Assembly: GCA_947452905.1 (NCBI GenBank)
Contig: CANGEP010000007.1
Span: forward strand, 1 to 64,000
Reading direction: 5' to 3'
Length of the DNA stretch: 64,000 nucleotides
Origin: Bacteroidota bacterium
Lineage (GTDB): Bacteria; Bacteroidota; Bacteroidia; Chitinophagales; Chitinophagaceae
Part shown: in pieces, positions 1 to 64,000 of the stretch
Position numbering within the stretch: the stretch's first letter is position 1
How the letters are laid out: each line of letters begins with the position of its first letter
Notes under the pieces: generated by a model
What the model was told of the DNA's origin: nothing
Databases searched by the model: none
What the model saw: the letters and a program-made list of their open reading frames with translations, nothing else
Program-made: the position numbers and the translations under genes

Positions 1-2305
1 GTATGATGGTACAATTAGTGCAACGTCTACACCAACGATTACTGGTTCATTGGCTAGTGGAGATATAGGGACCTATAGTGAAACTTATGACACAAAGACT
101 CAGGGAACAGGTAAGATATTAACGCCTTCTGTTGTATCAATAGTAGATGTAACAAGTAATTTGATGACAGGGAATTATAGTATTACATATGTCAATAACC
201 TCGGAGGTATTATAAATTATAAATTACTAACAGTAACAGCAGAGAACAAATCCAAAAAATATGGAGAGGCGAATCCTACACTCACTTATAACATATCTGG
301 ATTTGTAAATAACGAAACTTTAACTACAAGTGGAGTAACAGGTACCGCCAGTACTACAACTAGTGCCACTGTTTCGAGTACTGTTAACACTTATACAATA
401 ACTGCAAGTGCAGGAACTTTAAGTGCCACAAACTATAGTTTTAATTTTGTAAATGGAACTCTTACAGTAGATAAATCTGCTTTAACAGTTACTGCAACAG
501 ATAAAACTAAAATATATGGTGATGTAAACCCACAATTAACTTATGATATTATTGGGTATGTAAATAATGAAAGTTTAACTACGAGTGGTGTAACTGGAAC
601 AGCTAGTGTAACTACAAGTGCTACCTTAACTAGCACTGTAAATAACTATCCAATTACATCAAGCGCTGGAACATTAACTGCAAATAATTATATTTTTAAT
701 TTTGTAAACGGAAAATTAACCATCACCCCTAAAGATCTTACCATCTCCGGCATCACCGCAACAAATAAAGTATATGATGGAACCATTGCAGCCACCTTAT
801 CGGGTACTGCAAAATATGAAGGTTTAATTACAGATGATGTATTTGCAGTCACGGGCACACCCACAGCTGTTTTTGATAACAAGGACGCAGGAAACAATAA
901 AAGCATAACAGTAAATGGATATACAGCACCTTCCACAAATTACAATATTTCACAACCAGCTTTAACAGCTAATATTACTACAAAAGATATAACCATCTCG
1001 GGAATAACCGCAACAAACAAAGTGTATGATGGAACCACTGCAGCCACATTAACAGGCACAGCAAAATATGATGGGATAATAGTGGATGAAGTTTTTTCGG
1101 TAACAGGTACACCCACTGCTAAATTCGCCAGCAAAGATGTGGGCACTAATAAAAGCATAACAATAACTGGGTATACTTCACCCTCCAATAATTATTCTTT
1201 AACTCAGCCTAAAGTTAATGATGCTGCAATTAGTCCAAAACCATTAAGCATATCAGCTCCTACCATTGCCGATAAAATTTATGATGCAACCAAAACCCCA
1301 GGTGTTTTAACCATTGGCAATATTAATGCCAGCGATTTTGTAGGCACTGAAAAATTATCAGTAAATGGAGTAGCAGGTAATTTAACATCTGCTAATGTAG
1401 GAACCTATACAACCACTATTACTTATACATTGGGGGATGATATAACAAGTGGTGGTAAGGCAGCAAACTATACTTTAAGCAGTGATATTGCCAATGCAAA
1501 AATTACCCCTAAAATAATTACCCCCATAATTACTGTGTTGGATAAACAGTATGATGGATCTGATGCAGCTACAATTACAATTGCTGTTAATAAATTCGCT
1601 AGCGATAATTTAATTGCCAATGAAACAAAAGCAGTATTTAGTGATGCGAATGCTGCTTTAGCAAAAACAGTGACAATTACAGGTATTGCATTATCAGGAA
1701 CTTCGGCATCAAACTATCAATTAAACGCTAGTTCTGCAAGCGTCAATGGTAATATTCTTCCAAGAGTTATTACGGTATCAGCAAAACCAATCACTATAAC
1801 ATTTGGAGATCCTGAACCTAAACTTGATTATGATTACTCCCCCAAACCACTCATTGGAAGCGATCAATTTTCTGGCAATTTAACTAGAGATCCCGGAACA
1901 GCTATTGGTACATATAAAATTTCTCAAGGCACATTGAGTTTAAGCACTAATTACGCTATAAAATTTAATGCTAACTTTTTTGAAATCAAAAATATTACTA
2001 ATCCCGAGTTTTTAGTGCCTAATGCTTTTATACCAAGTAGCATGAATGAATTGGATAATACATTTCGTATTTTCTCCAAAGGATTAAATCCGGATGTACT
2101 ATCAAGTTTTAGAATCTTTAATAGGTTGGGTAATTTGATTTATACTTTTACTAAAGGCCTTAACGATTCTTGGGATGGACGCATCAATGGAATTGTGCAG
2201 GAGGCAGATGTGTATATGTGGGCGGCAAGTTTTGATCACAGCAAGGATCCTACAGGAACTAGTTTAACTTATCCAACCTCAGGTACCTTCCTGCTTTTAA
2301 AATAA
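1..2305 (+). CDS. MBG/YDG-repeat surface adhesin with gliding-type C-terminal domain (5' truncated)
   Basis: The reading frame is open to base 2 of the window, so the start lies upstream and this is a C-terminal fragment of at least 767 residues. It consists of tandem beta-sandwich modules rich in Thr, Ser and Asn. Counting from the TTG at base 50, there are MBG_2-type repeats at residues 59-141 and 144-225 (each with KxYGxxNPxLTY), YDG-type repeats at 229-311, 312-394, 396-487 and 489-573 (YDGT/YDAT/YDGS near each start), and another MBG_2-like module at 576-648. Residues 650-751 resemble the gliding motility-associated C-terminal domain (CHU_C, type B sorting signal of type IX secretion), with FxVPNAFxP and FRIFNRLGNLIY. 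The usual TPNGDGxND segment is replaced by IPSSMNELDN. A PorP/SprF gene follows 5 bases after the stop, the usual partner for such secreted proteins. Inferred role: secreted, surface-anchored adhesin. Substrate or ligand cannot be told. Confidence 0.88.
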   Translation, partial: YDGTISATSTPTITGSLASGDIGTYSETYDTKTQGTGKILTPSVVSIVDVTSNLMTGNYSITYVNNLGGIINYKLLTVTAENKSKKYGEANPTLTYNISGFVNNETLTTSGVTGTASTTTSATVSSTVNTYTITASAGTLSATNYSFNFVNGTLTVDKSALTVTATDKTKIYGDVNPQLTYDIIGYVNNESLTTSGVTGTASVTTSATLTSTVNNYPITSSAGTLTANNYIFNFVNGKLTITPKDLTISGITATNKVYDGTIAATLSGTAKYEGLITDDVFAVTGTPTAVFDNKDAGNNKSITVNGYTAPSTNYNISQPALTANITTKDITISGITATNKVYDGTTAATLTGTAKYDGIIVDEVFSVTGTPTAKFASKDVGTNKSITITGYTSPSNNYSLTQPKVNDAAISPKPLSISAPTIADKIYDATKTPGVLTIGNINASDFVGTEKLSVNGVAGNLTSANVGTYTTTITYTLGDDITSGGKAANYTLSSDIANAKITPKIITPIITVLDKQYDGSDAATITIAVNKFASDNLIANETKAVFSDANAALAKTVTITGIALSGTSASNYQLNASSASVNGNILPRVITVSAKPITITFGDPEPKLDYDYSPKPLIGSDQFSGNLTRDPGTAIGTYKISQGTLSLSTNYAIKFNANFFEIKNITNPEFLVPNAFIPSSMNELDNTFRIFSKGLNPDVLSSFRIFNRLGNLIYTFTKGLNDSWDGRINGIVQEADVYMWAASFDHSKDPTGTSLTYPTSGTFLLLK
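224..724 (+). repeat. Two tandem MBG_2-type coding repeats
   Basis: Two in-frame copies of about 250 bases (about 224-472 and 479-724) encode closely matching modules that share KxYGxxNPxLTY, VNNExLTTSGVTGTAS and NYxFNFVNGxLT. They are diverged at the DNA level, but shared runs remain. Confidence 0.75.
734..1232 (+). repeat. Two tandem YDG-type coding repeats, highly similar
   Basis: Copies at about 734-979 and 983-1232 both encode TISGITATNKVYDGT, then GTAKY, VTGTPTA, NKSIT and GYT.PS.NY.  They are the closest pair in the adhesin and point to recent duplication. Confidence 0.78.
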
Positions 2306-2310
2306 AATAT

Positions 2311-3342
2311 TTGAAACTTAAATACATCATATTCATTTTTCTCATTGCTGCTTTAAAAGTAGAAGGACAAAATTTTGTCCTTTCTCAGCCTTATACTTCG
2401 GCACAGTTTATGAGTCCCGCATCGGTGGGAAATGGAGTGTATGAGCAACGAGTGCAAGCAATTATGCGCAATCAGCTTTTTAATGGCAATAACTTGTTTA
2501 GAACCTATGTGGTGGGTTGGGATAAAAGAATCAAGAATAAAAACACAGAAGTGGAGGAGGAGTTGAATCAGAAAGATTATTTAGGAATAGGGGCACAAAT
2601 AATATCGGATCAGTTAGTGGGTGGTTTATTACAAACCAATTATGTTAGTATAAATACAGCTTATCATATTGCTTTAAGTGCCGAAAATAAATCTAGTTTA
2701 TCTCTTGGTTTAGGAGGCACATTCTCTCAAACATTCTTGGATGAATCTAAATTAAATCTAGGTAGTCAATTGTATGGCCAACTTAATGGGCTGGGTAGCA
2801 GCTTAAGTACCTATACCTTTAAAAAATTCCCCTATACTTTATCGGCAAATACAGGTATTTTGTATATGCGTCACGATAACGAACACTTTTTTCAGTTAAG
2901 TGCCAATGCGTTTTTATATTCAGTACCTGATGTTACCGAATCGGTTAATAGTAGCGCTTCCAATATGCGTATTGCGGGTTTTATGAACCTCGAAAATATC
3001 ATTAATGAATACAGCACTTACTTACTACATGCTTCTTATAATTTTAGATTAAACAACGGCGAAAATGATCGCCAAATATTATTGGGGGCTAGTTTTGGAT
3101 TTCCTTTGTCATATGACTATGGTACAGTAAAAAGATTATATGTGGGTGGTTATTATAGATACGAAGATGCATTTATACCTACACTTTCATTTATGATGGA
3201 TAAGTACAATGTGGGCATTAGTTACGATATATATAGTAACAATAAAACAGGAGCCACTATTAAGCAAAATGGTTTTGAGATTTCATTTTCAAAATCTTTT
3301 GGCAAGAAAAAAGGAGATTTGCTTAAAACACTATTTGATTAA
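2311..3342 (+). CDS. PorP/SprF family type IX secretion outer membrane protein
   Basis: A 343-residue protein with an N-terminal signal peptide (hydrophobic stretch at residues 3-17, probable cleavage after residue 19) followed by the family opening QNFVLSQPYTSAQFMSPASVGNG. The rest has alternating amphipathic strands typical of an outer membrane beta-barrel. SprF in gliding flavobacteria is needed for secretion and surface attachment of the repeat adhesin SprB, and PorP-type genes usually sit directly after their adhesin gene. Here the gap to the adhesin is 5 bases, so the two are almost certainly co-transcribed and work as a pair. The start is TTG at 2311; no in-frame ATG would preserve the signal peptide. 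The gene converges on the GNAT gene with a 5-base gap and no visible terminator. Confidence 0.9.
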   Translation: MKLKYIIFIFLIAALKVEGQNFVLSQPYTSAQFMSPASVGNGVYEQRVQAIMRNQLFNGNNLFRTYVVGWDKRIKNKNTEVEEELNQKDYLGIGAQIISDQLVGGLLQTNYVSINTAYHIALSAENKSSLSLGLGGTFSQTFLDESKLNLGSQLYGQLNGLGSSLSTYTFKKFPYTLSANTGILYMRHDNEHFFQLSANAFLYSVPDVTESVNSSASNMRIAGFMNLENIINEYSTYLLHASYNFRLNNGENDRQILLGASFGFPLSYDYGTVKRLYVGGYYRYEDAFIPTLSFMMDKYNVGISYDIYSNNKTGATIKQNGFEISFSKSFGKKKGDLLKTLFD

Positions 3343-3347
3343 GGGGA

Positions 3348-3797
3348 TTAAAAATTTATGGCACAGTTTACCCATTCAGGATCAAAGCTTGCCTTATACT
3401 TTCTGTAAAAATTAATAGCAGGTTCGTTCCAATCTAATACCTGCCAGTTAATGCCCTTGTAGTTTTTATCTTTTCCTTCCTGTATTAGAGCATCCACTAA
3501 CATAGAGCCAATTTTATGGCCACGCATATCCTCTGTTACCAATAAATCCTCTAAATAAATTCTTTGTCCTTTCCAAGTGCTATATCGAATATAATATAAA
3601 GCCATACCTACTACTATTCCATTTACTTCTGCAACAAAAGCCCACCAAACAGGATTAGGGCCAAAACCACTTTGCTCAAAATGCTCAAGCGTTACGGTAA
3701 CTTCGTTAGGCGCTTTTTCATAATTAGCTAGCTCCTGTATAAGCTCCATCATTCTTTTGCAATCGGCTTTAACTGCTTTACGGATAGTAATATTCAT
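3348..3797 (-). CDS. GNAT family N-acetyltransferase (diamine/thialysine acetyltransferase-like)
   Basis: 149 residues spanning a complete GNAT fold. The acetyl-CoA pyrophosphate-binding motif A is seen as RGHKIG at residues 92-97, preceded by the beta-4 strand IYLEDLLVTEDM; the C-terminal NEPAINFYRKY (124-134) is motif B. Overall layout (RKAVKADCKRMMELIQELANYEKAP at the N-terminus, WWAFVAE, YLEDLLV) resembles the spermidine/spermine and thialysine N-acetyltransferase group. The exact acceptor amine is not determinable. It is the last gene of a probable minus-strand operon, with 3 bases between the stop of the upstream trans-sulfuration gene and this start. Confidence 0.85.
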   Translation of the reverse strand: MNITIRKAVKADCKRMMELIQELANYEKAPNEVTVTLEHFEQSGFGPNPVWWAFVAEVNGIVVGMALYYIRYSTWKGQRIYLEDLLVTEDMRGHKIGSMLVDALIQEGKDKNYKGINWQVLDWNEPAINFYRKYKASFDPEWVNCAINF

Positions 3798-3800
3798 AAC

Positions 3801-5027
3801 TTATATTTTGGCTAAAGCTTGTGTAAGATCTGATTCAAGGTCTTCGATATTTTCAATACCCACACTCATTCTAATAAGCCCATCGGTAATACCATATTTA
3901 ATGCGCTCTTCTCTTGGAATTCCATAATGGGTCATGGTTGCAGGATGTGAAACCAATGTATCCACGGTGCCTAGTGACACTGCTCTTGTGCAAACTTCTA
4001 GTGCATCAATAAACTTTTTACCAGCATCTATTCCGCCTTTTAATTCAAAACTTAATAGGGGTGCTGGTTTCTTCATTTGCTTTTGAGCTATAGCATAATC
4101 GGGATGTGTTGTAAATCCAGTAAAGTTTACATGTTCTATAGCAGGATGATTTTGTAAAAATTGAGCTACACGAACCGTGTTCTCACAATGTCGCTCCATT
4201 CTTATCTCCAAAGTTTTCATACCCTGTATTAATAAGTAAGCATCAAAAGCATTGCTATTGCCTCCTAATAATACATGCCATTTCCAAGCTTTTGTATGCA
4301 TGAATTCTAAATCTTTTCCTAGCATTACGCCATGCAAAGCAGAACCATGTCCGTTTAAAAATTTAGTTGCTGAATGAAAAACAAAATCTGCGCCTAATGC
4401 AAAGGGTTGTTGTAAATAAGGAGTGGCCACAGTATTATCTACAGACACTTTTACATTGTGTTTATGTGCAATAGTACAAATAGATTCAATATCTACACAT
4501 TGTAAAGTGGGGTTCGCTGGTGTTTCTAGATGTATTAATTTAATACTCTTATTTTCGGATAAAGTGGTATCTAGTAAACCTAAATCACGAACATCTATTA
4601 AAATTGTTTTAATTCCTGCCTCCGCTAATACTTTTTGCATTAACTCTTGTGAACCACCGTATAAAGAATAATGTGAAAGTAGCGTATCGCCTGCGCTTAG
4701 GTTACTAAAAAACAAAGTACTCATAGCCGCCTGACCACTGGCGTGTAATAAAGCTTTTACTTCTAGGTCTTCCCCTTTTTCATTTTTTAATCCATGTGAT
4801 TCTAATGCTTCAATAGTTACTTGCGCAGCAGTAAAAGTGGGGTTACCCCATCTTGTATAAATTCTTGTTTTATCGTCACTTTTAAAACGTTCCATTCCCT
4901 CATCGGTAGAGCCAAAAGTAAAAGTAGAAGTGGCATAAATAGGAGTAGTATGCGAAAAATTATCATTCTCGTGATTAGCAGTATGTAAGGTTACTGTGCT
5001 TATGCCTTTAAATTTTTTTTGACTCAT
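3801..5027 (-). CDS. PLP-dependent trans-sulfuration enzyme (cystathionine gamma-synthase / methionine gamma-lyase family)
   Basis: 408 residues, the full length of the Cys/Met metabolism PLP enzyme family. The PLP-binding lysine is K222 in HSATKFLNGHG; D197 in VSVDNTVATPYLQQP contacts the pyridine nitrogen; YTRWGNPT (57-64) contributes the tyrosine and arginine that bind phosphate from the neighbouring subunit; SHYSLYGGS (118-126) carries the stacking tyrosine. Members include cystathionine gamma-synthase, cystathionine gamma-lyase, O-acetyl/succinylhomoserine sulfhydrylase and methionine gamma-lyase, and sequence alone does not separate these. A role in methionine or cysteine synthesis or degradation is likely. 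It lies between fabH (31-base gap) and a GNAT gene (3-base gap) on the same strand. Confidence 0.9.
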   Translation of the reverse strand: MSQKKFKGISTVTLHTANHENDNFSHTTPIYATSTFTFGSTDEGMERFKSDDKTRIYTRWGNPTFTAAQVTIEALESHGLKNEKGEDLEVKALLHASGQAAMSTLFFSNLSAGDTLLSHYSLYGGSQELMQKVLAEAGIKTILIDVRDLGLLDTTLSENKSIKLIHLETPANPTLQCVDIESICTIAHKHNVKVSVDNTVATPYLQQPFALGADFVFHSATKFLNGHGSALHGVMLGKDLEFMHTKAWKWHVLLGGNSNAFDAYLLIQGMKTLEIRMERHCENTVRVAQFLQNHPAIEHVNFTGFTTHPDYAIAQKQMKKPAPLLSFELKGGIDAGKKFIDALEVCTRAVSLGTVDTLVSHPATMTHYGIPREERIKYGITDGLIRMSVGIENIEDLESDLTQALAKI

Positions 5028-5058
5028 TTTGTGTTTTTTTCTTTGTTAAATATAACCA

Positions 5059-6051
5059 TTAATACGCCCACTTCACCCAGGCTGCTCCCCAGGTAAAACC
5101 TCCGCCAAAAGCAGCTAATATTAAATTGTCGCCTTTATTAAGTTTGCTTTCCCATTCCCACAAACAAAGTGGAATTGTAGCAGCAGTAGTATTACCATAT
5201 TTTTGGATATTGATCATCACTTTCTCGGAAGGGATGCCTGCTCTGTTAGCAGTAGCATCAATAATTCTTAAATTGGCTTGGTGAGGTACAAGCCAGGTAA
5301 TGTCATCTCCTGTTAAATTATGTTTTTCTAATAAATCGGCAGTCACATCGGCCATACCTTTTACGGCAAACTTAAAAACAGGCTGACCATCCTGAAAAGC
5401 ATAATGCTCTTTTGCCATCACCGACTCAACGCTAGCTGGTTTTAAACTTCCACCAGCTTTAATATGCAAATAATCTCTTCCACTTCCATCGCTTTTTAAA
5501 ATGGCATCTTGAAAACCATTTTCGTCCTTACTTGGTTCCAATAAAACAGCCCCTGCGCCATCACCAAAAATGATACAAGTTGCACGATCGGTATAATCAA
5601 TAATCGAACTCATCTTATCAACCCCCACCACGATTATTTTTTTATATCTACCACTCTCAATAAAATTTGCACCTGTAGTAAGGGCAAATAAAAATCCACT
5701 ACAAGCGGCTCCTAAATCAAAACCAAAAGCATTTTTCGCACCAATTTTGTCGCCAATTATGTTAGCAGTGGCCGGAAAAATCATATCGGGGGTAACGGTG
5801 GCACAAATAATACAATCAATATCTAAAGGATCGAGCTTCTTTTTTTGTAAAATCTCCTCAATGGCTTTTACTGCCATATCCGAGCTCGCTTTTCCAGGCT
5901 CCTTTAAAATTCGGCGCTCCGAAATTCCAGTGCGGGTTCTAATCCATTCATCGTTGGTATCTACCATCTTTTCGAGGTCAAAATTGGTTAATTTGGTCTC
6001 AGGAACATACCCTCCAACGGATGTAATGGCGGCTCTAATTGTTGGCAACAT
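5059..6051 (-). CDS. fabH: 3-oxoacyl-ACP synthase III (beta-ketoacyl-ACP synthase III)
   Basis: 330 residues. It condenses acetyl-CoA (or a branched acyl-CoA) with malonyl-ACP to start type II fatty acid synthesis in the cytoplasm. The catalytic triad is visible: C117 in GAACSGF, H257 in PHQANLRI and N287 in YGNTTAA. The N-terminal TSVGGYVPE and [14 protein letters not shown] (CoA-binding Trp/Arg) are typical. Bacteroidota make iso-branched fatty acids, so branched primers such as isovaleryl-CoA are plausible, but this is family knowledge. It heads a minus-strand group with the trans-sulfuration and GNAT genes and diverges from ruvA. accB and accC, which supply malonyl-CoA, are also in this window, but separately. 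Confidence 0.96.
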
Positions 6052-6152
6052 AGCAGTAATTTTAATTTGGCCTACAAATATCTTAAAATTTGGCTAAGAA
6101 TAGCGCCAAAAGGGTCTTTTTTCGTGCCTTATGCATTATTTTTGAACACATT

Positions 6153-6749
6153 ATGATCGCATTTTTACAAGGCAATTTTATGCAACTAACTCCTGCTAAA
6201 CTCATTATTGATGTGGGTGGAGTAGGGTATGAAGTAAACATTAGTTTACATACCTATGAAGCAATTTCCAAAAAGGAAAAAGGGATGCTTCACACTTACT
6301 TGCACATTACCGAAAATGCACAAGTGCTTTTTGGTTTTCATGAGCTACAAGAAAAGGATTTGTTTTTGCATTTAATTAGTGTTTCAGGGGTGGGCGCAAG
6401 CACTGCAAGAATGATGTTGTCTGGTATGCAACCCGAGGAAATTATTCGTGCCATCGTGCAAGGGGAGGCAAGACAATTGGAGCAAATAAAAGGGATTGGA
6501 AAAAAATCGGCCGAAAGATTAGTATTGGAATTAAGAGATAAGCTTTCCAAAATTACTTTAACACAAAACCCCACTGGTGGATTTGCTACTGTGGCTAAAT
6601 CAACGCCTTCACAAGATGCTATTCAAGCATTGGTGTCTTTAGGCATTCAAAAAGCAGTAGCCGAAAAAGCCGTAGATAAAACTTTGCAAGCGCAAGGTTC
6701 AGATCTAAACCTAGAGACTTTAATTAAAGCAGCATTAAAAAACTGCTAA
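6153..6749 (+). CDS. ruvA: Holliday junction branch migration DNA helicase subunit RuvA
   Basis: 198 residues. RuvA binds four-way junctions and loads the RuvB helicase for branch migration in recombinational repair. The N-terminal OB-fold domain (MIAFLQGNF, then LIIDVGGVGYEVN) is followed by tandem helix-hairpin-helix motifs (VSGVGASTARMML near 90 and IKGIGKKSAERLVLEL near 125) and a small C-terminal UBA-like domain that contacts RuvB (SPSQDAIQALVSLG-type). I chose the ATG at 6153 because the family begins MIAFLxG; the longer open frame back to 6090 overlaps the fabH promoter area. It precedes sprA by 19 bases, a gene order also known in gliding flavobacteria, though the two functions are unrelated. 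Confidence 0.96.
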   Translation: MIAFLQGNFMQLTPAKLIIDVGGVGYEVNISLHTYEAISKKEKGMLHTYLHITENAQVLFGFHELQEKDLFLHLISVSGVGASTARMMLSGMQPEEIIRAIVQGEARQLEQIKGIGKKSAERLVLELRDKLSKITLTQNPTGGFATVAKSTPSQDAIQALVSLGIQKAVAEKAVDKTLQAQGSDLNLETLIKAALKNC

Positions 6750-6768
6750 TTGTAATTTATTTATTGTT

Positions 6769-9700
6769 TTGAAAAACGGCCAAACCTATTCTATATTTTT
6801 TTTACTATTGTTTTTAAACAGTAGTGCTTTGGCACAGACTAAAACGTCTGCCAATGCTAAGGATACCGTTATTAAATCCAAAATTGATTTTTCTAAAAAA
6901 TACATGGGCAAGGACTCCTTATACTTTCCCATTAAAGATCGTCGTTCCGACTTTTTAACTCAGCCAAGTAATAATCCATTTGACATTCGCGATACCAGTT
7001 ATTTAAAAAGAAGAATTGAGTATGACCCTAAAACAAAAAATTATTCAGTTACTGAAATGATTGGGGGGAGGCTAGTAAAGCAACCTGCAACATTAAGTTT
7101 TGATGAGTTTTGGAAATTAAAAGCGGATAAAGACGAAAAAAATTATTTTTCTCAAAGAGCTAATTCGTTGGGGGTGTTGAATCGAAAAATTAGTCGTCCT
7201 AAAACAAAAATTTACAATTCTTATTTTGATCGTTTATTTGGAAAAACAGGTTCCGATTTAAAAGTAGATTTTAAGCCAGTAGGTGAAATAAATATAAAAG
7301 CAGGTTATCAGGGACAAAATGTAATGAACCCTACCTTGCCTGAACGTGCCAGAAAAAACGGGGGTTTTGATTTTGATGCCAACACCAATTTTAGTATGAA
7401 TGCAAGTATTGGTGATAAGTTAAAGTTCCCCATCAATTTTAATACCCTCTCCAACCTTGGTTTTGACAATCAAATAAAGTTAAACTACAAAGGCAAGAAG
7501 GATGAAATTATAAAAAGTATCGAGGCTGGGAATATTAATTATGTTTCGAGAAGTACTTTAATACCAAGTACTCAAAATTTATTTGGTATTAAAACCCAAT
7601 TGCAATTTGGGCGTTTATTTGTTACAGCAGCTATCGCGAATCAAAAGTCACAAAGACAGTCGATGGCATTACAAGGCGGAAGCACCACTCAAAAGTTTCA
7701 GAAAAAATTGAGCGATTATGAAGAGAATAGACACTTTTTATTAGCGCAATACTTTAGAAAGCACTACAACGAAGCCATGTCTAAATTGCCTGTGATTACT
7801 TCGCAAGCACAAATAAAAAGAATAGAGGTTTGGGTAACCAATCGTAATGGACAAACCACTAATGCACGTGACGTAGTGGGACTAGCCGACTTAGGGGAAC
7901 AAAAGCCATCCAATAATAGATGGAAACCTACTTCCAATTATGATTACCCCGATAATAATGCCAATGATTTATATGCGACTATTTCGGACAAAGATAAAAA
8001 CCCAACAGTACGAAATCCATCAGGGGTAGCGCAGGTTTTGGCAAGTGCAGGCTTAAGATCGGCGGAGGATTATGAACGAACTTTTGCTAGAAAATTAACA
8101 GATAACGAATACTTTTTTAATCCACAAGTAGGTTTCTTATCCTTAAATATTCCATTACAACCTGATGAGGTTTTGGGAGTTGCTTTTCAGTATACCATGA
8201 ATGGTAAAGTATATCAGGTGGGTGAGTTTTCCGATAACGTGGCATTGAATCCTAATAATGGAGTTCAAAATATTTTATTCTTAAAATTATTAAAAGCCAC
8301 AACACAAAGAACCGATTTACCTATTTGGGATTTGATGATGAAAAACGTTTACTCCCTCGATTTGTTTGGCTCTATTCAACAACAAGATTTTCAATTAAAC
8401 GTTTTGTATGACGCACCCAGCGCTGGTTTAAAAAGATATTTACCTGTCACTGGAAAAGATGCAAGTGGAAAACCTGTGGACGGTAAATCATTACTTAAAA
8501 TTTTAAATTTAGACCGATTAAATAATCAAAACGATCCGCAGCCCGACGGTATGTTTGACTATGTAGAAGGGTATACGGTTTTATCAAAAATGGGACGTAT
8601 CGTTTTTCCTTTAATTGAACCCTTTGGTGACGACTTAAAAGCAAATGCATTTGGAGGTATCTCTGAAGAAGTAGCGAGTAAATATGTATTCCCTCAATTG
8701 TATCGTAAAATAAAAACCGAGGCGCAAACTTATACTAATCTGGATCGTTTTGTAATGGAAGGGCAGGTAAAAGGAAGCGGAGGTGGTTCTGAAATTAGTT
8801 TAAATGCTTTTAATGTACCACCTGGATCGGTGAGTGTAAGAGCAGGCGGACAAATACTAAAGGAAGGAGTAGACTATATTGTGGATTATGGTTCGGGTAC
8901 TGTAAAAATTATAAATCCAGGTATTTTAGGTTCTAATATTCCAGTGAATGTTTCTTACGAAAATAATTTAGGGTTTGGTTTTCAGGAGAGAGGGTTTAGG
9001 GCCTTGCGTTTAGATTATATGGCCAGTAAGGATTTAAATATTGGATTCTCCACCGAAAGATTAAGCGAAAGACCTTTTTTTACAAAAACTAATTTTGGTT
9101 CTGACCCTATTAAAAACTCCATGTATGGTTTTGATTTTAATTACAAATCGGAACTACCTAGTTTAACCAGATTTTTAAATAAACTACCTTTTTATAAAAC
9201 AAAGGCTAAGTCTTATATCACGGCTTATGGGGAGGCGGCATTTTTACAACCTGGACATGCGCAACAAATTGGTAAAGGAGGATCGGGTGTGGTATATTTA
9301 GATGATTTTGAATCTACAAGAACTGATATCGATTTAAGATTTCCTTATACTTCTTGGACATTAGCTTCTACACCTGTTACAAGACTTAATAAATTCCCAG
9401 AAAGTACTTTAACAGATAGCATTGATTATAACAAAAATCGTTCACGCATTTCTTGGTATACAATCGAACCAACTTTACAAGATCGTAATAGTACCAATAA
9501 TCCTTTAAGCGGAAGCGCTAAAATATTAAGTGACCCCAGAGTAAGACAAGTTTTTACCAACGAGTTGTTTCCTAATAAAACAACCAATATCACCGATGTT
9601 CAATTACCTACTTTCGATTTAACATATTATCCAAAAGAGCGTGGCCCTTATAACTACAACTATAAAGATTTAGATCCAGCTACAGGCAAAGTTAGAAATA

Positions 9701-12700
9701 CTACAGACAAATGGGGTGGTATAATGCGTGCCTTAGATCAAACCGATTTTGAATCTATTATTATTGAGTATGTTGAGTTTTGGGTGCAGGATCCTTTTGT
9801 GTCTGATAAAGTAGCAGCCACCAAAGGAAAGTTGGTCTTAAACTTAGGAAATGTAAGTGAAGATATTTTAAAAGATGGTCGCCGTTTTTATGAAAACGGA
9901 ATGCCTACACCTACTATCCCTGCACAAATTGATAGCTCTACATGGGGGAAAGTTCCTATTAATCCTATTCAAGTAACCAATGCATTTAGTAATAATCCCG
10001 AGGATAGAAAATTCCAGGATGTGGGCTTAGATGGTTTAAATGATGAGGAAGAAAAAGTTAAAAGAGCAAATGTAATAAATCAAATTTCCAGCCCTGCCAT
10101 CTTACAACAGTTTAACAAAGATCCTTCTGCCGATAACTATGTTTGGTATAGAGATAGTCAGTATGGTGCTGATGCAGGTATTTTATCGAGATACAAATAT
10201 TACAATAATCCACAAGGTAACTCTGCTTTAGCGGGCAATGGATTATTTAGTAGTGCTGCTACTTTATTACCCGACAATGAGGATTTAAATAGAGATAATA
10301 CTTTAAACGAAACAGAGTCCTATTTTGAATACGAAATTCCTTTAGAAAAAGGTAAATTAATTGCAGGCACCACAAAATTCATTACCGATTCTAAAACCGT
10401 GAATGCTACACTGTCTGATGGTACAAAGAGTACCGAAAACTGGTACTTGTTCCGCATACCAATTAAATCCTATACCGATTCAGTAGGGGGTATTCGTGAT
10501 TTTAAATCGATTCGTTTTTTAAGAATGTATATGACCGGTTTTGAAGATTCTGTTACATTGCGTTTTGCTAAATTAAGTTTAGTGCGTAATCAGTGGAGAC
10601 AATATCAATACGAGATTAACGATAAAAATTCCTATTTACAATTACCTGCTAATTCATCTACGATTGTAAATACATCTTCGGTGAGTATCGAAGAAAACGG
10701 AAGTAGGACACCGGTTAATTATATTGTACCTCCAGGTATTGAGCGTGTACAATTGTTAAGTAATAATGGTATTAATTTATTACAAAACGAACAGGCTTTA
10801 AGTGTTCAAATTAATGGTTTAAGAAAAGGGGAGTCGCCAAGAGGGGTATTTAAAACAATGAATGTGGATATTCGTAGATACGGGAAATTATCAATGTTTT
10901 TACACGCAGAAGATAAAGACCGTATAAATGTTTCTGATGTTGGAACCATGACAGCTGTAATTAGAATTGGTCAAGATTTTCAGAATAACTTTTACGAAAT
11001 CCGAATTCCACTAACCACAACGCAAGCTGGGGCTAAAGATCCAACGGCTGTATGGCCTCTTGCCAATGAACTTAATTTAAGTTTATCTGAATTGGTAAAT
11101 CTTAAATTAAAACGTGATGAGTATATTCAAAAAACAGGGAATGCTAGTGTATTTGATTCTGTATTTACTTTATTGCCAAGTAATATTAATCAATCCTATG
11201 GGGTTAAAGGACGTCCTAATTTAGGTGAAGTAAAAGGAATTTTAATTGCTATCGAAAACACTTCTAAGCCAATTTTAAATGCAGAATTATGGATTAATGA
11301 ATTAAGATTATCCGACTTAGATGAAAAAGGTTCTTGGGCTGCCATTGGGCGTATGGATTTAGTGATGGCCGATTTAGGTACGATTGCGGTATCGGCTAAT
11401 AATCGTTCTGCAGGTTTTGGTAATATTGAACAAAACATGAATACTCGCGCTAAAACTGGGCTTACGCAATTTGATATTGCCGCTAATTTAGATGCAGGTA
11501 AATTACTTCCCAAGCAAGCAAGATTATCATTACCTGTTTTTGCAAGTATTAATAAGTCGACGGAATCGCCCATGTTTGATCCATTAGATAAGGATATTAC
11601 CTACAACGAAAAAGTAAATAGTTTTACCGATAAAGCAAAACGGGATGCATTTATAAATACCGCTGCCGATCAAACAACCATTAAGACACTTAATTTCACC
11701 AATGTTAAATTCTTGCCAGGTAAAAAAAGAACATTATTAAGTATTAGTAATTTAGACTTTAGTTATTCTTACTCACAACTCTTACAAACCAGTCCTTTAA
11801 TTGAGACCAATTCTCTTACTAAACAAAGAGGAGCCATTGGGTATACCTATAATCATAACCCTAAACCTTTTGAACCCTTTAAAAAAGTATTAAAGAATGC
11901 CTCTCCATGGTTTAACTTAATTAAAGATTTTAATTTTAATCCTACCCCAAGCTTAATAAGTTTTAGAACAGCGCTAGATAGGCAATACGGAGAATACACA
12001 CCAAGAGTGATTAGTGCTTATGATGGTACACCCGAAAAAGCTGAAACCACCTATAATAAATACTTTACAATGGCTAGGCTATTTAATCTGAGATGGCCTC
12101 TTACAAAATCTTTAAATGTTGATTTTGCTGCCATGATGAATTCTCGTATTGATGAGCCAGATGGGGCATTGGATACACAGGCCAAAAAAGATTCAGTTAC
12201 ACGTATGTTATTAGGTTTTGGAAGAGCTACCTTATATAACCAAAAATTAAACATGCGTTATGATATACCCACCAATAAATTTCCACTTACTGATTGGATT
12301 ATGTCAAGTTATAATGTATCAACCAACTACAATTGGATTGGTGCAAGTAGATTGGCCGAAGGTTTAGGGAATACTATCGAGAATACTTTGTCGCATCAAT
12401 TAAACACGCAATTTAATTTCGCTAGTTTTTATAAAAAATCAAGGTTATTAAAAGCAGCCATCGAAGACGCACCAGGGGGCACCAAAAATAATTATACCAA
12501 TCCATTAGCGAGTAAAATTTTAATGACCAAAGAGGAAGCTTTAGCAGGCAAAGTGGGTAAGGCAAGAGATAGCGCTTACAAAAAATGGAAAGAAGCACGC
12601 CGACAAGAACGTATAGCACAAAGAGTATTAAAAGCCAATGAACCAGTAAATGTGCCAAGTTTTGTAAAGCCTATTGCACACTTTATAACTATGTTACAAA

Positions 12701-14079
12701 CGGCTAGTTTGGATTATGCCGAAAATTACAATAGTCGATTGCCAGGTTATAAGAATGGGGTAGAGTTTGCCGATAAAACATTTACGGGATTGTCGCCCGA
12801 TATTGATTATATGTTTGGCCGACAGCCAGATACTGCATGGTTGGGAAAGCTAAATCGTGAAAAAGCTTTAACTACTAATCAGTATCAAAACTTTAATCTC
12901 TTATTTAGGCAAACTTTTGACCAACGAATTTCGGCAAGGGTAATGTTGGAGCCTATCAAGAGTTTAATTATTGATGTGAGTATGACTAAAACATTCTCCA
13001 AGGAATATACTGAACTCTATAAGGATACGAATTTTAATTCAGATGGTAATCGCAGAACGCATGCTAATCCATTATCCGCAGGTGGATTTAATATTAGTTA
13101 TATGGCACTAAATACTTTTTTTAGTGATCATGATCCTAATGTAATATCTGCTCAGTTTAATGCTTTCCAGAAATATCGTACTACTATCTCGCAACGTTTA
13201 GGAACAGTGGATCCAACAGACACTAAATCAGGTGGATATGCAGTTGGTTATGGACGTTATGCACAGGATGTTTTAATTCCAGCTTTTATTGCTGCTTATA
13301 CAGGTCAAGATCCTAAAAAGGTTTCTTTAATCAATAATTCCAATAATAATATTAAGTCTAACCCATTTGCGGGTATGATACCTAAACCCAATTGGAATAT
13401 TCAATTTAGTGGCTTATCAAAAGTGCCAGCCTTAGCAGAATATTTCTCCAATATCACTTTGTCTAATGGGTATAACGGAAGTTTAAGTATGAATAGTTTT
13501 ACAAGCTCTTTAAATTTTACTAACGATCCATTTGCTAGAATGAATACCCCAGAATTTAAAGTGAGTGGTAACTACGTGCCCTATTTCTTAGTGCCAAATA
13601 TTACCATTTCAGAGAGAATGGAACCTTTGATAGGATTTAATATGACTACCAAAACACAATGGTCCTTGCGTTTCGAATATAAAAAGAGTAGAACCTTGGC
13701 TTTAAGCTTAATTGATTATCAGTTGAGCGAAAACAACTCAAAGGAATGGATATTTGGAACCAGCTATCGTAAAAAAGGATTGAGATTACCTTTTGTAATT
13801 CCAGGTTTAAACAATAACAAGCTTAATAACGATTTAACATTCCGCTTAGATGTGGGTATGAGAGATGTATATAACAGCAATAGTCGTTTAGACCAAACCA
13901 ATGCGTATGGTACAGGTGGTCAAAAAGAATTAACCTTACAGCCTTCGATTGATTATGTATTAAATACTAAGATCAATCTTAAGTTTTTCTTTGATCAAAG
14001 AAGGGCAACTCCTTATATATCCTCTTCGCCTCCCATTATAAATACAAGGGCTGGTGTCAATATTAGAATTGCTTTGTAA
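6769..14079 (+). CDS. sprA: Cell surface protein SprA, type IX secretion outer membrane translocon
   Basis: 2436 residues, in the expected size range for SprA, which forms the giant outer membrane beta-barrel through which type IX cargo leaves the cell. A signal peptide is visible (hydrophobic residues 8-22, cleavage near SALAQ). Landmarks of the family include the N-terminal region with RRSDFLTQPSNNPFD and LKRRIEYDPKTKNY, repeated VxxFxPxGEI/NIKAGYQGQN strands, the FLDDFES-like VYLDDFESTRTDIDLR near residue 845, and many aromatic-ended amphipathic strands to the C-terminal RAGVNIRIAL. The start is TTG at 6769; the next in-frame ATG would remove the signal peptide. In Flavobacterium johnsoniae loss of SprA blocks gliding and secretion. 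The 3' end overlaps the convergent ABC permease gene by 17 bases. Confidence 0.95.
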   Translation: MKNGQTYSIFFLLLFLNSSALAQTKTSANAKDTVIKSKIDFSKKYMGKDSLYFPIKDRRSDFLTQPSNNPFDIRDTSYLKRRIEYDPKTKNYSVTEMIGGRLVKQPATLSFDEFWKLKADKDEKNYFSQRANSLGVLNRKISRPKTKIYNSYFDRLFGKTGSDLKVDFKPVGEINIKAGYQGQNVMNPTLPERARKNGGFDFDANTNFSMNASIGDKLKFPINFNTLSNLGFDNQIKLNYKGKKDEIIKSIEAGNINYVSRSTLIPSTQNLFGIKTQLQFGRLFVTAAIANQKSQRQSMALQGGSTTQKFQKKLSDYEENRHFLLAQYFRKHYNEAMSKLPVITSQAQIKRIEVWVTNRNGQTTNARDVVGLADLGEQKPSNNRWKPTSNYDYPDNNANDLYATISDKDKNPTVRNPSGVAQVLASAGLRSAEDYERTFARKLTDNEYFFNPQVGFLSLNIPLQPDEVLGVAFQYTMNGKVYQVGEFSDNVALNPNNGVQNILFLKLLKATTQRTDLPIWDLMMKNVYSLDLFGSIQQQDFQLNVLYDAPSAGLKRYLPVTGKDASGKPVDGKSLLKILNLDRLNNQNDPQPDGMFDYVEGYTVLSKMGRIVFPLIEPFGDDLKANAFGGISEEVASKYVFPQLYRKIKTEAQTYTNLDRFVMEGQVKGSGGGSEISLNAFNVPPGSVSVRAGGQILKEGVDYIVDYGSGTVKIINPGILGSNIPVNVSYENNLGFGFQERGFRALRLDYMASKDLNIGFSTERLSERPFFTKTNFGSDPIKNSMYGFDFNYKSELPSLTRFLNKLPFYKTKAKSYITAYGEAAFLQPGHAQQIGKGGSGVVYLDDFESTRTDIDLRFPYTSWTLASTPVTRLNKFPESTLTDSIDYNKNRSRISWYTIEPTLQDRNSTNNPLSGSAKILSDPRVRQVFTNELFPNKTTNITDVQLPTFDLTYYPKERGPYNYNYKDLDPATGKVRNTTDKWGGIMRALDQTDFESIIIEYVEFWVQDPFVSDKVAATKGKLVLNLGNVSEDILKDGRRFYENGMPTPTIPAQIDSSTWGKVPINPIQVTNAFSNNPEDRKFQDVGLDGLNDEEEKVKRANVINQISSPAILQQFNKDPSADNYVWYRDSQYGADAGILSRYKYYNNPQGNSALAGNGLFSSAATLLPDNEDLNRDNTLNETESYFEYEIPLEKGKLIAGTTKFITDSKTVNATLSDGTKSTENWYLFRIPIKSYTDSVGGIRDFKSIRFLRMYMTGFEDSVTLRFAKLSLVRNQWRQYQYEINDKNSYLQLPANSSTIVNTSSVSIEENGSRTPVNYIVPPGIERVQLLSNNGINLLQNEQALSVQINGLRKGESPRGVFKTMNVDIRRYGKLSMFLHAEDKDRINVSDVGTMTAVIRIGQDFQNNFYEIRIPLTTTQAGAKDPTAVWPLANELNLSLSELVNLKLKRDEYIQKTGNASVFDSVFTLLPSNINQSYGVKGRPNLGEVKGILIAIENTSKPILNAELWINELRLSDLDEKGSWAAIGRMDLVMADLGTIAVSANNRSAGFGNIEQNMNTRAKTGLTQFDIAANLDAGKLLPKQARLSLPVFASINKSTESPMFDPLDKDITYNEKVNSFTDKAKRDAFINTAADQTTIKTLNFTNVKFLPGKKRTLLSISNLDFSYSYSQLLQTSPLIETNSLTKQRGAIGYTYNHNPKPFEPFKKVLKNASPWFNLIKDFNFNPTPSLISFRTALDRQYGEYTPRVISAYDGTPEKAETTYNKYFTMARLFNLRWPLTKSLNVDFAAMMNSRIDEPDGALDTQAKKDSVTRMLLGFGRATLYNQKLNMRYDIPTNKFPLTDWIMSSYNVSTNYNWIGASRLAEGLGNTIENTLSHQLNTQFNFASFYKKSRLLKAAIEDAPGGTKNNYTNPLASKILMTKEEALAGKVGKARDSAYKKWKEARRQERIAQRVLKANEPVNVPSFVKPIAHFITMLQTASLDYAENYNSRLPGYKNGVEFADKTFTGLSPDIDYMFGRQPDTAWLGKLNREKALTTNQYQNFNLLFRQTFDQRISARVMLEPIKSLIIDVSMTKTFSKEYTELYKDTNFNSDGNRRTHANPLSAGGFNISYMALNTFFSDHDPNVISAQFNAFQKYRTTISQRLGTVDPTDTKSGGYAVGYGRYAQDVLIPAFIAAYTGQDPKKVSLINNSNNNIKSNPFAGMIPKPNWNIQFSGLSKVPALAEYFSNITLSNGYNGSLSMNSFTSSLNFTNDPFARMNTPEFKVSGNYVPYFLVPNITISERMEPLIGFNMTTKTQWSLRFEYKKSRTLALSLIDYQLSENNSKEWIFGTSYRKKGLRLPFVIPGLNNNKLNNDLTFRLDVGMRDVYNSNSRLDQTNAYGTGGQKELTLQPSIDYVLNTKINLKFFFDQRRATPYISSSPPIINTRAGVNIRIAL

Positions 14080-15400
14080 AAGCCCATTTAATCATGGTCT
14101 TCCAATTTACTTTCTTGCCATACATTAAAATGCCCGTGCGATAAATTTTTCCACTTAACCAAGTGGTAAATAAAAAGCCACCAATTAATAATACCATACT
14201 TAAGGCTAGTTCCCAATAACTTACGGCACTTGGAACACCGTAGGCAACTCTGGCCATCATTACCATGGGAGAGCTAAATGGAATAATACTTGCCCAAAAA
14301 GCCAATGGGGTATTAGGGTTTTGGGTAACCATATTGGTAATCAGATAAGAAAATATGATGGGCATAGTGATAGGGAACATTAAACTTTGAGCATCCTGCG
14401 GATCCTCGTTTACTACACTTCCTACTGCAGCAAATAAAGCCGAATAAAATAAGTAACCTCCTAAAAAATAAAATACAAAACAACTTAAAATTAAGGGCCA
14501 GTTAGCAGTTGCAATAGTATGTTGCATATTGTAAATACGCATCGCTGATTCACTTGCTTGTGCCATCCCGGCTGCTCCCATTTGACCATTGCTTTGTTGC
14601 AATGTTGTTACCTGATGTTGTATATCGGCTGGCAGCATACTCATTCCCACACTCGTTAAACTGGTAATTAAAATAATCCAAAGGGCAAACTGTGTTAAGC
14701 CTACTGCTCCAATACCAATAATTTTACCCAACATTAATTCAAAAGGTTTAACCGAACTAATGATTACCTCTGCAATACGATTTGTTTTTTCTTCCATTAC
14801 ACCACGCATTACCATCGTGCCATAAATAAATAAAGTAATGTAAATTAAAAAGCCACTTGCGTAACCAATACCCATAGCTAGTCCTGCATTACTTTCTTTA
14901 GAGGCCGAACCCTTATCTTCATAGGCTTTTAGTGCTGCAAATTGAGAGGCTTTATGAATAGAATCTAACACATTTTGTTGTATACCCGCATCCTGTAGCA
15001 TTTGATCTTCAAGAGCACTATTTATTTTTTCGCTAATGCTATTTTGCAACATTAATCCCATCGATTTTTTTGATCTTAAAATATAATCAGCTTTAGTATT
15101 ATTCTCAAATTTGGGAAGTATAAGAATATCGGTATACCCTTTGCTACTGTAATTAGTAGTGTCAATATTTTCTGGAAACTCAAAACTTATTTGTTGGGTA
15201 TTTTTTAAAGAAGTTTTAATATAACCATTGGGATCTATGACAGCAATTTTTCTATTTTCAGTTCCTCTGGTTGATAAATAAGCACTACCAAATATGAGGC
15301 CTATAATTAACAAAGGCATTAAGAAAGTAACTAGTAAGAAGCGTTTATTTTTTACGCGGGTCGAATATTCTCTTTGTATAATGATCCAAATCTTGTGCAT
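14063..15400 (-). CDS. ABC-2 type transporter permease (NatB-like)
   Basis: 445 residues. It opens with IIQREYSTRVKNKRFLLVTFLMPLL, the usual start of NatB/ABC-2 permeases, with one transmembrane helix at about 22-43. A large extracytoplasmic region follows to about residue 170, then about five further helices in the C-terminal half (GFLIYITLFIYGTMVMRGVMEEKTNRIAEVIISSVKP is the conserved coupling segment). It pairs with the ATPase encoded 16 bases upstream on the same strand, forming an exporter of unknown substrate; the family includes sodium and antibiotic exporters. Its last 17 coding bases overlap the end of sprA on the other strand. Confidence 0.9.
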   Translation of the reverse strand: MHKIWIIIQREYSTRVKNKRFLLVTFLMPLLIIGLIFGSAYLSTRGTENRKIAVIDPNGYIKTSLKNTQQISFEFPENIDTTNYSSKGYTDILILPKFENNTKADYILRSKKSMGLMLQNSISEKINSALEDQMLQDAGIQQNVLDSIHKASQFAALKAYEDKGSASKESNAGLAMGIGYASGFLIYITLFIYGTMVMRGVMEEKTNRIAEVIISSVKPFELMLGKIIGIGAVGLTQFALWIILITSLTSVGMSMLPADIQHQVTTLQQSNGQMGAAGMAQASESAMRIYNMQHTIATANWPLILSCFVFYFLGGYLFYSALFAAVGSVVNEDPQDAQSLMFPITMPIIFSYLITNMVTQNPNTPLAFWASIIPFSSPMVMMARVAYGVPSAVSYWELALSMVLLIGGFLFTTWLSGKIYRTGILMYGKKVNWKTMIKWAFTKQF

Positions 15401-15416
15401 ATAGTTAGTTTATAAA

Positions 15417-16349
15417 TTAAATGTTTTGAAAGGCGCGGGCTGTAGCATGAGTATCTTCTACCAGCTTAATAAAAATGTCGTTTAAAGAGGGGAGAAGCTC
15501 GTTGTAAGAAACAATTGAATTGTTTTGAGCTATTACTTGTTGGATTACATCATTAGAGCTAAATCCTTCGTTTATTTTTACCAATATTTTTTTGCCTTCA
15601 TGTCGAACAACAGAAAAAGCAGGATTATTGCTAATGTCAGCTGCTTCCTGGGTTTCAACAGTAAAAATGTTTTCTTTGAATTGTTGTTTAATTTCGGACA
15701 CAGTACCATCTATTATTTTCTTGCCCAAGTTTACGAGTACAATATGATCACAAATCTCTTCCACTTGCTCCATTCGGTGGGTACTAAAAATAATGGTAGC
15801 CCCTTTTTTAGCTAAACCATATATTTCATCTTTGATTAAATTAGCATTTAAAGGATCCAAGCCGCTAAAGGGCTCATCTAGTATTATAAGTTTAGGTTCA
15901 TGTAATACAGTTACTACAAACTGAAGCTTTTGGCTCATCCCTTTACTTAAATCTTCTACTTTTTTATTCCACCAGCTTTCCATTTCTAGTTTTCTAAACC
16001 AATATTTAATTTTCTCTGTGGCTTCGGACTTTGATAATCCTTTTAACTGAGCCAGGTATAGGGCTTGTTCTCCAATCTTCATTTTCTTATACATGCCTCT
16101 CTCCTCGGGCATATAGCCAATCTTTTGAATATCATTAATAGGATCAAAAGCTTTACCATCTAAAGTGATCTGTCCTTCGTCTGGGTAAAAAATACCAGTA
16201 ATCATTCTTAATAGAGTGGTTTTACCTGCACCATTGGGACCTAGTAAACCAAAAATGCTACCAGCTTGTATGTCAAAACTAATATCATCAACTGCTTTTT
16301 GGGTAGCGTAATATTTTTTTAGATGTTGTAAACTTAATAGAGGATCCAT
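15417..16349 (-). CDS. ABC transporter ATP-binding protein (NatA-like)
   Basis: 310 residues with a complete nucleotide-binding domain: Walker A GPNGAGKT (37-44), signature LSKGMSQ (134-140) and Walker B LIILDEP (154-160), followed by FSGLDPLN and the H-loop STHRMEQ. The C-terminal 90 residues form the regulatory extension common in NatA/CcmA-type ATPases (family DUF4162). It energises the permease encoded immediately downstream. A good -7/-33 promoter lies 20 bases upstream of the start, so the two genes probably form a two-gene operon. Confidence 0.93.
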   Translation of the reverse strand: MDPLLSLQHLKKYYATQKAVDDISFDIQAGSIFGLLGPNGAGKTTLLRMITGIFYPDEGQITLDGKAFDPINDIQKIGYMPEERGMYKKMKIGEQALYLAQLKGLSKSEATEKIKYWFRKLEMESWWNKKVEDLSKGMSQKLQFVVTVLHEPKLIILDEPFSGLDPLNANLIKDEIYGLAKKGATIIFSTHRMEQVEEICDHIVLVNLGKKIIDGTVSEIKQQFKENIFTVETQEAADISNNPAFSVVRHEGKKILVKINEGFSSNDVIQQVIAQNNSIVSYNELLPSLNDIFIKLVEDTHATARAFQNI

Positions 16350-16368
16350 AAACGTTTAAATTATAATT

Positions 16369-16397
16369 CAAATGTAATCGTAAAATTAGATAACCAA
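16369..16397 (-). promoter_or_regulatory. Promoter of the ABC exporter operon
   Basis: On the minus strand the sequence reads TTG, 18 bases, TACATTTG (-7 element at 16369-16376). This matches the Bacteroidota housekeeping consensus TTTG-N19-TAnnTTTG closely and lies 20 bases upstream of the ATPase start. Confidence 0.6.
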
Positions 16398-16482
16398 GGC
16401 CTCAATTTAAGGAACGGTTAAATTATAGGAGCTGCGTTTTTAAAAAAGGATAATAGGCTATATTCGTACAAACCATTAGTAT

Positions 16483-17463
16483 ATGAGCGCAAGAAAATTT
16501 GCTTTTCACTTAGTCCTTTTAATTACTATTGTTGGCCTAAGTAGCTGGGGATTTTTGGTACATCGAACCATTAATCAAACTGCTGTTTATAATTTACCAG
16601 CTCCTTTACAAGGTTTTTTTCATGAGCACATGAAATATTTAGTAGAGAATGCGCCTAGACCAGATTTGCGTCGAAACAGCGATAAAACAGAAGATACCAA
16701 GCACTTTATAAATGTAGAGGCATTTGGCAGCAATGCAATTAATGAAATGCCTTATGATTGGACTTTGGCAGTAAAGAAATACTCAGAAGATACCCTTAAA
16801 AAGTATGGCTGGGGTCCTTACAATGCTATCCAACAATTGGAGCATTTAACCCAAGCTTTTAAGTCTCAAAACAAGGATAGTATCTTGTTTTATGCAGCCG
16901 ATTTGGGTCATTATATTGGGGATTTACATGTGCCGTTACATACCACCCTTAACTACGATGGGCAGCTTACCGGACAAAAGGGATTGCATAGTTTGTGGGA
17001 GTCATTTATACCAGATCTAAGAATTGATCAGTACCAATTATATAGTCAGCATAAAGCCATATATATAAAGAATCCTTCCGAAGCCCTTTGGAAGGATGTC
17101 CGATTTGCCTATAATCTGGTGCCCCAATTATTGCAAAAAGAGAAAGAAGTTACGGCAAAGTTTACAGCAGATACTAAGTATAAAACTCAAATGCGATATG
17201 GCAAAGAGACTAAAGTATACACCAAAGAATTTGCCGAAGCCTATGCCACAGAGCTAGGCCCTACCATAAATACACAGCTTATTTCAGCCGCCAATATGAT
17301 AACCGATTTTTGGTATACTGCTTGGGTAAATGCAGGTAAACCCAATTTGGAAGCTTCAAGAAGCATGTCAGAGGAGTTGGAAAAAGAATTAAAAGCTTAT
17401 AGGTCTAATGAATTGATAAAGAACGATTTATTGTTTTCAAAGAAAACTAAATCATTAGATTAA
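16483..17463 (+). CDS. Secreted zinc-dependent phospholipase C / S1-P1 nuclease fold protein
   Basis: 326 residues with an N-terminal hydrophobic signal (residues 7-20). The trinuclear zinc site of the phospholipase C / S1-P1 nuclease superfamily is recognisable: W22 and H27 in SSWGFLVHR, H74 in TKHF, H143-x3-D147-x5-H153 in GHYIGDLHVPLH, and H169-x3-E173 in HSLWE. In this superfamily the mature N-terminal Trp coordinates zinc through its amino group, which fits cleavage just before W22. Whether it cleaves phospholipids or nucleic acids cannot be told. It stands alone between divergent or convergent minus-strand genes. A weak -7-like TATATTCG is at 16459-16466. Confidence 0.85.
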   Translation: MSARKFAFHLVLLITIVGLSSWGFLVHRTINQTAVYNLPAPLQGFFHEHMKYLVENAPRPDLRRNSDKTEDTKHFINVEAFGSNAINEMPYDWTLAVKKYSEDTLKKYGWGPYNAIQQLEHLTQAFKSQNKDSILFYAADLGHYIGDLHVPLHTTLNYDGQLTGQKGLHSLWESFIPDLRIDQYQLYSQHKAIYIKNPSEALWKDVRFAYNLVPQLLQKEKEVTAKFTADTKYKTQMRYGKETKVYTKEFAEAYATELGPTINTQLISAANMITDFWYTAWVNAGKPNLEASRSMSEELEKELKAYRSNELIKNDLLFSKKTKSLD

Positions 17464-17487
17464 ATCAGCGCTAATAAAAAGGGTAAT

Positions 17488-19083
17488 TTATTGAACCGCT
17501 TTTAGTTGTTCTGCGATGGCCTGTGCTAATTTTTGACCATCCATGGCCGCACTAACAATTCCTCCGGCATAGCCTGCACCCTCCCCACAAGGGTAGAGAT
17601 TTGTAATCTGAGGATGTTGTAAAGTTTCCGAATCTCTAGGGATACGCACAGGTGAAGAAGTTCTACTTTCGGTAGCCACCACAATAGCCTCATTGGTATA
17701 ATACCCCCTCATTTTTTTACCAAAACTTTTAAAGCCTTCTTGCAAAGTATGGCGAACAAATTCGGGTAATACTTCTTTTAAATCGGCCGATGCAAGGCCT
17801 GGTAAATAGCTTGAATCTGGTAAATCAGCCGAGATTTTATGGGTACAAAAATCCACCAATCTTGTGGCGGGTGCTACTTGTTTGCCACCTCCATTTATGA
17901 ACGCATTATTTTCTACAAGTTGTTGAAATTCAAGTAATAATAAAGGATTATTTGTATTTAAATTTGAATTTAATTTTGATAAGAAATTGGAAGCTGTGGG
18001 TAGGTCAATCTGCACAACCATACCACTATTAGCATAGGCATTATCTCTTTTACTGGGGCTCCATCCATTCACTACAATCTCACCTGGGGCGGTTGCTGCA
18101 GGGGCAATAATTCCACCTGGGCACATACAAAAACTAAACACACCTCGCTCACTTACTTGCTCTACCAAGCTATAAGCTGCGGGGGGTAAAAAGGGGCCTC
18201 TTTGCACACAATGATATTGGATGCTGTCAATCACGGGTTGGGGGTGTTCGACCCTCACGCCAAGGGCAAAAGGTTTGGCCTCAATCAAAATTTCTTTTTG
18301 ATAAAGGAGCTTAAAGATATCTCGAGCAGAATGTCCAGTGGCTAAAAGAACAGCCTCGCATTTATATCGATCGCCATCGGAGGTGATTAGTTCTTTAATA
18401 TTGTTATTTAAGAGGGTAAAGTCGACCAATTTTTTCTCAAACAATACCTTTCCACCTGAAGCTTCAATTTGTTCCCTCATGGCAGTTATGATATGAGGTA
18501 ATTTATTGGTGCCAATATGTGGGTGTGCTTCGTATAGGATTCTCTCCTCTGCCCCAAACTGATAAAACAGTCTTAGTATTTTATCGATACTTCCTCTCTT
18601 ATTGGAGCGTGTATATAATTTTCCATCACTATAAGTGCCAGCACCGCCTTCCCCAAAACAATAATTACTCTCTGGGTTTACTATACCTTCCTTGTTTAGT
18701 TTTGCTAAATCTCTGCGGCGAGCCCTCACATCTTTCCCTCTTTCTAGTATAATTGGTTTTATGCCTAATTGAATACATTCTAAGGCAGCAAAAAGACCGG
18801 CTGGTCCTGCGCCTATAATGACGAGCTCTTTGGCATTTTTTGGTAAGCTTGGGAAAAGGAGGGGGTCAATAAAACGAGGGCTTGGAGATTCGTTCACAAA
18901 TGCCTCAAGTGTTAGATTAATCCATACCTGTTGCCTGCTCCTGGCATCGATTGATTGCTTGAGAATTTTATAGCCAGTAATGTTAGCTTTTTCTATCGCT
19001 AAGCTCTTAGCAACTGTTTCAAGAACTAATGAATTGTTGGCAGCCTCTTCGGGCTTTAGTCGAACTTGTATTGTCTTTTGCAT
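17488..19083 (-). CDS. FAD-dependent dehydrogenase (COG2509-type)
   Basis: 531 residues. A family-specific N-terminal domain of about 80 residues (IQVRLKPEEAANNS) precedes the Rossmann FAD-binding motif VIIGAGPAGLFAAL (88-101), then ERGKDVRARRRDLAKLNKEG, SNYCFGEGGAGTYSDGKLYTR and the C-terminal second FAD contact CGEGAGYAGGIVSAAMDG. This architecture is that of a widespread uncharacterised flavoprotein family. No substrate is known to me. It is followed convergently by the zinc phospholipase-like gene with a 24-base gap, and preceded by the DUF3127 gene with a 45-base gap. Confidence 0.88.
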   Translation of the reverse strand: MQKTIQVRLKPEEAANNSLVLETVAKSLAIEKANITGYKILKQSIDARSRQQVWINLTLEAFVNESPSPRFIDPLLFPSLPKNAKELVIIGAGPAGLFAALECIQLGIKPIILERGKDVRARRRDLAKLNKEGIVNPESNYCFGEGGAGTYSDGKLYTRSNKRGSIDKILRLFYQFGAEERILYEAHPHIGTNKLPHIITAMREQIEASGGKVLFEKKLVDFTLLNNNIKELITSDGDRYKCEAVLLATGHSARDIFKLLYQKEILIEAKPFALGVRVEHPQPVIDSIQYHCVQRGPFLPPAAYSLVEQVSERGVFSFCMCPGGIIAPAATAPGEIVVNGWSPSKRDNAYANSGMVVQIDLPTASNFLSKLNSNLNTNNPLLLLEFQQLVENNAFINGGGKQVAPATRLVDFCTHKISADLPDSSYLPGLASADLKEVLPEFVRHTLQEGFKSFGKKMRGYYTNEAIVVATESRTSSPVRIPRDSETLQHPQITNLYPCGEGAGYAGGIVSAAMDGQKLAQAIAEQLKAVQ

Positions 19084-19128
19084 GGGTTAGGTTTTTATCC
19101 TAAAAAAATGCGTAGTATTTGCTATGAT

Positions 19129-19500
19129 TTAGAAAGGAAGATCGTCGTTGGATTCTCCTGGAGGCATATCAAAATAAGCTGATTCGCTAGGAGCTGAATC
19201 GCCACCTAATGATACAGCTTCCATACGCCAAGCATCTAAGTTAGTGATGTAGTTGTCTTTACCATCTTTATTCCATTTCGAACCTTTGATATTAAACAAT
19301 ACTTTTACTGTATCACCTAGGTTAAAACGATCAGGTATGGCAGTTCTGTCCTGTACACATTGAAACTTTACATAGTTGGTAATAATCTTACCATTGATGT
19401 CATCAGATTTTTCAATCACAAACTCCCTTGTTTTAAAGGTTTCTTTACGTTGAACAGTATCGTATTTGGCAATTAATTTACCGGTTAATTCGTAGCTCAT
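19129..19500 (-). CDS. DUF3127 domain protein
   Basis: 123 residues. The whole protein fits the DUF3127 family, with MSYELTGKLIAKYDTVQRKETFKTREFVIE at the start and a predicted small beta-barrel ending in an acidic, proline-containing tail (PPGESNDDLPF). The acidic DDLPF-type tail after an OB-like fold resembles single-stranded DNA-binding proteins, where such a tail recruits partners. That is an inference by analogy; the function is not established as far as I know. It is divergently placed from dnaA with a 331-base gap. Confidence 0.85.
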   Translation of the reverse strand: MSYELTGKLIAKYDTVQRKETFKTREFVIEKSDDINGKIITNYVKFQCVQDRTAIPDRFNLGDTVKVLFNIKGSKWNKDGKDNYITNLDAWRMEAVSLGGDSAPSESAYFDMPPGESNDDLPF

Positions 19501-19831
19501 AGTGTAATTTAAGTGTATAAAGGTACTATTTAATCAACATATAGATGTGAGTTTCATAGAGAAGCAAATAAGGGTTAGTTTTTGCCTGAAAAAATCTTTT
19601 AAAAAATAGTGGATAAACTTACTTTTTGTTACTAATTTGGCTATCTTGAACGCCTGATTACTTGAGTACAGCGTAGCTAAAACGAGTGTTTCTTAGACAT
19701 GTAAAAAAAAGCAAATAAAAAAGTTTTTTTTTCAACAATTCTTTTGAATATTCGCATTCTGGTTAACATTTCGGTAATCAGCGAAAAAGTAGAATTATCT
19801 TATTTCATTTATAAAGGGTTAGTTAAGTATC
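19501..19831. other. Intergenic region upstream of dnaA with one DnaA-box-like site
   Basis: 331 AT-rich bases between the divergent DUF3127 and dnaA genes. AGTGGATAA at 19608-19616 reads TTATCCACT on the minus strand, one base off the DnaA box TTATCCACA. I see only this single close match, a run of Ts at 19723-19732 and no clear TAnnTTTG element. It may hold the dnaA promoter and an autoregulatory DnaA site; evidence for it being the origin is weak. Confidence 0.35.
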
Positions 19832-21259
19832 ATGGCGAAGAGCGCAGAATTAGTTTGGAGTAACTGTTTAAAAATCATTAAAGATATTGTCGAATGGCAA
19901 CACTTTAAAACTTGGTTTGAGCCTATTCAGCCAGTGGATTTAAAAGAGCAGGTATTAATGATTCAGGTGCCAAGCCAGTTTTTTTACGAATACATCGAAG
20001 AGCATTACGTAAACTTATTAGCCAAAACTTTAAAGCGTGAATTAGGAAAAGAGGCTAGATTAGAATACCGTATCATGGTGGATAGCGGTAATAATAAAAA
20101 AGGTTCGATGGACGTGCCTGCAAGTGGCATGAAAACATACAATAACAATGAGATGAATTTCCCATTGGTAATTGATAATCCGGTTAAGAATCCATTTGTG
20201 ATTCCTGGATTAAAGAAAATGCAAATTGATCCACAGTTAAATCATAACTATACTTTTGATTCTTTTATCGAAGGTGATTGCAATAGAGTAGCTCGTCGTG
20301 CTGGTAAAACTGTTGCTGAAAAGCCAGGGGCTAATTCTTTTAATCCATTGGTTATATATGGTGGGGTAGGTTTAGGAAAAACACATTTAGCCCAAGCAAT
20401 TGGAAATGACGTTAAGCGTATTCATCCTAATAAGGTGGTTTTATATGTGAGTTCCGAAAAATTCATTAATCAATTCCAAGATCATAGTCGTAATAATGCG
20501 ATTAACGATTTTATACATTTTTATCAATTGATTGATGTATTAATTATTGACGATGTTCAGTTTTTTAATAGAGCCGAAAAATCTCAGGATGCCTTTTTTG
20601 CCATCTTCAACCACTTACATCAAAGTGGTAAGCAATTGGTATTAACCTCTGATAAAGCGCCAAAGGATTTAGAAGGTTTGCAAGAAAGATTATTATCTCG
20701 TTTTAGATGGGGTTTGAGTGCCGACATTCAAGTACCAGATTATGAAACAAGAATAGAAATTTTAGAGAAGAAGATGAAGGCAGATGGACTAGAAATGCCT
20801 AAAGAAGTGGTAAAGTATGTAGCTTATAATATCAATACGAATGTTAGAGAGTTGGAAGGTGCTTTAATATCATTATTGGCTCAATCTTCTTTGAATAAAA
20901 AAGAAATTGATGTTGAGTTAGCAAAGAAGGTTTTACGCAATTTTGTGAAAACAAGTAGCAAAGAAATTACCATTGATGCTATCCAGAAAATGGTTTGCGA
21001 ATTCTTCGAAGTTCCTTATGATAAGTTATTACAAAAAACACGTAAACGTGAGATTGTTCAAGCGCGTCAGATTACGATGTATTTGGCGAAAGCATTTACT
21101 AAGAATTCATTAAAAACTATTGGAGAACATTTTGGTGGTCGTGATCATACTACAGTGATTCATTCTTGTCAAACAGTGAAAGATTTAATGGATACAGATA
21201 GTATGTTTAGAGAGAATGTTATGGAATTAACCCAAAAGGTACAGTTAGCTGCAATGTAA
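19832..21259 (+). CDS. dnaA: Chromosomal replication initiator protein DnaA
   Basis: 475 residues with all four domains: an N-terminal DnaB-interaction domain (WSNCLKIIKDIVEWQHFKTWFEPI), a variable linker (about 85-130), the AAA+ core with Walker A GGVGLGKT (177-184) and Walker B LIIDDVQFF, and the C-terminal DNA-binding domain with the signature GGRDHTTVIHSCQTVKDL. It binds DnaA boxes and opens the replication origin in its ATP form. It is monocistronic, with a strong terminator 24 bases after the stop. dnaN is not next to it, so the classic dnaA-dnaN arrangement is absent here. Confidence 0.98.
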   Translation: MAKSAELVWSNCLKIIKDIVEWQHFKTWFEPIQPVDLKEQVLMIQVPSQFFYEYIEEHYVNLLAKTLKRELGKEARLEYRIMVDSGNNKKGSMDVPASGMKTYNNNEMNFPLVIDNPVKNPFVIPGLKKMQIDPQLNHNYTFDSFIEGDCNRVARRAGKTVAEKPGANSFNPLVIYGGVGLGKTHLAQAIGNDVKRIHPNKVVLYVSSEKFINQFQDHSRNNAINDFIHFYQLIDVLIIDDVQFFNRAEKSQDAFFAIFNHLHQSGKQLVLTSDKAPKDLEGLQERLLSRFRWGLSADIQVPDYETRIEILEKKMKADGLEMPKEVVKYVAYNINTNVRELEGALISLLAQSSLNKKEIDVELAKKVLRNFVKTSSKEITIDAIQKMVCEFFEVPYDKLLQKTRKREIVQARQITMYLAKAFTKNSLKTIGEHFGGRDHTTVIHSCQTVKDLMDTDSMFRENVMELTQKVQLAAM

Positions 21260-21282
21260 TTACAGCGCTATTAAAAATAGTA

Positions 21283-21327
21283 AGTCCGGAATGAACTTTA
21301 TTTATAGTTTATTCCGGACTTTTTTTA
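21283..21327 (+). terminator. Intrinsic terminator of dnaA
   Basis: Perfect 10-bp inverted repeat AGTCCGGAAT (21283-21292) / ATTCCGGACT (21311-21320), extendable inward by about five pairs, followed directly by seven Ts. Confidence 0.92.
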
Positions 21328-21348
21328 GGAATTTCACGCACTTGTGCT

Positions 21349-21356
21349 TATTTTTG
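21349..21356 (+). promoter_or_regulatory. -7 promoter element for the tRNA genes
   Basis: TATTTTTG fits TAnnTTTG, 23 bases before tRNA-Ser. I see no convincing -33 TTTG at the right distance. Confidence 0.5.
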
Positions 21357-21379
21357 CACCCCTCGAAAGAGGTTTCGGA

Positions 21380-21468
21380 GGAGAGGTGGATGAGTGGCTG
21401 AAATCAGTAGTTTGCTAAACTGCCGTACGGGTTAAACTGTACCAAGGGTTCGAATCCCTTCCTCTCCG
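21380..21468 (+). tRNA. tRNA-Ser (anticodon GCU)
   Basis: 89 bases. The acceptor stem GGAGAGG/CCTCTCC, anticodon stem GTAGT/ACTGC around loop TTGCTAA (anticodon GCT), a long variable arm (GTAC/GTAC) and T arm AAGGG-TTCGAAT-CCCTT are all present. It is a class II tRNA reading AGC/AGU. Encoded 3' sequence after the discriminator G is CA, so CCA is not fully encoded. Confidence 0.95.
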
Positions 21469-21535
21469 CACATTATTTAGTTCTTTTGTACCTAAAACCG
21501 GTTTAAAAATACTTATAACGAAAGTTGTAATGGAA

Positions 21536-21609
<74 letters not shown>

Positions 21610-21614
21610 CACAT

Positions 21615-21661
21615 ACCCTCATATGACGCTGATTATCAGTTAGTTGTGTGAGGGTTTTTTT
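21615..21661 (+). terminator. Intrinsic terminator after tRNA-Pro
   Basis: ACCCTCA (21615-21621) pairs with TGAGGGT (21649-21655), followed by a run of Ts. The loop is long (27 bases). Confidence 0.75.
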
Positions 21662-21714
21662 ATTCCCTACCTCATCAGAATCTACTGAAAGTAATGAGCT
21701 GAAATGAAATGGAA

Positions 21715-22014
21715 CTAACGCTGATACTTTACTGTTTTTTCATCTCCAGTCATATCTCCATCTGCTCTTATTTGAATTTGCAAATTGCATATCCATTCAT
21801 GACATTTGTTTTTATAGAGATGCTCATTGACTTCGTTAAAAAGTTTTACTACTTGATCATAGGGTCCTTCTAATTCAGTAGCGAAAGGCCTCACCTCATA
21901 TTTTAATTGAGAGGCCTCAATAACTGTAATGGCTTCATCAACCCATTCATAAGGATGTTTGTCTTGGGCTAAAGGTAAAATTTGAAGAGTAGCATTTACA
22001 AGGTATGTATGCAT
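21715..22014 (-). CDS. Thiamine-binding-like protein (MTH1187/YkoF superfamily, DUF77)
   Basis: 99 residues. The ferredoxin-like fold of the MTH1187/DUF77 family is suggested by NATLQILPL at the start, the helix EWVDEAITVIEASQLKYEVRPFATELEGP and the following FNEVNEHLYK segment, with a final beta strand NLQIQIRAD. Family members bind thiamine or related molecules, often as tetramers, but their physiological role is unclear. It stands alone; the upstream 270 bases contain no gene. Confidence 0.75.
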   Translation of the reverse strand: MHTYLVNATLQILPLAQDKHPYEWVDEAITVIEASQLKYEVRPFATELEGPYDQVVKLFNEVNEHLYKNKCHEWICNLQIQIRADGDMTGDEKTVKYQR

Positions 22015-22285
22015 ATAGTAATAATAACAGTGCTACTGTATTAGTTGAATAAATTAAAGCTAGCGTAAGTTAAAATTAGCTAAACTTAATTTCTATTCAA
22101 ATTCTAGTTCATTTACAAAGGTTTCCCACTCTGTCATTGTTGAAAATTTATATTATTATTTAAGGTTACATAATAAATAACATTAATAAGTTTAAATTGT
22201 TTAATATTATATTAAAATAGTTAAACAAAAAATATTAAGTTATTGAAAATCAAACACTTAAAATTCAATAAATTTTCAAAAACAG

Positions 22286-23329
22286 TTATTTTATACTTGC
22301 TAAATCGATCACAAAGCGGTATTTAACATCCCCTTTAAGCATGCGCTCGTAGGCAGCATTTATATCTTGCATATTGATTAGTTCTATATCAGATACAATA
22401 TTATGTGCAGCGCAATAGTCTAACATTTCTTGTGTCTCTTTAATACCTCCAATGCATGAGCCAATAATACTTCTGCGATTGGTTATTAAACTAAAGGGAG
22501 ATACTTTAGGAGTTTCCATTGGTAATCCTACCACTAATAATTTTCCGTTGGTATCTAGTAAATCTAAGTATGCTGAGTAATCGTGATTGGCAGAAATGGC
22601 ATCAACAATAACATCAAAACCACTCTTTAATTTTTCCATGGTCTCTTTATCGGTAGACAAAGCAAATTTGGCACCTAAAGCTTCAGCATCTTTTTGTTTA
22701 TGAGCAGAAGTACTTAAAACGGTTACTTCGGCACCAAAAGACACTGCAAATTTTACTGCCATATGTCCAAGACCCCCTAATCCCATCACAGCCACTTTCA
22801 TGCCCTTTGTAACACCTGCGTATCTAAGAGGAGAGTAGGTAGTGATACCTGCGCATAATAAAGGGGCTACTGCTTTTAAATCCAAGCTATCTGCAATACT
22901 TAATACATATCTTTCATTTACTACTATCTGTGTAGAATATCCACCTTGTGTAATGCCCGAGCCATCTCTTTCTTGTGCATTATAAGTACCCGTCATGCCC
23001 TCTGCACAGTATTGTTCTAAATCACGATTACAATTACGACATACTCTACAACTATCTACCATTACACCCACACCCACTGTTTGTCCCACTTTAAATTTTG
23101 AAACCGCAGATCCTATGGATACTACTTTACCTACAATTTCATGTCCTGGTACCATGGGATATTGAGAGCCACCCCATTCGTTTCTGGCTTGGTGTAAATC
23201 ACTATGACAAACACCACAAAATAAAATTTCGATATGAACATCGTCCTCTTTAACTGCTCTTCTATTAAAACTAAATGGAGCTAAAGGAGTCGTATTTGTA
23301 AAAGCTGCGTAGGCGTTGGTAGCAATCAT
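22286..23329 (-). CDS. Zinc-dependent NAD(P) alcohol dehydrogenase (YahK/cinnamyl alcohol dehydrogenase-like)
   Basis: 347 residues of the medium-chain dehydrogenase/reductase family. The catalytic zinc site is CGVCHSDLH (about 37-45) with GHEIVG following; the structural zinc lobe has four cysteines in CRVCRNCNRDLEQYC. The NADP-binding Rossmann motif GLGGLGHMAVKFA is near residue 180. It likely reduces aldehydes to alcohols in the cytoplasm with NADPH; the closest functional group is the YahK/ADH6 class with broad aldehyde specificity. It is followed by a 270-base gap and preceded (36 bases) by the two-component system, but co-transcription is uncertain. Confidence 0.92.
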   Translation of the reverse strand: MIATNAYAAFTNTTPLAPFSFNRRAVKEDDVHIEILFCGVCHSDLHQARNEWGGSQYPMVPGHEIVGKVVSIGSAVSKFKVGQTVGVGVMVDSCRVCRNCNRDLEQYCAEGMTGTYNAQERDGSGITQGGYSTQIVVNERYVLSIADSLDLKAVAPLLCAGITTYSPLRYAGVTKGMKVAVMGLGGLGHMAVKFAVSFGAEVTVLSTSAHKQKDAEALGAKFALSTDKETMEKLKSGFDVIVDAISANHDYSAYLDLLDTNGKLLVVGLPMETPKVSPFSLITNRRSIIGSCIGGIKETQEMLDYCAAHNIVSDIELINMQDINAAYERMLKGDVKYRFVIDLASIK

Positions 23330-23365
23330 AATGATAAATTTTGAAATGCTAAGTTAGTTCATTTT

Positions 23366-23956
23366 CTATTTCTTTAAATGTGTAATCGCCCATTTAAGTA
23401 AACTATTATTATCATTGGGTAGTGCTAACTTTTTTATAATATTATAACGGTGGTTACGAACTGTTTTTTCAGCGATATAAAGTTCCTCCGCTATTTCTTT
23501 ACTCTTTTTTTGTTTAGCAATTAAGTCTAATATCTTATACTCTGTTGAACTTAAATTATTCATAGGAGCGTTTTTTGTGTACTTTTCTTGAATATGCAAA
23601 AAAGCCATATTCACGGTAACCTTTATTTGCTCTTCACTCCAAGGTTTTACGATATAATTAAAAGGATGTGTTTCATTAGCCCCTTCGATAATTTTTTGTT
23701 CACTAAATGCTGTTACATAAATAACTTCGATGATTGGGTTTATGCCATTAGCTTCTTTGGCAAAATCAATGCCATTTAATCCATTGCCAAGGTTTACATC
23801 ACAGATAATTAATTGAGGCTTTTGTTTTTTTAATTGTGAAATAGCCGTTTCGTAATTGTTAGCTACATAAGTAATATATCCTGCATTATCCAATAGCTCC
23901 TTTAAATCAAGTGCTACTATAATTTCATCCTCTAGTATTAATATTTTTTTATCCAT
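23366..23956 (-). CDS. Response regulator, CheY receiver plus LuxR-type HTH
   Basis: 196 residues. The receiver domain has the acidic pair E9/D10, phospho-acceptor D53 in IICDVNLGNG, a TAFSE switch segment and the conserved Lys in YIVKPWSE. The C-terminal LuxR/GerE helix-turn-helix is LSSTEYKILDLIAKQKKSKEIAEELYIAEKTVRNH. It should be a DNA-binding transcriptional regulator activated by the histidine kinase encoded 2 bases upstream. Target genes are unknown. The adjacent alcohol dehydrogenase is a candidate only by position. Confidence 0.92.
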   Translation of the reverse strand: MDKKILILEDEIIVALDLKELLDNAGYITYVANNYETAISQLKKQKPQLIICDVNLGNGLNGIDFAKEANGINPIIEVIYVTAFSEQKIIEGANETHPFNYIVKPWSEEQIKVTVNMAFLHIQEKYTKNAPMNNLSSTEYKILDLIAKQKKSKEIAEELYIAEKTVRNHRYNIIKKLALPNDNNSLLKWAITHLKK

Positions 23957-23958
23957 GG

Positions 23959-24735
23959 CTAAATTTTAAATTCAATATTATGTGACACACCGTTTGTGGT
24001 TTGTAAGTGATACTCTGCTTTTAACTGATCACACATTACTCTTATAAGTTTCATGCCTAAACTATTTTTATTATCAGCATGATTCTCAAAGCCAGGTCCA
24101 TCATCTCTTATTTGCAAACTAAATAGAGTTGGACTATTTTTTATTTGAATACTAATGAGGCCTTCAGTTCGGTTTTTAAAAGCATATTTGAAACTATTGG
24201 AGATAGCTTCATTTAAAATTAACCCAACAGATATAGCTTTTTCGGTAACAAGAAGTATGGGTTTATTCATTGATAAATTAATATCAATATTCTTTTTATC
24301 TTTTATATATAAATTTTGTAAATGTTGAACAATTGAATTCACATATAAATTCATGTCTGCGTTTTCGAAATTACCAGTAAGGTATAAGTTTTGATGAACG
24401 AGTGACATGGTATGAATTCTGTTCTGAACAGAACTTAAAATCGCTTTAGTTTCCTCATTATCATTCCTTCTTTTTTGAAGATTGAGTAAGCTATAAATAA
24501 CTTGTAAATTATTTTTGACGCGGTGGTGTAGTTCCTTTAATAAAAGTTCGTTTCTTTTATTTTGTGCATTAATCTTTTCGCTAATTTCTAATAACTGCAA
24601 GTTTTGTTCTTCTATTTTATGCTGGTCTTTGTTCTTTTGTCTATTATTAAAATAAAGTTTAAGACCTAGCATCAAAAAGCAGAGTAGGCTAAAAGTTAAA
24701 CAAATACATAAAACTATAAGAGTGGCTCTATTCAT
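23959..24735 (-). CDS. Membrane-anchored sensor histidine kinase (HisKA_2 type)
   Basis: 258 residues. A single N-terminal transmembrane helix (about 5-28) leads into a coiled coil (30-62), then the HisKA_2 phospho-acceptor region LHHRVKNNLQVIYSLLNLQ with probable phospho-His H71. The HATPase domain has the N box NEAISNSFKYAF, G1 box DDGPGF and G2 box NSLGMKLI. There is no periplasmic or PAS sensor domain, so the signal must come through a partner protein, the membrane or the coiled coil. It forms an operon with the response regulator (2-base gap). Confidence 0.92.
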   Translation of the reverse strand: MNRATLIVLCICLTFSLLCFLMLGLKLYFNNRQKNKDQHKIEEQNLQLLEISEKINAQNKRNELLLKELHHRVKNNLQVIYSLLNLQKRRNDNEETKAILSSVQNRIHTMSLVHQNLYLTGNFENADMNLYVNSIVQHLQNLYIKDKKNIDINLSMNKPILLVTEKAISVGLILNEAISNSFKYAFKNRTEGLISIQIKNSPTLFSLQIRDDGPGFENHADNKNSLGMKLIRVMCDQLKAEYHLQTTNGVSHNIEFKI

Positions 24736-24783
24736 ATATACATATAGACATCATTAAATGTATGGTTTAATTTGTATATATAT

Positions 24784-24805
24784 GAAAAATGAGGCCTAAG
24801 CCTCA
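24784..24805 (-). terminator. Terminator of the PAP2-ENPP operon
   Basis: TGAGGC (24790-24795) pairs with GCCTCA (24800-24805) with a 4-base loop; on the minus strand it is followed by five Ts. It lies 25 bases after the ENPP stop. Confidence 0.7.
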
Positions 24806-24830
24806 CTAAGATTCAACTTGAAGAGTTGAT

Positions 24831-26090
24831 CTATTTTTTTAGCACTGATTGAAATACCTTGAATTTCCCATCAATGGATTTCTCATCATAGGATAAACCC
24901 AGAATATGAGCTATTAAAGGATATACATTCACATTTTCAAAAGCATCCATCACAACTCCTTTTTTAAAGGCCGGCCCCCAGGCAATAAAAGTAGCTCTCA
25001 TATCAGGATGATGATTGTCAAAGCCATGTTTGCCTGGTGTCACTTTACGTTTAGAAAAGTTAAAAACTCTAGGTAAATGTGGAACTGCAATTAAATTTCC
25101 TGCTAAATTAAATCGATCGTCTGCTTTTTTATAATGCCAGTAATCGGGAGTCTCGTCTAAAGTGTATACACTAAAGGAGGTATCTTTTTTTAGTTCATTA
25201 TAAGTACTTTGAATTTTAGATTTATCTTTTGCGTATAAGTGAATTAGAGCATCCCCCCAGGGAACTTTAAAAGCATTAGTGTCGATAGCTGCAGGGAAAG
25301 GAATTGAGTTTTCGGTATCCACTTTTGTCATACCATGATCCGAAACTACTATGTAATTAATGGGTAAATTCAGCGGCGCTAACATTGCTTGTAAAGCATT
25401 TATACTACTGTCCACCATTTGTGTTTTCTTGTAAACTCTATCACCATTAGGCCCTTGGTCATGGGCTTCATGATCAACTTCTGAAAAATAAAAAGTAATT
25501 AAATGTGGCCTTATTTCTTCTGGAAGGCTGAGCCAATTTTTTACTGTTTGTAAACGAGAAGGTGTAGGAATTTTTTCATTGTACTTATAATAGTAGGTTG
25601 GTCTTGTATCTTGTATAGCAGCTTCAGAGCCCACCCAATAAAAACTAGCAGAAATCATTTTTTGTTTTTCAGCTAATACCCATAAAGGAGTACCGCCATA
25701 CCATTTACCATCTGTAACCATTTTACTATTTCCCATAGTATAGGTTTCATTTGTTTGCTGATTGTAAATAGTGTTATCTAACAATCCATGATGAGAGGGA
25801 TAAAGCCCTGTTACTAATGAATAATGATTGGGAAATGTTAAGCTTGGAAAGGAAGGTATCATATAGGGTGCTGATACGCCATTCTTTTTTGCAGATTGTA
25901 AAAATTTTGCTTGATGTAAATCGGCAAAATCGTTTCTAAAACCATCAATAGAAATAAAAATTACATAGGGCTTTTTTTGTTGCGCTTTATCGTTTACTCT
26001 TCCTGTCTCTATTTTCTGTGTAGTGTCTTGCCCTAGGACAAAACTAAAAATGAACAAGGTAAATACTAAGGTCTTAATTTTTGCTAACAT
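24831..26090 (-). CDS. Secreted nucleotide pyrophosphatase/phosphodiesterase (ENPP family)
   Basis: 419 residues with a signal peptide (hydrophobic residues 7-19, cleavage near LGQ). Alkaline-phosphatase superfamily metal ligands are visible: D49 in ISIDGFR, nucleophile T85 in SLTFPNHY, D and H in EVDHEAHDQGPNG, DH in VSDHGM and H in GKHGFDNHHPD. The LVTGLYPSHHGLLDN segment is typical of eukaryote-like NPPs. It should hydrolyse phosphodiester or pyrophosphate bonds of nucleotides or lipids in the periplasm. Its start overlaps the end of the PAP2 gene by 17 bases, so the two are translated from one message. Confidence 0.92.
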   Translation of the reverse strand: MLAKIKTLVFTLFIFSFVLGQDTTQKIETGRVNDKAQQKKPYVIFISIDGFRNDFADLHQAKFLQSAKKNGVSAPYMIPSFPSLTFPNHYSLVTGLYPSHHGLLDNTIYNQQTNETYTMGNSKMVTDGKWYGGTPLWVLAEKQKMISASFYWVGSEAAIQDTRPTYYYKYNEKIPTPSRLQTVKNWLSLPEEIRPHLITFYFSEVDHEAHDQGPNGDRVYKKTQMVDSSINALQAMLAPLNLPINYIVVSDHGMTKVDTENSIPFPAAIDTNAFKVPWGDALIHLYAKDKSKIQSTYNELKKDTSFSVYTLDETPDYWHYKKADDRFNLAGNLIAVPHLPRVFNFSKRKVTPGKHGFDNHHPDMRATFIAWGPAFKKGVVMDAFENVNVYPLIAHILGLSYDEKSIDGKFKVFQSVLKK

Positions 26091-26697
26091 GTTTTTTTAA
26101 TTTACTTATATATATACTCGAATACACTGATAGGAGGGCTACGATAATTCCACCAGCAACATCCATAGGGAAATGTTGCGCCAAATACACTCTCGAATAA
26201 CCACAAAGTATTGCATAAAGGGCACCTGCAAAAAGTACTTTTTTCTGAGGATAAAAATAAAGTGTAAGAAGATATAAGGTAAAGGCGGTGGCAGAATGAC
26301 CAGAAGGAAAAGAGCCTGTTAAATGAATATCAATTCCGGATACAGTATGAATGGCTGGTGGGGGTATGCCAGCTCCCATGGGTCTTGAGGCATTCGGCCA
26401 AATCAAATATTTAGGGATTTGAGTTAATAAGGTTGAAATTAAAAAGCTATATAAAATAATGCTTGCTTCTCTTTTATACCAACCAAATAAAATAACAAAA
26501 TAAGGAATCCAAATCCAACCTTCTGCAAGGTTAGTAAAAGTAGAAAATACAAGATCGCCTGTTTTACCCAAATCGGTATTAAACCATAAAAAAACTGTCT
26601 CTCTTCCCAATAATGCTGACATCAAAAAAAGTATAATACTCAGTAGCAAAGTGCCAATTGAAGCAAAATGTAAGTATTTGGGTAGAGTCGAAAACAT
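26074..26697 (-). CDS. PAP2 family membrane phosphatase
   Basis: 207 residues with about five or six transmembrane helices. The three phosphatase motifs are complete: K97 to R105-P106 (KYLIWPNASRP), PSGH at 131-134, and SRVYLAQHFPMD at 168-179 containing the catalytic His. Members remove phosphate from phosphatidate, undecaprenyl pyrophosphate or lipid A. The overlap with the ENPP gene suggests a joint role in releasing phosphate from lipid or nucleotide substrates; that is inference. Confidence 0.92.
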   Translation of the reverse strand: MFSTLPKYLHFASIGTLLLSIILFLMSALLGRETVFLWFNTDLGKTGDLVFSTFTNLAEGWIWIPYFVILFGWYKREASIILYSFLISTLLTQIPKYLIWPNASRPMGAGIPPPAIHTVSGIDIHLTGSFPSGHSATAFTLYLLTLYFYPQKKVLFAGALYAILCGYSRVYLAQHFPMDVAGGIIVALLSVYSSIYISKLKKHVSKN

Positions 26698-26723
26698 GGG
26701 TAGCTTATTTTCAGAAAAGCACT

Positions 26724-26731
26724 CAAAAATA
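26724..26731 (-). promoter_or_regulatory. -7 promoter element for the PAP2-ENPP operon
   Basis: TATTTTTG on the minus strand, 26 bases upstream of the PAP2 start; exact fit to TAnnTTTG. No clear -33. Confidence 0.5.
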
Positions 26732-26795
26732 GGGAATGTTTATAGCTTAAAGTAAACAAATTATATAAAAGGTTGTTATAACTTTACCACCTATC

Positions 26796-29633
26796 ATGAA
26801 TCCATACAAAGAGCAAATAAAAGTTGTTGGCGCTAGAGAACATAATCTCAAGAATTTTGACATTGCTATTCCCAAAAATAAGCTTGTAGTTTTTACTGGA
26901 GTAAGCGGAAGCGGAAAATCCTCCCTTGCTTTTGATACCCTATACAATGAAGGGCAACGCAGATATATGGAAAGTTTTAGTGCCTATGCGCGTCAATTTA
27001 TGGGGGAAATGGAAAGGCCAGATGTGGATCAAATAACAGGTTTATCGCCCGTCATTGCCATTGAGCAAAAAACAACCAATCGAAATCCTCGTTCTACTGT
27101 AGGTACGGTTACCGAATTATATGATTTTTTAAGACTCCTGTTTGCACGTGTAGGCAAAGCCTATAGTTATGAAACAGGTAAACCCATGGTTAAATTTTCT
27201 GAAGCTGAAATTGTACAAAATATAAGTAAGCAATTTGCTGGGAAAAAAATAAACCTTTTAGCACCAGTGGTGAGAGGTAGAAAAGGGCATTACCGAGAAC
27301 TATTTGAAGAAATACGCAAAAAAGGTTTTGTAAGGGCTAGAGTCGATGGCGAATTAATAGAACTAAAACCCAAATTACAAGTAGACAGGTATAAAATTCA
27401 TGACATTGAAATTGTAGTAGACAGATTGCCTGTGAACGATGACATGAAAACTAGACTAGCTGACAGTGTTGCACAATGTTTAAAAATGGGTAACGATTTA
27501 CTCTTTGTTTTGGAAGAAGGCAAATCAAAAGTGGTACAATACTCCAAGCAACTTATGTGTGAGGATACTGGCATAAGTTATGAAGAACCTTCACCAAATA
27601 GCTTTTCCTTTAATTCGCCTTATGGGGCATGTCCAATTTGCAAAGGACTCGGAAATGTATATGCCATAGATTTAAGTTTATTAATGCCTGATACTGCTTT
27701 AAGTATTAACGAAGGCGCCATACATCCTTTGGGAGAAGCAAGAGAAGCTAGTGTATTTACACAAATTAAACAGTTTGCCAGAAAGCATAAAATTAGTTTA
27801 GATAAGCCTTTGAAAGATTTATCTGAAGCGCAACTAAATTTAGTTTTATACGGAGATCAAAATATTTCAAGTACTTTATCATTAGATCTAGATGACGAAA
27901 ACATACCTGATACCTATACGGGAAGTTATGAGGGTATTGTGCCAATGATGAAAAGATGGTTCACTTCTTCTCAAAGTACCGATCATTTAAAGTCTTGGGT
28001 GGAAACTTATATGGAGCTTCATAATTGTAGCGCATGTAATGGGGCTAAATTAAAAAAGGAGAGCTTATGGTTTAAAGTGAATGAGTGTAATATCGCTACT
28101 TTAAATGACATGCACTTAGACGATTTGCAAAAATGGTTTTTATCACTCCCCAAAAAATTAGACAAAAAAGACACGCTCATTGCTGCTGGCATTTTAAAAG
28201 AAATTGACGATCGAATTTCATTTTTAATGAATGTAGGATTGTCCTATTTGTCTTTAAGTCGCCCCTCTAAATCATTGAGTGGAGGAGAGTCACAGCGTAT
28301 TCGATTGGCTACACAAATTGGATCTCAATTACAAGGAATCACTTATATTTTAGATGAGCCTTCGATAGGTTTACATCAAAGAGACAATCAAAGATTAATT
28401 ACTGCCCTTAAACAATTAAGAGATATAGGCAATACTGTTTTAGTGGTCGAACATGATAAAGATATAATGATGGCCTCCGACTATATTGTGGATATTGGCC
28501 CAAAAGCTGGTATACATGGAGGACATATTGTGGCGCAGGGGACACCTAAAGAAATATTGCAATTAAAATCTGACACTGCCCTTTATTTAGCGGGTAAAAA
28601 AATGATTGAAATTCCTAAGGATAGACGAAAAGGCAATGGTAAAACAATAACTATAAAAGGAGCCACCGGAAACACTTTACAAAAAGTAAATTGTGACTTT
28701 CCATTAGGTAGTTTTATTGTAGTGAGCGGAGTGAGTGGTAGTGGTAAGTCTACGCTCATAAACGAAACCTTGTATCCTATTTTATCACAATATTGTTATC
28801 AAAGTAAAACTAAGCCTATGCCTTTTACAAAGGTTTCTGGTTTAGAACATATTGATAAAGTAATCGAGATTGATCAATCGCCTATTGGAAGAACACCTCG
28901 AAGTAATCCGGCTACTTACTGTGGATTTTTTACCGATATCAGAACTTTATTTGCTGCTGTGCCTGAAGCAAAAATCAGAGGATATCAAGCCGGTCGTTTT
29001 TCATTTAATGTAAAAGGTGGTAGATGTGAAATGTGTGAGGGTGGAGGTATGAGAGTGATTGAAATGAATTTTTTACCAGACGTATATGTTCACTGTGAAA
29101 AATGTGGAGGTAAAAGATATAATAGAGAAACACTAGAAATTAGATACAAAGGAAAGTCGATTAGTGATGTTTTAAATATGACAGTAGAGGAAGCTTGTGA
29201 ATTTTTCCAAGCAGTTCCGTTTATTTATAGAAAAGTAAAAGTGTTACAAGATGTTGGCTTGGGTTATATTACACTTGGGCAATCAGCTGTTACCTTAAGT
29301 GGAGGTGAAGCACAGCGTGTTAAACTAGCGACTGAATTAGGAAAAAAAGATACGGGTAAAACATTTTATATTTTAGATGAGCCCACTACAGGATTGCATT
29401 TTCAAGATATTCAATTATTAATTGGGGTACTCAATCGATTGGTAGATAGAGGCAATACTGTTTTAGTAATAGAACATAATATGGATGTAATAAAAGTGGC
29501 CGACCATATCATCGATTTAGGTCCAGAAGGAGGGTCGGGTGGAGGTATAATACAATTTACGGGTACACCGGAAGAGATGATAAAAAAATCAAAAACACAT
29601 ACTGCTCAATACTTGGCCATAGAGATGAAGTAG
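26796..29633 (+). CDS. uvrA: Excinuclease ABC subunit UvrA
   Basis: 945 residues, the usual UvrA length. It carries two ABC ATPase modules: Walker A GVSGSGKSS (35-43) and GVSGSGKST (near 650), signatures LSGGESQRIRLA and LSGGEAQRVKLA. The UvrA zinc finger CEMC to CEKC is in the second half, and CPIC plus CSAC form the first zinc module. UvrA scans DNA for bulky lesions and loads UvrB in nucleotide excision repair. It diverges from the PAP2 gene; TAACTTTA at 26779-26786 is a near match to the -7 consensus, 9 bases before the start. Confidence 0.98.
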   Translation: MNPYKEQIKVVGAREHNLKNFDIAIPKNKLVVFTGVSGSGKSSLAFDTLYNEGQRRYMESFSAYARQFMGEMERPDVDQITGLSPVIAIEQKTTNRNPRSTVGTVTELYDFLRLLFARVGKAYSYETGKPMVKFSEAEIVQNISKQFAGKKINLLAPVVRGRKGHYRELFEEIRKKGFVRARVDGELIELKPKLQVDRYKIHDIEIVVDRLPVNDDMKTRLADSVAQCLKMGNDLLFVLEEGKSKVVQYSKQLMCEDTGISYEEPSPNSFSFNSPYGACPICKGLGNVYAIDLSLLMPDTALSINEGAIHPLGEAREASVFTQIKQFARKHKISLDKPLKDLSEAQLNLVLYGDQNISSTLSLDLDDENIPDTYTGSYEGIVPMMKRWFTSSQSTDHLKSWVETYMELHNCSACNGAKLKKESLWFKVNECNIATLNDMHLDDLQKWFLSLPKKLDKKDTLIAAGILKEIDDRISFLMNVGLSYLSLSRPSKSLSGGESQRIRLATQIGSQLQGITYILDEPSIGLHQRDNQRLITALKQLRDIGNTVLVVEHDKDIMMASDYIVDIGPKAGIHGGHIVAQGTPKEILQLKSDTALYLAGKKMIEIPKDRRKGNGKTITIKGATGNTLQKVNCDFPLGSFIVVSGVSGSGKSTLINETLYPILSQYCYQSKTKPMPFTKVSGLEHIDKVIEIDQSPIGRTPRSNPATYCGFFTDIRTLFAAVPEAKIRGYQAGRFSFNVKGGRCEMCEGGGMRVIEMNFLPDVYVHCEKCGGKRYNRETLEIRYKGKSISDVLNMTVEEACEFFQAVPFIYRKVKVLQDVGLGYITLGQSAVTLSGGEAQRVKLATELGKKDTGKTFYILDEPTTGLHFQDIQLLIGVLNRLVDRGNTVLVIEHNMDVIKVADHIIDLGPEGGSGGGIIQFTGTPEEMIKKSKTHTAQYLAIEMK

Positions 29634-29636
29634 TAT

Positions 29637-30089
29637 CTATTTTCGAATCATTGGGATATGCTCAATCTCGTCTTCATAATACATTTCGCCAGCTTGCTCA
29701 AATCCTTGTTCGTTGTAAAACTTTTTTAAGTAAAGTTGAGCGCCAATTTTAATAGGCCCCTTGCCAAATAACCTTTCACATTCGCTAATGGAATACTGCA
29801 TCAAGTCTTTACCTATGCCTAATCCTCTATGTTTGGGAGAGCCCACAACTCGTCCAATACTTTGATACCCTTCATACATTTGCCCAGCATAAAATAAACG
29901 AGTGGTGGCAACAAGCACATTGTCAAGCCAACCCATAGTATGATAGGCTTTTTGGTCATTATTGTCCATGTCTAAAAAAACACAGTTTTGTTCTACCACA
30001 AATACTTCGCTTCTTAGCCTTAAGATTTCATATAATTCATTGGCACTTAAGTCTTCAAATTTTTTGGTTACCCAGTTTATTGTATTCAT
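29637..30089 (-). CDS. elaA: GNAT family N-acetyltransferase, ElaA type
   Basis: 150 residues from the ATG at 30089. The ElaA family pattern is clear: FEDLSANELYEILRLRSEVFVVEQNC at the start, YHTMGW, and the acetyl-CoA loop GSPKHRGLGIGKDLM, then the C-terminal KKFYNEQGFEQAGEMYYEDEIEHIPM. The substrate is not known. An ATG four codons upstream (30101) would overlap rarA by 11 bases; the family usually begins near the Trp of NTINWVTKKF, so I prefer 30089, one base from the rarA stop. It is likely co-transcribed with rarA. Confidence 0.88.
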   Translation of the reverse strand: MNTINWVTKKFEDLSANELYEILRLRSEVFVVEQNCVFLDMDNNDQKAYHTMGWLDNVLVATTRLFYAGQMYEGYQSIGRVVGSPKHRGLGIGKDLMQYSISECERLFGKGPIKIGAQLYLKKFYNEQGFEQAGEMYYEDEIEHIPMIRK

Positions 30090-30090
30090 T

Positions 30091-31371
30091 TTAATATCCA
30101 TATTTATTTTTCCAACGCTCCTGCAAGAATTTTTTTAACTCTTGTTCTCTGGCGTTATTTTGTGGTGTAAATAAAGTAGTTCCTTTTATCTCTTCTGGTA
30201 AGTATTCTTGATCAATAAAGTTTTGTTCTCCTAAATGAGAATATTTATAATCCTTACCGTAAGATAAATCTTTCATTAATTTTGTAGGCGCATTCCTTAA
30301 ATGTAAAGGCACAGGTAAATTACCTGTTTTATTAACTAGGGATAAACCCTTGTCGATAGCTTCTATGGCTGCATTACTTTTGGCCGAACTTGCTAAATAA
30401 ATAGCACATTGTGACAGAATAATTCTGCTTTCGGGGTACCCAATTTTATTAACGGCGTCAAAACAATTATTGGCTAATAATAAAGCATTAGGATTAGCAT
30501 TGCCAATGTCTTCGCTGGCAAAAATGAGCATTCTGCGAGCAATAAATTTTACATCTTCGCCACCAGCAATCATCCTCGATAACCAGTAAACTGCGCCATT
30601 GGGATCAGATCCTCGCATACTTTTAATAAAGGCTGATATAATATCATAATGCTGTTCACCATTTTTATCGTATAGTGCAATATTAGTTTGCGCCACTTCC
30701 ATCACCCAATCGTTGGTTAATATAAGGGGTGCTTCATTTTTGGAACTTGCTATTAAAGCTTCTGCAGCAAGCTCTAGCAGATTTAATAATTTTCGACCAT
30801 CCCCCCCTGAAATTTGTAAGAGTGCTTCTGTCTCTTTAATTTGTATGGGATGATTTTTAAATAGTTCGTCTTTGCTGATGGCTTGTTGTATAAGATCTTC
30901 TAAAGCCTTTTTATCGAGCGACTTTAAAATAAAAACTTGGCAACGACTAAGTAAGGCACTATTTACTTCGAAGCTTGGGTTTTCGGTGGTAGCACCTATT
31001 AAGGTAATAATTCCTTTTTCTACTGCCCCTAATAAAGCATCTTGTTGTCCTTTGTTAAAACGGTGAATCTCATCAATAAACAAAATAGCACCTATTTGCT
31101 CTTTGGCTTGCTCAATAACTTCTCTTAATTCTTTTACGCCACTATTAATAGCACTTAGTTGATAATAAGCTGTATTAAAGCTGCTGGCAATAATGGTGGC
31201 TAAAGTTGTCTTGCCCACGCCAGGAGGTCCCCACAAGATCATGGATGGAACTTTTCCCTGAGATATTGATTTTTGTAAAACACTACTCTGACCAGACAAA
31301 TGTGCTTGTCCAATAAGGTCGTCCAATGTTTTTGGACGCAATCGTTCGGCTAAAGGGATAGACGGATTCAT
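30091..31371 (-). CDS. rarA: Replication-associated recombination protein A (AAA+ ATPase)
   Basis: 426 residues. Walker A GPPGVGKT (48-55), Walker [17 protein letters not shown], sensor 1 [17 protein letters not shown] and the C-terminal tetramerisation region ([37 protein letters not shown]-like) identify RarA/MgsA, the homologue of eukaryotic WRNIP1. It acts at stalled replication forks with SSB. It is followed by elaA with a 1-base gap and preceded by a small membrane protein gene (28-base gap), then aspS. Confidence 0.96.
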
Positions 31372-31399
31372 CTATATAAAAATACAAAATAAGGGCTGC

Positions 31400-31903
31400 T
31401 TATTCAAACAAATAATCATATTGCTTTACCAATCTTAGGGTAGTGCGAATATGAATTAAACCTGCAGTGCCTGTAATAAATAATAAAACCGAAACCGCCT
31501 TTAGTACTTTAAGAATAAAGTCGCCTGTAATTTCGGCAGGCAAACCAGGTTGTTGTTGTATAAACTCGTCTATAAATTTTAATAATGTGGCGTTAGAGGA
31601 TACCAATACACTTATAGAATTTATAAAAAATAAAGTACATAAAAAAAAGCTAACATAGGCATTCACTTTAATCCAATCCTTTGTTTTTACTTTTTGAATT
31701 TGTTCTGCTTCAACAGCTCTCTTTAAAAATTTGAAACTTGAAAAAACGTAAATCACAAAACAAGCAATGATAAATACCATTATAAGCGCGCTTGGATTAG
31801 CTAATGCGGTACCTAAAACCAACACATCTAAGAAGGTAAAAAATAAAGCAATAGGAATTAAAATATAAGATAAGACGGTATATAGTTTCAAATTATTAGC
31901 CAT
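31400..31903 (-). CDS. Uncharacterised four-helix membrane protein
   Basis: 167 residues with four hydrophobic segments: about 8-28, 37-55, 83-105 and 130-152. A cytoplasmic stretch between helices 2 and 3 is rich in Lys and Glu (KFLKRAVEAEQIQKVKTKDW). I do not recognise a named family and no catalytic motif is visible. It lies 7 bases after aspS on the same strand and is probably co-transcribed with it. Confidence 0.75.
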   Translation of the reverse strand: MANNLKLYTVLSYILIPIALFFTFLDVLVLGTALANPSALIMVFIIACFVIYVFSSFKFLKRAVEAEQIQKVKTKDWIKVNAYVSFFLCTLFFINSISVLVSSNATLLKFIDEFIQQQPGLPAEITGDFILKVLKAVSVLLFITGTAGLIHIRTTLRLVKQYDYLFE

Positions 31904-31910
31904 GTAAAAT

Positions 31911-33737
31911 TTATTTCAAGTTTAACTTGATATGAAGTTCCTCGAATTGTTTGTCATCAATACTGCTAGGGGCATCTAACATTACATCACGACCACTGTT
32001 GTTTTTAGGGAAAGCGATAAAGTCTCTTATGCTTTCACTGCCACCTAATAAAGCACATAAGCGGTCAAAGCCAAAGGCAATACCACCATGTGGAGGAGCG
32101 CCATATTCGAAAGCGCCAAGTAAGAAACCAAATTTATGTTGAGCTTCTTCGGGGCTCATACCTAGAGCTGCAAACATTTTTTCTTGTAGGTTTCTTTGGA
32201 ATATTCTAATAGATCCACCACCAATTTCATTTCCGTTTAATACCATATCATAAGCATTGGCTTTGATATTGGCATAGGGATGTTCTAAATATTTAGCTGC
32301 GTCTTTAATTTCAGGCGCGTTGTTAATCATTATATCAATATGATCAGGTTTAGGAGAAGTAAATGGATGATGTCTCGCTACCCAACGATTGCCTTCTTCA
32401 TCATATTCAAATAATGGGAAGTCTAATACCCATAATAATTTAAACTCATCTTCTTTTCGGAAACCTAATTGTTTTCCTAATTCTAAACGTAATTCACTAA
32501 CGGCCTTACGGGTTCTTTCTTCGGCACCTGCTAATATTAAAACAAGGTCACCAGCTTTTGCATTCACTGCGCTAGCAATTGCTTTTAACTTATCTTCTGA
32601 GTAAAATTTATCTACACTACTTTTAAATGTACCGTCGGTATTACACTTAATAAACACTAAGCCTTTCATGCCTATTTGAGGGCGCTTAACCCACTCTGTT
32701 AATTCATCAGTTTGCTTACGAGAGTATTCGCTACAACCAGGTGCTGCAATGGCTATTACCGTTTCCGCTTCATCAAATACTTTAAAATCGACCCCATTTA
32801 TTAAGTCGGCTTGATCGGTTTTATCAGAAAATACGTGAGCAGGCTTTTTTAAATTACAAAGTTCCATGCCAAAACGAATATCTGGTTTGTCATTACCATA
32901 ATTCCACATGGCATTTTCCCAGGTCATTCTTTGAACTGTTTCGGTATAGTCAATATTTTTGACGTCTTTAAAAATGCTCTTAATTAATCCTTCAAACATT
33001 TGTAGAATATCTTCCTGCTCTACAAAACTCATTTCACAGTCGATTTGTGTAAATTCAGGTTGACGATCAGCTCTTAAATCTTCGTCTCTAAAACACTTTA
33101 CAATTTGATAGTAACGGTCATAACCACTTACCATTAACAATTGTTTAAAAGTTTGGGGTGATTGAGGTAGTGCATAAAATTCACCAGCATTCATTCTGCT
33201 AGGAACCACAAAGTCACGTGCACCTTCGGGCGTCGATTTAATTAAAAAAGGAGTTTCGATATCCATAAATCCTTTTTCATGTAAATAATTACGTGTTGCA
33301 CGATTTACACTATATCTTAATTCAATATTTTTTTTAACAGCGTTTCTTCTTAAATCTAAAAAACGGTATTTCATTCTAATATCATCTCCGCCATCGGTAT
33401 CATCCTGAATGGTAAAGGGAGGAACAATAGATGCGTTTAATATTTTAAACTCAGTTACCTTTATTTCAATTTCACCTGTGGGAATATTGGCATTTTTACT
33501 AGAACGTTCTATTACTGTACCTTTAACTTGCAACACAAATTCACGACCTAGAGGTTGTGCATCCAATTGTGCTTGTAGCTCTTCACCCATTAATAATTGG
33601 GTTATACCATAACGATCTCTTAAGTCTATAAAAGTGATGGCGCCAAATTTACGAATGGTTTGAACCCAGCCAGCAAGGGTTACATTTTGGCCTACGAATT
33701 GGATATTTAACTCTCCACAATGGTGTGTACGATACAT
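31911..33737 (-). CDS. aspS: Aspartate--tRNA ligase
   Basis: 608 residues, bacterial-type AspRS length. An N-terminal OB-fold anticodon-binding domain ([26 protein letters not shown]) is followed by the class II core: motif 2 [23 protein letters not shown] and motif 3 [13 protein letters not shown], with the bacterial GAD insertion domain between them. It charges tRNA-Asp in the cytoplasm. TATATTTG lies 28 bases upstream as a -7 element. It diverges from the MFS gene. Confidence 0.98.
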
Positions 33738-33765
33738 ATAAAACTATTGAAATATGATAGGACTG

Positions 33766-33773
33766 CAAATATA
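33766..33773 (-). promoter_or_regulatory. -7 promoter element for aspS
   Basis: TATATTTG on the minus strand (exact TAnnTTTG), 28 bases upstream of the aspS start. No clear -33. Confidence 0.5.
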
Positions 33774-33806
33774 GCCCAATTCCTAGAAAAACCCCATCTT
33801 TGCGCT

Positions 33807-34958
33807 ATGGTAGATACAATTGTTACCCCTTCTAAAAGACGAATTATTCTTTCTGGCTACTTTTTTTTAACTGGTATTTGTTTTGCAAGCTGGGCCAGTC
33901 GTATACCAGATATTAAAATGCATCTTGGTTTAAACGATGGTGCTTTTGGCGCCTTCTTATTTTTCTTGCCAATAGGTTCTTTTTTAGGTATCCCCATTTC
34001 GGGAAGTTTAACTGCAAAACATGGTAGTAAAACCATGATTACGCTAGCTGCCATTTTATATCCATTGGCCCTTATCAATATTGGATTTGCAAATTCCACT
34101 TTTCATTTAGCCATCTCCTTATTTTTATTTGGGATCATTGGCAATATGTTTAATGTGTCTGTAAATACACAAGCAACCTCTTTATCTAAATTGTTTGACA
34201 AAAGCATTATTAGTTCTTTTCATGGATTTTGGAGTTTAGCCGGGTTTACAGGTGGATTGCTAGGAGGTTTTTTTGTAGCAAAATCGATATCTCCATTACA
34301 ACAATTTATTTCGGTAGCAGTAATAGGTTGGCTGTTTTTAGCAATCACCCGTAACTACTTAATGCCAGATGAAAAAAGTACCGAACCCATTAAAAAAATG
34401 TGGACAAAGCCAAGCCCTCTATTATTTCAATTTGGATTAGTAGCACTTAGTAATATGATTTGCGAGGGTATGATGTTTGATTGGAGCGGTGTTTTTTTTA
34501 AAGATGTAGTTCGCGTATCTGATACCTGGAGAACTACTGGCTACATTTGTTTTATGGCATGTATGACAACAGGGAGAATGTTTTCGGATCAATTAATATT
34601 TTACTGGGGCCCAAGAAAACAACTCATGTTAAGTGGACTAGTGGTTTGCATAGGTTTACTAGTTGCTGTTTCTTATCCTCATCTTTTAATTAGTAGTATC
34701 GGATTTAGTTTAGTAGGATTTGGAGTGTCTTCTGTAATACCCACTATATATGGTGTTGTAGGTAAATCGGCAGCGCCTGGTCAGGCAAGTATTGCCTTAG
34801 CCTCGGTATCTTCGATTGGATTTTTTGGATTTTTAATAGGCCCACCCATAATAGGTTTTTTATCACAAGCCATGGGGTTGAGATGGGCATTCTTAACTGT
34901 GGCAAGTTTAGGTATTGTTACCTTTTTGCAAGCACATAGGTTAAAAAAATATTTATAA
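33807..34958 (+). CDS. MFS transporter
   Basis: 383 residues from the ATG at 33807, with about 12 transmembrane helices. The loop 2-3 motif is seen as GSLTAKHGSKTMI, and the N- and C-terminal halves have matching glycine-rich helices. It resembles the FucP/YbjJ-like group of small major facilitator transporters, but the substrate cannot be told. The frame is open back to 33720, but that would overlap the aspS start; MVDTIVTPSKRR is a typical cytoplasmic N-terminus just before helix 1. CATCTTTG at 33795-33802, one base off the -7 consensus, ends 4 bases before the ATG, so the mRNA may be leaderless. Confidence 0.88.
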   Translation: MVDTIVTPSKRRIILSGYFFLTGICFASWASRIPDIKMHLGLNDGAFGAFLFFLPIGSFLGIPISGSLTAKHGSKTMITLAAILYPLALINIGFANSTFHLAISLFLFGIIGNMFNVSVNTQATSLSKLFDKSIISSFHGFWSLAGFTGGLLGGFFVAKSISPLQQFISVAVIGWLFLAITRNYLMPDEKSTEPIKKMWTKPSPLLFQFGLVALSNMICEGMMFDWSGVFFKDVVRVSDTWRTTGYICFMACMTTGRMFSDQLIFYWGPRKQLMLSGLVVCIGLLVAVSYPHLLISSIGFSLVGFGVSSVIPTIYGVVGKSAAPGQASIALASVSSIGFFGFLIGPPIIGFLSQAMGLRWAFLTVASLGIVTFLQAHRLKKYL

Positions 34959-34960
34959 AA

Positions 34961-35365
34961 TTACAAGGTCAGATCCTCGTCTTTGTGTCTTGGCTTATGT
35001 ATAATATAATAGTAAGCTAAAATTAAAACACCAGTTACAAAAGGAATCATTGCTAAGTGTTTAACAGTGGTAGTACCAAATACAATATTATTATCTACAC
35101 CCAAAAACTCACTGCACATCCAAAAAGAGTTGGCACTAATCCAAACGGTAATGGCAAGGTTATGACAAAGCTCGGAAAATATTTGACGAGTGCGCCATGC
35201 GATTACAATGGATATGGCTAAAGTAGGCACGATCATTACTATTCCCAATGGTTTCCAAAACATACACCAAGCAATGTCTTTAAATAACCAAAAAACGATA
35301 TGTAGGTTTTCCATTTTACGATAGGAAATGGGGATATTATAAAATTCGTTTTTGTTACTGGCCAT
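34961..35365 (-). CDS. Uncharacterised four-helix membrane protein
   Basis: 134 residues. Hydrophobic segments at about 22-36, 38-58, 67-87 and 103-122, with Trp- and Cys-rich helices (WLFKDIAWCMFWKPLG) and a charged C-terminal tail KPRHKDEDLTL. I do not recognise the family. It is convergent with the MFS gene (2-base gap). A strand of conserved aromatic residues suggests a real protein rather than a spurious frame. Confidence 0.7.
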   Translation of the reverse strand: MASNKNEFYNIPISYRKMENLHIVFWLFKDIAWCMFWKPLGIVMIVPTLAISIVIAWRTRQIFSELCHNLAITVWISANSFWMCSEFLGVDNNIVFGTTTVKHLAMIPFVTGVLILAYYYIIHKPRHKDEDLTL

Positions 35366-35420
35366 TATTTATCTTTTGAATGTATTAAAAATATAAAATT
35401 TAACCGAAAATAGGAAGGAG

Positions 35421-36473
35421 TTAAATATCTTTTGCGAATCGATGAATGTCTGCTTCACTATCAATTGGAGTGCCCGTTTCTAAAAATTGCACTAATTGTT
35501 GTGCGAAATAGGGGGCCAAAGAACAACCTTTTGTTCCCATGCCATTGCAAATAGCAATACTATTATGAATAGGATGAATACCCACAAAAGGTCTGCGTTC
35601 TAAATTAGCAGGACGAATACCCACAATATGATCTATAATTTCAAAAGGTATTTGTAACAATTGTTTTAATTGGGTCTCCATTTTATTTTTAAAGGCTTCC
35701 GTAGGGGCTTCATTTTCATAATTCCATTCATATATGGAGCCCACCCAAAACAAATCTTCTTTCCAAGGTACCAAAGTCATATTGCTTTTATATATGTGCT
35801 TTTGAGAAAGCCCAGGGATACGTACAATTAAGGCCTCTCCTTTGTTGGGGGCAAAAGGTAAGTTGTTAAAAAAAGGCAATTGCATGGCGTAAGCGCCATC
35901 ACAAAAAATAATTTTTTCTGCGTTTATATTTTTCCAACTAACCGAATTTTCGGTGAACGAAAAATCGGCCATTAAAAATCTGCCTTCTATATAATGCTCC
36001 TGTTCTTGTAAATACTTTCTCCAACCATGAACCATTGTATTTAAATCTATCCAATAGCAATCCTTAATCATTCCCATACCTTCATGTACTTTAAAAAAAT
36101 CTTGCCAATTTTTTGCATCCGTTTTTTGTAAATACACATTATCGTGGGCAATTCGGTAATCAAAACTTTCTTTCATCTGTTGGCTAGGATGAATTAATAA
36201 AATAGGGGCTGAGGAGAAAACAAGTTGGTTTATTTTTTCTTGTAATGCAACATAGGCATCAATAGCAAAGGGGAGTATGCTATCTATTTTCCATGTTTGT
36301 ACTATTCTTCGGCCAGTTACGGGATTGATAACACCACTCGCCACACTAGTAGCACTTTTAAGACTACTATCGTTGATGATTTTGTAGGAAATATGTTGCT
36401 TGCTAAAATAATAACTTAACCAAGTTCCAGATAGGCCCTGTCCAACAATTAAGTATTTAACTTTTTCGGTCAA
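35421..36473 (-). CDS. FAD-dependent oxidoreductase of the DAO family
   Basis: 350 residues. The FAD-binding motif VGQGLSGTWLSYYF is at the N-terminus and the second FAD contact GMGTKGCSLAPYFA near the C-terminus; SGVINPVTGRRIVQTW (about 47-62) matches D-amino-acid/glycine-oxidase-like proteins and the MnmC C-terminal domain. It probably oxidises an amine or amino acid, substrate unknown. Its start overlaps the stop of the secreted hypothetical gene by 4 bases (ATGA), so the two are translationally coupled. Confidence 0.82.
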   Translation of the reverse strand: MTEKVKYLIVGQGLSGTWLSYYFSKQHISYKIINDSSLKSATSVASGVINPVTGRRIVQTWKIDSILPFAIDAYVALQEKINQLVFSSAPILLIHPSQQMKESFDYRIAHDNVYLQKTDAKNWQDFFKVHEGMGMIKDCYWIDLNTMVHGWRKYLQEQEHYIEGRFLMADFSFTENSVSWKNINAEKIIFCDGAYAMQLPFFNNLPFAPNKGEALIVRIPGLSQKHIYKSNMTLVPWKEDLFWVGSIYEWNYENEAPTEAFKNKMETQLKQLLQIPFEIIDHIVGIRPANLERRPFVGIHPIHNSIAICNGMGTKGCSLAPYFAQQLVQFLETGTPIDSEADIHRFAKDI

Positions 36474-36874
36474 GGTTTAATTTTTAAAGTAGGTGCATGC
36501 AGATGAATACTATCTTTCACATTATCTACCGTTGCCACTAGTTCAATGTCAAGCCCCTCTTTATATTCGTGTGCCACTGTAAATGAAAATTCTGTTTCGA
36601 ATGGAGTATTAGCAATAGTTGTGAAATATTGAAAAGGAAAAACATTTAAAAACCAGCCATCTACCGAAGTATGCGTTTTACTATTCAATAAACTACAGGC
36701 AAGACCTCCTGTTTTTTCGGTAGTATAATTATGTGATACTTTTACTTTTAACACATAAGATTGCCCTGCTTTTAAAACCTTAGGTAAGCTAGCGGTAATT
36801 TTTAGTGTATTGTTTTGTGCCTTGCTCGTAAAAACAAGGAAACAAAAAATTAGTAAATAGAATCCTTTTTGCAT
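36470..36874 (-). CDS. Secreted hypothetical protein
   Basis: 134 residues with a clear signal peptide (hydrophobic residues 5-17, cleavage near SKAQ). The mature part looks all-beta, with KITASLPKVLKAGQSYVLKVKVSHN, a strand pattern resembling an immunoglobulin-like or CARDB-like domain. No lipobox. I do not recognise a family. It is coupled to the FAD oxidoreductase gene by a 4-base overlap. A perfect -7 element (TAAGTTTG) ends 4 bases before the start codon, so its mRNA may begin at or next to the ATG. Confidence 0.7.
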   Translation of the reverse strand: MQKGFYLLIFCFLVFTSKAQNNTLKITASLPKVLKAGQSYVLKVKVSHNYTTEKTGGLACSLLNSKTHTSVDGWFLNVFPFQYFTTIANTPFETEFSFTVAHEYKEGLDIELVATVDNVKDSIHLHAPTLKIKP

Positions 36875-36878
36875 AGTA

Positions 36879-36886
36879 CAAACTTA
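36879..36886 (-). promoter_or_regulatory. -7 promoter element for the secreted hypothetical-FAD oxidoreductase pair
   Basis: TAAGTTTG on the minus strand, exact TAnnTTTG, placed directly after the sucD terminator and 4 bases before the ATG. Confidence 0.5.
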
Positions 36887-36887
36887 C

Positions 36888-36924
36888 AATAAAAAATCCC
36901 TTTACATTTTATTGCAAAGGGATT
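36888..36924 (-). terminator. Intrinsic terminator of sucD
   Basis: AATCCCTTT (36895-36903) pairs perfectly with AAAGGGATT (36916-36924); on the minus strand the stem is followed by a T-rich run. Confidence 0.88.
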
Positions 36925-36962
36925 CTCAATATTTAAAATTGCTTTAAAAAAGCATTTAGTAA

Positions 36963-37835
36963 TTATTTTTTTAAAGCAGCAGCCATTGTTTTACCAATAT
37001 CTGCAGGGCTTGCACAAACGTGAATACCACAAGCAGCCATAATTTTCATTTTAGCTTCAGCAGTATCATCGGCACCACCAATAATAGCACCTGCGTGTCC
37101 CATACGGCGACCGGCTGGTGCTGTTTGACCAGCGATAAAACCAACCACTGGTTTTTTCATATTGTCTTTAATCCAATTAGCGGCATCTGCTTCCATACTT
37201 CCACCAATTTCTCCAATCATGATGATACCTTCAGTAGCGGGATCGTTCATCAATAATTCTACAGCTTCTTTGGTAGTTGTTCCAATAATTGGATCACCAC
37301 CAATACCAATGGCTGTAGTAATACCTAAACCTGCTTTTACTACTTGATCAGCAGCTTCGTAAGTTAAAGTACCACTTTTAGATACAATACCAATAGTACC
37401 TTTCTTAAAAATAAAGCCAGGCATAATACCCACTTTCGCTTCTTCGGCAGTAATAACACCTGGACAGTTAGGTCCAATTAATCTTGTATGTTTACCTAAT
37501 AAATAATTTTTAACTTTTACCATATCCTGCACAGGAATACCTTCTGTAATACACACCACTAAAGCAATGCCTGCATCAGCAGCTTCCATAATAGCATCAG
37601 CAGCAAAAGCTGGAGGTACAAAAATGATACTTACATCAGCACCAGTTGTTTTAACGGCATCGGCCACTGTATTAAAAACAGGACGATCTAAATGTGTTGT
37701 TCCACCTTTTCCAGGAGTAACACCACCAACCAATTGAGTACCGTATTCGATCATTTGAGATGCGTGAAAACTACCTTCTGTACCGGTAAAACCTTGTACG
37801 ATGATCTTTGAATTTTTGTTCACTAAAACTGACAT
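36963..37835 (-). CDS. sucD: Succinate--CoA ligase (ADP-forming) subunit alpha
   Basis: 290 residues. The CoA-binding domain starts [31 protein letters not shown]; the phospho-histidine is H247 in [10 protein letters not shown]. With SucC it interconverts succinyl-CoA and succinate with ATP formation in the TCA cycle. sucC is not adjacent, so the two subunits are encoded at separate loci, as in many Bacteroidota. A perfect -7 element (TATTTTTG) is 26 bases upstream, divergent from the efp promoter. Confidence 0.97.
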
Positions 37836-37861
37836 GTGGACTGATTTTGTTATTTGTGCCG

Positions 37862-37869
37862 CAAAAATA
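37862..37869 (-). promoter_or_regulatory. -7 promoter element for sucD
   Basis: TATTTTTG on the minus strand, exact TAnnTTTG, 26 bases upstream of the sucD start. No clear -33. Confidence 0.5.
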
Positions 37870-37941
37870 GGCTAAACGAGGTTTTTTACCCTTATTTTCC
37901 CACAAAAATTATTGGTTTTTTTATAAATGGCCTGCAAGTAC

Positions 37942-37949
37942 TACTTTTG
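37942..37949 (+). promoter_or_regulatory. -7 promoter element for efp
   Basis: TACTTTTG, exact TAnnTTTG, 33 bases upstream of the efp ATG and downstream of the longer open frame start at 37854, which supports the shorter efp start. Confidence 0.5.
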
Positions 37950-37982
37950 TCCCTCGCAAAGACAAAAATTAAAACAAAAATT

Positions 37983-38546
37983 ATGGCAACAACTTCAGAC
38001 ATCACACGTGGAATGATTTTGAAATTAGATGGTAGTTTATACTCAGTAGTTGAGTTTGGTGAGAACAAAACAGCTCGTGCAGCTGCAAAGGTTTGGGCTA
38101 AATTAAAAGGAGTAGACAACAAAAGATCGATTGAGAAAACTTGGAATAGTGGTGAAACCGTTTTCCCTATCAGAGTAGAGAAAAAGACCTTTCAATTCTT
38201 ATATAAGGATGATAGTGGGTATAATTTAATGAATAACGAAACTTTTGAGCAAATCGTAATGGCAGAGGAAATGATTGATGCTCCTCAGTTTTTAATGGAT
38301 GGTGCCGAAGTATTCGTGTTTATGAATACTGAAACCGAACAACCTATTGGTGCCGAATTGCCAGAAAAGATTGATGTTTTAATAACTTATTGTGAGCCCG
38401 GTGTTAAAGGAGATACTGCTACACGTGCTTTAAAAGCAGCTACCATCGAGTCGGGTGCTACTGTAATGGTTCCTTTGTTTGTAAACGAAGGTGAAAAAAT
38501 AAAGATTAATACCAAGAACGGCGAATACGTAGAACGCGTTAAATAA
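37983..38546 (+). CDS. efp: Elongation factor P, Arg32-type modification loop
   Basis: 187 residues with the three EF-P domains: KOW-like domain I (1-63), OB domain II and the C-terminal OB domain III with the family signature ending KGDTATRALKAATIESGATVMVPLFVNEGEKI. EF-P relieves ribosome stalling at consecutive prolines. The tip of domain I is unusual: instead of the PGKG loop with Lys34 it reads NKTARAAAKVW, which lines up with the Arg32 loop of Pseudomonas EF-P (NKSGRNAAVV), the rhamnosylated type. Whether R32 is modified is unknown; no earP or epm gene is in this window. I chose the ATG at 37983 (MATTSDITRGM) because the family starts there. A strong terminator separates it from accB. 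Confidence 0.95.
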   Translation: MATTSDITRGMILKLDGSLYSVVEFGENKTARAAAKVWAKLKGVDNKRSIEKTWNSGETVFPIRVEKKTFQFLYKDDSGYNLMNNETFEQIVMAEEMIDAPQFLMDGAEVFVFMNTETEQPIGAELPEKIDVLITYCEPGVKGDTATRALKAATIESGATVMVPLFVNEGEKIKINTKNGEYVERVK

Positions 38547-38564
38547 ACTCAATATTGCCATAGT

Positions 38565-38597
38565 AATAGCCCCCATAATTGGGGGCTATTTTGTTTT
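38565..38597 (+). terminator. Intrinsic terminator of efp
   Basis: AATAGCCCCC (38565-38574) pairs perfectly with GGGGGCTATT (38581-38590), followed by TTGTTTTT. Confidence 0.93.
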
Positions 38598-38703
38598 TAG
38601 GACTTATCAATTTATCCCCAAAAAGCCCTGATTTTGACAAAAAATGCCCAATTATTTGTGTTTTTCGATAAAAAAACCCCAATTTTACCCAAAATTGCCA
38701 AAT

Positions 38704-39168
38704 ATGGACTTAAAACAAATTCACGATCTAATTAAAGTAGTTAACAAAAGTAATATCGGAGAAATTAGCATCGAAGACAAGGATGGTAAAGTAACCATCA
38801 AGCAAAAAGAAGAAAAAATTACAGTGAGCTCGGCGCCTGCTCAAGTATATACTCAAGCACCTGCTGCTCCAGTGGCTTCTGCCCCTGCGGCTCCATCAGC
38901 ACCTGCTGCTGCTCCAGTAGCTGATAATTTAATCACCATTAAAAGCCCCATGATTGGTACTTTTTATCGTCGTGCTGCTCCAGATAAACCTTTAATGGCA
39001 GAAGAGGGCACAGAGGTTAATGTTGGAAAAGTGGTTTGTATCATCGAAGCCATGAAACTGTTTAATGAAATTGAATCTGAAGTAAAAGGTACTATTGTGA
39101 AAGTATTGGTTGAAGATGCTAGCCCAGTAGAATACGACCAACCTTTATTCTTGGTTCAACCAGCGTAA
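38704..39168 (+). CDS. accB: Acetyl-CoA carboxylase biotin carboxyl carrier protein
   Basis: 154 residues. An N-terminal dimerisation helix and strands (MDLKQIHDLIKVVNKSNIGEISIEDKDGKV) are followed by an Ala/Pro linker (44-72) and the biotinyl domain with EAMKLFNEIE; K118 is the biotinylated lysine. It carries the carboxylate between AccC and the carboxyltransferase in malonyl-CoA synthesis. The frame is open back to 38644, but MDLKQI at 38704 is the family start. It is 29 bases upstream of accC and co-transcribed with it. Confidence 0.96.
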   Translation: MDLKQIHDLIKVVNKSNIGEISIEDKDGKVTIKQKEEKITVSSAPAQVYTQAPAAPVASAPAAPSAPAAAPVADNLITIKSPMIGTFYRRAAPDKPLMAEEGTEVNVGKVVCIIEAMKLFNEIESEVKGTIVKVLVEDASPVEYDQPLFLVQPA

Positions 39169-39197
39169 GCCCCCATTTGTAACTTTAAAATTACCCA

Positions 39198-40535
39198 ATG
39201 TTTAAAAAAATATTGATTGCCAATCGTGGCGAAATTGCCCTGCGTATTATTAGAACCTGTCGTGAGATGGGGATTAAAACCGTAGCAGTTTATTCTACTG
39301 CCGATAAAGATAGTTTACATGTAAAATTCGCGGACGAAGCTGTTTGTATTGGTGGACCCAAAGGTTCAGAATCTTATTTGAATATCCCACATATCATGGC
39401 TGCTTGTGAAATTACCAACGCAGATGCTGTGCATCCTGGATATGGTTTTTTAGCAGAGAACTCAAAATTTGCACAAATTTGTTTGGATCATGGCATTAAG
39501 TTTATTGGCCCAACCCCAGATATGATTAATAAAATGGGGGATAAGATTACGGCTAAAGAAACCATGATTAAAGCAGGTGTTCCAGTGGTTCCAGGTGGTG
39601 AAGGGTTATTAGAAAGTGTAGACGCTGCAAAAATATTAGCAAAAGAAATAGCTTACCCAGTTATTATTAAAGCTACTGCAGGTGGCGGTGGTAAAGGAAT
39701 GCGTGTGGTGTGGAACGAATCAGAAATCGAGAAAGCATTTAACGATGCTAAAATGGAAGCTGCAGCAAGTTTCAAAAATGATGGTTTATACATGGAGAAA
39801 TTTGTGGAAGAGCCAAGACATATTGAAATTCAAGTGGCAGGAGACCAATATGGAAGCGTATGTCATTTGAGTGAACGTGATTGTTCAATTCAAAGAAGAC
39901 ACCAAAAATTAGTTGAAGAATCTCCTTCTCCATTTATGACTCCTGAACTTCGTGATAGAATGGGGACAGCAGCAATAAAAGCAGCAAGTGCCATTAACTA
40001 TGAAGGAGTAGGAACTATTGAATTTTTAGTAGACAAGCATCGCAATTTTTACTTCATGGAAATGAACACGCGTATTCAGGTAGAGCATTGCGTTACCGAA
40101 GAAGTAGTGAGCTATGATTTAATTAAAGAGCAAATAAAAATTGCTGCAGGCGAAAAAATATCTGGCCGCAATTACGAACCTCAATTGCATGCTATTGAGT
40201 GTCGTATCAACGCTGAAGATCCCTACAATGATTTTCGTCCTTCGCCAGGAAAAATAACTGTATTACACACCCCAGGTGGTCATGGTGTGCGTATCGATAG
40301 CCATGTGTACACTGGCTATGTGATTCCGCCTTATTATGATTCCATGATTGGAAAACTAATTACAGTTGCACAAACTCGTGAAGAAGCCATTAATACTATG
40401 TATCGCGCTTTAAGTGAGTATGTTATTGAAGGCGTAAAAACAACCATACCTTTTCACTTGCAATTAATGCAAAATGAAGATTTTAGAAAAGGAAATTTTA
40501 CTACTAAATTCTTGGAGACATTCAAAATGAAGTAA
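39198..40535 (+). CDS. accC: Acetyl-CoA carboxylase biotin carboxylase subunit
   Basis: 445 residues, standard length. The biotin carboxylase N-domain starts [25 protein letters not shown]; the ATP-grasp part has [14 protein letters not shown] and the metal/bicarbonate site [16 protein letters not shown]; the C-domain follows. It carboxylates biotin on AccB with ATP and bicarbonate. accA and accD are not in the window. The duplicated hairpin module downstream (40618-40774) probably ends the transcript. Confidence 0.98.
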
Positions 40536-40617
40536 TTTTTTCTTCGCTTTTTGAAAAGATAAAAGCTCGAAAAAATGCTCTAATGCTCGCTCAAAATTAT
40601 ATTGAAAATTGGCAAAC

Positions 40618-40687
40618 TGTTTTAAAATAAAGTCTTTACAATACAATCTATAATAATGAATAAGGCCCCGATGAATCGGGGCCTTAT
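40618..40687. repeat. 70-bp direct repeat, copy 1, containing a terminator hairpin
   Basis: Bases 40618-40687 are identical to 40705-40774, separated by 17 bases. The copy holds the stem AATAAGGCCCCGAT/ATCGGGGCCTTATT (40659-40672 and 40675-40688). An outer pair CAATACAAT (40639-40647) / ATTGTATTG (40686-40694) could lengthen it. Lies between the convergent accC and GSIII genes. Confidence 0.9.
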
Positions 40688-40704
40688 TGTATTGAAGAGA
40701 CTTA

Positions 40705-40774
40705 TGTTTTAAAATAAAGTCTTTACAATACAATCTATAATAATGAATAAGGCCCCGATGAATCGGGGCCTTAT
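40705..40774. repeat. 70-bp direct repeat, copy 2, containing a terminator hairpin
   Basis: Exact copy of 40618-40687. The GC-rich stem (40747-40759 with 40762-40774) is palindromic enough to end transcription from both sides, serving accC on plus and GSIII on minus. Confidence 0.9.
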
Positions 40775-40809
40775 CGTTGGGGGAGATTACCTCTGGGGAA
40801 TATCGTATT

Positions 40810-43002
40810 TTATCTTAAAAATAATAATTCTCTGTACTTAGGCAAGGTCCATAATTCATCGTCAACTAATTGCTCTAATTTATCAACGTGGTATCGGATT
40901 TTATCAAAGTATTGAGCTTTTACTTTTGCTTCATAAGCAATGGCTTTATCGCGAGAGTGTTCAATATTATTGGTCACTTTGCGCTCTTCCACCATGGCAT
41001 GTGTATTCTCATATACTTGTTGAATATGCGTACTTACATCTTTCAATAAAGTTAATTGTCCCTTGTATAATTTTTCTGGCAGGGCAGCTTCGCGTAATAA
41101 GTTTACATTTTTAAGTAACTCATTTTGATATTTAATAGCCGCTGGAATAATATGATTAGTTGCTAAGTCGCCAATGACACGTGCTTCAATTTGCACTTTC
41201 TTAATGTATTTTTCTAATTCAATTTCATGACGTGCTTCTAATTCAGCATGAGTGTAAATGCCATTGTCTTTAAATAATTGCTTTGCTTTATCGGTAATCA
41301 TAGCATCTAAAGCCACTGGTGTTGTTTTTAAATTAGGCAAGCCTCTTTTTTCGGCTTCTTTATGCCATGTTTCGCTATAACCGTCGCCTTCAAATAATAT
41401 CTTTTTACTTGCTACAATATATTTTTGAATCACTTGCATAATAGCAATTTCTTTCTTATCTCCTTTTTCTACTAAAGCGTCCACTTCGGCCGAAAATTTA
41501 TTAAGTGTATCAGCAATGATGGTATTTAAAACAGTCATCGGCAAAGCACAGTTGGCAGTAGAACCTACCGCGCGGAATTCAAATTTATTACCTGTAAAAG
41601 CAAAAGGGGATGTTCTGTTGCGATCGGTATTATCAATCATTAATTCTGGGATGCTTCTGTGTAAATCAATTTTTAAAATAGCTTCATCTTGCTCATCAAA
41701 TTTACTATTTACGCGGCTCTCCACATCGTTTAAAACCTTAGTTAAATATTCTCCAATGAAAACAGAAATAATGGCAGGAGGTGCTTCGTTGGCGCCTAAT
41801 CTAAAATCATTAGAAGCGGATGCGATGGATGCTCTTAAAATATCGGCATAATCATGAACAGCTTTAATGGTATTTACGAAAAACGTTAAGAACATTAAAT
41901 TGGTCTTTGGTGTTTTTCCTGGCGCTAATAAATTTACGCCAGTATCAGTAGCTAAACTCCAGTTATTATGTTTACCGCTACCATTTATTCCTGCAAATGG
42001 TTTTTCATGTAACAAAACAACTAAGCGGTGACGCTTAGCTACTCTAGTCATAACATCCATTAAAAGAATATTATGATCTACAGCAATATTTACTTCTTCA
42101 AAAATAGGGGCACACTCAAATTGCGCAGGGGCAACTTCGTTATGTCTGGTTCTTAAAGGAATACCTAACTTGTATGATTCATTTTCAAAGTCGCGCATAA
42201 ATGCATATACTCTTTCTGGAATGGAACCAAAATAATGATCTTCTAATTGTTGTCCTTTAGCTGGTGTAAAACCAAAAACAGTACGACCACATTGTACTAA
42301 ATCGGGACGTGCATTTACCAATGCTTCATCAATCACAAAATATTCTTGTTCCCAACCTAAGGTAGGGGTTACTTTAGTTACGTTTTTATCAAAGTAATTA
42401 CATACAGTTACCGCTGCTTTATTAACCGCTTCTACGGCCTTCATCAATGGTGCTTTGTAATCCAAGGACTCGCCTGTATAAGAAATAAATATTGTAGGGA
42501 TACACAATGTTTTACCATTGCCAATCTCAATTATAAATGGCGGTGAAGAAGGGTCCCATGCTGAATAACCTCTTGCTTCAAAAGTTGCTCTTAATCCACC
42601 ATTAGGAAAAGAAGAAGCGTCTGGCTCTTGTTGTATTAAGGCAGCACCTTCAAACTCTTCGATAGCAGTTCCATCTCCTTTTAATGTAAAAAAGGAATCG
42701 TGTTTTTCGGCGGTGCTACCAGTAAGTGGTTGAAACCAGTGTGTGTAATGGGTTACTCCTTTGCTCTCTGCCCATGCACGCATGCCCGAGGCAATCTGTC
42801 CTGCTACTTGACGATCAATTTTTTTACCACCTCTAACACTTGCTGCCAAACTCTTATATGCTTCTTCACTTAAATATTCTCTTGCCGTTTTTAGCGTAAA
42901 AACATTTTCTCCAAAAACACCTGTAATTTTCGCACCCTTAATATCGGGTGAAGCTGTTTTTTGATGACTCACATGATTCACTGCATCTCTTCTTAATGAC
43001 AT
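40810..43002 (-). CDS. glnN: Glutamine synthetase type III
   Basis: 730 residues from the ATG at 43002 (MSLRRDAVNHVSH), the typical GSIII length of about 720-730. Diagnostic features: an N-terminal GSIII domain (ITGVFGENVFTLKTAREYLSEEAYKSL), the catalytic core with LGWEQEYFVIDEAL, the ammonia/glutamate site VAPAQFECAPIFEE, NGSGKHNNWSL and a long C-terminal helical domain with NTHAMVEERK. It makes glutamine from glutamate and ammonia with ATP, as a double-ring dodecamer. The frame extends 15 codons upstream, but the -7 element (TAAATTTG, 43033-43040) falls inside that extension, supporting 43002. Confidence 0.95.
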   Translation of the reverse strand: MSLRRDAVNHVSHQKTASPDIKGAKITGVFGENVFTLKTAREYLSEEAYKSLAASVRGGKKIDRQVAGQIASGMRAWAESKGVTHYTHWFQPLTGSTAEKHDSFFTLKGDGTAIEEFEGAALIQQEPDASSFPNGGLRATFEARGYSAWDPSSPPFIIEIGNGKTLCIPTIFISYTGESLDYKAPLMKAVEAVNKAAVTVCNYFDKNVTKVTPTLGWEQEYFVIDEALVNARPDLVQCGRTVFGFTPAKGQQLEDHYFGSIPERVYAFMRDFENESYKLGIPLRTRHNEVAPAQFECAPIFEEVNIAVDHNILLMDVMTRVAKRHRLVVLLHEKPFAGINGSGKHNNWSLATDTGVNLLAPGKTPKTNLMFLTFFVNTIKAVHDYADILRASIASASNDFRLGANEAPPAIISVFIGEYLTKVLNDVESRVNSKFDEQDEAILKIDLHRSIPELMIDNTDRNRTSPFAFTGNKFEFRAVGSTANCALPMTVLNTIIADTLNKFSAEVDALVEKGDKKEIAIMQVIQKYIVASKKILFEGDGYSETWHKEAEKRGLPNLKTTPVALDAMITDKAKQLFKDNGIYTHAELEARHEIELEKYIKKVQIEARVIGDLATNHIIPAAIKYQNELLKNVNLLREAALPEKLYKGQLTLLKDVSTHIQQVYENTHAMVEERKVTNNIEHSRDKAIAYEAKVKAQYFDKIRYHVDKLEQLVDDELWTLPKYRELLFLR

Positions 43003-43032
43003 ATGTTTAAAATTTAAATTTATTAACAAAAA

Positions 43033-43040
43033 CAAATTTA
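43033..43040 (-). promoter_or_regulatory. -7 promoter element for GSIII
   Basis: TAAATTTG on the minus strand, exact TAnnTTTG, 30 bases upstream of the preferred start. No clear -33. Confidence 0.45.
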
Positions 43041-43084
43041 CCTCCAATTAATGAGCTCTTTGGAAAATATAAAAGCAGTAATGC

Positions 43085-43114
43085 ACAAAAAATCCCCCAA
43101 TTTCTTGGGGGATT
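43085..43114 (-). terminator. Intrinsic terminator of the type II glutamine synthetase gene
   Basis: AATCCCCCAA (43091-43100) pairs perfectly with TTGGGGGATT (43105-43114) with a 4-base loop; six Ts follow on the minus strand. It shows that the two glutamine synthetase genes are separate transcripts. Confidence 0.93.
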
Positions 43115-43163
43115 ACAATTCAAAACACAATTTATGAATGCTTATTCTAAAAAACCTTGATTA

Positions 43164-44177
43164 TTAAACCTTTGCAGTTTTAACCGTCTTGATAATTCTT
43201 GCAGCAACTTTATAAGGATCAGCTGCTGAATTAGGACGACGATCTTCTAACCATCCTTTCCATCCTTTTTCTACTGCACCAATTGGGATACGAATAGAAG
43301 CACCTCTATCTGAAACTCCGAAAGAGAAATCATGGATAGAAGCTGTTTCGTGTTTACCTGTTAAACGTAAATGATTATCGGCACCATACACTTCGATATG
43401 TTCTTTAACAAATGGACGGAAAGACTCACAAATGGCATCATACACTTCTTTCTTACCACAAGTTCTTAAGGTTGTATTGGAGAAGTTAGCATGCATACCT
43501 GAACCATTCCAGTCTAAAGCACCAAGTGGCTTACAATGCCAGTTAATTGACACACCATATGTTTCGCCTATTCTTTCTAATAAATATCTTGCTACCCAAA
43601 TTTGATCACCGGCTTCTTTAGCACCTTTTGCAAAAATTTGGAATTCCCATTGTCCTGCAGCAACTTCAGCGTTGATACCTTCTACATTTAATCCTGCTTC
43701 TAAACAAATATCTAAATGCTCTTCAACAATATTTCTACCGTAAGCATTGTTAGCACCTACAGAGCAGTAATAAGGACCTTGAGGACCAGGGTAGCCACCT
43801 TCTGGGAAGCCTAATGGTTTGTTAGTAGCTGGATTCCATAAGAAATATTCTTGCTCAAATCCGAACCAGAAATCATTGTCATCATCTTCGATAGTAGCAC
43901 GACCATTAGTGGCATGAGGTGTTCCATCAGAATTTAAAACTTCACACATTACTAAGTAAGCTTCTTTGCGACCTGGATCTTTACAAATAAAAACAGGTTT
44001 TAATAAACAGTCAGAAGAACCTCCTGGCGCTTGCTCTGTGGAAGAGCCATCAAAGCTCCACATATCACAATCTTCTAGTTTGCCACTAAAGTTGTTTTCA
44101 ATTTTTGTTTTGCTTCTTAATGACTGTGTTGGTTTGTAACCATCTAACCAGATGTACTCCAATTTTGATTTAGACAT
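43164..44177 (-). CDS. Eukaryote-like type II glutamine synthetase
   Basis: 337 residues, the short length of GSII. The N-terminal beta-grasp domain has YIWLDGYKPTQSLRSKTKI and MWSFDGSSTEQAPGGSSDCLLKPV; the catalytic domain has FGFEQEYFLWN, the conserved GPYYCSVGANNAYGRNIVEEHLDICLEAG, NAEVAAGQWEFQI, NGSGMHANFSN and the ATP-site DRGASIRIP. It makes glutamine from glutamate, ammonia and ATP. It is separated from GSIII by a terminator. I could not find a good -7 element upstream in the 341-base gap to purL; TAATTTCG at 44250-44257 on the minus strand is one base off. Confidence 0.95.
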   Translation of the reverse strand: MSKSKLEYIWLDGYKPTQSLRSKTKIENNFSGKLEDCDMWSFDGSSTEQAPGGSSDCLLKPVFICKDPGRKEAYLVMCEVLNSDGTPHATNGRATIEDDDNDFWFGFEQEYFLWNPATNKPLGFPEGGYPGPQGPYYCSVGANNAYGRNIVEEHLDICLEAGLNVEGINAEVAAGQWEFQIFAKGAKEAGDQIWVARYLLERIGETYGVSINWHCKPLGALDWNGSGMHANFSNTTLRTCGKKEVYDAICESFRPFVKEHIEVYGADNHLRLTGKHETASIHDFSFGVSDRGASIRIPIGAVEKGWKGWLEDRRPNSAADPYKVAARIIKTVKTAKV

Positions 44178-44518
44178 GATACGAATCTTTAAATATTAAA
44201 AAAATAAAATATATAAGTATAATAACTTGATATCTGCTTTCTGAGCACGAAATTAGTAAAGAAAAATAAATTTTTAAGCATAAATTCTATTGAAAAATCA
44301 AAAATGTGTATAAAATATTAATATTAAATAAAAGTATAATGTAAATTAATTACACAAATGATTGATTTTCAAAGAAATTTTAAAATTAGTTAGCCTTCAA
44401 TAAGATTCGTAAATGAGAATACTACACATTTATAATGTATAAGTGTTGGTAAATCGCTTTATTAGTGCGCTAGCCATTTTGTACCTTTGCGACATCTAAA
44501 AAGAATAATCCTATACCA
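44178..44518. other. Intergenic region between divergent GSII and purL genes
   Basis: 341 very AT-rich bases. It holds the purL -7 element (44482-44489), a short perfect inverted repeat ACATT-TAT-AATGT at 44426-44438 that could be a regulator site, and presumably the GSII promoter. I see no gene or structured RNA. Confidence 0.5.
44482..44489 (+). promoter_or_regulatory. -7 promoter element for purL-hldD
   Basis: TACCTTTG, exact TAnnTTTG followed by C, 29 bases upstream of the purL start. No clear -33. Confidence 0.55.
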
Positions 44519-46729
44519 ATGCACATAACCGTTAAAACCGCACAGCAATTAAGATTAACCGAAGAGGAGTTTGAAAGTATCAAACAAAAATTGGGACGTA
44601 CACCAAATTTCACTGAACTATGTGCATTTAGTGGTATGTGGAGTGAGCATTGTAGTTATAAAAACTCTATCAAATGGTTAAAAACTTTACCTCGTGATGG
44701 CGGCAGAATGTTAGTGGCTGCTGGTGAAGAGAATGCAGGACTAATGGATATTGGTAATGATTATGGTGTGGTTTTTAAAATTGAATCACATAATCATCCA
44801 AGTGCGTTGGAACCTTTTCAGGGTGCGGCAACAGGAGTAGGTGGAATACAAAGAGATATTTTTACCATGGGCGCTCGACCTATTGCTTCTTTAAATAGTT
44901 TACGTTTCGGAAAATTAGAAGATAAAAAAACACAACGATTATTAGCGGGGGTGGTACATGGCATTGGTCATTATGGAAACTGTTTTGGCGTTCCTACAGT
45001 GGGTGGTGAATTATATTTCGAACAATGTTATCATACCAATCCATTAGTAAATGCGATGAGTGTGGGAATTGTAAAAGCTGGAAAAACAGTGAGTGCTACT
45101 GCCGAAGGAAAAGGGAATCCAGTTTTTTTTGTAGGTAGTGCTACGGGTAAGGATGGTATTGGAGGGGCAAGTTTTGCATCGGCCGAAATTACTGCTGACA
45201 GTGTGGAGGAATTGCCAGCTGTGCAAGTAGGGGATCCTTTTCAAGAAAAGAAATTATTAGAAGCTTGTTTAGAGGTAATAGAAACAGGTGCTATTGTGGG
45301 TATGCAAGACATGGGTGCAGCAGGTATCATTTGTTCTACTGCAGAGATGAGTGCAAAAGGGGGTGTTGGTATGCGTATCGATTTAGATAAAGTGCCTACA
45401 CGTCAACAAAACATGAAAGCTTGGGAATTATTATTAAGTGAGAGCCAAGAAAGAATGTTAGTAGTCGTTCAAAAAGGAAGAGAAGCAGAAGTATTAGCAG
45501 TATTTGATAAATGGGATTTATCTTGTTCAAATATTGGAGAAGTAACCGATACAGGTTTGTTAGATTTTTATATGCACGGAACTTTAGAAGCATCCTTACC
45601 TGCACATGAATTAGTATTGGGTGGCGGTGCTCCTCAATATACAAGAGAATATAAAACACCTGCTTATTTAGAAAAGGTGAATGCATTTGATATAAATGGA
45701 GTAGCTGATATTACAGATTTAAAATCAACAGTGGAGCAACTGGTGCAAATTCCTAATATTGCTTCTAAGCGTTGGATTTATACTCAATATGATAGCATGG
45801 TAGGTGCTGCCAATACTACAACGAATGCACCTAGTGATGCTGCAGTAGTGTTGGCCAAAGGAACAGGAAAAGCATTGGCCATGACGGTGGATTGTAATAG
45901 TAAATATGTTTATGCTAATCCAGAAACAGGAGCCATGATTGCAGTAGCCGAAGCGGCAAGAAATATTGTATGTAGTGGTGGAGAACCTATTGGTGTAACT
46001 AACTGTTTAAATTTTGGTAATCCTTATGATCCCGAAGTATATTATCAGTTTGTGAAATCGGTTGAAGGTATGGGAAAAGCTTGTCGTAAATTTAATACCC
46101 CAGTAACAGGAGGTAATGTTAGTTTTTACAATCAAAATCCGGATGGTCCTGTATATCCAACACCCACCATTGGTATGGTGGGAATTGTTGAGGATATGAA
46201 AAATAGAATGACCTTAGATTTTAAAAACGAAGGAGATTCAATTGTTTTACTAGGTACACAAATAAATGACATTGGATGTTCTGAGTATTTGCATAAAATA
46301 AAAGGAGTAGAATTTTCTACCGTGCCTCATTTTGATTTAGAGGAGGAGTTTGCTTTGCAAAATTTAGTTGCTGATTTAATAAAAAATAAATCTATTCAAA
46401 GTGCGCATGATATTAGTGAGGGAGGATTAATAGTTACTTTATTAGAATCTGCATTTACAACTAATAAAGGATTTGAGGTAAGTGCTTCAAATAAGACGAT
46501 TCGTAAAGATGCCTATTGGTTAGGAGAAGCTCAAAGTAGGGTAGTTGTATCTTGTAATGCTGTTCAATTGGAAGCTGTTCAAAAAGCAGCAATGGCGGCA
46601 GGAATTGAGTTAGCCGTAATTGGTAAAGTAACTCTTGGCGCTGTGAAAGTGGAAGGCGAGGATTGGGGTAATATAACCGATTGGAAAAATAAATATGACA
46701 CTGCTATCGAAAAACAATTAGCAAAATAA
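44519..46729 (+). CDS. purL: Phosphoribosylformylglycinamidine synthase subunit PurL (small form)
   Basis: 736 residues, the small PurL form that needs separate PurS and PurQ partners. It converts FGAR to FGAM in purine synthesis using ammonia from PurQ. Landmarks: SEHCSYKNS near residue 43, the ATP-site IESHNHPSALEPFQGAATGVGGIQRD, VGDPFQEKKLLEACLE, MQDMGAAGIICSTAEMSAKGGVG and the second-half SGGEPIGVTNCLNFGNP and HDISEGGL. purQ and purS are not in the window. The hldD gene starts 6 bases after the stop. Confidence 0.97.
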   Translation: MHITVKTAQQLRLTEEEFESIKQKLGRTPNFTELCAFSGMWSEHCSYKNSIKWLKTLPRDGGRMLVAAGEENAGLMDIGNDYGVVFKIESHNHPSALEPFQGAATGVGGIQRDIFTMGARPIASLNSLRFGKLEDKKTQRLLAGVVHGIGHYGNCFGVPTVGGELYFEQCYHTNPLVNAMSVGIVKAGKTVSATAEGKGNPVFFVGSATGKDGIGGASFASAEITADSVEELPAVQVGDPFQEKKLLEACLEVIETGAIVGMQDMGAAGIICSTAEMSAKGGVGMRIDLDKVPTRQQNMKAWELLLSESQERMLVVVQKGREAEVLAVFDKWDLSCSNIGEVTDTGLLDFYMHGTLEASLPAHELVLGGGAPQYTREYKTPAYLEKVNAFDINGVADITDLKSTVEQLVQIPNIASKRWIYTQYDSMVGAANTTTNAPSDAAVVLAKGTGKALAMTVDCNSKYVYANPETGAMIAVAEAARNIVCSGGEPIGVTNCLNFGNPYDPEVYYQFVKSVEGMGKACRKFNTPVTGGNVSFYNQNPDGPVYPTPTIGMVGIVEDMKNRMTLDFKNEGDSIVLLGTQINDIGCSEYLHKIKGVEFSTVPHFDLEEEFALQNLVADLIKNKSIQSAHDISEGGLIVTLLESAFTTNKGFEVSASNKTIRKDAYWLGEAQSRVVVSCNAVQLEAVQKAAMAAGIELAVIGKVTLGAVKVEGEDWGNITDWKNKYDTAIEKQLAK

Positions 46730-46735
46730 AGTGCA

Positions 46736-47737
46736 ATGTTAAAACAGCCCACTATAGCTATTACAGGTACCGCCGGTTTTATTGGATCGGTATTTGTTCA
46801 GTTCTTAAACGAGCAGGGCTATACTAATTTGTTATTAGTGGATGATTTTGGAGTGGAGGAGAAAAGAAAAAACTGGGAACAAAAAACATATGCCAAGCTT
46901 ATTGAGCGCCAAGCTTTTTTAGCACAATTAGAAAACGACGAATTAAGTATTGATATTATTATTCATCTTGGTGCAAGAACAGATACCACCGAATTTAATT
47001 ATGCAGTACACGAGGAGCTGAATGTTGAATATTCAAAAGCTATGTGGGACTATGCAAGTAAAAAGCAAATTCCTTTAATTTACGCTTCTTCGGCAGCTAC
47101 TTATGGAGCTGGCGAACATGGTTATGAGGATAGCCACAGTATTTTAGATAAATTACAACCATTGAATCCTTACGGAATTAGTAAGAATGAATTTGATAAA
47201 TGGGCCTTGCAACAAACAAGCGCTCCAACTTTATGGACAGGCTTAAAATTCTTTAATGTATATGGGCCAAACGAAGGTCATAAAGCTAGAATGGCAAGTG
47301 TGATATTTCACTCCTTTAATCAAATCAAAGAAACCGGCTTAGTTAAATTATTTAAAAGTCATCGTCCCGATTTTAAAGACGGTGAACAATTACGTGATTT
47401 TATTTATGTTAAAGATTTAGTGAGTGTAATTTATTGGATGATGTTGCAGATGTTAGCGAGTACCTGGGATTCCAAAAATAATGGATTATATAATTTAGGT
47501 ACTGGTAAGGCAAGATCTTTTTACGATTTAGCTACCAATACGTTTACAGCGCAGGGCTTAGTCCCTAATATCGAGTTTATTGATATGCCAATAGATATAA
47601 GAGATAAGTATCAATATTTTACCGAAGCCAATATGAGTAAGCTTCGTGCAGCTGGTTACGACAAAGCTTTTACAAGTTTAGAAGACGGTGTTAGTGATTA
47701 TGTCAAAAATTATTTGCTCCCCGCAAAGGGTTACTAA
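46736..47737 (+). CDS. hldD: ADP-glyceromanno-heptose 6-epimerase
   Basis: 333 residues of the extended short-chain dehydrogenase family. The NADP-binding motif GTAGFIGSVF (11-20), SSAATYG and the catalytic Y146-x3-K150 (YGISK) are visible, plus the HldD-specific HLGARTDTTEFNY and the C-terminal DIRDKYQYFTEANMSKLRAAGY. It makes ADP-L-glycero-D-manno-heptose for the lipopolysaccharide core or surface glycans. It follows purL by 6 bases and should share its transcript, although the pathways are unrelated. Confidence 0.94.
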   Translation: MLKQPTIAITGTAGFIGSVFVQFLNEQGYTNLLLVDDFGVEEKRKNWEQKTYAKLIERQAFLAQLENDELSIDIIIHLGARTDTTEFNYAVHEELNVEYSKAMWDYASKKQIPLIYASSAATYGAGEHGYEDSHSILDKLQPLNPYGISKNEFDKWALQQTSAPTLWTGLKFFNVYGPNEGHKARMASVIFHSFNQIKETGLVKLFKSHRPDFKDGEQLRDFIYVKDLVSVIYWMMLQMLASTWDSKNNGLYNLGTGKARSFYDLATNTFTAQGLVPNIEFIDMPIDIRDKYQYFTEANMSKLRAAGYDKAFTSLEDGVSDYVKNYLLPAKGY

Positions 47738-47893
47738 TTTAACATTGAAAGCTTTTTCTCAAAAGATTCATCGATCATTTTTATTAAAACATATTTATGG
47801 CTTCGCAGTGCTAAACGCTCGAATGTTCGACTCGAATCTTTTTTAATCAAATCCAATAAATATATATTACAAAATTTCAAAAATTTAAATATC

Positions 47894-48697
47894 ATGTCGA
47901 ACCAAAATATTACAATCATAGGCGGTGGAAATTTAGGCGCCTCTATTGCAGAAGGATTAATTGCTAGTGGATTTATACAAGCAAGCCAAATTACTATTAC
48001 CAAAAGAAATTTAGCCACACTACAATCTTTAATAGATAAGGGAGTGCAGGTTACCTCTGATAATCAAATGGCCATAAAAAATGCCGACTTTGTAATTTTA
48101 GCTGTAAAGCCTTTTCAATTAAAAGATATTGTTAACGATATACAGCCTTTATTAGTTGCGGGTAAGCATACTATTATAAGTGTAGCAACTGGTGTTTGGA
48201 TAAAGGATATGGAGCAAATGTTAAATTCTGATTTTGCTTTGTTAAGAGCCATGCCTAATACTGCTATTGCCATTCAACAAAGTATGACCTGTATTTGTGC
48301 CAATGAAAAAGCAAAAGATAAAGTCACTTATGTAACTGAATTATTCAATCAATTAGGAAAAACTATTGTGATTGATGAAAAATTAATGGATGCCGCAACG
48401 GTATTAGGTGCTTGTGGAACTGCTTATGCTTTAAGATATATACGTGCTAATATTCAAGGAGGAATTGAAATTGGTTTTAGTGCTGCACAAGCTTCTTTAA
48501 TTGCTGCACAAACGGTGAAAGGTGCTGCCGATTTACTACTCACTAAAAATACACATCCAGAACAAGAGATTGATAAAGTAACCACCCCAATGGGTTGTAC
48601 CATTGCTGGCTTAAATGAGATGGAGCATCAGGGCTTTAGCTCTTCTTTAATTAGAGGACTTACTGCCAGTTATCGAAAGATTAAAAATGACATGTAG
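47894..48697 (+). CDS. proC: Pyrroline-5-carboxylate reductase
   Basis: 267 residues. The N-terminal Rossmann motif ITIIGGGNLGASIAEGL binds NAD(P)H; the conserved LLRAMPNTAIAIQQSMTCI and the C-terminal VTTPMGCTIAGLNEMEHQGFSSSLIRGL signature are complete. It performs the last step of proline synthesis. The 156-base gap from hldD has no terminator or clear promoter. Confidence 0.96.
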   Translation: MSNQNITIIGGGNLGASIAEGLIASGFIQASQITITKRNLATLQSLIDKGVQVTSDNQMAIKNADFVILAVKPFQLKDIVNDIQPLLVAGKHTIISVATGVWIKDMEQMLNSDFALLRAMPNTAIAIQQSMTCICANEKAKDKVTYVTELFNQLGKTIVIDEKLMDAATVLGACGTAYALRYIRANIQGGIEIGFSAAQASLIAAQTVKGAADLLLTKNTHPEQEIDKVTTPMGCTIAGLNEMEHQGFSSSLIRGLTASYRKIKNDM

Positions 48698-48704
48698 TAG
48701 TAAA

Positions 48705-48749
48705 TTGAAAAAAGCAGTGTAATAATAAAAGCTATTATTACACTGCTTT
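48705..48749 (-). terminator. Intrinsic terminator between proC and the hydrolase gene
   Basis: A 17-bp perfect stem: AAAGCAGTGTAATAATA (48711-48727) with TATTATTACACTGCTTT (48733-48749). The T run follows on the minus strand, so it ends the hydrolase transcript; it may also slow plus-strand transcripts from proC. Confidence 0.85.
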
Positions 48750-48795
48750 ACTAATAAATGAATCCTTTTCTAGTTTTTCTTAGTCAAATAAAAAA

Positions 48796-49671
48796 TTAGT
48801 GTGCCTTTAAAAAAGCTATGGCTTTTGTATAAGCATCTGCAGTGGCTGCCGCATTATAACTTGGGTTGCTTGGATTGGCAAAACCATGGCCGGCATCATA
48901 TCTGTTCACGCTTAAATTCTTACCAGCTTCTTTCATACTTTTTTCAAAATCATCAACCATAGCAGGTGAAGGAGCTTGGTCTTTGTTACCAAAGAATCCT
49001 ATAATATCACATTGAATAGATTTTATTTTATCCATATTAGTTTCGGGACGGCCATAATACATAACAGTTCCTTTGGCTTGAGGTCCTGCAAGGATAGCTG
49101 TTTGTAATGACCACATGCCACCAAAACACCAACCCACACTATAAATACTAGCTTTATTGCCTGCATGTTTAATGGCGCCTTGAATAATAGCCGTCATTCT
49201 ACCCATATCAGCACCGCGCATTAATTTAATTGCACTATCAGGTGTAGCAGCCACTTTTCCATCATACATATCTAGTGCCATAACGTTTACATCTCCTAAA
49301 TCGGTAAAGTATTTATCAGCTTCTAATTTAATGTTCTCATTTAAACCCCACCATTCTTGAATTACAATAAGCCATTTATTGGTTTTTTTCTTTGCTGCAA
49401 TAAAATAGGCACTAGCTTCTTTGCCATCGGCTGCTGTATAAGAAGTCATGCTTCCCAATAAATTAGCGGCATCTACCATTTTAGGGCTAGGGTGTAAGGC
49501 GGCAAAAGCTGGAGTTGAAGCCTCCAATTTATAAGCTTCTTGGGTTTCCATGTTTAAACAAGCAATTACATCGGCTTTTTGTACTTGTTCTGCTTGAGTA
49601 TGTTTCCAGTTCCAGCTTAGGATGCTAACGGTAAAAATGAGTGCCAAAAGGGCAAAAATGGATTTTTTCAT
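48796..49671 (-). CDS. Secreted dienelactone hydrolase family protein
   Basis: 291 residues with a signal peptide (hydrophobic residues 4-19). The alpha/beta hydrolase core of the dienelactone hydrolase family has the nucleophile C182 in SVGWCFGGMWSLQ, D231 in GNKDQAP and H262 in DAGHGFANP. The first 90 residues are an extension not present in classic enzymes. The IQEWWGLNENIK segment is typical. Natural substrates are unknown. The only gene in its transcript. Confidence 0.9.
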   Translation of the reverse strand: MKKSIFALLALIFTVSILSWNWKHTQAEQVQKADVIACLNMETQEAYKLEASTPAFAALHPSPKMVDAANLLGSMTSYTAADGKEASAYFIAAKKKTNKWLIVIQEWWGLNENIKLEADKYFTDLGDVNVMALDMYDGKVAATPDSAIKLMRGADMGRMTAIIQGAIKHAGNKASIYSVGWCFGGMWSLQTAILAGPQAKGTVMYYGRPETNMDKIKSIQCDIIGFFGNKDQAPSPAMVDDFEKSMKEAGKNLSVNRYDAGHGFANPSNPSYNAAATADAYTKAIAFLKAH

Positions 49672-49774
49672 AGAATTTTATTGATTTTGGATGAAGATGT
49701 TCACTTTTAAATAACATTTTTAAACATTTTAAGTTCAGGCTTGTCAGCGATTTTTTTCTCGTGTTTTTTTAGTG

Positions 49775-49782
49775 TAGGTTTG
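49775..49782 (+). promoter_or_regulatory. -7 promoter element upstream of pyrG leader
   Basis: TAGGTTTG fits TAnnTTTG. It would give a leader of about 120 bases before pyrG, long for this window. No clear -33. Confidence 0.4.
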
Positions 49783-49823
49783 TATGACCTCTCAGCTTTT
49801 TTTCCCATTAAAGATAGGTCTAA

Positions 49824-51515
<1,692 letters not shown>

Positions 51516-51554
51516 TAATTTTGATTACCTTGTTAGGCATAAATACCTAATATT

Positions 51555-53741
51555 ATGTATTCGAAAACAGTTTTCTTTTTTCTTGTATTAGTATCTATAC
51601 AAGCGTATAGTCAGGCCCCTCAAAATTTAATTTGGGCTAAGGATGACCAATCCTTTTTTTCTTTAAGTAAAGGAAATATCCTTTTGCAAGAACCCGGCAA
51701 AACGGAATCTGTAAAAATTCTAGCGGGGACTGATTTGCTTGTAAAGGGTGAAAAAAAACCAATTGAAATAAAAAGTTTTTCCCTTTCTGCAGATCAAAAT
51801 CTGGTACTTATTCTAACCAACGCAAAGAAAGTTTGGAGGTACGAAACTATTGGTGATTATTTTGTGTTTAATACCCAGACTAAAAAATTACAACAAGTAG
51901 GTAAAAAATTTCCTGCTTCCTCCTTACAATTTGCAAAATTTTCTCCCGATGAGAAGTGGGTAGCCTATGTAAGTGGTCATAATATATATGCAGAGCAATT
52001 AGCCACTGGGAATATCATCGCCCTAACTAAAGAGGGTAGTAAATATTTAATTAATGGAACTTTTGATTGGGCTTACGAAGAAGAGTTTTTTTGTAGAGAT
52101 GGATTTAGATGGAGTCCTGATAGTAAAAGCATTGCCTATTGGCAAGTAAATGCTACAGGGGTAAAGAGTTATTTAATGATTAACAATACGGATGCTAATT
52201 ATCCTTTTGCAGTGCCAGTAGAATATCCCATTGCAGGTGAAAAGCCATCGCCTGTTAAAATAGGAGTGGTAAGCCTTGCTACACAAAAAACCAAATGGAT
52301 GCAAACCCCGGATGATGCTGTTTTAGGTTCCTATATGCCCAGAATGGAATGGGTGCCTAGCGGAAAGGAATTAGTTATTCAACATTTAAATCGGAAACAA
52401 AATACGAGTCAATTATTACTAGCAGATGTACAAACAACTGCTGTGAAAATGATTTACAAAGAGCAAGAAAATACTTGGATTGATATTATGCCTTTATGGG
52501 ATAATAATTATGCGAATGGAGGATGGGATTGGTTAGCAGACGGCAAGCAATTTTTGTGGGCTAATGAATCTGATGGCTGGAGGCACTTTTATATCCAATC
52601 TCTACAAGGAGATAAACCTATTTGTATTACACCAGGTGATTATGATGTAATGAAAACTGCTAGAGTAGATTTTAAAAATCACAGATTATTTTTTTATGCG
52701 TCTCCTAAAAATGCAACAGAACAATATTTATATGTTATTAATTGGGATAAGCCTGGTAAGGCTCAATTACTAAGTCCTGAAAATGAAAAAGGAACACATG
52801 AATATATGATTAGCCCAAAAGGGGATATTGCAAGACATAGTTTTTCTAATATTAATGTAATGCCAGTAAGTGAATGGATTACACTACCTAATCATCAAGC
52901 AATGGGTGTTTCCAATGTCGCTAATGCCTTAGTAGCCACTAAACCCGCTAATAACGCACCTGAATTTTTTACAGTTACCACCAGCGATGGTGTAACGATG
53001 GATGCTTGGATGGTAAAACCTAAAAATTTTGATGCTTCTAAAAAGTATCCCATTGTGTTTTATGTGTACACAGAACCATGGGGGCAAACAGCAAAAAATG
53101 AATACGGTACAGGACGTAATTTTTTATACAATGGATCTATGGAAGAAGACGGATATATCTATGTAAGTATGGATAACAGAGGTACTCCAGTGCCTAAGGG
53201 AAGAGCATGGCGTAAATCAGTGTATCAAAAAATTGGAGAGGTAAACATAAGAGATCAAGCCATGGGGGCAAAAGAAATTTTTAAACTTCCTTTTGTAGAT
53301 ACTAGCAGAGTGGCTGTTTGGGGTTGGAGCGGAGGTGGTTCTGCTACGCTCAATTTAATGTTTCAATATCCTGAAATTTATAAAACGGGAATATCCATCG
53401 CTGGGGTAGGAAGCCAACTCACTTATGATAATATTTATCAAGAAAGATATATGGGTTTACCACAAGAAGATAAATCTGTTTTTGTAAAAGGATCACCTAT
53501 TAGTTATGCCAAAAATTTAAAAGGAAACCTATTGTACATTCATGGTACAGGGGATGATAATGTTCATTATCAAAACGCAGAATTACTTATTAATGAGTTA
53601 ATTAAATACGGCAAACAATTTTCTTTAATGAGTTACCCCAATCGAACACACGCTATATCAGAGGGTGAAGGAACAGTACCTCATTTAATAGCACTATATA
53701 CCCGTTATTTACGTCAAAATTGCCCTCCTGGTGCAAGGTAG
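51555..53741 (+). CDS. S9 family peptidase, dipeptidyl peptidase IV-like
   Basis: 728 residues with a signal peptide (residues 4-18, cleavage near AYSQ). The N-terminal beta-propeller contains the DPP-IV double-Glu motif in FDWAYEEEFFCRDGFRWSPDS, which binds the substrate N-terminus. The C-terminal alpha/beta hydrolase domain has nucleophile S592 in GWSGGG, Asp in GTGDDNVHYQN and His in NRTHAISEG. Canonical DPP-IV has GWSYGG, so the Tyr is replaced by Gly. It should release X-Pro or X-Ala dipeptides in the periplasm. It follows pyrG by 39 bases. Confidence 0.93.
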   Translation: MYSKTVFFFLVLVSIQAYSQAPQNLIWAKDDQSFFSLSKGNILLQEPGKTESVKILAGTDLLVKGEKKPIEIKSFSLSADQNLVLILTNAKKVWRYETIGDYFVFNTQTKKLQQVGKKFPASSLQFAKFSPDEKWVAYVSGHNIYAEQLATGNIIALTKEGSKYLINGTFDWAYEEEFFCRDGFRWSPDSKSIAYWQVNATGVKSYLMINNTDANYPFAVPVEYPIAGEKPSPVKIGVVSLATQKTKWMQTPDDAVLGSYMPRMEWVPSGKELVIQHLNRKQNTSQLLLADVQTTAVKMIYKEQENTWIDIMPLWDNNYANGGWDWLADGKQFLWANESDGWRHFYIQSLQGDKPICITPGDYDVMKTARVDFKNHRLFFYASPKNATEQYLYVINWDKPGKAQLLSPENEKGTHEYMISPKGDIARHSFSNINVMPVSEWITLPNHQAMGVSNVANALVATKPANNAPEFFTVTTSDGVTMDAWMVKPKNFDASKKYPIVFYVYTEPWGQTAKNEYGTGRNFLYNGSMEEDGYIYVSMDNRGTPVPKGRAWRKSVYQKIGEVNIRDQAMGAKEIFKLPFVDTSRVAVWGWSGGGSATLNLMFQYPEIYKTGISIAGVGSQLTYDNIYQERYMGLPQEDKSVFVKGSPISYAKNLKGNLLYIHGTGDDNVHYQNAELLINELIKYGKQFSLMSYPNRTHAISEGEGTVPHLIALYTRYLRQNCPPGAR

Positions 53742-53757
53742 TTGCCATCAAATCACT

Positions 53758-53765
53758 TACCTTTG
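53758..53765 (+). promoter_or_regulatory. -7 promoter element for yidC
   Basis: TACCTTTG, exact TAnnTTTG, 30 bases upstream of the yidC ATG. No clear -33. Confidence 0.5.
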
Positions 53766-53795
53766 AGGCTCCAAAATAAAAGATAAAAACGAAGT

Positions 53796-55610
53796 ATGAA
53801 TACGGATAAAAATACGGTCATTGGGTTCATTTTATTAGCTGGTTTATTTTTTACCTATTTCTGGTATACAAATAAGCAGCAAACCGAAATGCAAAATTAT
53901 AAAAAGCATATCGATGATTCTGTAGCTATGGTAAAAGCGGCTGCCGATAAAATCGCTGCAGCTAAAACAGCCTTGTTAAAAGATACAAGTGCTGCTGCTA
54001 TAGAGAAGCTTGCAGTAGATACGCTTAAAGAACAAATTACTTCTATTGAGAACGAAGTAGTTAAAGTTGATTTTAGCAATAGAGGTGGTCAAATTGTGGG
54101 AGTTACTTTAAAAAAGTATACGAATTCACTAAAGAAAAAAGTTACTTTAGGGGATAGTAGTTCATTAAACTATCCAGTGAATTTGGGTAACAACCAAACG
54201 GCTCAAATTAATCAAGTTTTATTTCCTGTAGTTAATCTGGTACCTGCCGAAAATGGGGTCCAAAAAGTTGAATATGTATTTACTACTCCAACTGGGAAAA
54301 CAATTCGTCATCAATTTTCTGTATATCCAAACAAATACAATATTGATTGGAACATTCAATTAGAGGGGGCAGATCAATTATTAACTAATGGTCAGCTTAA
54401 TTTAAATTGGGATGTACACTCTTATCAACAAGAGCGAACTTCGGTATATGAAAGACAGGTTTCAAATGTTTGTTTCTCTGAAGGAAATGAATTTGATTAT
54501 ATCTCAAGTAAAGAAAGTCACAATTTTGAAAAGAATATTCAATGGGTGGGTTTAAGCCAACAATTCTTTAATACTTCTTTAATAGCTAAAGAAGGGTTTG
54601 CTACTGGAAAAGTTTCTTGGAAACGTAAAACAGATAGCAGCAATGCTTTGGCAACAATGGAATCTCAGCTACAAACTAAAGTAGCAGGTGCGGTGGTTAA
54701 TGTTCCACTAGCAGTATATTATGGTCCTAACGATTTCCAAATTTTAAAAGGACAAGCACCTGAAATGGAAAAGATTGTAAACTTAGGTAGAGATTTATAT
54801 TCTTTTGTGCGTCCTATTAATAAGTATATCATTATGCCTGTGTTCGATTTCTTTGCAGGCTTTGTTTCAAATTATGGATGGGTGGTTTTATTATTAACCA
54901 TTTTTATTCGTTTGGTAACCTCTCCTTTGACCTATTCCTCCTATTTGAGTAGTGCAAAAATGAAAGTATTAAAGCCAGAGTTAGACGAAATAAAAAAGAA
55001 GTTGGGCGATGATCAGCAAGGTTTTGCGATGGAACAAATGAAATTATTTAGAGAAGCAGGTGTGAATCCTTTAGGTGGGTGTATTCCTGCACTTTTACAA
55101 ATTCCTATATTCTTTGCCTTGTATAGTTTCTTTAATTCTAATATTTCTTTAAGAGGTCAATCTTTCTTGTGGGCGAAGGACTTATCAAGTTATGATGTTA
55201 TTGCGCAATTACCTTTCAATGTTCCAATGGGCTTTGGTGATCATATTAGTTTATTTACTTTAACTGCAGTAGCTACTTCGGTATTAATATCTGTGTATAA
55301 TATGGCCATGACACCTACGCAAGACAATCCTGCCTTAAAATACATGCCATATATATTCCCAGTAATGTTGTTGTTTATCTTTAATAGATTACCATCGGCC
55401 TTAACCTGGTATTATACTGTTTCTAATGTGGTTACCTTATTATTACAATTTGTGATTCAAAAATTTATTATCAATCATGATAAGATTTTAGCGGATATAG
55501 ATGTAAAACGTAAGTCTCCAAAAAAGAAAAGTAGTTGGCAAGAAAAGTATGAACAAATGGCTGCTTCTCAAAAAAAGCTACAAGACATAAAAGATCGTAC
55601 AAAAAAATAA
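53796..55610 (+). CDS. yidC: Membrane protein insertase YidC
   Basis: 604 residues, the Gram-negative form. An N-terminal transmembrane helix (about 8-23) is followed by a large periplasmic beta domain (about 70-320) and the conserved insertase core of five helices starting near 345, with the groove arginine in LLTIFIRLVTSPL and the cytoplasmic helical hairpin MKVLKPELDEIKKKLGDD. The tail is very basic (KRKSPKKKSSWQEKYEQ), able to contact ribosomes. It inserts inner membrane proteins alone or with SecYEG. Confidence 0.97.
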   Translation: MNTDKNTVIGFILLAGLFFTYFWYTNKQQTEMQNYKKHIDDSVAMVKAAADKIAAAKTALLKDTSAAAIEKLAVDTLKEQITSIENEVVKVDFSNRGGQIVGVTLKKYTNSLKKKVTLGDSSSLNYPVNLGNNQTAQINQVLFPVVNLVPAENGVQKVEYVFTTPTGKTIRHQFSVYPNKYNIDWNIQLEGADQLLTNGQLNLNWDVHSYQQERTSVYERQVSNVCFSEGNEFDYISSKESHNFEKNIQWVGLSQQFFNTSLIAKEGFATGKVSWKRKTDSSNALATMESQLQTKVAGAVVNVPLAVYYGPNDFQILKGQAPEMEKIVNLGRDLYSFVRPINKYIIMPVFDFFAGFVSNYGWVVLLLTIFIRLVTSPLTYSSYLSSAKMKVLKPELDEIKKKLGDDQQGFAMEQMKLFREAGVNPLGGCIPALLQIPIFFALYSFFNSNISLRGQSFLWAKDLSSYDVIAQLPFNVPMGFGDHISLFTLTAVATSVLISVYNMAMTPTQDNPALKYMPYIFPVMLLFIFNRLPSALTWYYTVSNVVTLLLQFVIQKFIINHDKILADIDVKRKSPKKKSSWQEKYEQMAASQKKLQDIKDRTKK

Positions 55611-55628
55611 ACGATTTATTGCCCCCAA

Positions 55629-56231
55629 ATGAAGCTTAGCATACCCCCCTTAATAATATGCTTAACCTTATTTTTGGTAAGCGCTGAGGCGCAAACCAAA
55701 CTAGTAGGGGAGTGTGCACTTAGGTATGTAATAATACAAGATCATGATACTATTGGATCAAAAAAAGTTTTAATAAAAGGGGATCAATGTAAAACTGTAT
55801 TAATTACTAAGCAACTTACACAAACACTTTATTTTAATAAGCAGGACTCTTTAGCTTCGGTCACTAAAGAGATGGGTAATACTAAAATTTTACAGCAAGT
55901 TAAATTTCCACAAGTTTCTTTAATAAAAGTGCAGTCCATTGCGGAATTAACTAATACTGATTCATTAACAGTGCTGGGTTATTTGTGCAAAGGAATGCAA
56001 GTTATGATGAGTGATAGCAGTTATTATCAACTTTGGTATACGCCACAGTTAGCTACTACCGTAAATACTTTCGAATCCATTTTCGAAAACATATCTGGAC
56101 TTGTTTTATCGTATACTGTGTTTCCCTTAAAAGGAAAGCCAATACAATACAATGCTATTAGCATAGATTTAAGCCCCATTGCGCTTAGTCAATTTTACAT
56201 TAATAAGGAAAACTTTCAACTAGTAGACTAA
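55629..56231 (+). CDS. Secreted hypothetical protein
   Basis: 200 residues with a signal peptide (residues 5-20, cleavage near AEAQ). The mature part has alternating strands (LVGECALRYVIIQDHDTIGSKKVLIKGDQCKTVL) and later LWYTPQLATTVNTFESIFENISGLVLSYTV. The layout resembles periplasmic GLPGLI- or DUF4412-type beta proteins of Bacteroidota, but I cannot place it firmly. It follows yidC by 18 bases on the same strand, so it is probably in its transcript. Confidence 0.7.
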   Translation: MKLSIPPLIICLTLFLVSAEAQTKLVGECALRYVIIQDHDTIGSKKVLIKGDQCKTVLITKQLTQTLYFNKQDSLASVTKEMGNTKILQQVKFPQVSLIKVQSIAELTNTDSLTVLGYLCKGMQVMMSDSSYYQLWYTPQLATTVNTFESIFENISGLVLSYTVFPLKGKPIQYNAISIDLSPIALSQFYINKENFQLVD

Positions 56232-56239
56232 ACCTTGAC

Positions 56240-56575
56240 TTAAGGTTGAGTAGGTGTTTTAAACTTAGATAATACCACTTTGTAACGATAAGGAATAATG
56301 TAAGAGATATTTCCTTTATTGTATTGTAAGTAATTGTTATTACTACTTGCCATTGGACTTGTGCTTGCAAAACCTTTATACTCTAAATTAGAACGAAGGG
56401 TATAAAAAGTAGCTGTCTTGTGAGTAAGCAAACTAAAATTTTTGAGTGAATATTTTTCGGTTGCTTTTTTAGATTCAGTCATACCATTCACCACCAAACT
56501 AGCTTGTAAGCGGTTGCTTATGCTCATTAGAACGATTGTTCCAGCTATGATTAATATGGATTTAAGGGCACGCAT
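56240..56575 (-). CDS. Secreted hypothetical protein
   Basis: 111 residues with a signal peptide (residues 6-25). The mature part is Ser-, Lys- and Tyr-rich with no motif I recognise. It is convergent with the preceding secreted protein gene (8-base gap). Size, signal peptide and an uninterrupted frame in a non-overlapping slot support it, but it could be lineage-specific. Confidence 0.55.
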   Translation of the reverse strand: MRALKSILIIAGTIVLMSISNRLQASLVVNGMTESKKATEKYSLKNFSLLTHKTATFYTLRSNLEYKGFASTSPMASSNNNYLQYNKGNISYIIPYRYKVVLSKFKTPTQP

Positions 56576-56726
56576 GATTACTACGAAGTTAAGGGTTTAT
56601 TTTAGGGACCCAAAAAATTATTTTTAACCCTTTCTAAATAGGATGTGAACAACAAAATATGGTCATTTAGCCACTAGCTTGTATATTTAATATAGGCAAA
56701 GATTAGCTTTCTTTTAAATATTAAAA

Positions 56727-56741
56727 CATTGATAATCAATG
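56727..56741. promoter_or_regulatory. Perfect palindrome upstream of the TPR gene
   Basis: CATTGAT-A-ATCAATG, a 7-bp perfect inverted repeat with a 1-base centre, 29 bases upstream of the TPR gene start. It fits the size of a dimeric repressor site; no regulator is identified. Confidence 0.3.
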
Positions 56742-56770
56742 CTTTATTACTAGCCTAAAAATATTCAATC

Positions 56771-58192
56771 ATGTTTAATCACCATCAGGAAGAGGAAGGA
56801 GGGGATATTCAAGAATTGATGCAACGTTACCAGAACCTAAAACAGGGGAGGGCCAATGCGTATATTGAGGAAGACGACTTTGAAAGAATCATCGAGCATC
56901 TCGATGAAAAAGATGAAATAGGAGAAGCCATTCAAGCAGCCAATTTGGCTTTGGATCAATTTCCTTTTTCTGCTTTATTAATGATTAAAAAAGCAGATCT
57001 ACTTTTAGCCACTCGAAAATATAAAGAAGCTTTACTTCTTTTAGATACTGCCGCTTTATATGACCACAAGGATATGAATTTGTTTATTTTAAAAACAGAT
57101 GCCTATCTAGCATTGGATCAGCCCGAAAAAGCAATTGTATTATTACAAGAAGCTTTGCATTTATTTGAAGGTCCAGAAAGAACAGAAGTATTATTTGAGT
57201 TAGCCGATGTATATGATGATCATGAAGCGTTTGATAAAGTGTTTGATTGTTTGCAATTAATCTTAGAAGATGATCCTCTAAATGAAGAGGCTTTATATAA
57301 AATATGTTTTTGGACCGACTTCACCGGACGCAATGAAGAGAGTATTAGACTACATCAAAAAATAATTGATGAACAACCCTATAATGCATTGGCTTGGTTT
57401 AATCTGGCAGCCGCCTATCAAGGGCTAAAATTGCACGAGAAAGCCATTGATGCGTATCAATATGCGATTGTAATTGATGAAAAGTTTGATTACGCTTATC
57501 GTAATATGGGGGATGCCTATTTGCGTATTCGTAAATATAGAGAAGCCATTGAGGCACTTGAAAAAGTATTAGAACTATCCCATCCTGAAGATGTAATTTA
57601 TGAAGCCATTGGGCATTGTTATCATCGAATGAAAAATTATGCACAGGCTAGATTTCATTATAAAAAAGCAGTGCATTTAAATGCCGAAGACAGTCGATTG
57701 TATCAAAAAATTGCTGCTACTTATATGCAAGAAGGTCAATGGGAGCAGGCAATAAAGCAATTAGAGCATGCACTTCGCATTCATAAACACATAAATGAGT
57801 ATTATATTTTAATAGGCGAGTGTTATTTACATTTATCCCAGTTCAAAGAAGCAGCTTTTTATTTTGGTACCCTTGTAAAAAACAAACCCAAACAAATTGC
57901 AGGCTGGGAATATCTTATTAAATGCTTAGTAGCGAATGAGCAATTGGATGCTGCTTTAGAACAAACAGAACTAGCCTACATGAGCACACAGGGCAAAGTT
58001 ATTTTTATTTTTTATCGCAGTGCAATTTTATACATGATGAATAAACCAGAAGAGGGTTTATTGCAATTGGAAATGGCATTGTCAAAATCTTCAAAATTGC
58101 TAAAAAAGTTTATAAAGTTTTACCCAGAAATCGTGCAAGATCCAAAAGTAGCCGAGCTCATAAGTCAGCATAAGAAGTCTAAAAATTCTTAG
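56771..58192 (+). CDS. Tetratricopeptide repeat protein
   Basis: 473 residues with no signal peptide. TPR units run through almost the whole chain from about residue 40 to 440, for example ALAWFNLAAAYQGLKLHEKAIDAYQYAIVIDEKFDYAYRNMGDAYLRIRKYREAIEALEKVL and similar blocks before and after. Such superhelices bind partner proteins; no enzymatic domain is present. It is well conserved in layout with cytoplasmic TPR proteins of Bacteroidota. The next gene has its own promoter. Confidence 0.9.
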   Translation: MFNHHQEEEGGDIQELMQRYQNLKQGRANAYIEEDDFERIIEHLDEKDEIGEAIQAANLALDQFPFSALLMIKKADLLLATRKYKEALLLLDTAALYDHKDMNLFILKTDAYLALDQPEKAIVLLQEALHLFEGPERTEVLFELADVYDDHEAFDKVFDCLQLILEDDPLNEEALYKICFWTDFTGRNEESIRLHQKIIDEQPYNALAWFNLAAAYQGLKLHEKAIDAYQYAIVIDEKFDYAYRNMGDAYLRIRKYREAIEALEKVLELSHPEDVIYEAIGHCYHRMKNYAQARFHYKKAVHLNAEDSRLYQKIAATYMQEGQWEQAIKQLEHALRIHKHINEYYILIGECYLHLSQFKEAAFYFGTLVKNKPKQIAGWEYLIKCLVANEQLDAALEQTELAYMSTQGKVIFIFYRSAILYMMNKPEEGLLQLEMALSKSSKLLKKFIKFYPEIVQDPKVAELISQHKKSKNS

Positions 58193-58203
58193 TTATTTTA
58201 AAT

Positions 58204-58211
58204 TACCTTTG
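58204..58211 (+). promoter_or_regulatory. -7 promoter element for phosphosulfolactate synthase-aroE
   Basis: TACCTTTG, exact TAnnTTTG, 18 bases upstream of the ATG at 58230. An upstream in-frame ATG at 58209 overlaps this element, supporting the shorter start. Confidence 0.55.
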
Positions 58212-58229
58212 TGGCAATATTATAACACT

Positions 58230-58994
58230 ATGAATCATTTTAATTTAACACAAATTCCTGCACGCGTACCTAAACCAAGAGCTTCTGGTTTAACAATGGT
58301 AATGGATAAAGGGCTTAGTGTGGCAGAAGCGGAAAATTTTATAAGTGTTGCGGGTATTCATACAGATATGGTAAAATTAGGATTTGGCACTTCGGCGGTA
58401 ACACCCAATTTGAGAGCCAAAATTGAATTATATCAAGCAGCTGGAATTCCCGTTTATTTTGGAGGCACTTTATTTGAAGCATTTTTAGTGAGAGGTCAAT
58501 TTGATGACTATGTGGCATTGTGTAAAGACTATAAGATTGATTTAATTGAAGTAAGTGATGGATCTATCGAAATCCCTCATGCAGAAAAATGTGGATACAT
58601 CGAAAAAATTGCCAAGTTTGCAACAGTTTTGAGTGAAGTTGGAAGTAAAGATGCAGCACATATTATTCCTCCTTATAAATGGATCGAACTTATGAGCGCC
58701 GAATTAAGTGCAGGTTCTACTTATGTAATTGCTGAGGCAAGAGAAGCCGGTAATGTAGGTATTTATAGAGGCAGTGGTGAAGTACGTGAAGGATTGGTAC
58801 AAGAGATATTAACAAAAATTCCTGCCGAAAAAATTCTTTGGGAAGCGCCTCAAAAAGCACAACAATTATATTTCTTAGAATTAATAGGATGTAATGTAAA
58901 TCTAGGCAATATTGCACCCAACGAAGTAATTCCGCTTGAAGCGATGCGTATTGGATTAAGAGGGGATACTTTCGATTTATACTTAAATAAATAA
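58230..58994 (+). CDS. comA: Phosphosulfolactate synthase (ComA family)
   Basis: 254 residues from MNHFNLTQIPAR. The match to archaeal ComA is clear along the chain: MVMDKGLS, VKLGFGTSAV, VYFGGTLFEAFLVRGQFDDYV, IEVSDGS, EVGSK, AEAREAG, ILWEAPQKAQQ, VNLGNI and GLRGDTF. ComA adds sulfite to phosphoenolpyruvate to make phosphosulfolactate, the first step to coenzyme M in methanogens. Bacteroidota do not make coenzyme M; a role in making sulfolactate or cysteate for sulfonolipids is inferred. It is followed by aroE with a 2-base gap. Confidence 0.92.
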   Translation: MNHFNLTQIPARVPKPRASGLTMVMDKGLSVAEAENFISVAGIHTDMVKLGFGTSAVTPNLRAKIELYQAAGIPVYFGGTLFEAFLVRGQFDDYVALCKDYKIDLIEVSDGSIEIPHAEKCGYIEKIAKFATVLSEVGSKDAAHIIPPYKWIELMSAELSAGSTYVIAEAREAGNVGIYRGSGEVREGLVQEILTKIPAEKILWEAPQKAQQLYFLELIGCNVNLGNIAPNEVIPLEAMRIGLRGDTFDLYLNK

Positions 58995-58996
58995 TT

Positions 58997-59743
58997 GTGC
59001 GTCAGTTTGGCCTTATAGGTTATCCCTTATCTCATTCTTTCTCGCAAGGATTTTTTAGTGAAAAATTTTCACAAGAAAATATTGCGGATGCTGTTTATGC
59101 TAATTATCCACTTGAAACATTGGAGGCGTTTTCGAAATTATGGGAAAACGAAACTTTGCAAGGACTCAATGTAACTATCCCTTATAAAAAAGACGTAATT
59201 CCTTTTTTAGATTATCCCTCTTCAGTGGTAACTGCCATTCACGCCTGTAATTGTATACGAAAATTTGAAGGAAAATTATATGGGTATAATACAGATGTCA
59301 TTGGCTTTGAAAAATCTTTATTGCCTTTCTTGCAACCGCATCATACGAAAGCGCTAATTCTTGGAACAGGAGGCGCTTCTGCAGCTGTGGAATGGGTTCT
59401 CAGAAAACTAAACATTCAATATCAAGTGGTTTCTCGAACGCCAGCGGCGGGCAAATTATCCTATCATCAAATCAATTCTTCTGTAATAGACGAACATACT
59501 TTACTTATTAATACAAGTCCTTTGGGAATGTATCCTCATGTTAATGAAGCGCCCGATTTACCTTATCAAGCTATTGGACCCAAACATCATTTGTTTGATT
59601 TAATTTACAATCCAGCACAAACTATTTTTTTGGAAAAAGGATTAACACAAGGAGCGAGTGTTCAAAATGGATTAGAGATGTTATATATCCAGGCCGAAGA
59701 GAGTTGGAAAATATGGAATGCCATCAAGCCTTTAGAACAATAA
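58997..59743 (+). CDS. aroE: Shikimate dehydrogenase
   Basis: 248 residues. The substrate site has SHSFS near the start and NVTIPYK with catalytic K64; D100 in GYNTD completes the pair. The NADP site is LGTGGASAAVEWVL. It reduces 3-dehydroshikimate in aromatic amino acid synthesis. The start codon is GTG at 58997, 2 bases after the ComA stop. C-terminal QNGLEMLYIQAEESWKIW is typical. It is a little shorter than E. coli AroE. Confidence 0.95.
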   Translation: MRQFGLIGYPLSHSFSQGFFSEKFSQENIADAVYANYPLETLEAFSKLWENETLQGLNVTIPYKKDVIPFLDYPSSVVTAIHACNCIRKFEGKLYGYNTDVIGFEKSLLPFLQPHHTKALILGTGGASAAVEWVLRKLNIQYQVVSRTPAAGKLSYHQINSSVIDEHTLLINTSPLGMYPHVNEAPDLPYQAIGPKHHLFDLIYNPAQTIFLEKGLTQGASVQNGLEMLYIQAEESWKIWNAIKPLEQ

Positions 59744-59744
59744 T

Positions 59745-60341
59745 TTATTTCTTCTTTGCTAAGAATTCAAAAAGTTGAGTCACTGCTTTTTGTCGATGAC
59801 TAAATACATTTTTTTCTTCCATATTCATTTGCGCAAAACTTTTGTTACTTCCCTCGGGTACAAAAATAGGATCATAGCCAAAGCCATTTTCGCCCATCAT
59901 AGAACTACTAATTTCTCCTTTACAAATACCTTCAAAATAAAATGTTTTTGGTGGATTATTCTCCTCTGCCCACAATAAACAAATCACAGTTCTAAATTGT
60001 GCGATTCTATTTGGATGGTTTTTTAACTCCGCTAACACTTTGTCAATATTGGCTTGAAAGTCTCTATCTGCTCCCGCATATCTTGCACTTCTTACGCCAG
60101 GTGCACCCCCTAAAGCTTCAATTTCTAGGCCAGTATCTTCGCTAAAACAATTTTGTTGAGTAAGAGAATATATAGTGCTTGCTTTCTCAAAAGCATTTTC
60201 TTGTAAAGTATCGTGGGGTTCGGGAATATCAATATCAATACCTGCTTCCTGAAGCGTTATAATCTTAAAATCGGGTCCTACTAAAGATTGAATTTCGGCT
60301 ACTTTGTTTTTATTATTGGTAGTGAATAGTAAAGTATGCAT
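59745..60341 (-). CDS. rdgB: XTP/dITP diphosphatase (non-canonical purine NTP pyrophosphatase)
   Basis: 198 residues of the Ham1/RdgB family. TNNKNKVAEIQSL, the acidic cluster CFSEDTGLEIEALGGAPGVRSARYAG and GENGFGYDPIFVPEGSNKSFAQM are all present. It removes ITP, dITP and XTP from the nucleotide pool. It is convergent with aroE (1-base gap) and downstream of a hypothetical gene (15-base gap) on the same strand. Confidence 0.96.
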   Translation of the reverse strand: MHTLLFTTNNKNKVAEIQSLVGPDFKIITLQEAGIDIDIPEPHDTLQENAFEKASTIYSLTQQNCFSEDTGLEIEALGGAPGVRSARYAGADRDFQANIDKVLAELKNHPNRIAQFRTVICLLWAEENNPPKTFYFEGICKGEISSSMMGENGFGYDPIFVPEGSNKSFAQMNMEEKNVFSHRQKAVTQLFEFLAKKK

Positions 60342-60356
60342 AAATAAAAAGGCAAA

Positions 60357-60914
60357 TTATAAATCAAATAATTTCTTAAGCAAATTCCAAAGTTTTGCTT
60401 TTTCTTGTTTGGCTTCAATACCTGTTCCTTGCATGCTGGATAATGCTTTGCTAAAAAATAAAATAGATTCTCCTAATTCATTTACTCTATAAAGTTCATT
60501 TGGTAATTTTATTTTTAAATCTTTTGGCTCAATCGCAAAGCACATGATTATTAACGAAGGAACTGTTTCTAAAATTTGATGTAAACTGGTTTCTTGATTG
60601 CCCATATTTACGAGTGCTATATCAGCAATGGTTAATTTACAGGCATTTAATATCGAGGTCAATAAAATAAAATCAGTTTCGTTTAAATACACCGAATTAG
60701 CATCCTCCACTATCACCAATACTTTTTTATGATGGTCTCCTAAATATTTTAAAGGTCCTTTTGACTTTACTTTAATAGGGGGCAGTTCTTCTGTGTCATT
60801 GTCGATCGACTTTTCTTTTTCTACAGACTTTTTTTCCATATCAGGAATTACCAAAGTATCTTTGAACAAAGAAACTAAAATAGAAGGCGGTAATATTGTT
60901 TTTGGGTCTTGCAT
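60357..60914 (-). CDS. Hypothetical protein, layout reminiscent of DNA polymerase III psi subunit
   Basis: 185 residues. A variable, charged N-terminus (1-62) is followed by an alpha/beta domain: VLVIVEDANSVYLNETDFILLTSILNACKLTIADIALVNM, a second block ending LIIMCFAIEP, then LGESILFFSKALSSMQGTGIEAKQEKAKLWNLLKKLF. This order (LV strand, helix with IL-A, late serine-leucine segment, final KxxLW helix) resembles the psi (HolD) subunit, which has a uracil-DNA-glycosylase-like fold. The match is by pattern only and weak. It is probably co-transcribed with rdgB. Confidence 0.7.
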   Translation of the reverse strand: MQDPKTILPPSILVSLFKDTLVIPDMEKKSVEKEKSIDNDTEELPPIKVKSKGPLKYLGDHHKKVLVIVEDANSVYLNETDFILLTSILNACKLTIADIALVNMGNQETSLHQILETVPSLIIMCFAIEPKDLKIKLPNELYRVNELGESILFFSKALSSMQGTGIEAKQEKAKLWNLLKKLFDL

Positions 60915-61026
60915 GGAAACGGAAAATTACTCGAAATGCAGCAATTCAAAAAATAACACTTGTAAGTTTATTCATTTTTATGTTACTTTGTTCGTCTTTA
61001 TTTAAAGGCATTTAAAAATCTATTTT

Positions 61027-62088
61027 ATGGCTACACATTCCATCCCTGTTACAAAAAATTTGCACCCAAAATTGGCAAGTTTCGATATGAATCAAATTGC
61101 ATTTGGAAAAAATTTCACCGATCATATGTTGGTGGCGGATTATGAAAATGGAGAATGGAAAAATGTGGAAATCAAACCCTATGCGCCTTTCGAAGTAGAT
61201 CCTTCTAGTGCTGTATTGCATTATGGTCAAACCATTTTTGAAGGCATTAAAGCCTTTAAAAATGAAAAAGGTGAGGTAGTCATATTTAGACCCGATCAAA
61301 ACTTTATACGTTTTAATACTTCCGCGGCTAGAATGCAAATGCCGCAAGTGCCAGAATGGTTATTTATGGAGGGCATGAAACAATTAATAGATTTAGAGAG
61401 AGCATGGATTCCTAGCAAACCAGACGCTTCATTGTATATACGTCCTTTTATGATTGCGACAGATCCTTTTTTAGGAGTTCGACCTTCCAACAGTTATAAG
61501 TTCATGATCATCTTAGGACCAAGTGGGCCCTATCATGCAGCCCCTATGAAAATTTTAATTGAACAACAGTATACCCGTGCAACCCCTGGTGGTGTTGGCT
61601 TTGCAAAGAATGGCGGAAATTATGGAGCAAGTTTATATCCTGTTACGCTAGCGCAAGCAAAAGGGTATGATCAGGTTTTATGGACCGATGCCATTGAACA
61701 TAAATACGTAGAGGAAGTAGGGATGATGAATGTTATGTTTGTTATTGATGGTAAAATAATTACTCCTAGTTTAGAAAGAGGTACTGTATTAAAAGGCGTC
61801 ACAAGAGATAGTTCTATAACTATATTAAGAGAAATGGGTTACGAAGTAGAGGAACGTAATTTATTAGTGTCTGAAATTATTGAAGCTCATAAGAAAGGGT
61901 TGTTTCAAGAAGTTTTCGGGGTAGGTACTGCAGCGGTGGTTTCTTATATTTCTAGATTAGCACATGAAGAATATGTGATGGATTTTGATGTGGATGCCTT
62001 AAAAGTGGCTCCAGCTCTTAAAAATCACCTTAATGATCTTCGAATGGGAAATATTGTGGACAAACATAACTGGTTGGTAAAATTATAA
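61027..62088 (+). CDS. ilvE: Branched-chain amino acid aminotransferase
   Basis: 353 residues of the fold type IV PLP aminotransferases, of the longer BCAT subgroup also found in eukaryotes. The PLP lysine is K194 in GFAKNGGNYGAS; LHYGQTIFEGIKAF (64-77), EEVGMMNVMF and GTAAVVSYI are conserved. It interconverts Leu, Ile and Val with their keto acids, and feeds branched acyl-CoA primers to FabH. TTACTTTG at 60983-60990 with TTG 20 bases upstream is a near-consensus promoter. Confidence 0.95.
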   Translation: MATHSIPVTKNLHPKLASFDMNQIAFGKNFTDHMLVADYENGEWKNVEIKPYAPFEVDPSSAVLHYGQTIFEGIKAFKNEKGEVVIFRPDQNFIRFNTSAARMQMPQVPEWLFMEGMKQLIDLERAWIPSKPDASLYIRPFMIATDPFLGVRPSNSYKFMIILGPSGPYHAAPMKILIEQQYTRATPGGVGFAKNGGNYGASLYPVTLAQAKGYDQVLWTDAIEHKYVEEVGMMNVMFVIDGKIITPSLERGTVLKGVTRDSSITILREMGYEVEERNLLVSEIIEAHKKGLFQEVFGVGTAAVVSYISRLAHEEYVMDFDVDALKVAPALKNHLNDLRMGNIVDKHNWLVKL

Positions 62089-62200
62089 TTAACGTATTCA
62101 TAATCAATAAGTTAAAATATAATTAAGCCTCTATTAATAGGCTTGGTTACCTCAAAATTTAAGTTTCCTTACATTTTTATGTAAATAAGCAAATAAACAT

Positions 62201-62231
62201 TTTGGTAATTCGTTAACAGCCATTACCTTTG
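62201..62231 (+). promoter_or_regulatory. Promoter of rpsL-rpsG
   Basis: TTTG (62201-62204), exactly 19 bases, TACCTTTG (62224-62231): a perfect match to the Bacteroidota consensus TTTG-N19-TAnnTTTG, as expected for a highly expressed ribosomal operon. Leader of about 40 bases. Confidence 0.8.
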
Positions 62232-62277
62232 CCGTCCGAATTTTTTATAAACCGAATTGAACAAAATAGCATAATAA

Positions 62278-62658
62278 ATGCCTACTATTCAACAATTAGT
62301 AAGAAAAGGCCGTGAGATCATCAGGGCAAAAAGTAAATCAAGAGCTTTGGATGCATGTCCTCAGCGTCGTGGCGTTTGTACAAGAGTATATACAACTACT
62401 CCTAAAAAACCTAACTCTGCGTTACGTAAAGTAGCCAAAGTGCGTTTAACAAACAAAATCGAAGTTATTGCCTATATCCCAGGGGAAGGACACAACTTAC
62501 AAGAACACAGTATCGTTTTAATCCGTGGTGGTCGTGTAAAGGACTTACCAGGTGTGCGTTACCATATTGTTCGTGGTAGTTTAGATACTGCAGGTGTTAA
62601 AGACCGTAAGCAGTCTCGTTCTAAATACGGTACTAAGAAAGAAAAAGCAAAAAAATAA
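62278..62658 (+). CDS. rpsL: 30S ribosomal protein S12
   Basis: 126 residues. [11 protein letters not shown] at the start, [15 protein letters not shown] and [13 protein letters not shown] are the decoding-centre segments. The lysines equivalent to E. coli K42 and K87 are unchanged, so no streptomycin-resistance substitution is visible. It sits at the decoding site of the 30S subunit. It precedes rpsG by 26 bases. Confidence 0.98.
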
Positions 62659-62684
62659 TAACAACTAATTAATATTCGACTGAC

Positions 62685-63152
62685 ATGCGTAAAGCACAAC
62701 CTAAAAAGATTCCATTAGCACCAGACCCTCGTTTCAGCGATGTTCAAGTTACTCGTTTTATCAATAACATTATGTTAGATGGTAAAAAGACAACTGCTTA
62801 CAAAATATTTTATGATGCATTAGAGAAAGTGAGCAAATTCACTGGTGAAGATGGATATGAAATGTGGAAGAAGGCAGTAGCTAACGTTACTCCAGCGGTA
62901 GAAGTTCGTAGCCGTCGTATTGGTGGTGCAACTTTCCAAATTCCTGCTGAAGTTCGTGCCGATCGTAAAATTTCTTTAAGCATGAAATGGTTAGTACGTT
63001 TTAGCCGTGAGCGTAACGGTAAAACAATGGCCGATAAATTAGCGAACGAAATCGTTGCAGCTACAAAAGGCGAAGGTGGTGCATTCAAGAAAAAAGAAGA
63101 TACACACCGTATGGCTGAAGCCAACAAAGCTTTCTCTCACTTTAAAGTGTAA
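62685..63152 (+). CDS. rpsG: 30S ribosomal protein S7
   Basis: 155 residues, normal length. [23 protein letters not shown] near the start and the C-terminal [25 protein letters not shown] are family-typical. It nucleates assembly of the 30S head by binding 16S rRNA. A terminator follows 38 bases after the stop, separating it from fusA. Confidence 0.98.
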
Positions 63153-63190
63153 TTGGCTCCAACTCAGATTATTATCAGATAGATATAGAA

Positions 63191-63222
63191 AAACCTCAGC
63201 TTTGCTGAGGTTTTTTGTTTTT
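63191..63222 (+). terminator. Intrinsic terminator after rpsG
   Basis: AAACCTCAGC (63191-63200) pairs with GCTGAGGTTT (63204-63213), 3-base loop, followed by TTTGTTTTT. Confidence 0.92.
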
Positions 63223-63245
63223 ATGGAAAAAAAATTGGGTAAACT

Positions 63246-63275
63246 CTTGTTCAATCACTAATATCATTAACTTTG
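63246..63275 (+). promoter_or_regulatory. Promoter of fusA
   Basis: CTTG (63246-63249), 18 bases, TAACTTTG (63268-63275) followed by C; close to the Bacteroidota consensus. Leader of about 40 bases to the fusA ATG. Confidence 0.7.
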
Positions 63276-63320
63276 CGCCTCGGAAAATTGACTTTTAAAA
63301 AGAAATAAATAAACCCTAAT

Positions 63321-64000
63321 ATGGCGGACTTAAAACTACAGAGAAACTTTGGTATTGCTGCGCACATCGATGCGGGTAAAACTACTACCACTGAACGTAT
63401 CTTACGTTACACTGGTATGATTCACAAAATTGGTGAAGTACATGATGGAGCTGCAACTACCGACTGGATGGAGCAAGAAAAAGAAAGAGGTATTACTATT
63501 ACTTCTGCGGCTGTAAGTTGTCAATGGCAGTTTCCTACCACATTAGGTAAGAAAGATGCAAATACAAAAGATTATTATTTTAATATTATTGATACTCCAG
63601 GTCACGTGGACTTTACGGTAGAAGTAGAACGTTCAATGCGTGTATTGGATGGTTTGATTGCTTTGTTTTCTGCGGTGGATGGTGTAGAACCTCAATCAGA
63701 AACAGTATGGCGTCAAGCGAATCGTTACAAAGTTCCACGTATTGGTTTCGTTAACAAAATGGACCGTGCGGGTGCCGATTTCTTAATGGTGGTAAACCAA
63801 GTTAGAGAAATGTTAGGTGCTAAAGCTGTTCCATTACAATTACCTATTGGTGCTGAAGATACCTTTAAAGGGGTAGTGGATTTGATTAAAATGAAAGGTA
63901 TTATCTGGGATGATGCTACAGAAGGTATGACTTATGTAGAAACAGATATTCCTGCAGATATGAAAGAAGATGTTGATTATTGGAGAGCTCAATTAATCGA
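63321..64000 (+). CDS. fusA: Elongation factor G (3' truncated by the window)
   Basis: The frame is open from ATG 63321 to the window end (226 codons and two bases), covering the start of the GTPase domain. P loop AHIDAGKT (14-21), the switch I/G2 threonine segment RGITITSA, G3 DTPGHVDF and G4 NKMDRAGAD are visible, along with the effector-side [14 protein letters not shown] drives ribosomal translocation with GTP. It is the usual follower of rpsL-rpsG, but here with its own promoter and an upstream terminator. Confidence 0.97.

Follow-up and report, generated by a model that had tools for sequence, protein, structure and literature searches.

An arginine-tipped elongation factor P of Lys-type descent in the Chitinophagaceae

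The efp locus and the domain I tip of its product

The window, that is, the whole stretch of 64,000 nucleotides analysed here, belongs to a genome (G000) of 2.29 Mb in 18 contigs with a completeness figure of 100%. The following features of the window are considered in this study:

37983..38546, plus strand: efp, elongation factor P (EF-P), 187 amino acids plus stop (TIGR00038, NF001810, EFP_N, EFP, Elong-fact-P_C)
38064..38108, plus strand: residues 28-42 of EF-P (NKTARAAAKVWAKLK), the remodelled domain I tip loop and the next strand (alignments of family f1)
38076..38078, plus strand: CGT codon of Arg32, the tip residue, equivalent by alignment to E. coli Lys34
38644..39168, plus strand: accB (TIGR00531, over cut-off)
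39198..40535, plus strand: accC (TIGR00514, over cut-off)

The efp frame opens with the ATG at 37983 and closes with the TAA at 38544-38546, giving a product of 187 residues; an upstream TTG would provide an alternative start, and the alignments of the relatives in family f1 begin at the ATG. The product passed the cut-offs of two curated models, TIGR00038 (195.7 bits, cut-off 185.8) and NF001810 (196.7 bits, cut-off 161), and all 3 Pfam domains (EFP_N, EFP and Elong-fact-P_C) were matched, so that it has both the domain composition and the curated score by which membership in EF-P was judged. The EFP_N profile had a single match in G000, on which grounds a second canonical efp or an EfpL gene was rejected; none was found in this genome, and the reading given in the preliminary description is thus not disturbed by another efp carrying the usual loop.

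Curated scores identify the neighbours of efp as sucD (succinate-CoA ligase alpha), accB and accC, in agreement with the earlier remark that earP is not beside this gene. An accB homologue lies near efp in 33/34 f1 loci (up to 20 kb) as well as in 18/20 sister loci encoding Lys-type EF-Ps (up to 8 kb), the corresponding figures for accC being 33/34 and 17/20; accB is therefore an ordinary, old neighbour. When the open reading frames of L217-L250, the 34 f1 loci that extend to at most 20 kb, were clustered, efp, accB and accC each came out 33 times, efp being detected by tblastn in all 34. They were followed by a lactate/malate dehydrogenase (25 loci), a thioredoxin-like protein (24 loci; AhpC-TSA, under the cut-off) and other frames in at most 13 loci, and this clustering revealed no gene other than accB and accC in nearly all of the 34 loci.

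The domain I tip of the window EF-P reads GENKTARAAAKVWAKLKGVDN, in which the stretch N28-K-T-A-R32-A-A-A-K forms the tip itself. It aligns without gaps to the KPGKG of other Bacteroidota, pairing K29 with K, T30 with P, A31 with G, R32 with K and A33 with G, and the EFP_N match places residues 3-60 of the protein on profile positions 1-58; it is on this gapless alignment and this profile match that R32 is assigned to the Lys position. The Arg at residue 32 announced in the preliminary description is hence borne out (codon CGT, 38076-38078, placed by the gapless alignment at the Lys of PGKG), and its equivalence in sequence to position 32/34 appears sound, since no contrary alignment came up and the EFP_N register agrees with the gapless one. 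A residue-by-residue match to the Pseudomonas EF-P had been put forward as well. The likeness is real, 9/15 of the loop residues 28-42 being common to the P. aeruginosa protein, but the comparison misleads, because the window loop is KTARAAA and not [KR]SGRN[AS]A. Over the same residues the window protein has 8/15 in common with Thermus EF-P, 7/15 with a typical Lys-type loop of Chitinophagales and 4/15 with E. coli EF-P. Residues 28-42 are also the most conserved 15-residue stretch of EF-P among 84 f1 sequences, with a mean conservation of 0.994 versus 0.844 for the whole protein.

Two AlphaFold2 models (m02fb3fd8da9c and me96809653017), both built from f1-only alignments (30 and 67 rows), had pLDDT values below 50 over most of residues 1-61 in domain I and placed a low-confidence helix at the tip (29-41 or 31-41). 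The tip of solved EF-Ps is a hairpin, unlike this modelled helix, which is likely an artefact or noise of the near-invariant alignments. As domain I is poorly predicted in both models, the equivalence of R32 rests on the alignment of sequences. A Foldseek search with the first model had Thermus EF-P (1UEB) as best match, followed by other EF-Ps.

Distribution and descent of the Arg tip

Family f1 is taken as the Chitinophagaceae from the titled close relatives of the window protein, which include Sediminibacterium at 95, 92 and 90% identity, further Chitinophagaceae and many records titled "Bacteroidetes". When searched against 298 Chitinophagales genomes, the window protein was matched in 84/85 f1 genomes with 60-100% identity, and outside f1 identity was 42-53% among the matches listed. 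Arg occupies the tip in 84/84 of the f1 EF-Ps read from these 85 genomes, and the motif KTAR[AS]AA was found in 165/165 rows (161 KTARAAA and 4 KTARSAA). These rows comprise the 84 f1 loops and 80 titled loci, with L001 and L037 being the same place counted twice and with a possible overlap of species between the two sets; the titled loci, the top 80 among 563 relatives, were chosen by their likeness to the query and are thus no free sample, and the titled relatives were found with six short query peptides, one of which (VVEFGENK) extends into the loop. At the DNA level, the loop pattern was present in 369/394 f1 genomes (319/331 of those of good quality), whereas the reversed-pattern control gave 0 among the matches listed, so that the occurrence of the pattern is not due to chance. 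Among the matches listed, synonymous sites of the f1 loop DNA vary and Arg is encoded by both CGN and AGR codons; the residues are conserved despite this synonymous variation and mixed codon use, which places the tip under strong selection. The Arg-tip EF-P is therefore a trait of family f1.

The exact loop pattern was missing from 25/394 f1 genomes, some of them 99-100% complete (G718, G757, G807, G882, G637 and G745), and assembly gaps, an AGY codon for Ser33 or genuine variants may account for these cases. The pattern-less genomes that are 97-100% complete are G718, G757, G807, G882, G745, G808, G874 and G637, three of which belong to genus g317; G637 also had no EF-P match in the protein search of Chitinophagales. 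A different irregularity was noted at L075, in a record titled Comamonas sp., which encodes an EF-P of the Chitinophagaceae type with 91% identity and is probably mislabelled or a mixed bin.

The preliminary description had recommended an alignment of EF-P beyond the window, and across the Chitinophagales it contrasts the 84/84 Arg tips of f1 with PGKG in 23/23 EF-Ps from 14 other families (L167-L186, L190, L191 and L194); the protein search of the order showed 22 family codes, of which f56, f58, f60, f63, f69, f73 and f75 lie outside this tip reading. The Lys-type EF-Ps of Chitinophagales resemble the window protein in whole-protein kinship and in the efp-accB-accC neighbourhood, and differ from it in the PGKG tip at all 23 loci. 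The same tip was read in 30 loci of the phylum (L007-L036), which represent the 30 best EFP_N scores and no free sample. A further 30 Bacteroidota loci, chosen mainly for a weak domain score and including three f62 loci that are among the 23, encode 31 EF-P copies with Asn (24), Lys (5) or Arg (2) at the tip. The Asn-tip proteins (HRTPGNLRAF; L193, L195-L212 and others) have neither Lys nor Arg at this position, and one of their genes (L201 of f3, 1495-2052) adjoins a second one encoding an EF-P with PGKG (2177-2734). The two Arg tips outside f1, QTGRGGAY in L189 (G196, f33) and FMGRGSGF in L213 (G365, f55), come from the 395 phylum genomes in which EarP was not matched and fall apart from f1 in the tree; they are further EarP-less Arg-type lineages.

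Comparison of 20 Lys-type Chitinophagales with the 84 f1 sequences yielded 11 near-fixed differences, counted where a single residue was present in 95% or more of f1 and a different one in 90% or more of the Lys-type relatives. Of these, 10 are located within residues 28-45 and the remaining one is at residue 148 (hypergeometric P 4e-11 for the clustering, in a range chosen post hoc). A tree of 76 rows, computed with a quick method and with the loop columns left out, grouped the f1 rows in a single clade (100*) that lies among Lys-type EF-Ps of Chitinophagales, nearest to f57 and f70 through unstarred branches. In the same tree a separate clade (99*) holds the EarP-type rows, Thermus is placed beside E. 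coli EF-P (unstarred) and EfpL sits on a long branch whose placement is unsure. We thus show, as far as comparison of the proteins can tell, that the f1 EF-P descended vertically from a Lys-type (PGKG) EF-P and that its tip was switched in place. N28, R32 and the gapless likeness to Pseudomonas, together with the TAR that E. coli EfpL and the window EF-P have in common, could also be read as traces of a horizontal transfer, by which f1 would have acquired an EarP-type or EfpL-type efp and later lost the modifier. The position of f1 in the loop-less tree, among the Lys-type rows and apart from both the EarP-type clade and EfpL, makes this scenario very improbable. Further against it is the identity of 42-53% to other Chitinophagales (among the matches listed) versus 23-40% to six EarP-linked EF-Ps. 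Acquisition of an EarP-type gene was accordingly rejected on the loop-less tree.

Modification systems and other Arg-type factors

EpmA (TIGR00462) was found over the cut-off in 0/149 Chitinophagales genomes; among the controls of this search, 3/14 genomes matched, E. coli included, and 2 were over the cut-off. The best match in G000, a frame of 506 amino acids, scored 235.3 bits versus a cut-off of 286.9; it was rejected as EpmA and, judged by its length, is taken for a lysyl-tRNA synthetase. The window EF-P therefore has neither the Lys tip nor the accompanying EpmA which together would mark it as a beta-lysylated EF-P, and its Lys-type relatives in the Chitinophagales also seem to be devoid of the EpmA system.

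Rhamnosylation of R32 by an EarP encoded elsewhere in the genome was one of the options raised by the preliminary description. The EarP profile (PF10093) had no match in G000, matched 0/395 Bacteroidota genomes at E 0.001 and exceeded the cut-off in 0/85 f1 genomes, a set made up of G000, 13 genomes from the 395-genome search and 71 from the search that included positive controls. These controls, six EarP-bearing records from a plasmid collection, were run together with 72 f1 genomes and were all matched (6/6, E 5.5e-162 to 3.3e-99); the searches of G000 and of the 395 genomes had no control match. Sub-threshold matches of 11-15 bits (E 0.02-0.30, cut-off 25) appeared in six f1 genomes, and the profile scores 385.9 bits on the meningococcal EarP. 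The EF-Ps linked to EarP have loops of the form [KR]SGRN[AS]A in 6/6 records, and earP adjoins efp in 4/4 annotated EarP records inspected. The window EF-P agrees with this type in its Arg tip without Pro at -2 (R32 and T30), but its genome had no PF10093 match and its loop is KTAR[AS]AA, with Ala31, instead of SGRN with Gly31. In P. putida EF-P the G31A substitution has been reported to lower the in vitro rhamnosylation rate to less than 1%, Gly31 being called crucial both for the efficiency of modification and for function, and the G31A protein was still fully modified in cells with overproduced EarP (PMC6544042).

The dTDP-rhamnose genes, which were also proposed as a check, turned out to be present at least in part: rmlC of G000 is over its cut-off, and rmlB and rmlA are represented by adjoining -like frames named by eye. 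This rmlB-rmlC-rmlA-like cluster lies on contig 2 of G000 (L264, 401-2923), and dTDP-rhamnose may be made in this organism, perhaps for a surface polysaccharide. The alignment of R32 to the same position as the Pseudomonas Arg and the presence of these rml genes are what an unlinked EarP has in its favour; with PF10093 found in none of the f1 or other Bacteroidota genomes searched while 6/6 controls were recovered, and with Ala31 where Pseudomonas has Gly31 (PMC6544042), we give it practically no credence. At profile level this enzyme was excluded in the 85 f1 genomes, so that this option of the preliminary description was dropped.

Arg-type EF-Ps without EarP are already known, Thermus and Borrelia being the cases in point, and G000 similarly joins an Arg tip to a genome without EarP. 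Thermus thermophilus EF-P (1UEB; 4V6A on the ribosome) resembles the window protein in the Arg32 tip and in its 8 shared loop residues, which include K36, V37, A39 and K40, but keeps Gly around the tip (KLGRGGAK); no EarP match was obtained in the control genomes, Thermus composti included. Borrelia is described as combining Arg32 with no EarP (PMC4739656). The EarP-activated EF-Ps of Pseudomonas, Neisseria and Shewanella have the place of R32, the lack of Pro at -2 and the canonical loop length in common with the window EF-P, and differ in their SGRN tip and adjacent earP, the window protein having KTARA and no earP. E. coli EfpL (YeiP, 8S8U) presents the tip SPTARGAA, and therefore the same T-A-R followed by A-A, but its loop is two residues longer, with a Pro in front, whereas the window EF-P is of canonical length and shows a two-column gap in the alignment to EfpL. 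Moreover, EfpL is a paralogue that E. coli has beside a Lys-type EF-P, unlike the single EF-P of G000, and the window protein stays under the curated EfpL cut-offs (TIGR02178, 84.2 versus 264.05 bits; NF003392, 100.5 versus 216 bits). The longer loop is what the authors of the EfpL study propose as the reason why that protein works without modification (PMC11611912).

The Arg tip has been reported for 14.75% of 1166 EF-Ps (PMC6544042) and EarP for about 10% of bacteria (PMC5615199), and Arg without Pro has been inferred to predate EarP (PMC6544042). Our literature search on EF-P with Chitinophaga, Chitinophagaceae or Bacteroidetes found no published family-wide Arg-tip case in the Chitinophagaceae, and the sets of 1166 sequences (PMC6544042) and 4736 genomes (PMC11611912) may well contain such sequences.

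Possible modes of action of Arg32

On balance, we favour the reading that the sole EF-P found in G000, a protein of Lys-type descent whose tip was rebuilt in place, works with an unmodified Arg32. Two options of the preliminary description, modification of R32 by another enzyme and function without modification, bear on this point, and the latter is better supported, since EarP was found in 0/85 f1 genomes and EpmA over the cut-off in 0/149 Chitinophagales and since the loop differs from the substrate motif of EarP. The rebuilt residues of the tip loop and of the following strand are N28, T30, A31, R32, A33, K36, W38 and A39, and the change would date from the base of the Chitinophagaceae or before. 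The plain Arg32 would then contact the CCA end and the 23S rRNA in the way of its Thermus counterpart, for which contacts with C75 and 23S phosphates have been reported (PMC2821294), and the altered loop and strand would stand in for the missing modification. Two modification-free routes, a stiffer loop in actinobacterial EF-P and a longer loop in EfpL, are distinguished by the EfpL authors, who found R33 of E. coli EfpL to be unmodified by mass spectrometry and required for function (PMC11611912). By analogy, we infer that the window EF-P may represent a third design for modification-free work, based on TAR, a canonical-length loop and K36/A39. The analogy with EfpL is tempered by the nature of TAR, which is a three-residue likeness, one column out of register in our alignment and read from the E. 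coli EfpL only.

That a bare Arg following Ala would be active is not self-evident. When tested in E. coli, the P. putida and S. oneidensis EF-Ps lacking their modification either had no activity or were inhibitory, K34R left E. coli EF-P with about 20% activity and G33A or G33S abolished its function (PMC6544042). Modification is required for full activity of the EarP-type proteins from P. putida and S. oneidensis (PMC6544042) and of that from N. meningitidis; in its unmodified form the meningococcal EF-P has been reported to work partially on the ribosome of its own species (PMC4739656), which counts among the precedents for a bare Arg. The requirement for modification speaks for an enzyme missed by the EarP profile that would modify R32 (by a glycosyl, methyl or other group) and would constitute a third activation chemistry arisen with the family, a possibility that deserves consideration even if we think it rather unlikely. 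The tip, practically invariant in the 84 f1 sequences and present as a pattern in most of the 394 genomes, behaves as a recognition site would, but near-perfect conservation of the loop fits both a bare Arg and recognition by an enzyme. A weak lead is provided by a family 9 glycosyltransferase (PF01075), which lies on the same strand as efp, 2.4-9.5 kb away, in 11/34 f1 loci (11 by tblastn and 10 by clustering; for example the heptosyltransferase-type frame at L245, 4174-5166) and about 1.8 kb from efp in 4/20 f1 loci of 8 kb, being downstream of efp in some f1 loci and found in none of the 20 sister loci, which span up to 8 kb. As a candidate for acting on EF-P it is a weak one and is given little weight, because most of the f1 loci examined do not have it; it is likewise absent from the 64-kb window. 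Family 9 glycosyltransferases mostly act on lipopolysaccharide; the one near efp scored under the cut-offs of the named lipopolysaccharide heptosyltransferase models. It also counts against a dedicated R32-modifying enzyme that, accB and accC aside, no neighbour is common to nearly all of the f1 loci, and that EfpL works bare (PMC11611912).

A weakened or lost role of EF-P in polyproline synthesis, with the protein put to some other use and factors such as ABCF proteins or YebC2 taking over, seems improbable. Proteins with PP motifs are slightly fewer in f1 (177/528) than in the sister families (107/275) within the stretches compared, though not significantly so (Fisher P 0.14). PP motifs persist, as does the PPP of ValS, a client of EF-P, and conservation within the protein is highest at the tip. 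The retention of PPP in ValS and of PP motifs that are not clearly depleted suggests that EF-P is still needed in this family.

EF-P, which prevents ribosomal stalling at consecutive prolines, occurs in nearly all bacteria, and the activation of its tip varies by lineage. The Chitinophagaceae, a family with cultured members, constitute a natural swap experiment in this respect, with 10 of the 11 near-fixed EF-P differences gathered at the tip and with neither EarP nor a scored EpmA. It can tentatively be proposed that the founders of the family found their own solution to the exchange of Lys for Arg, either a new enzyme acting on R32 or a third modification-free design in a loop of canonical length. 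Whichever of the two holds, an enzyme new to EF-P or a factor that does without one, would be useful for translation engineering.
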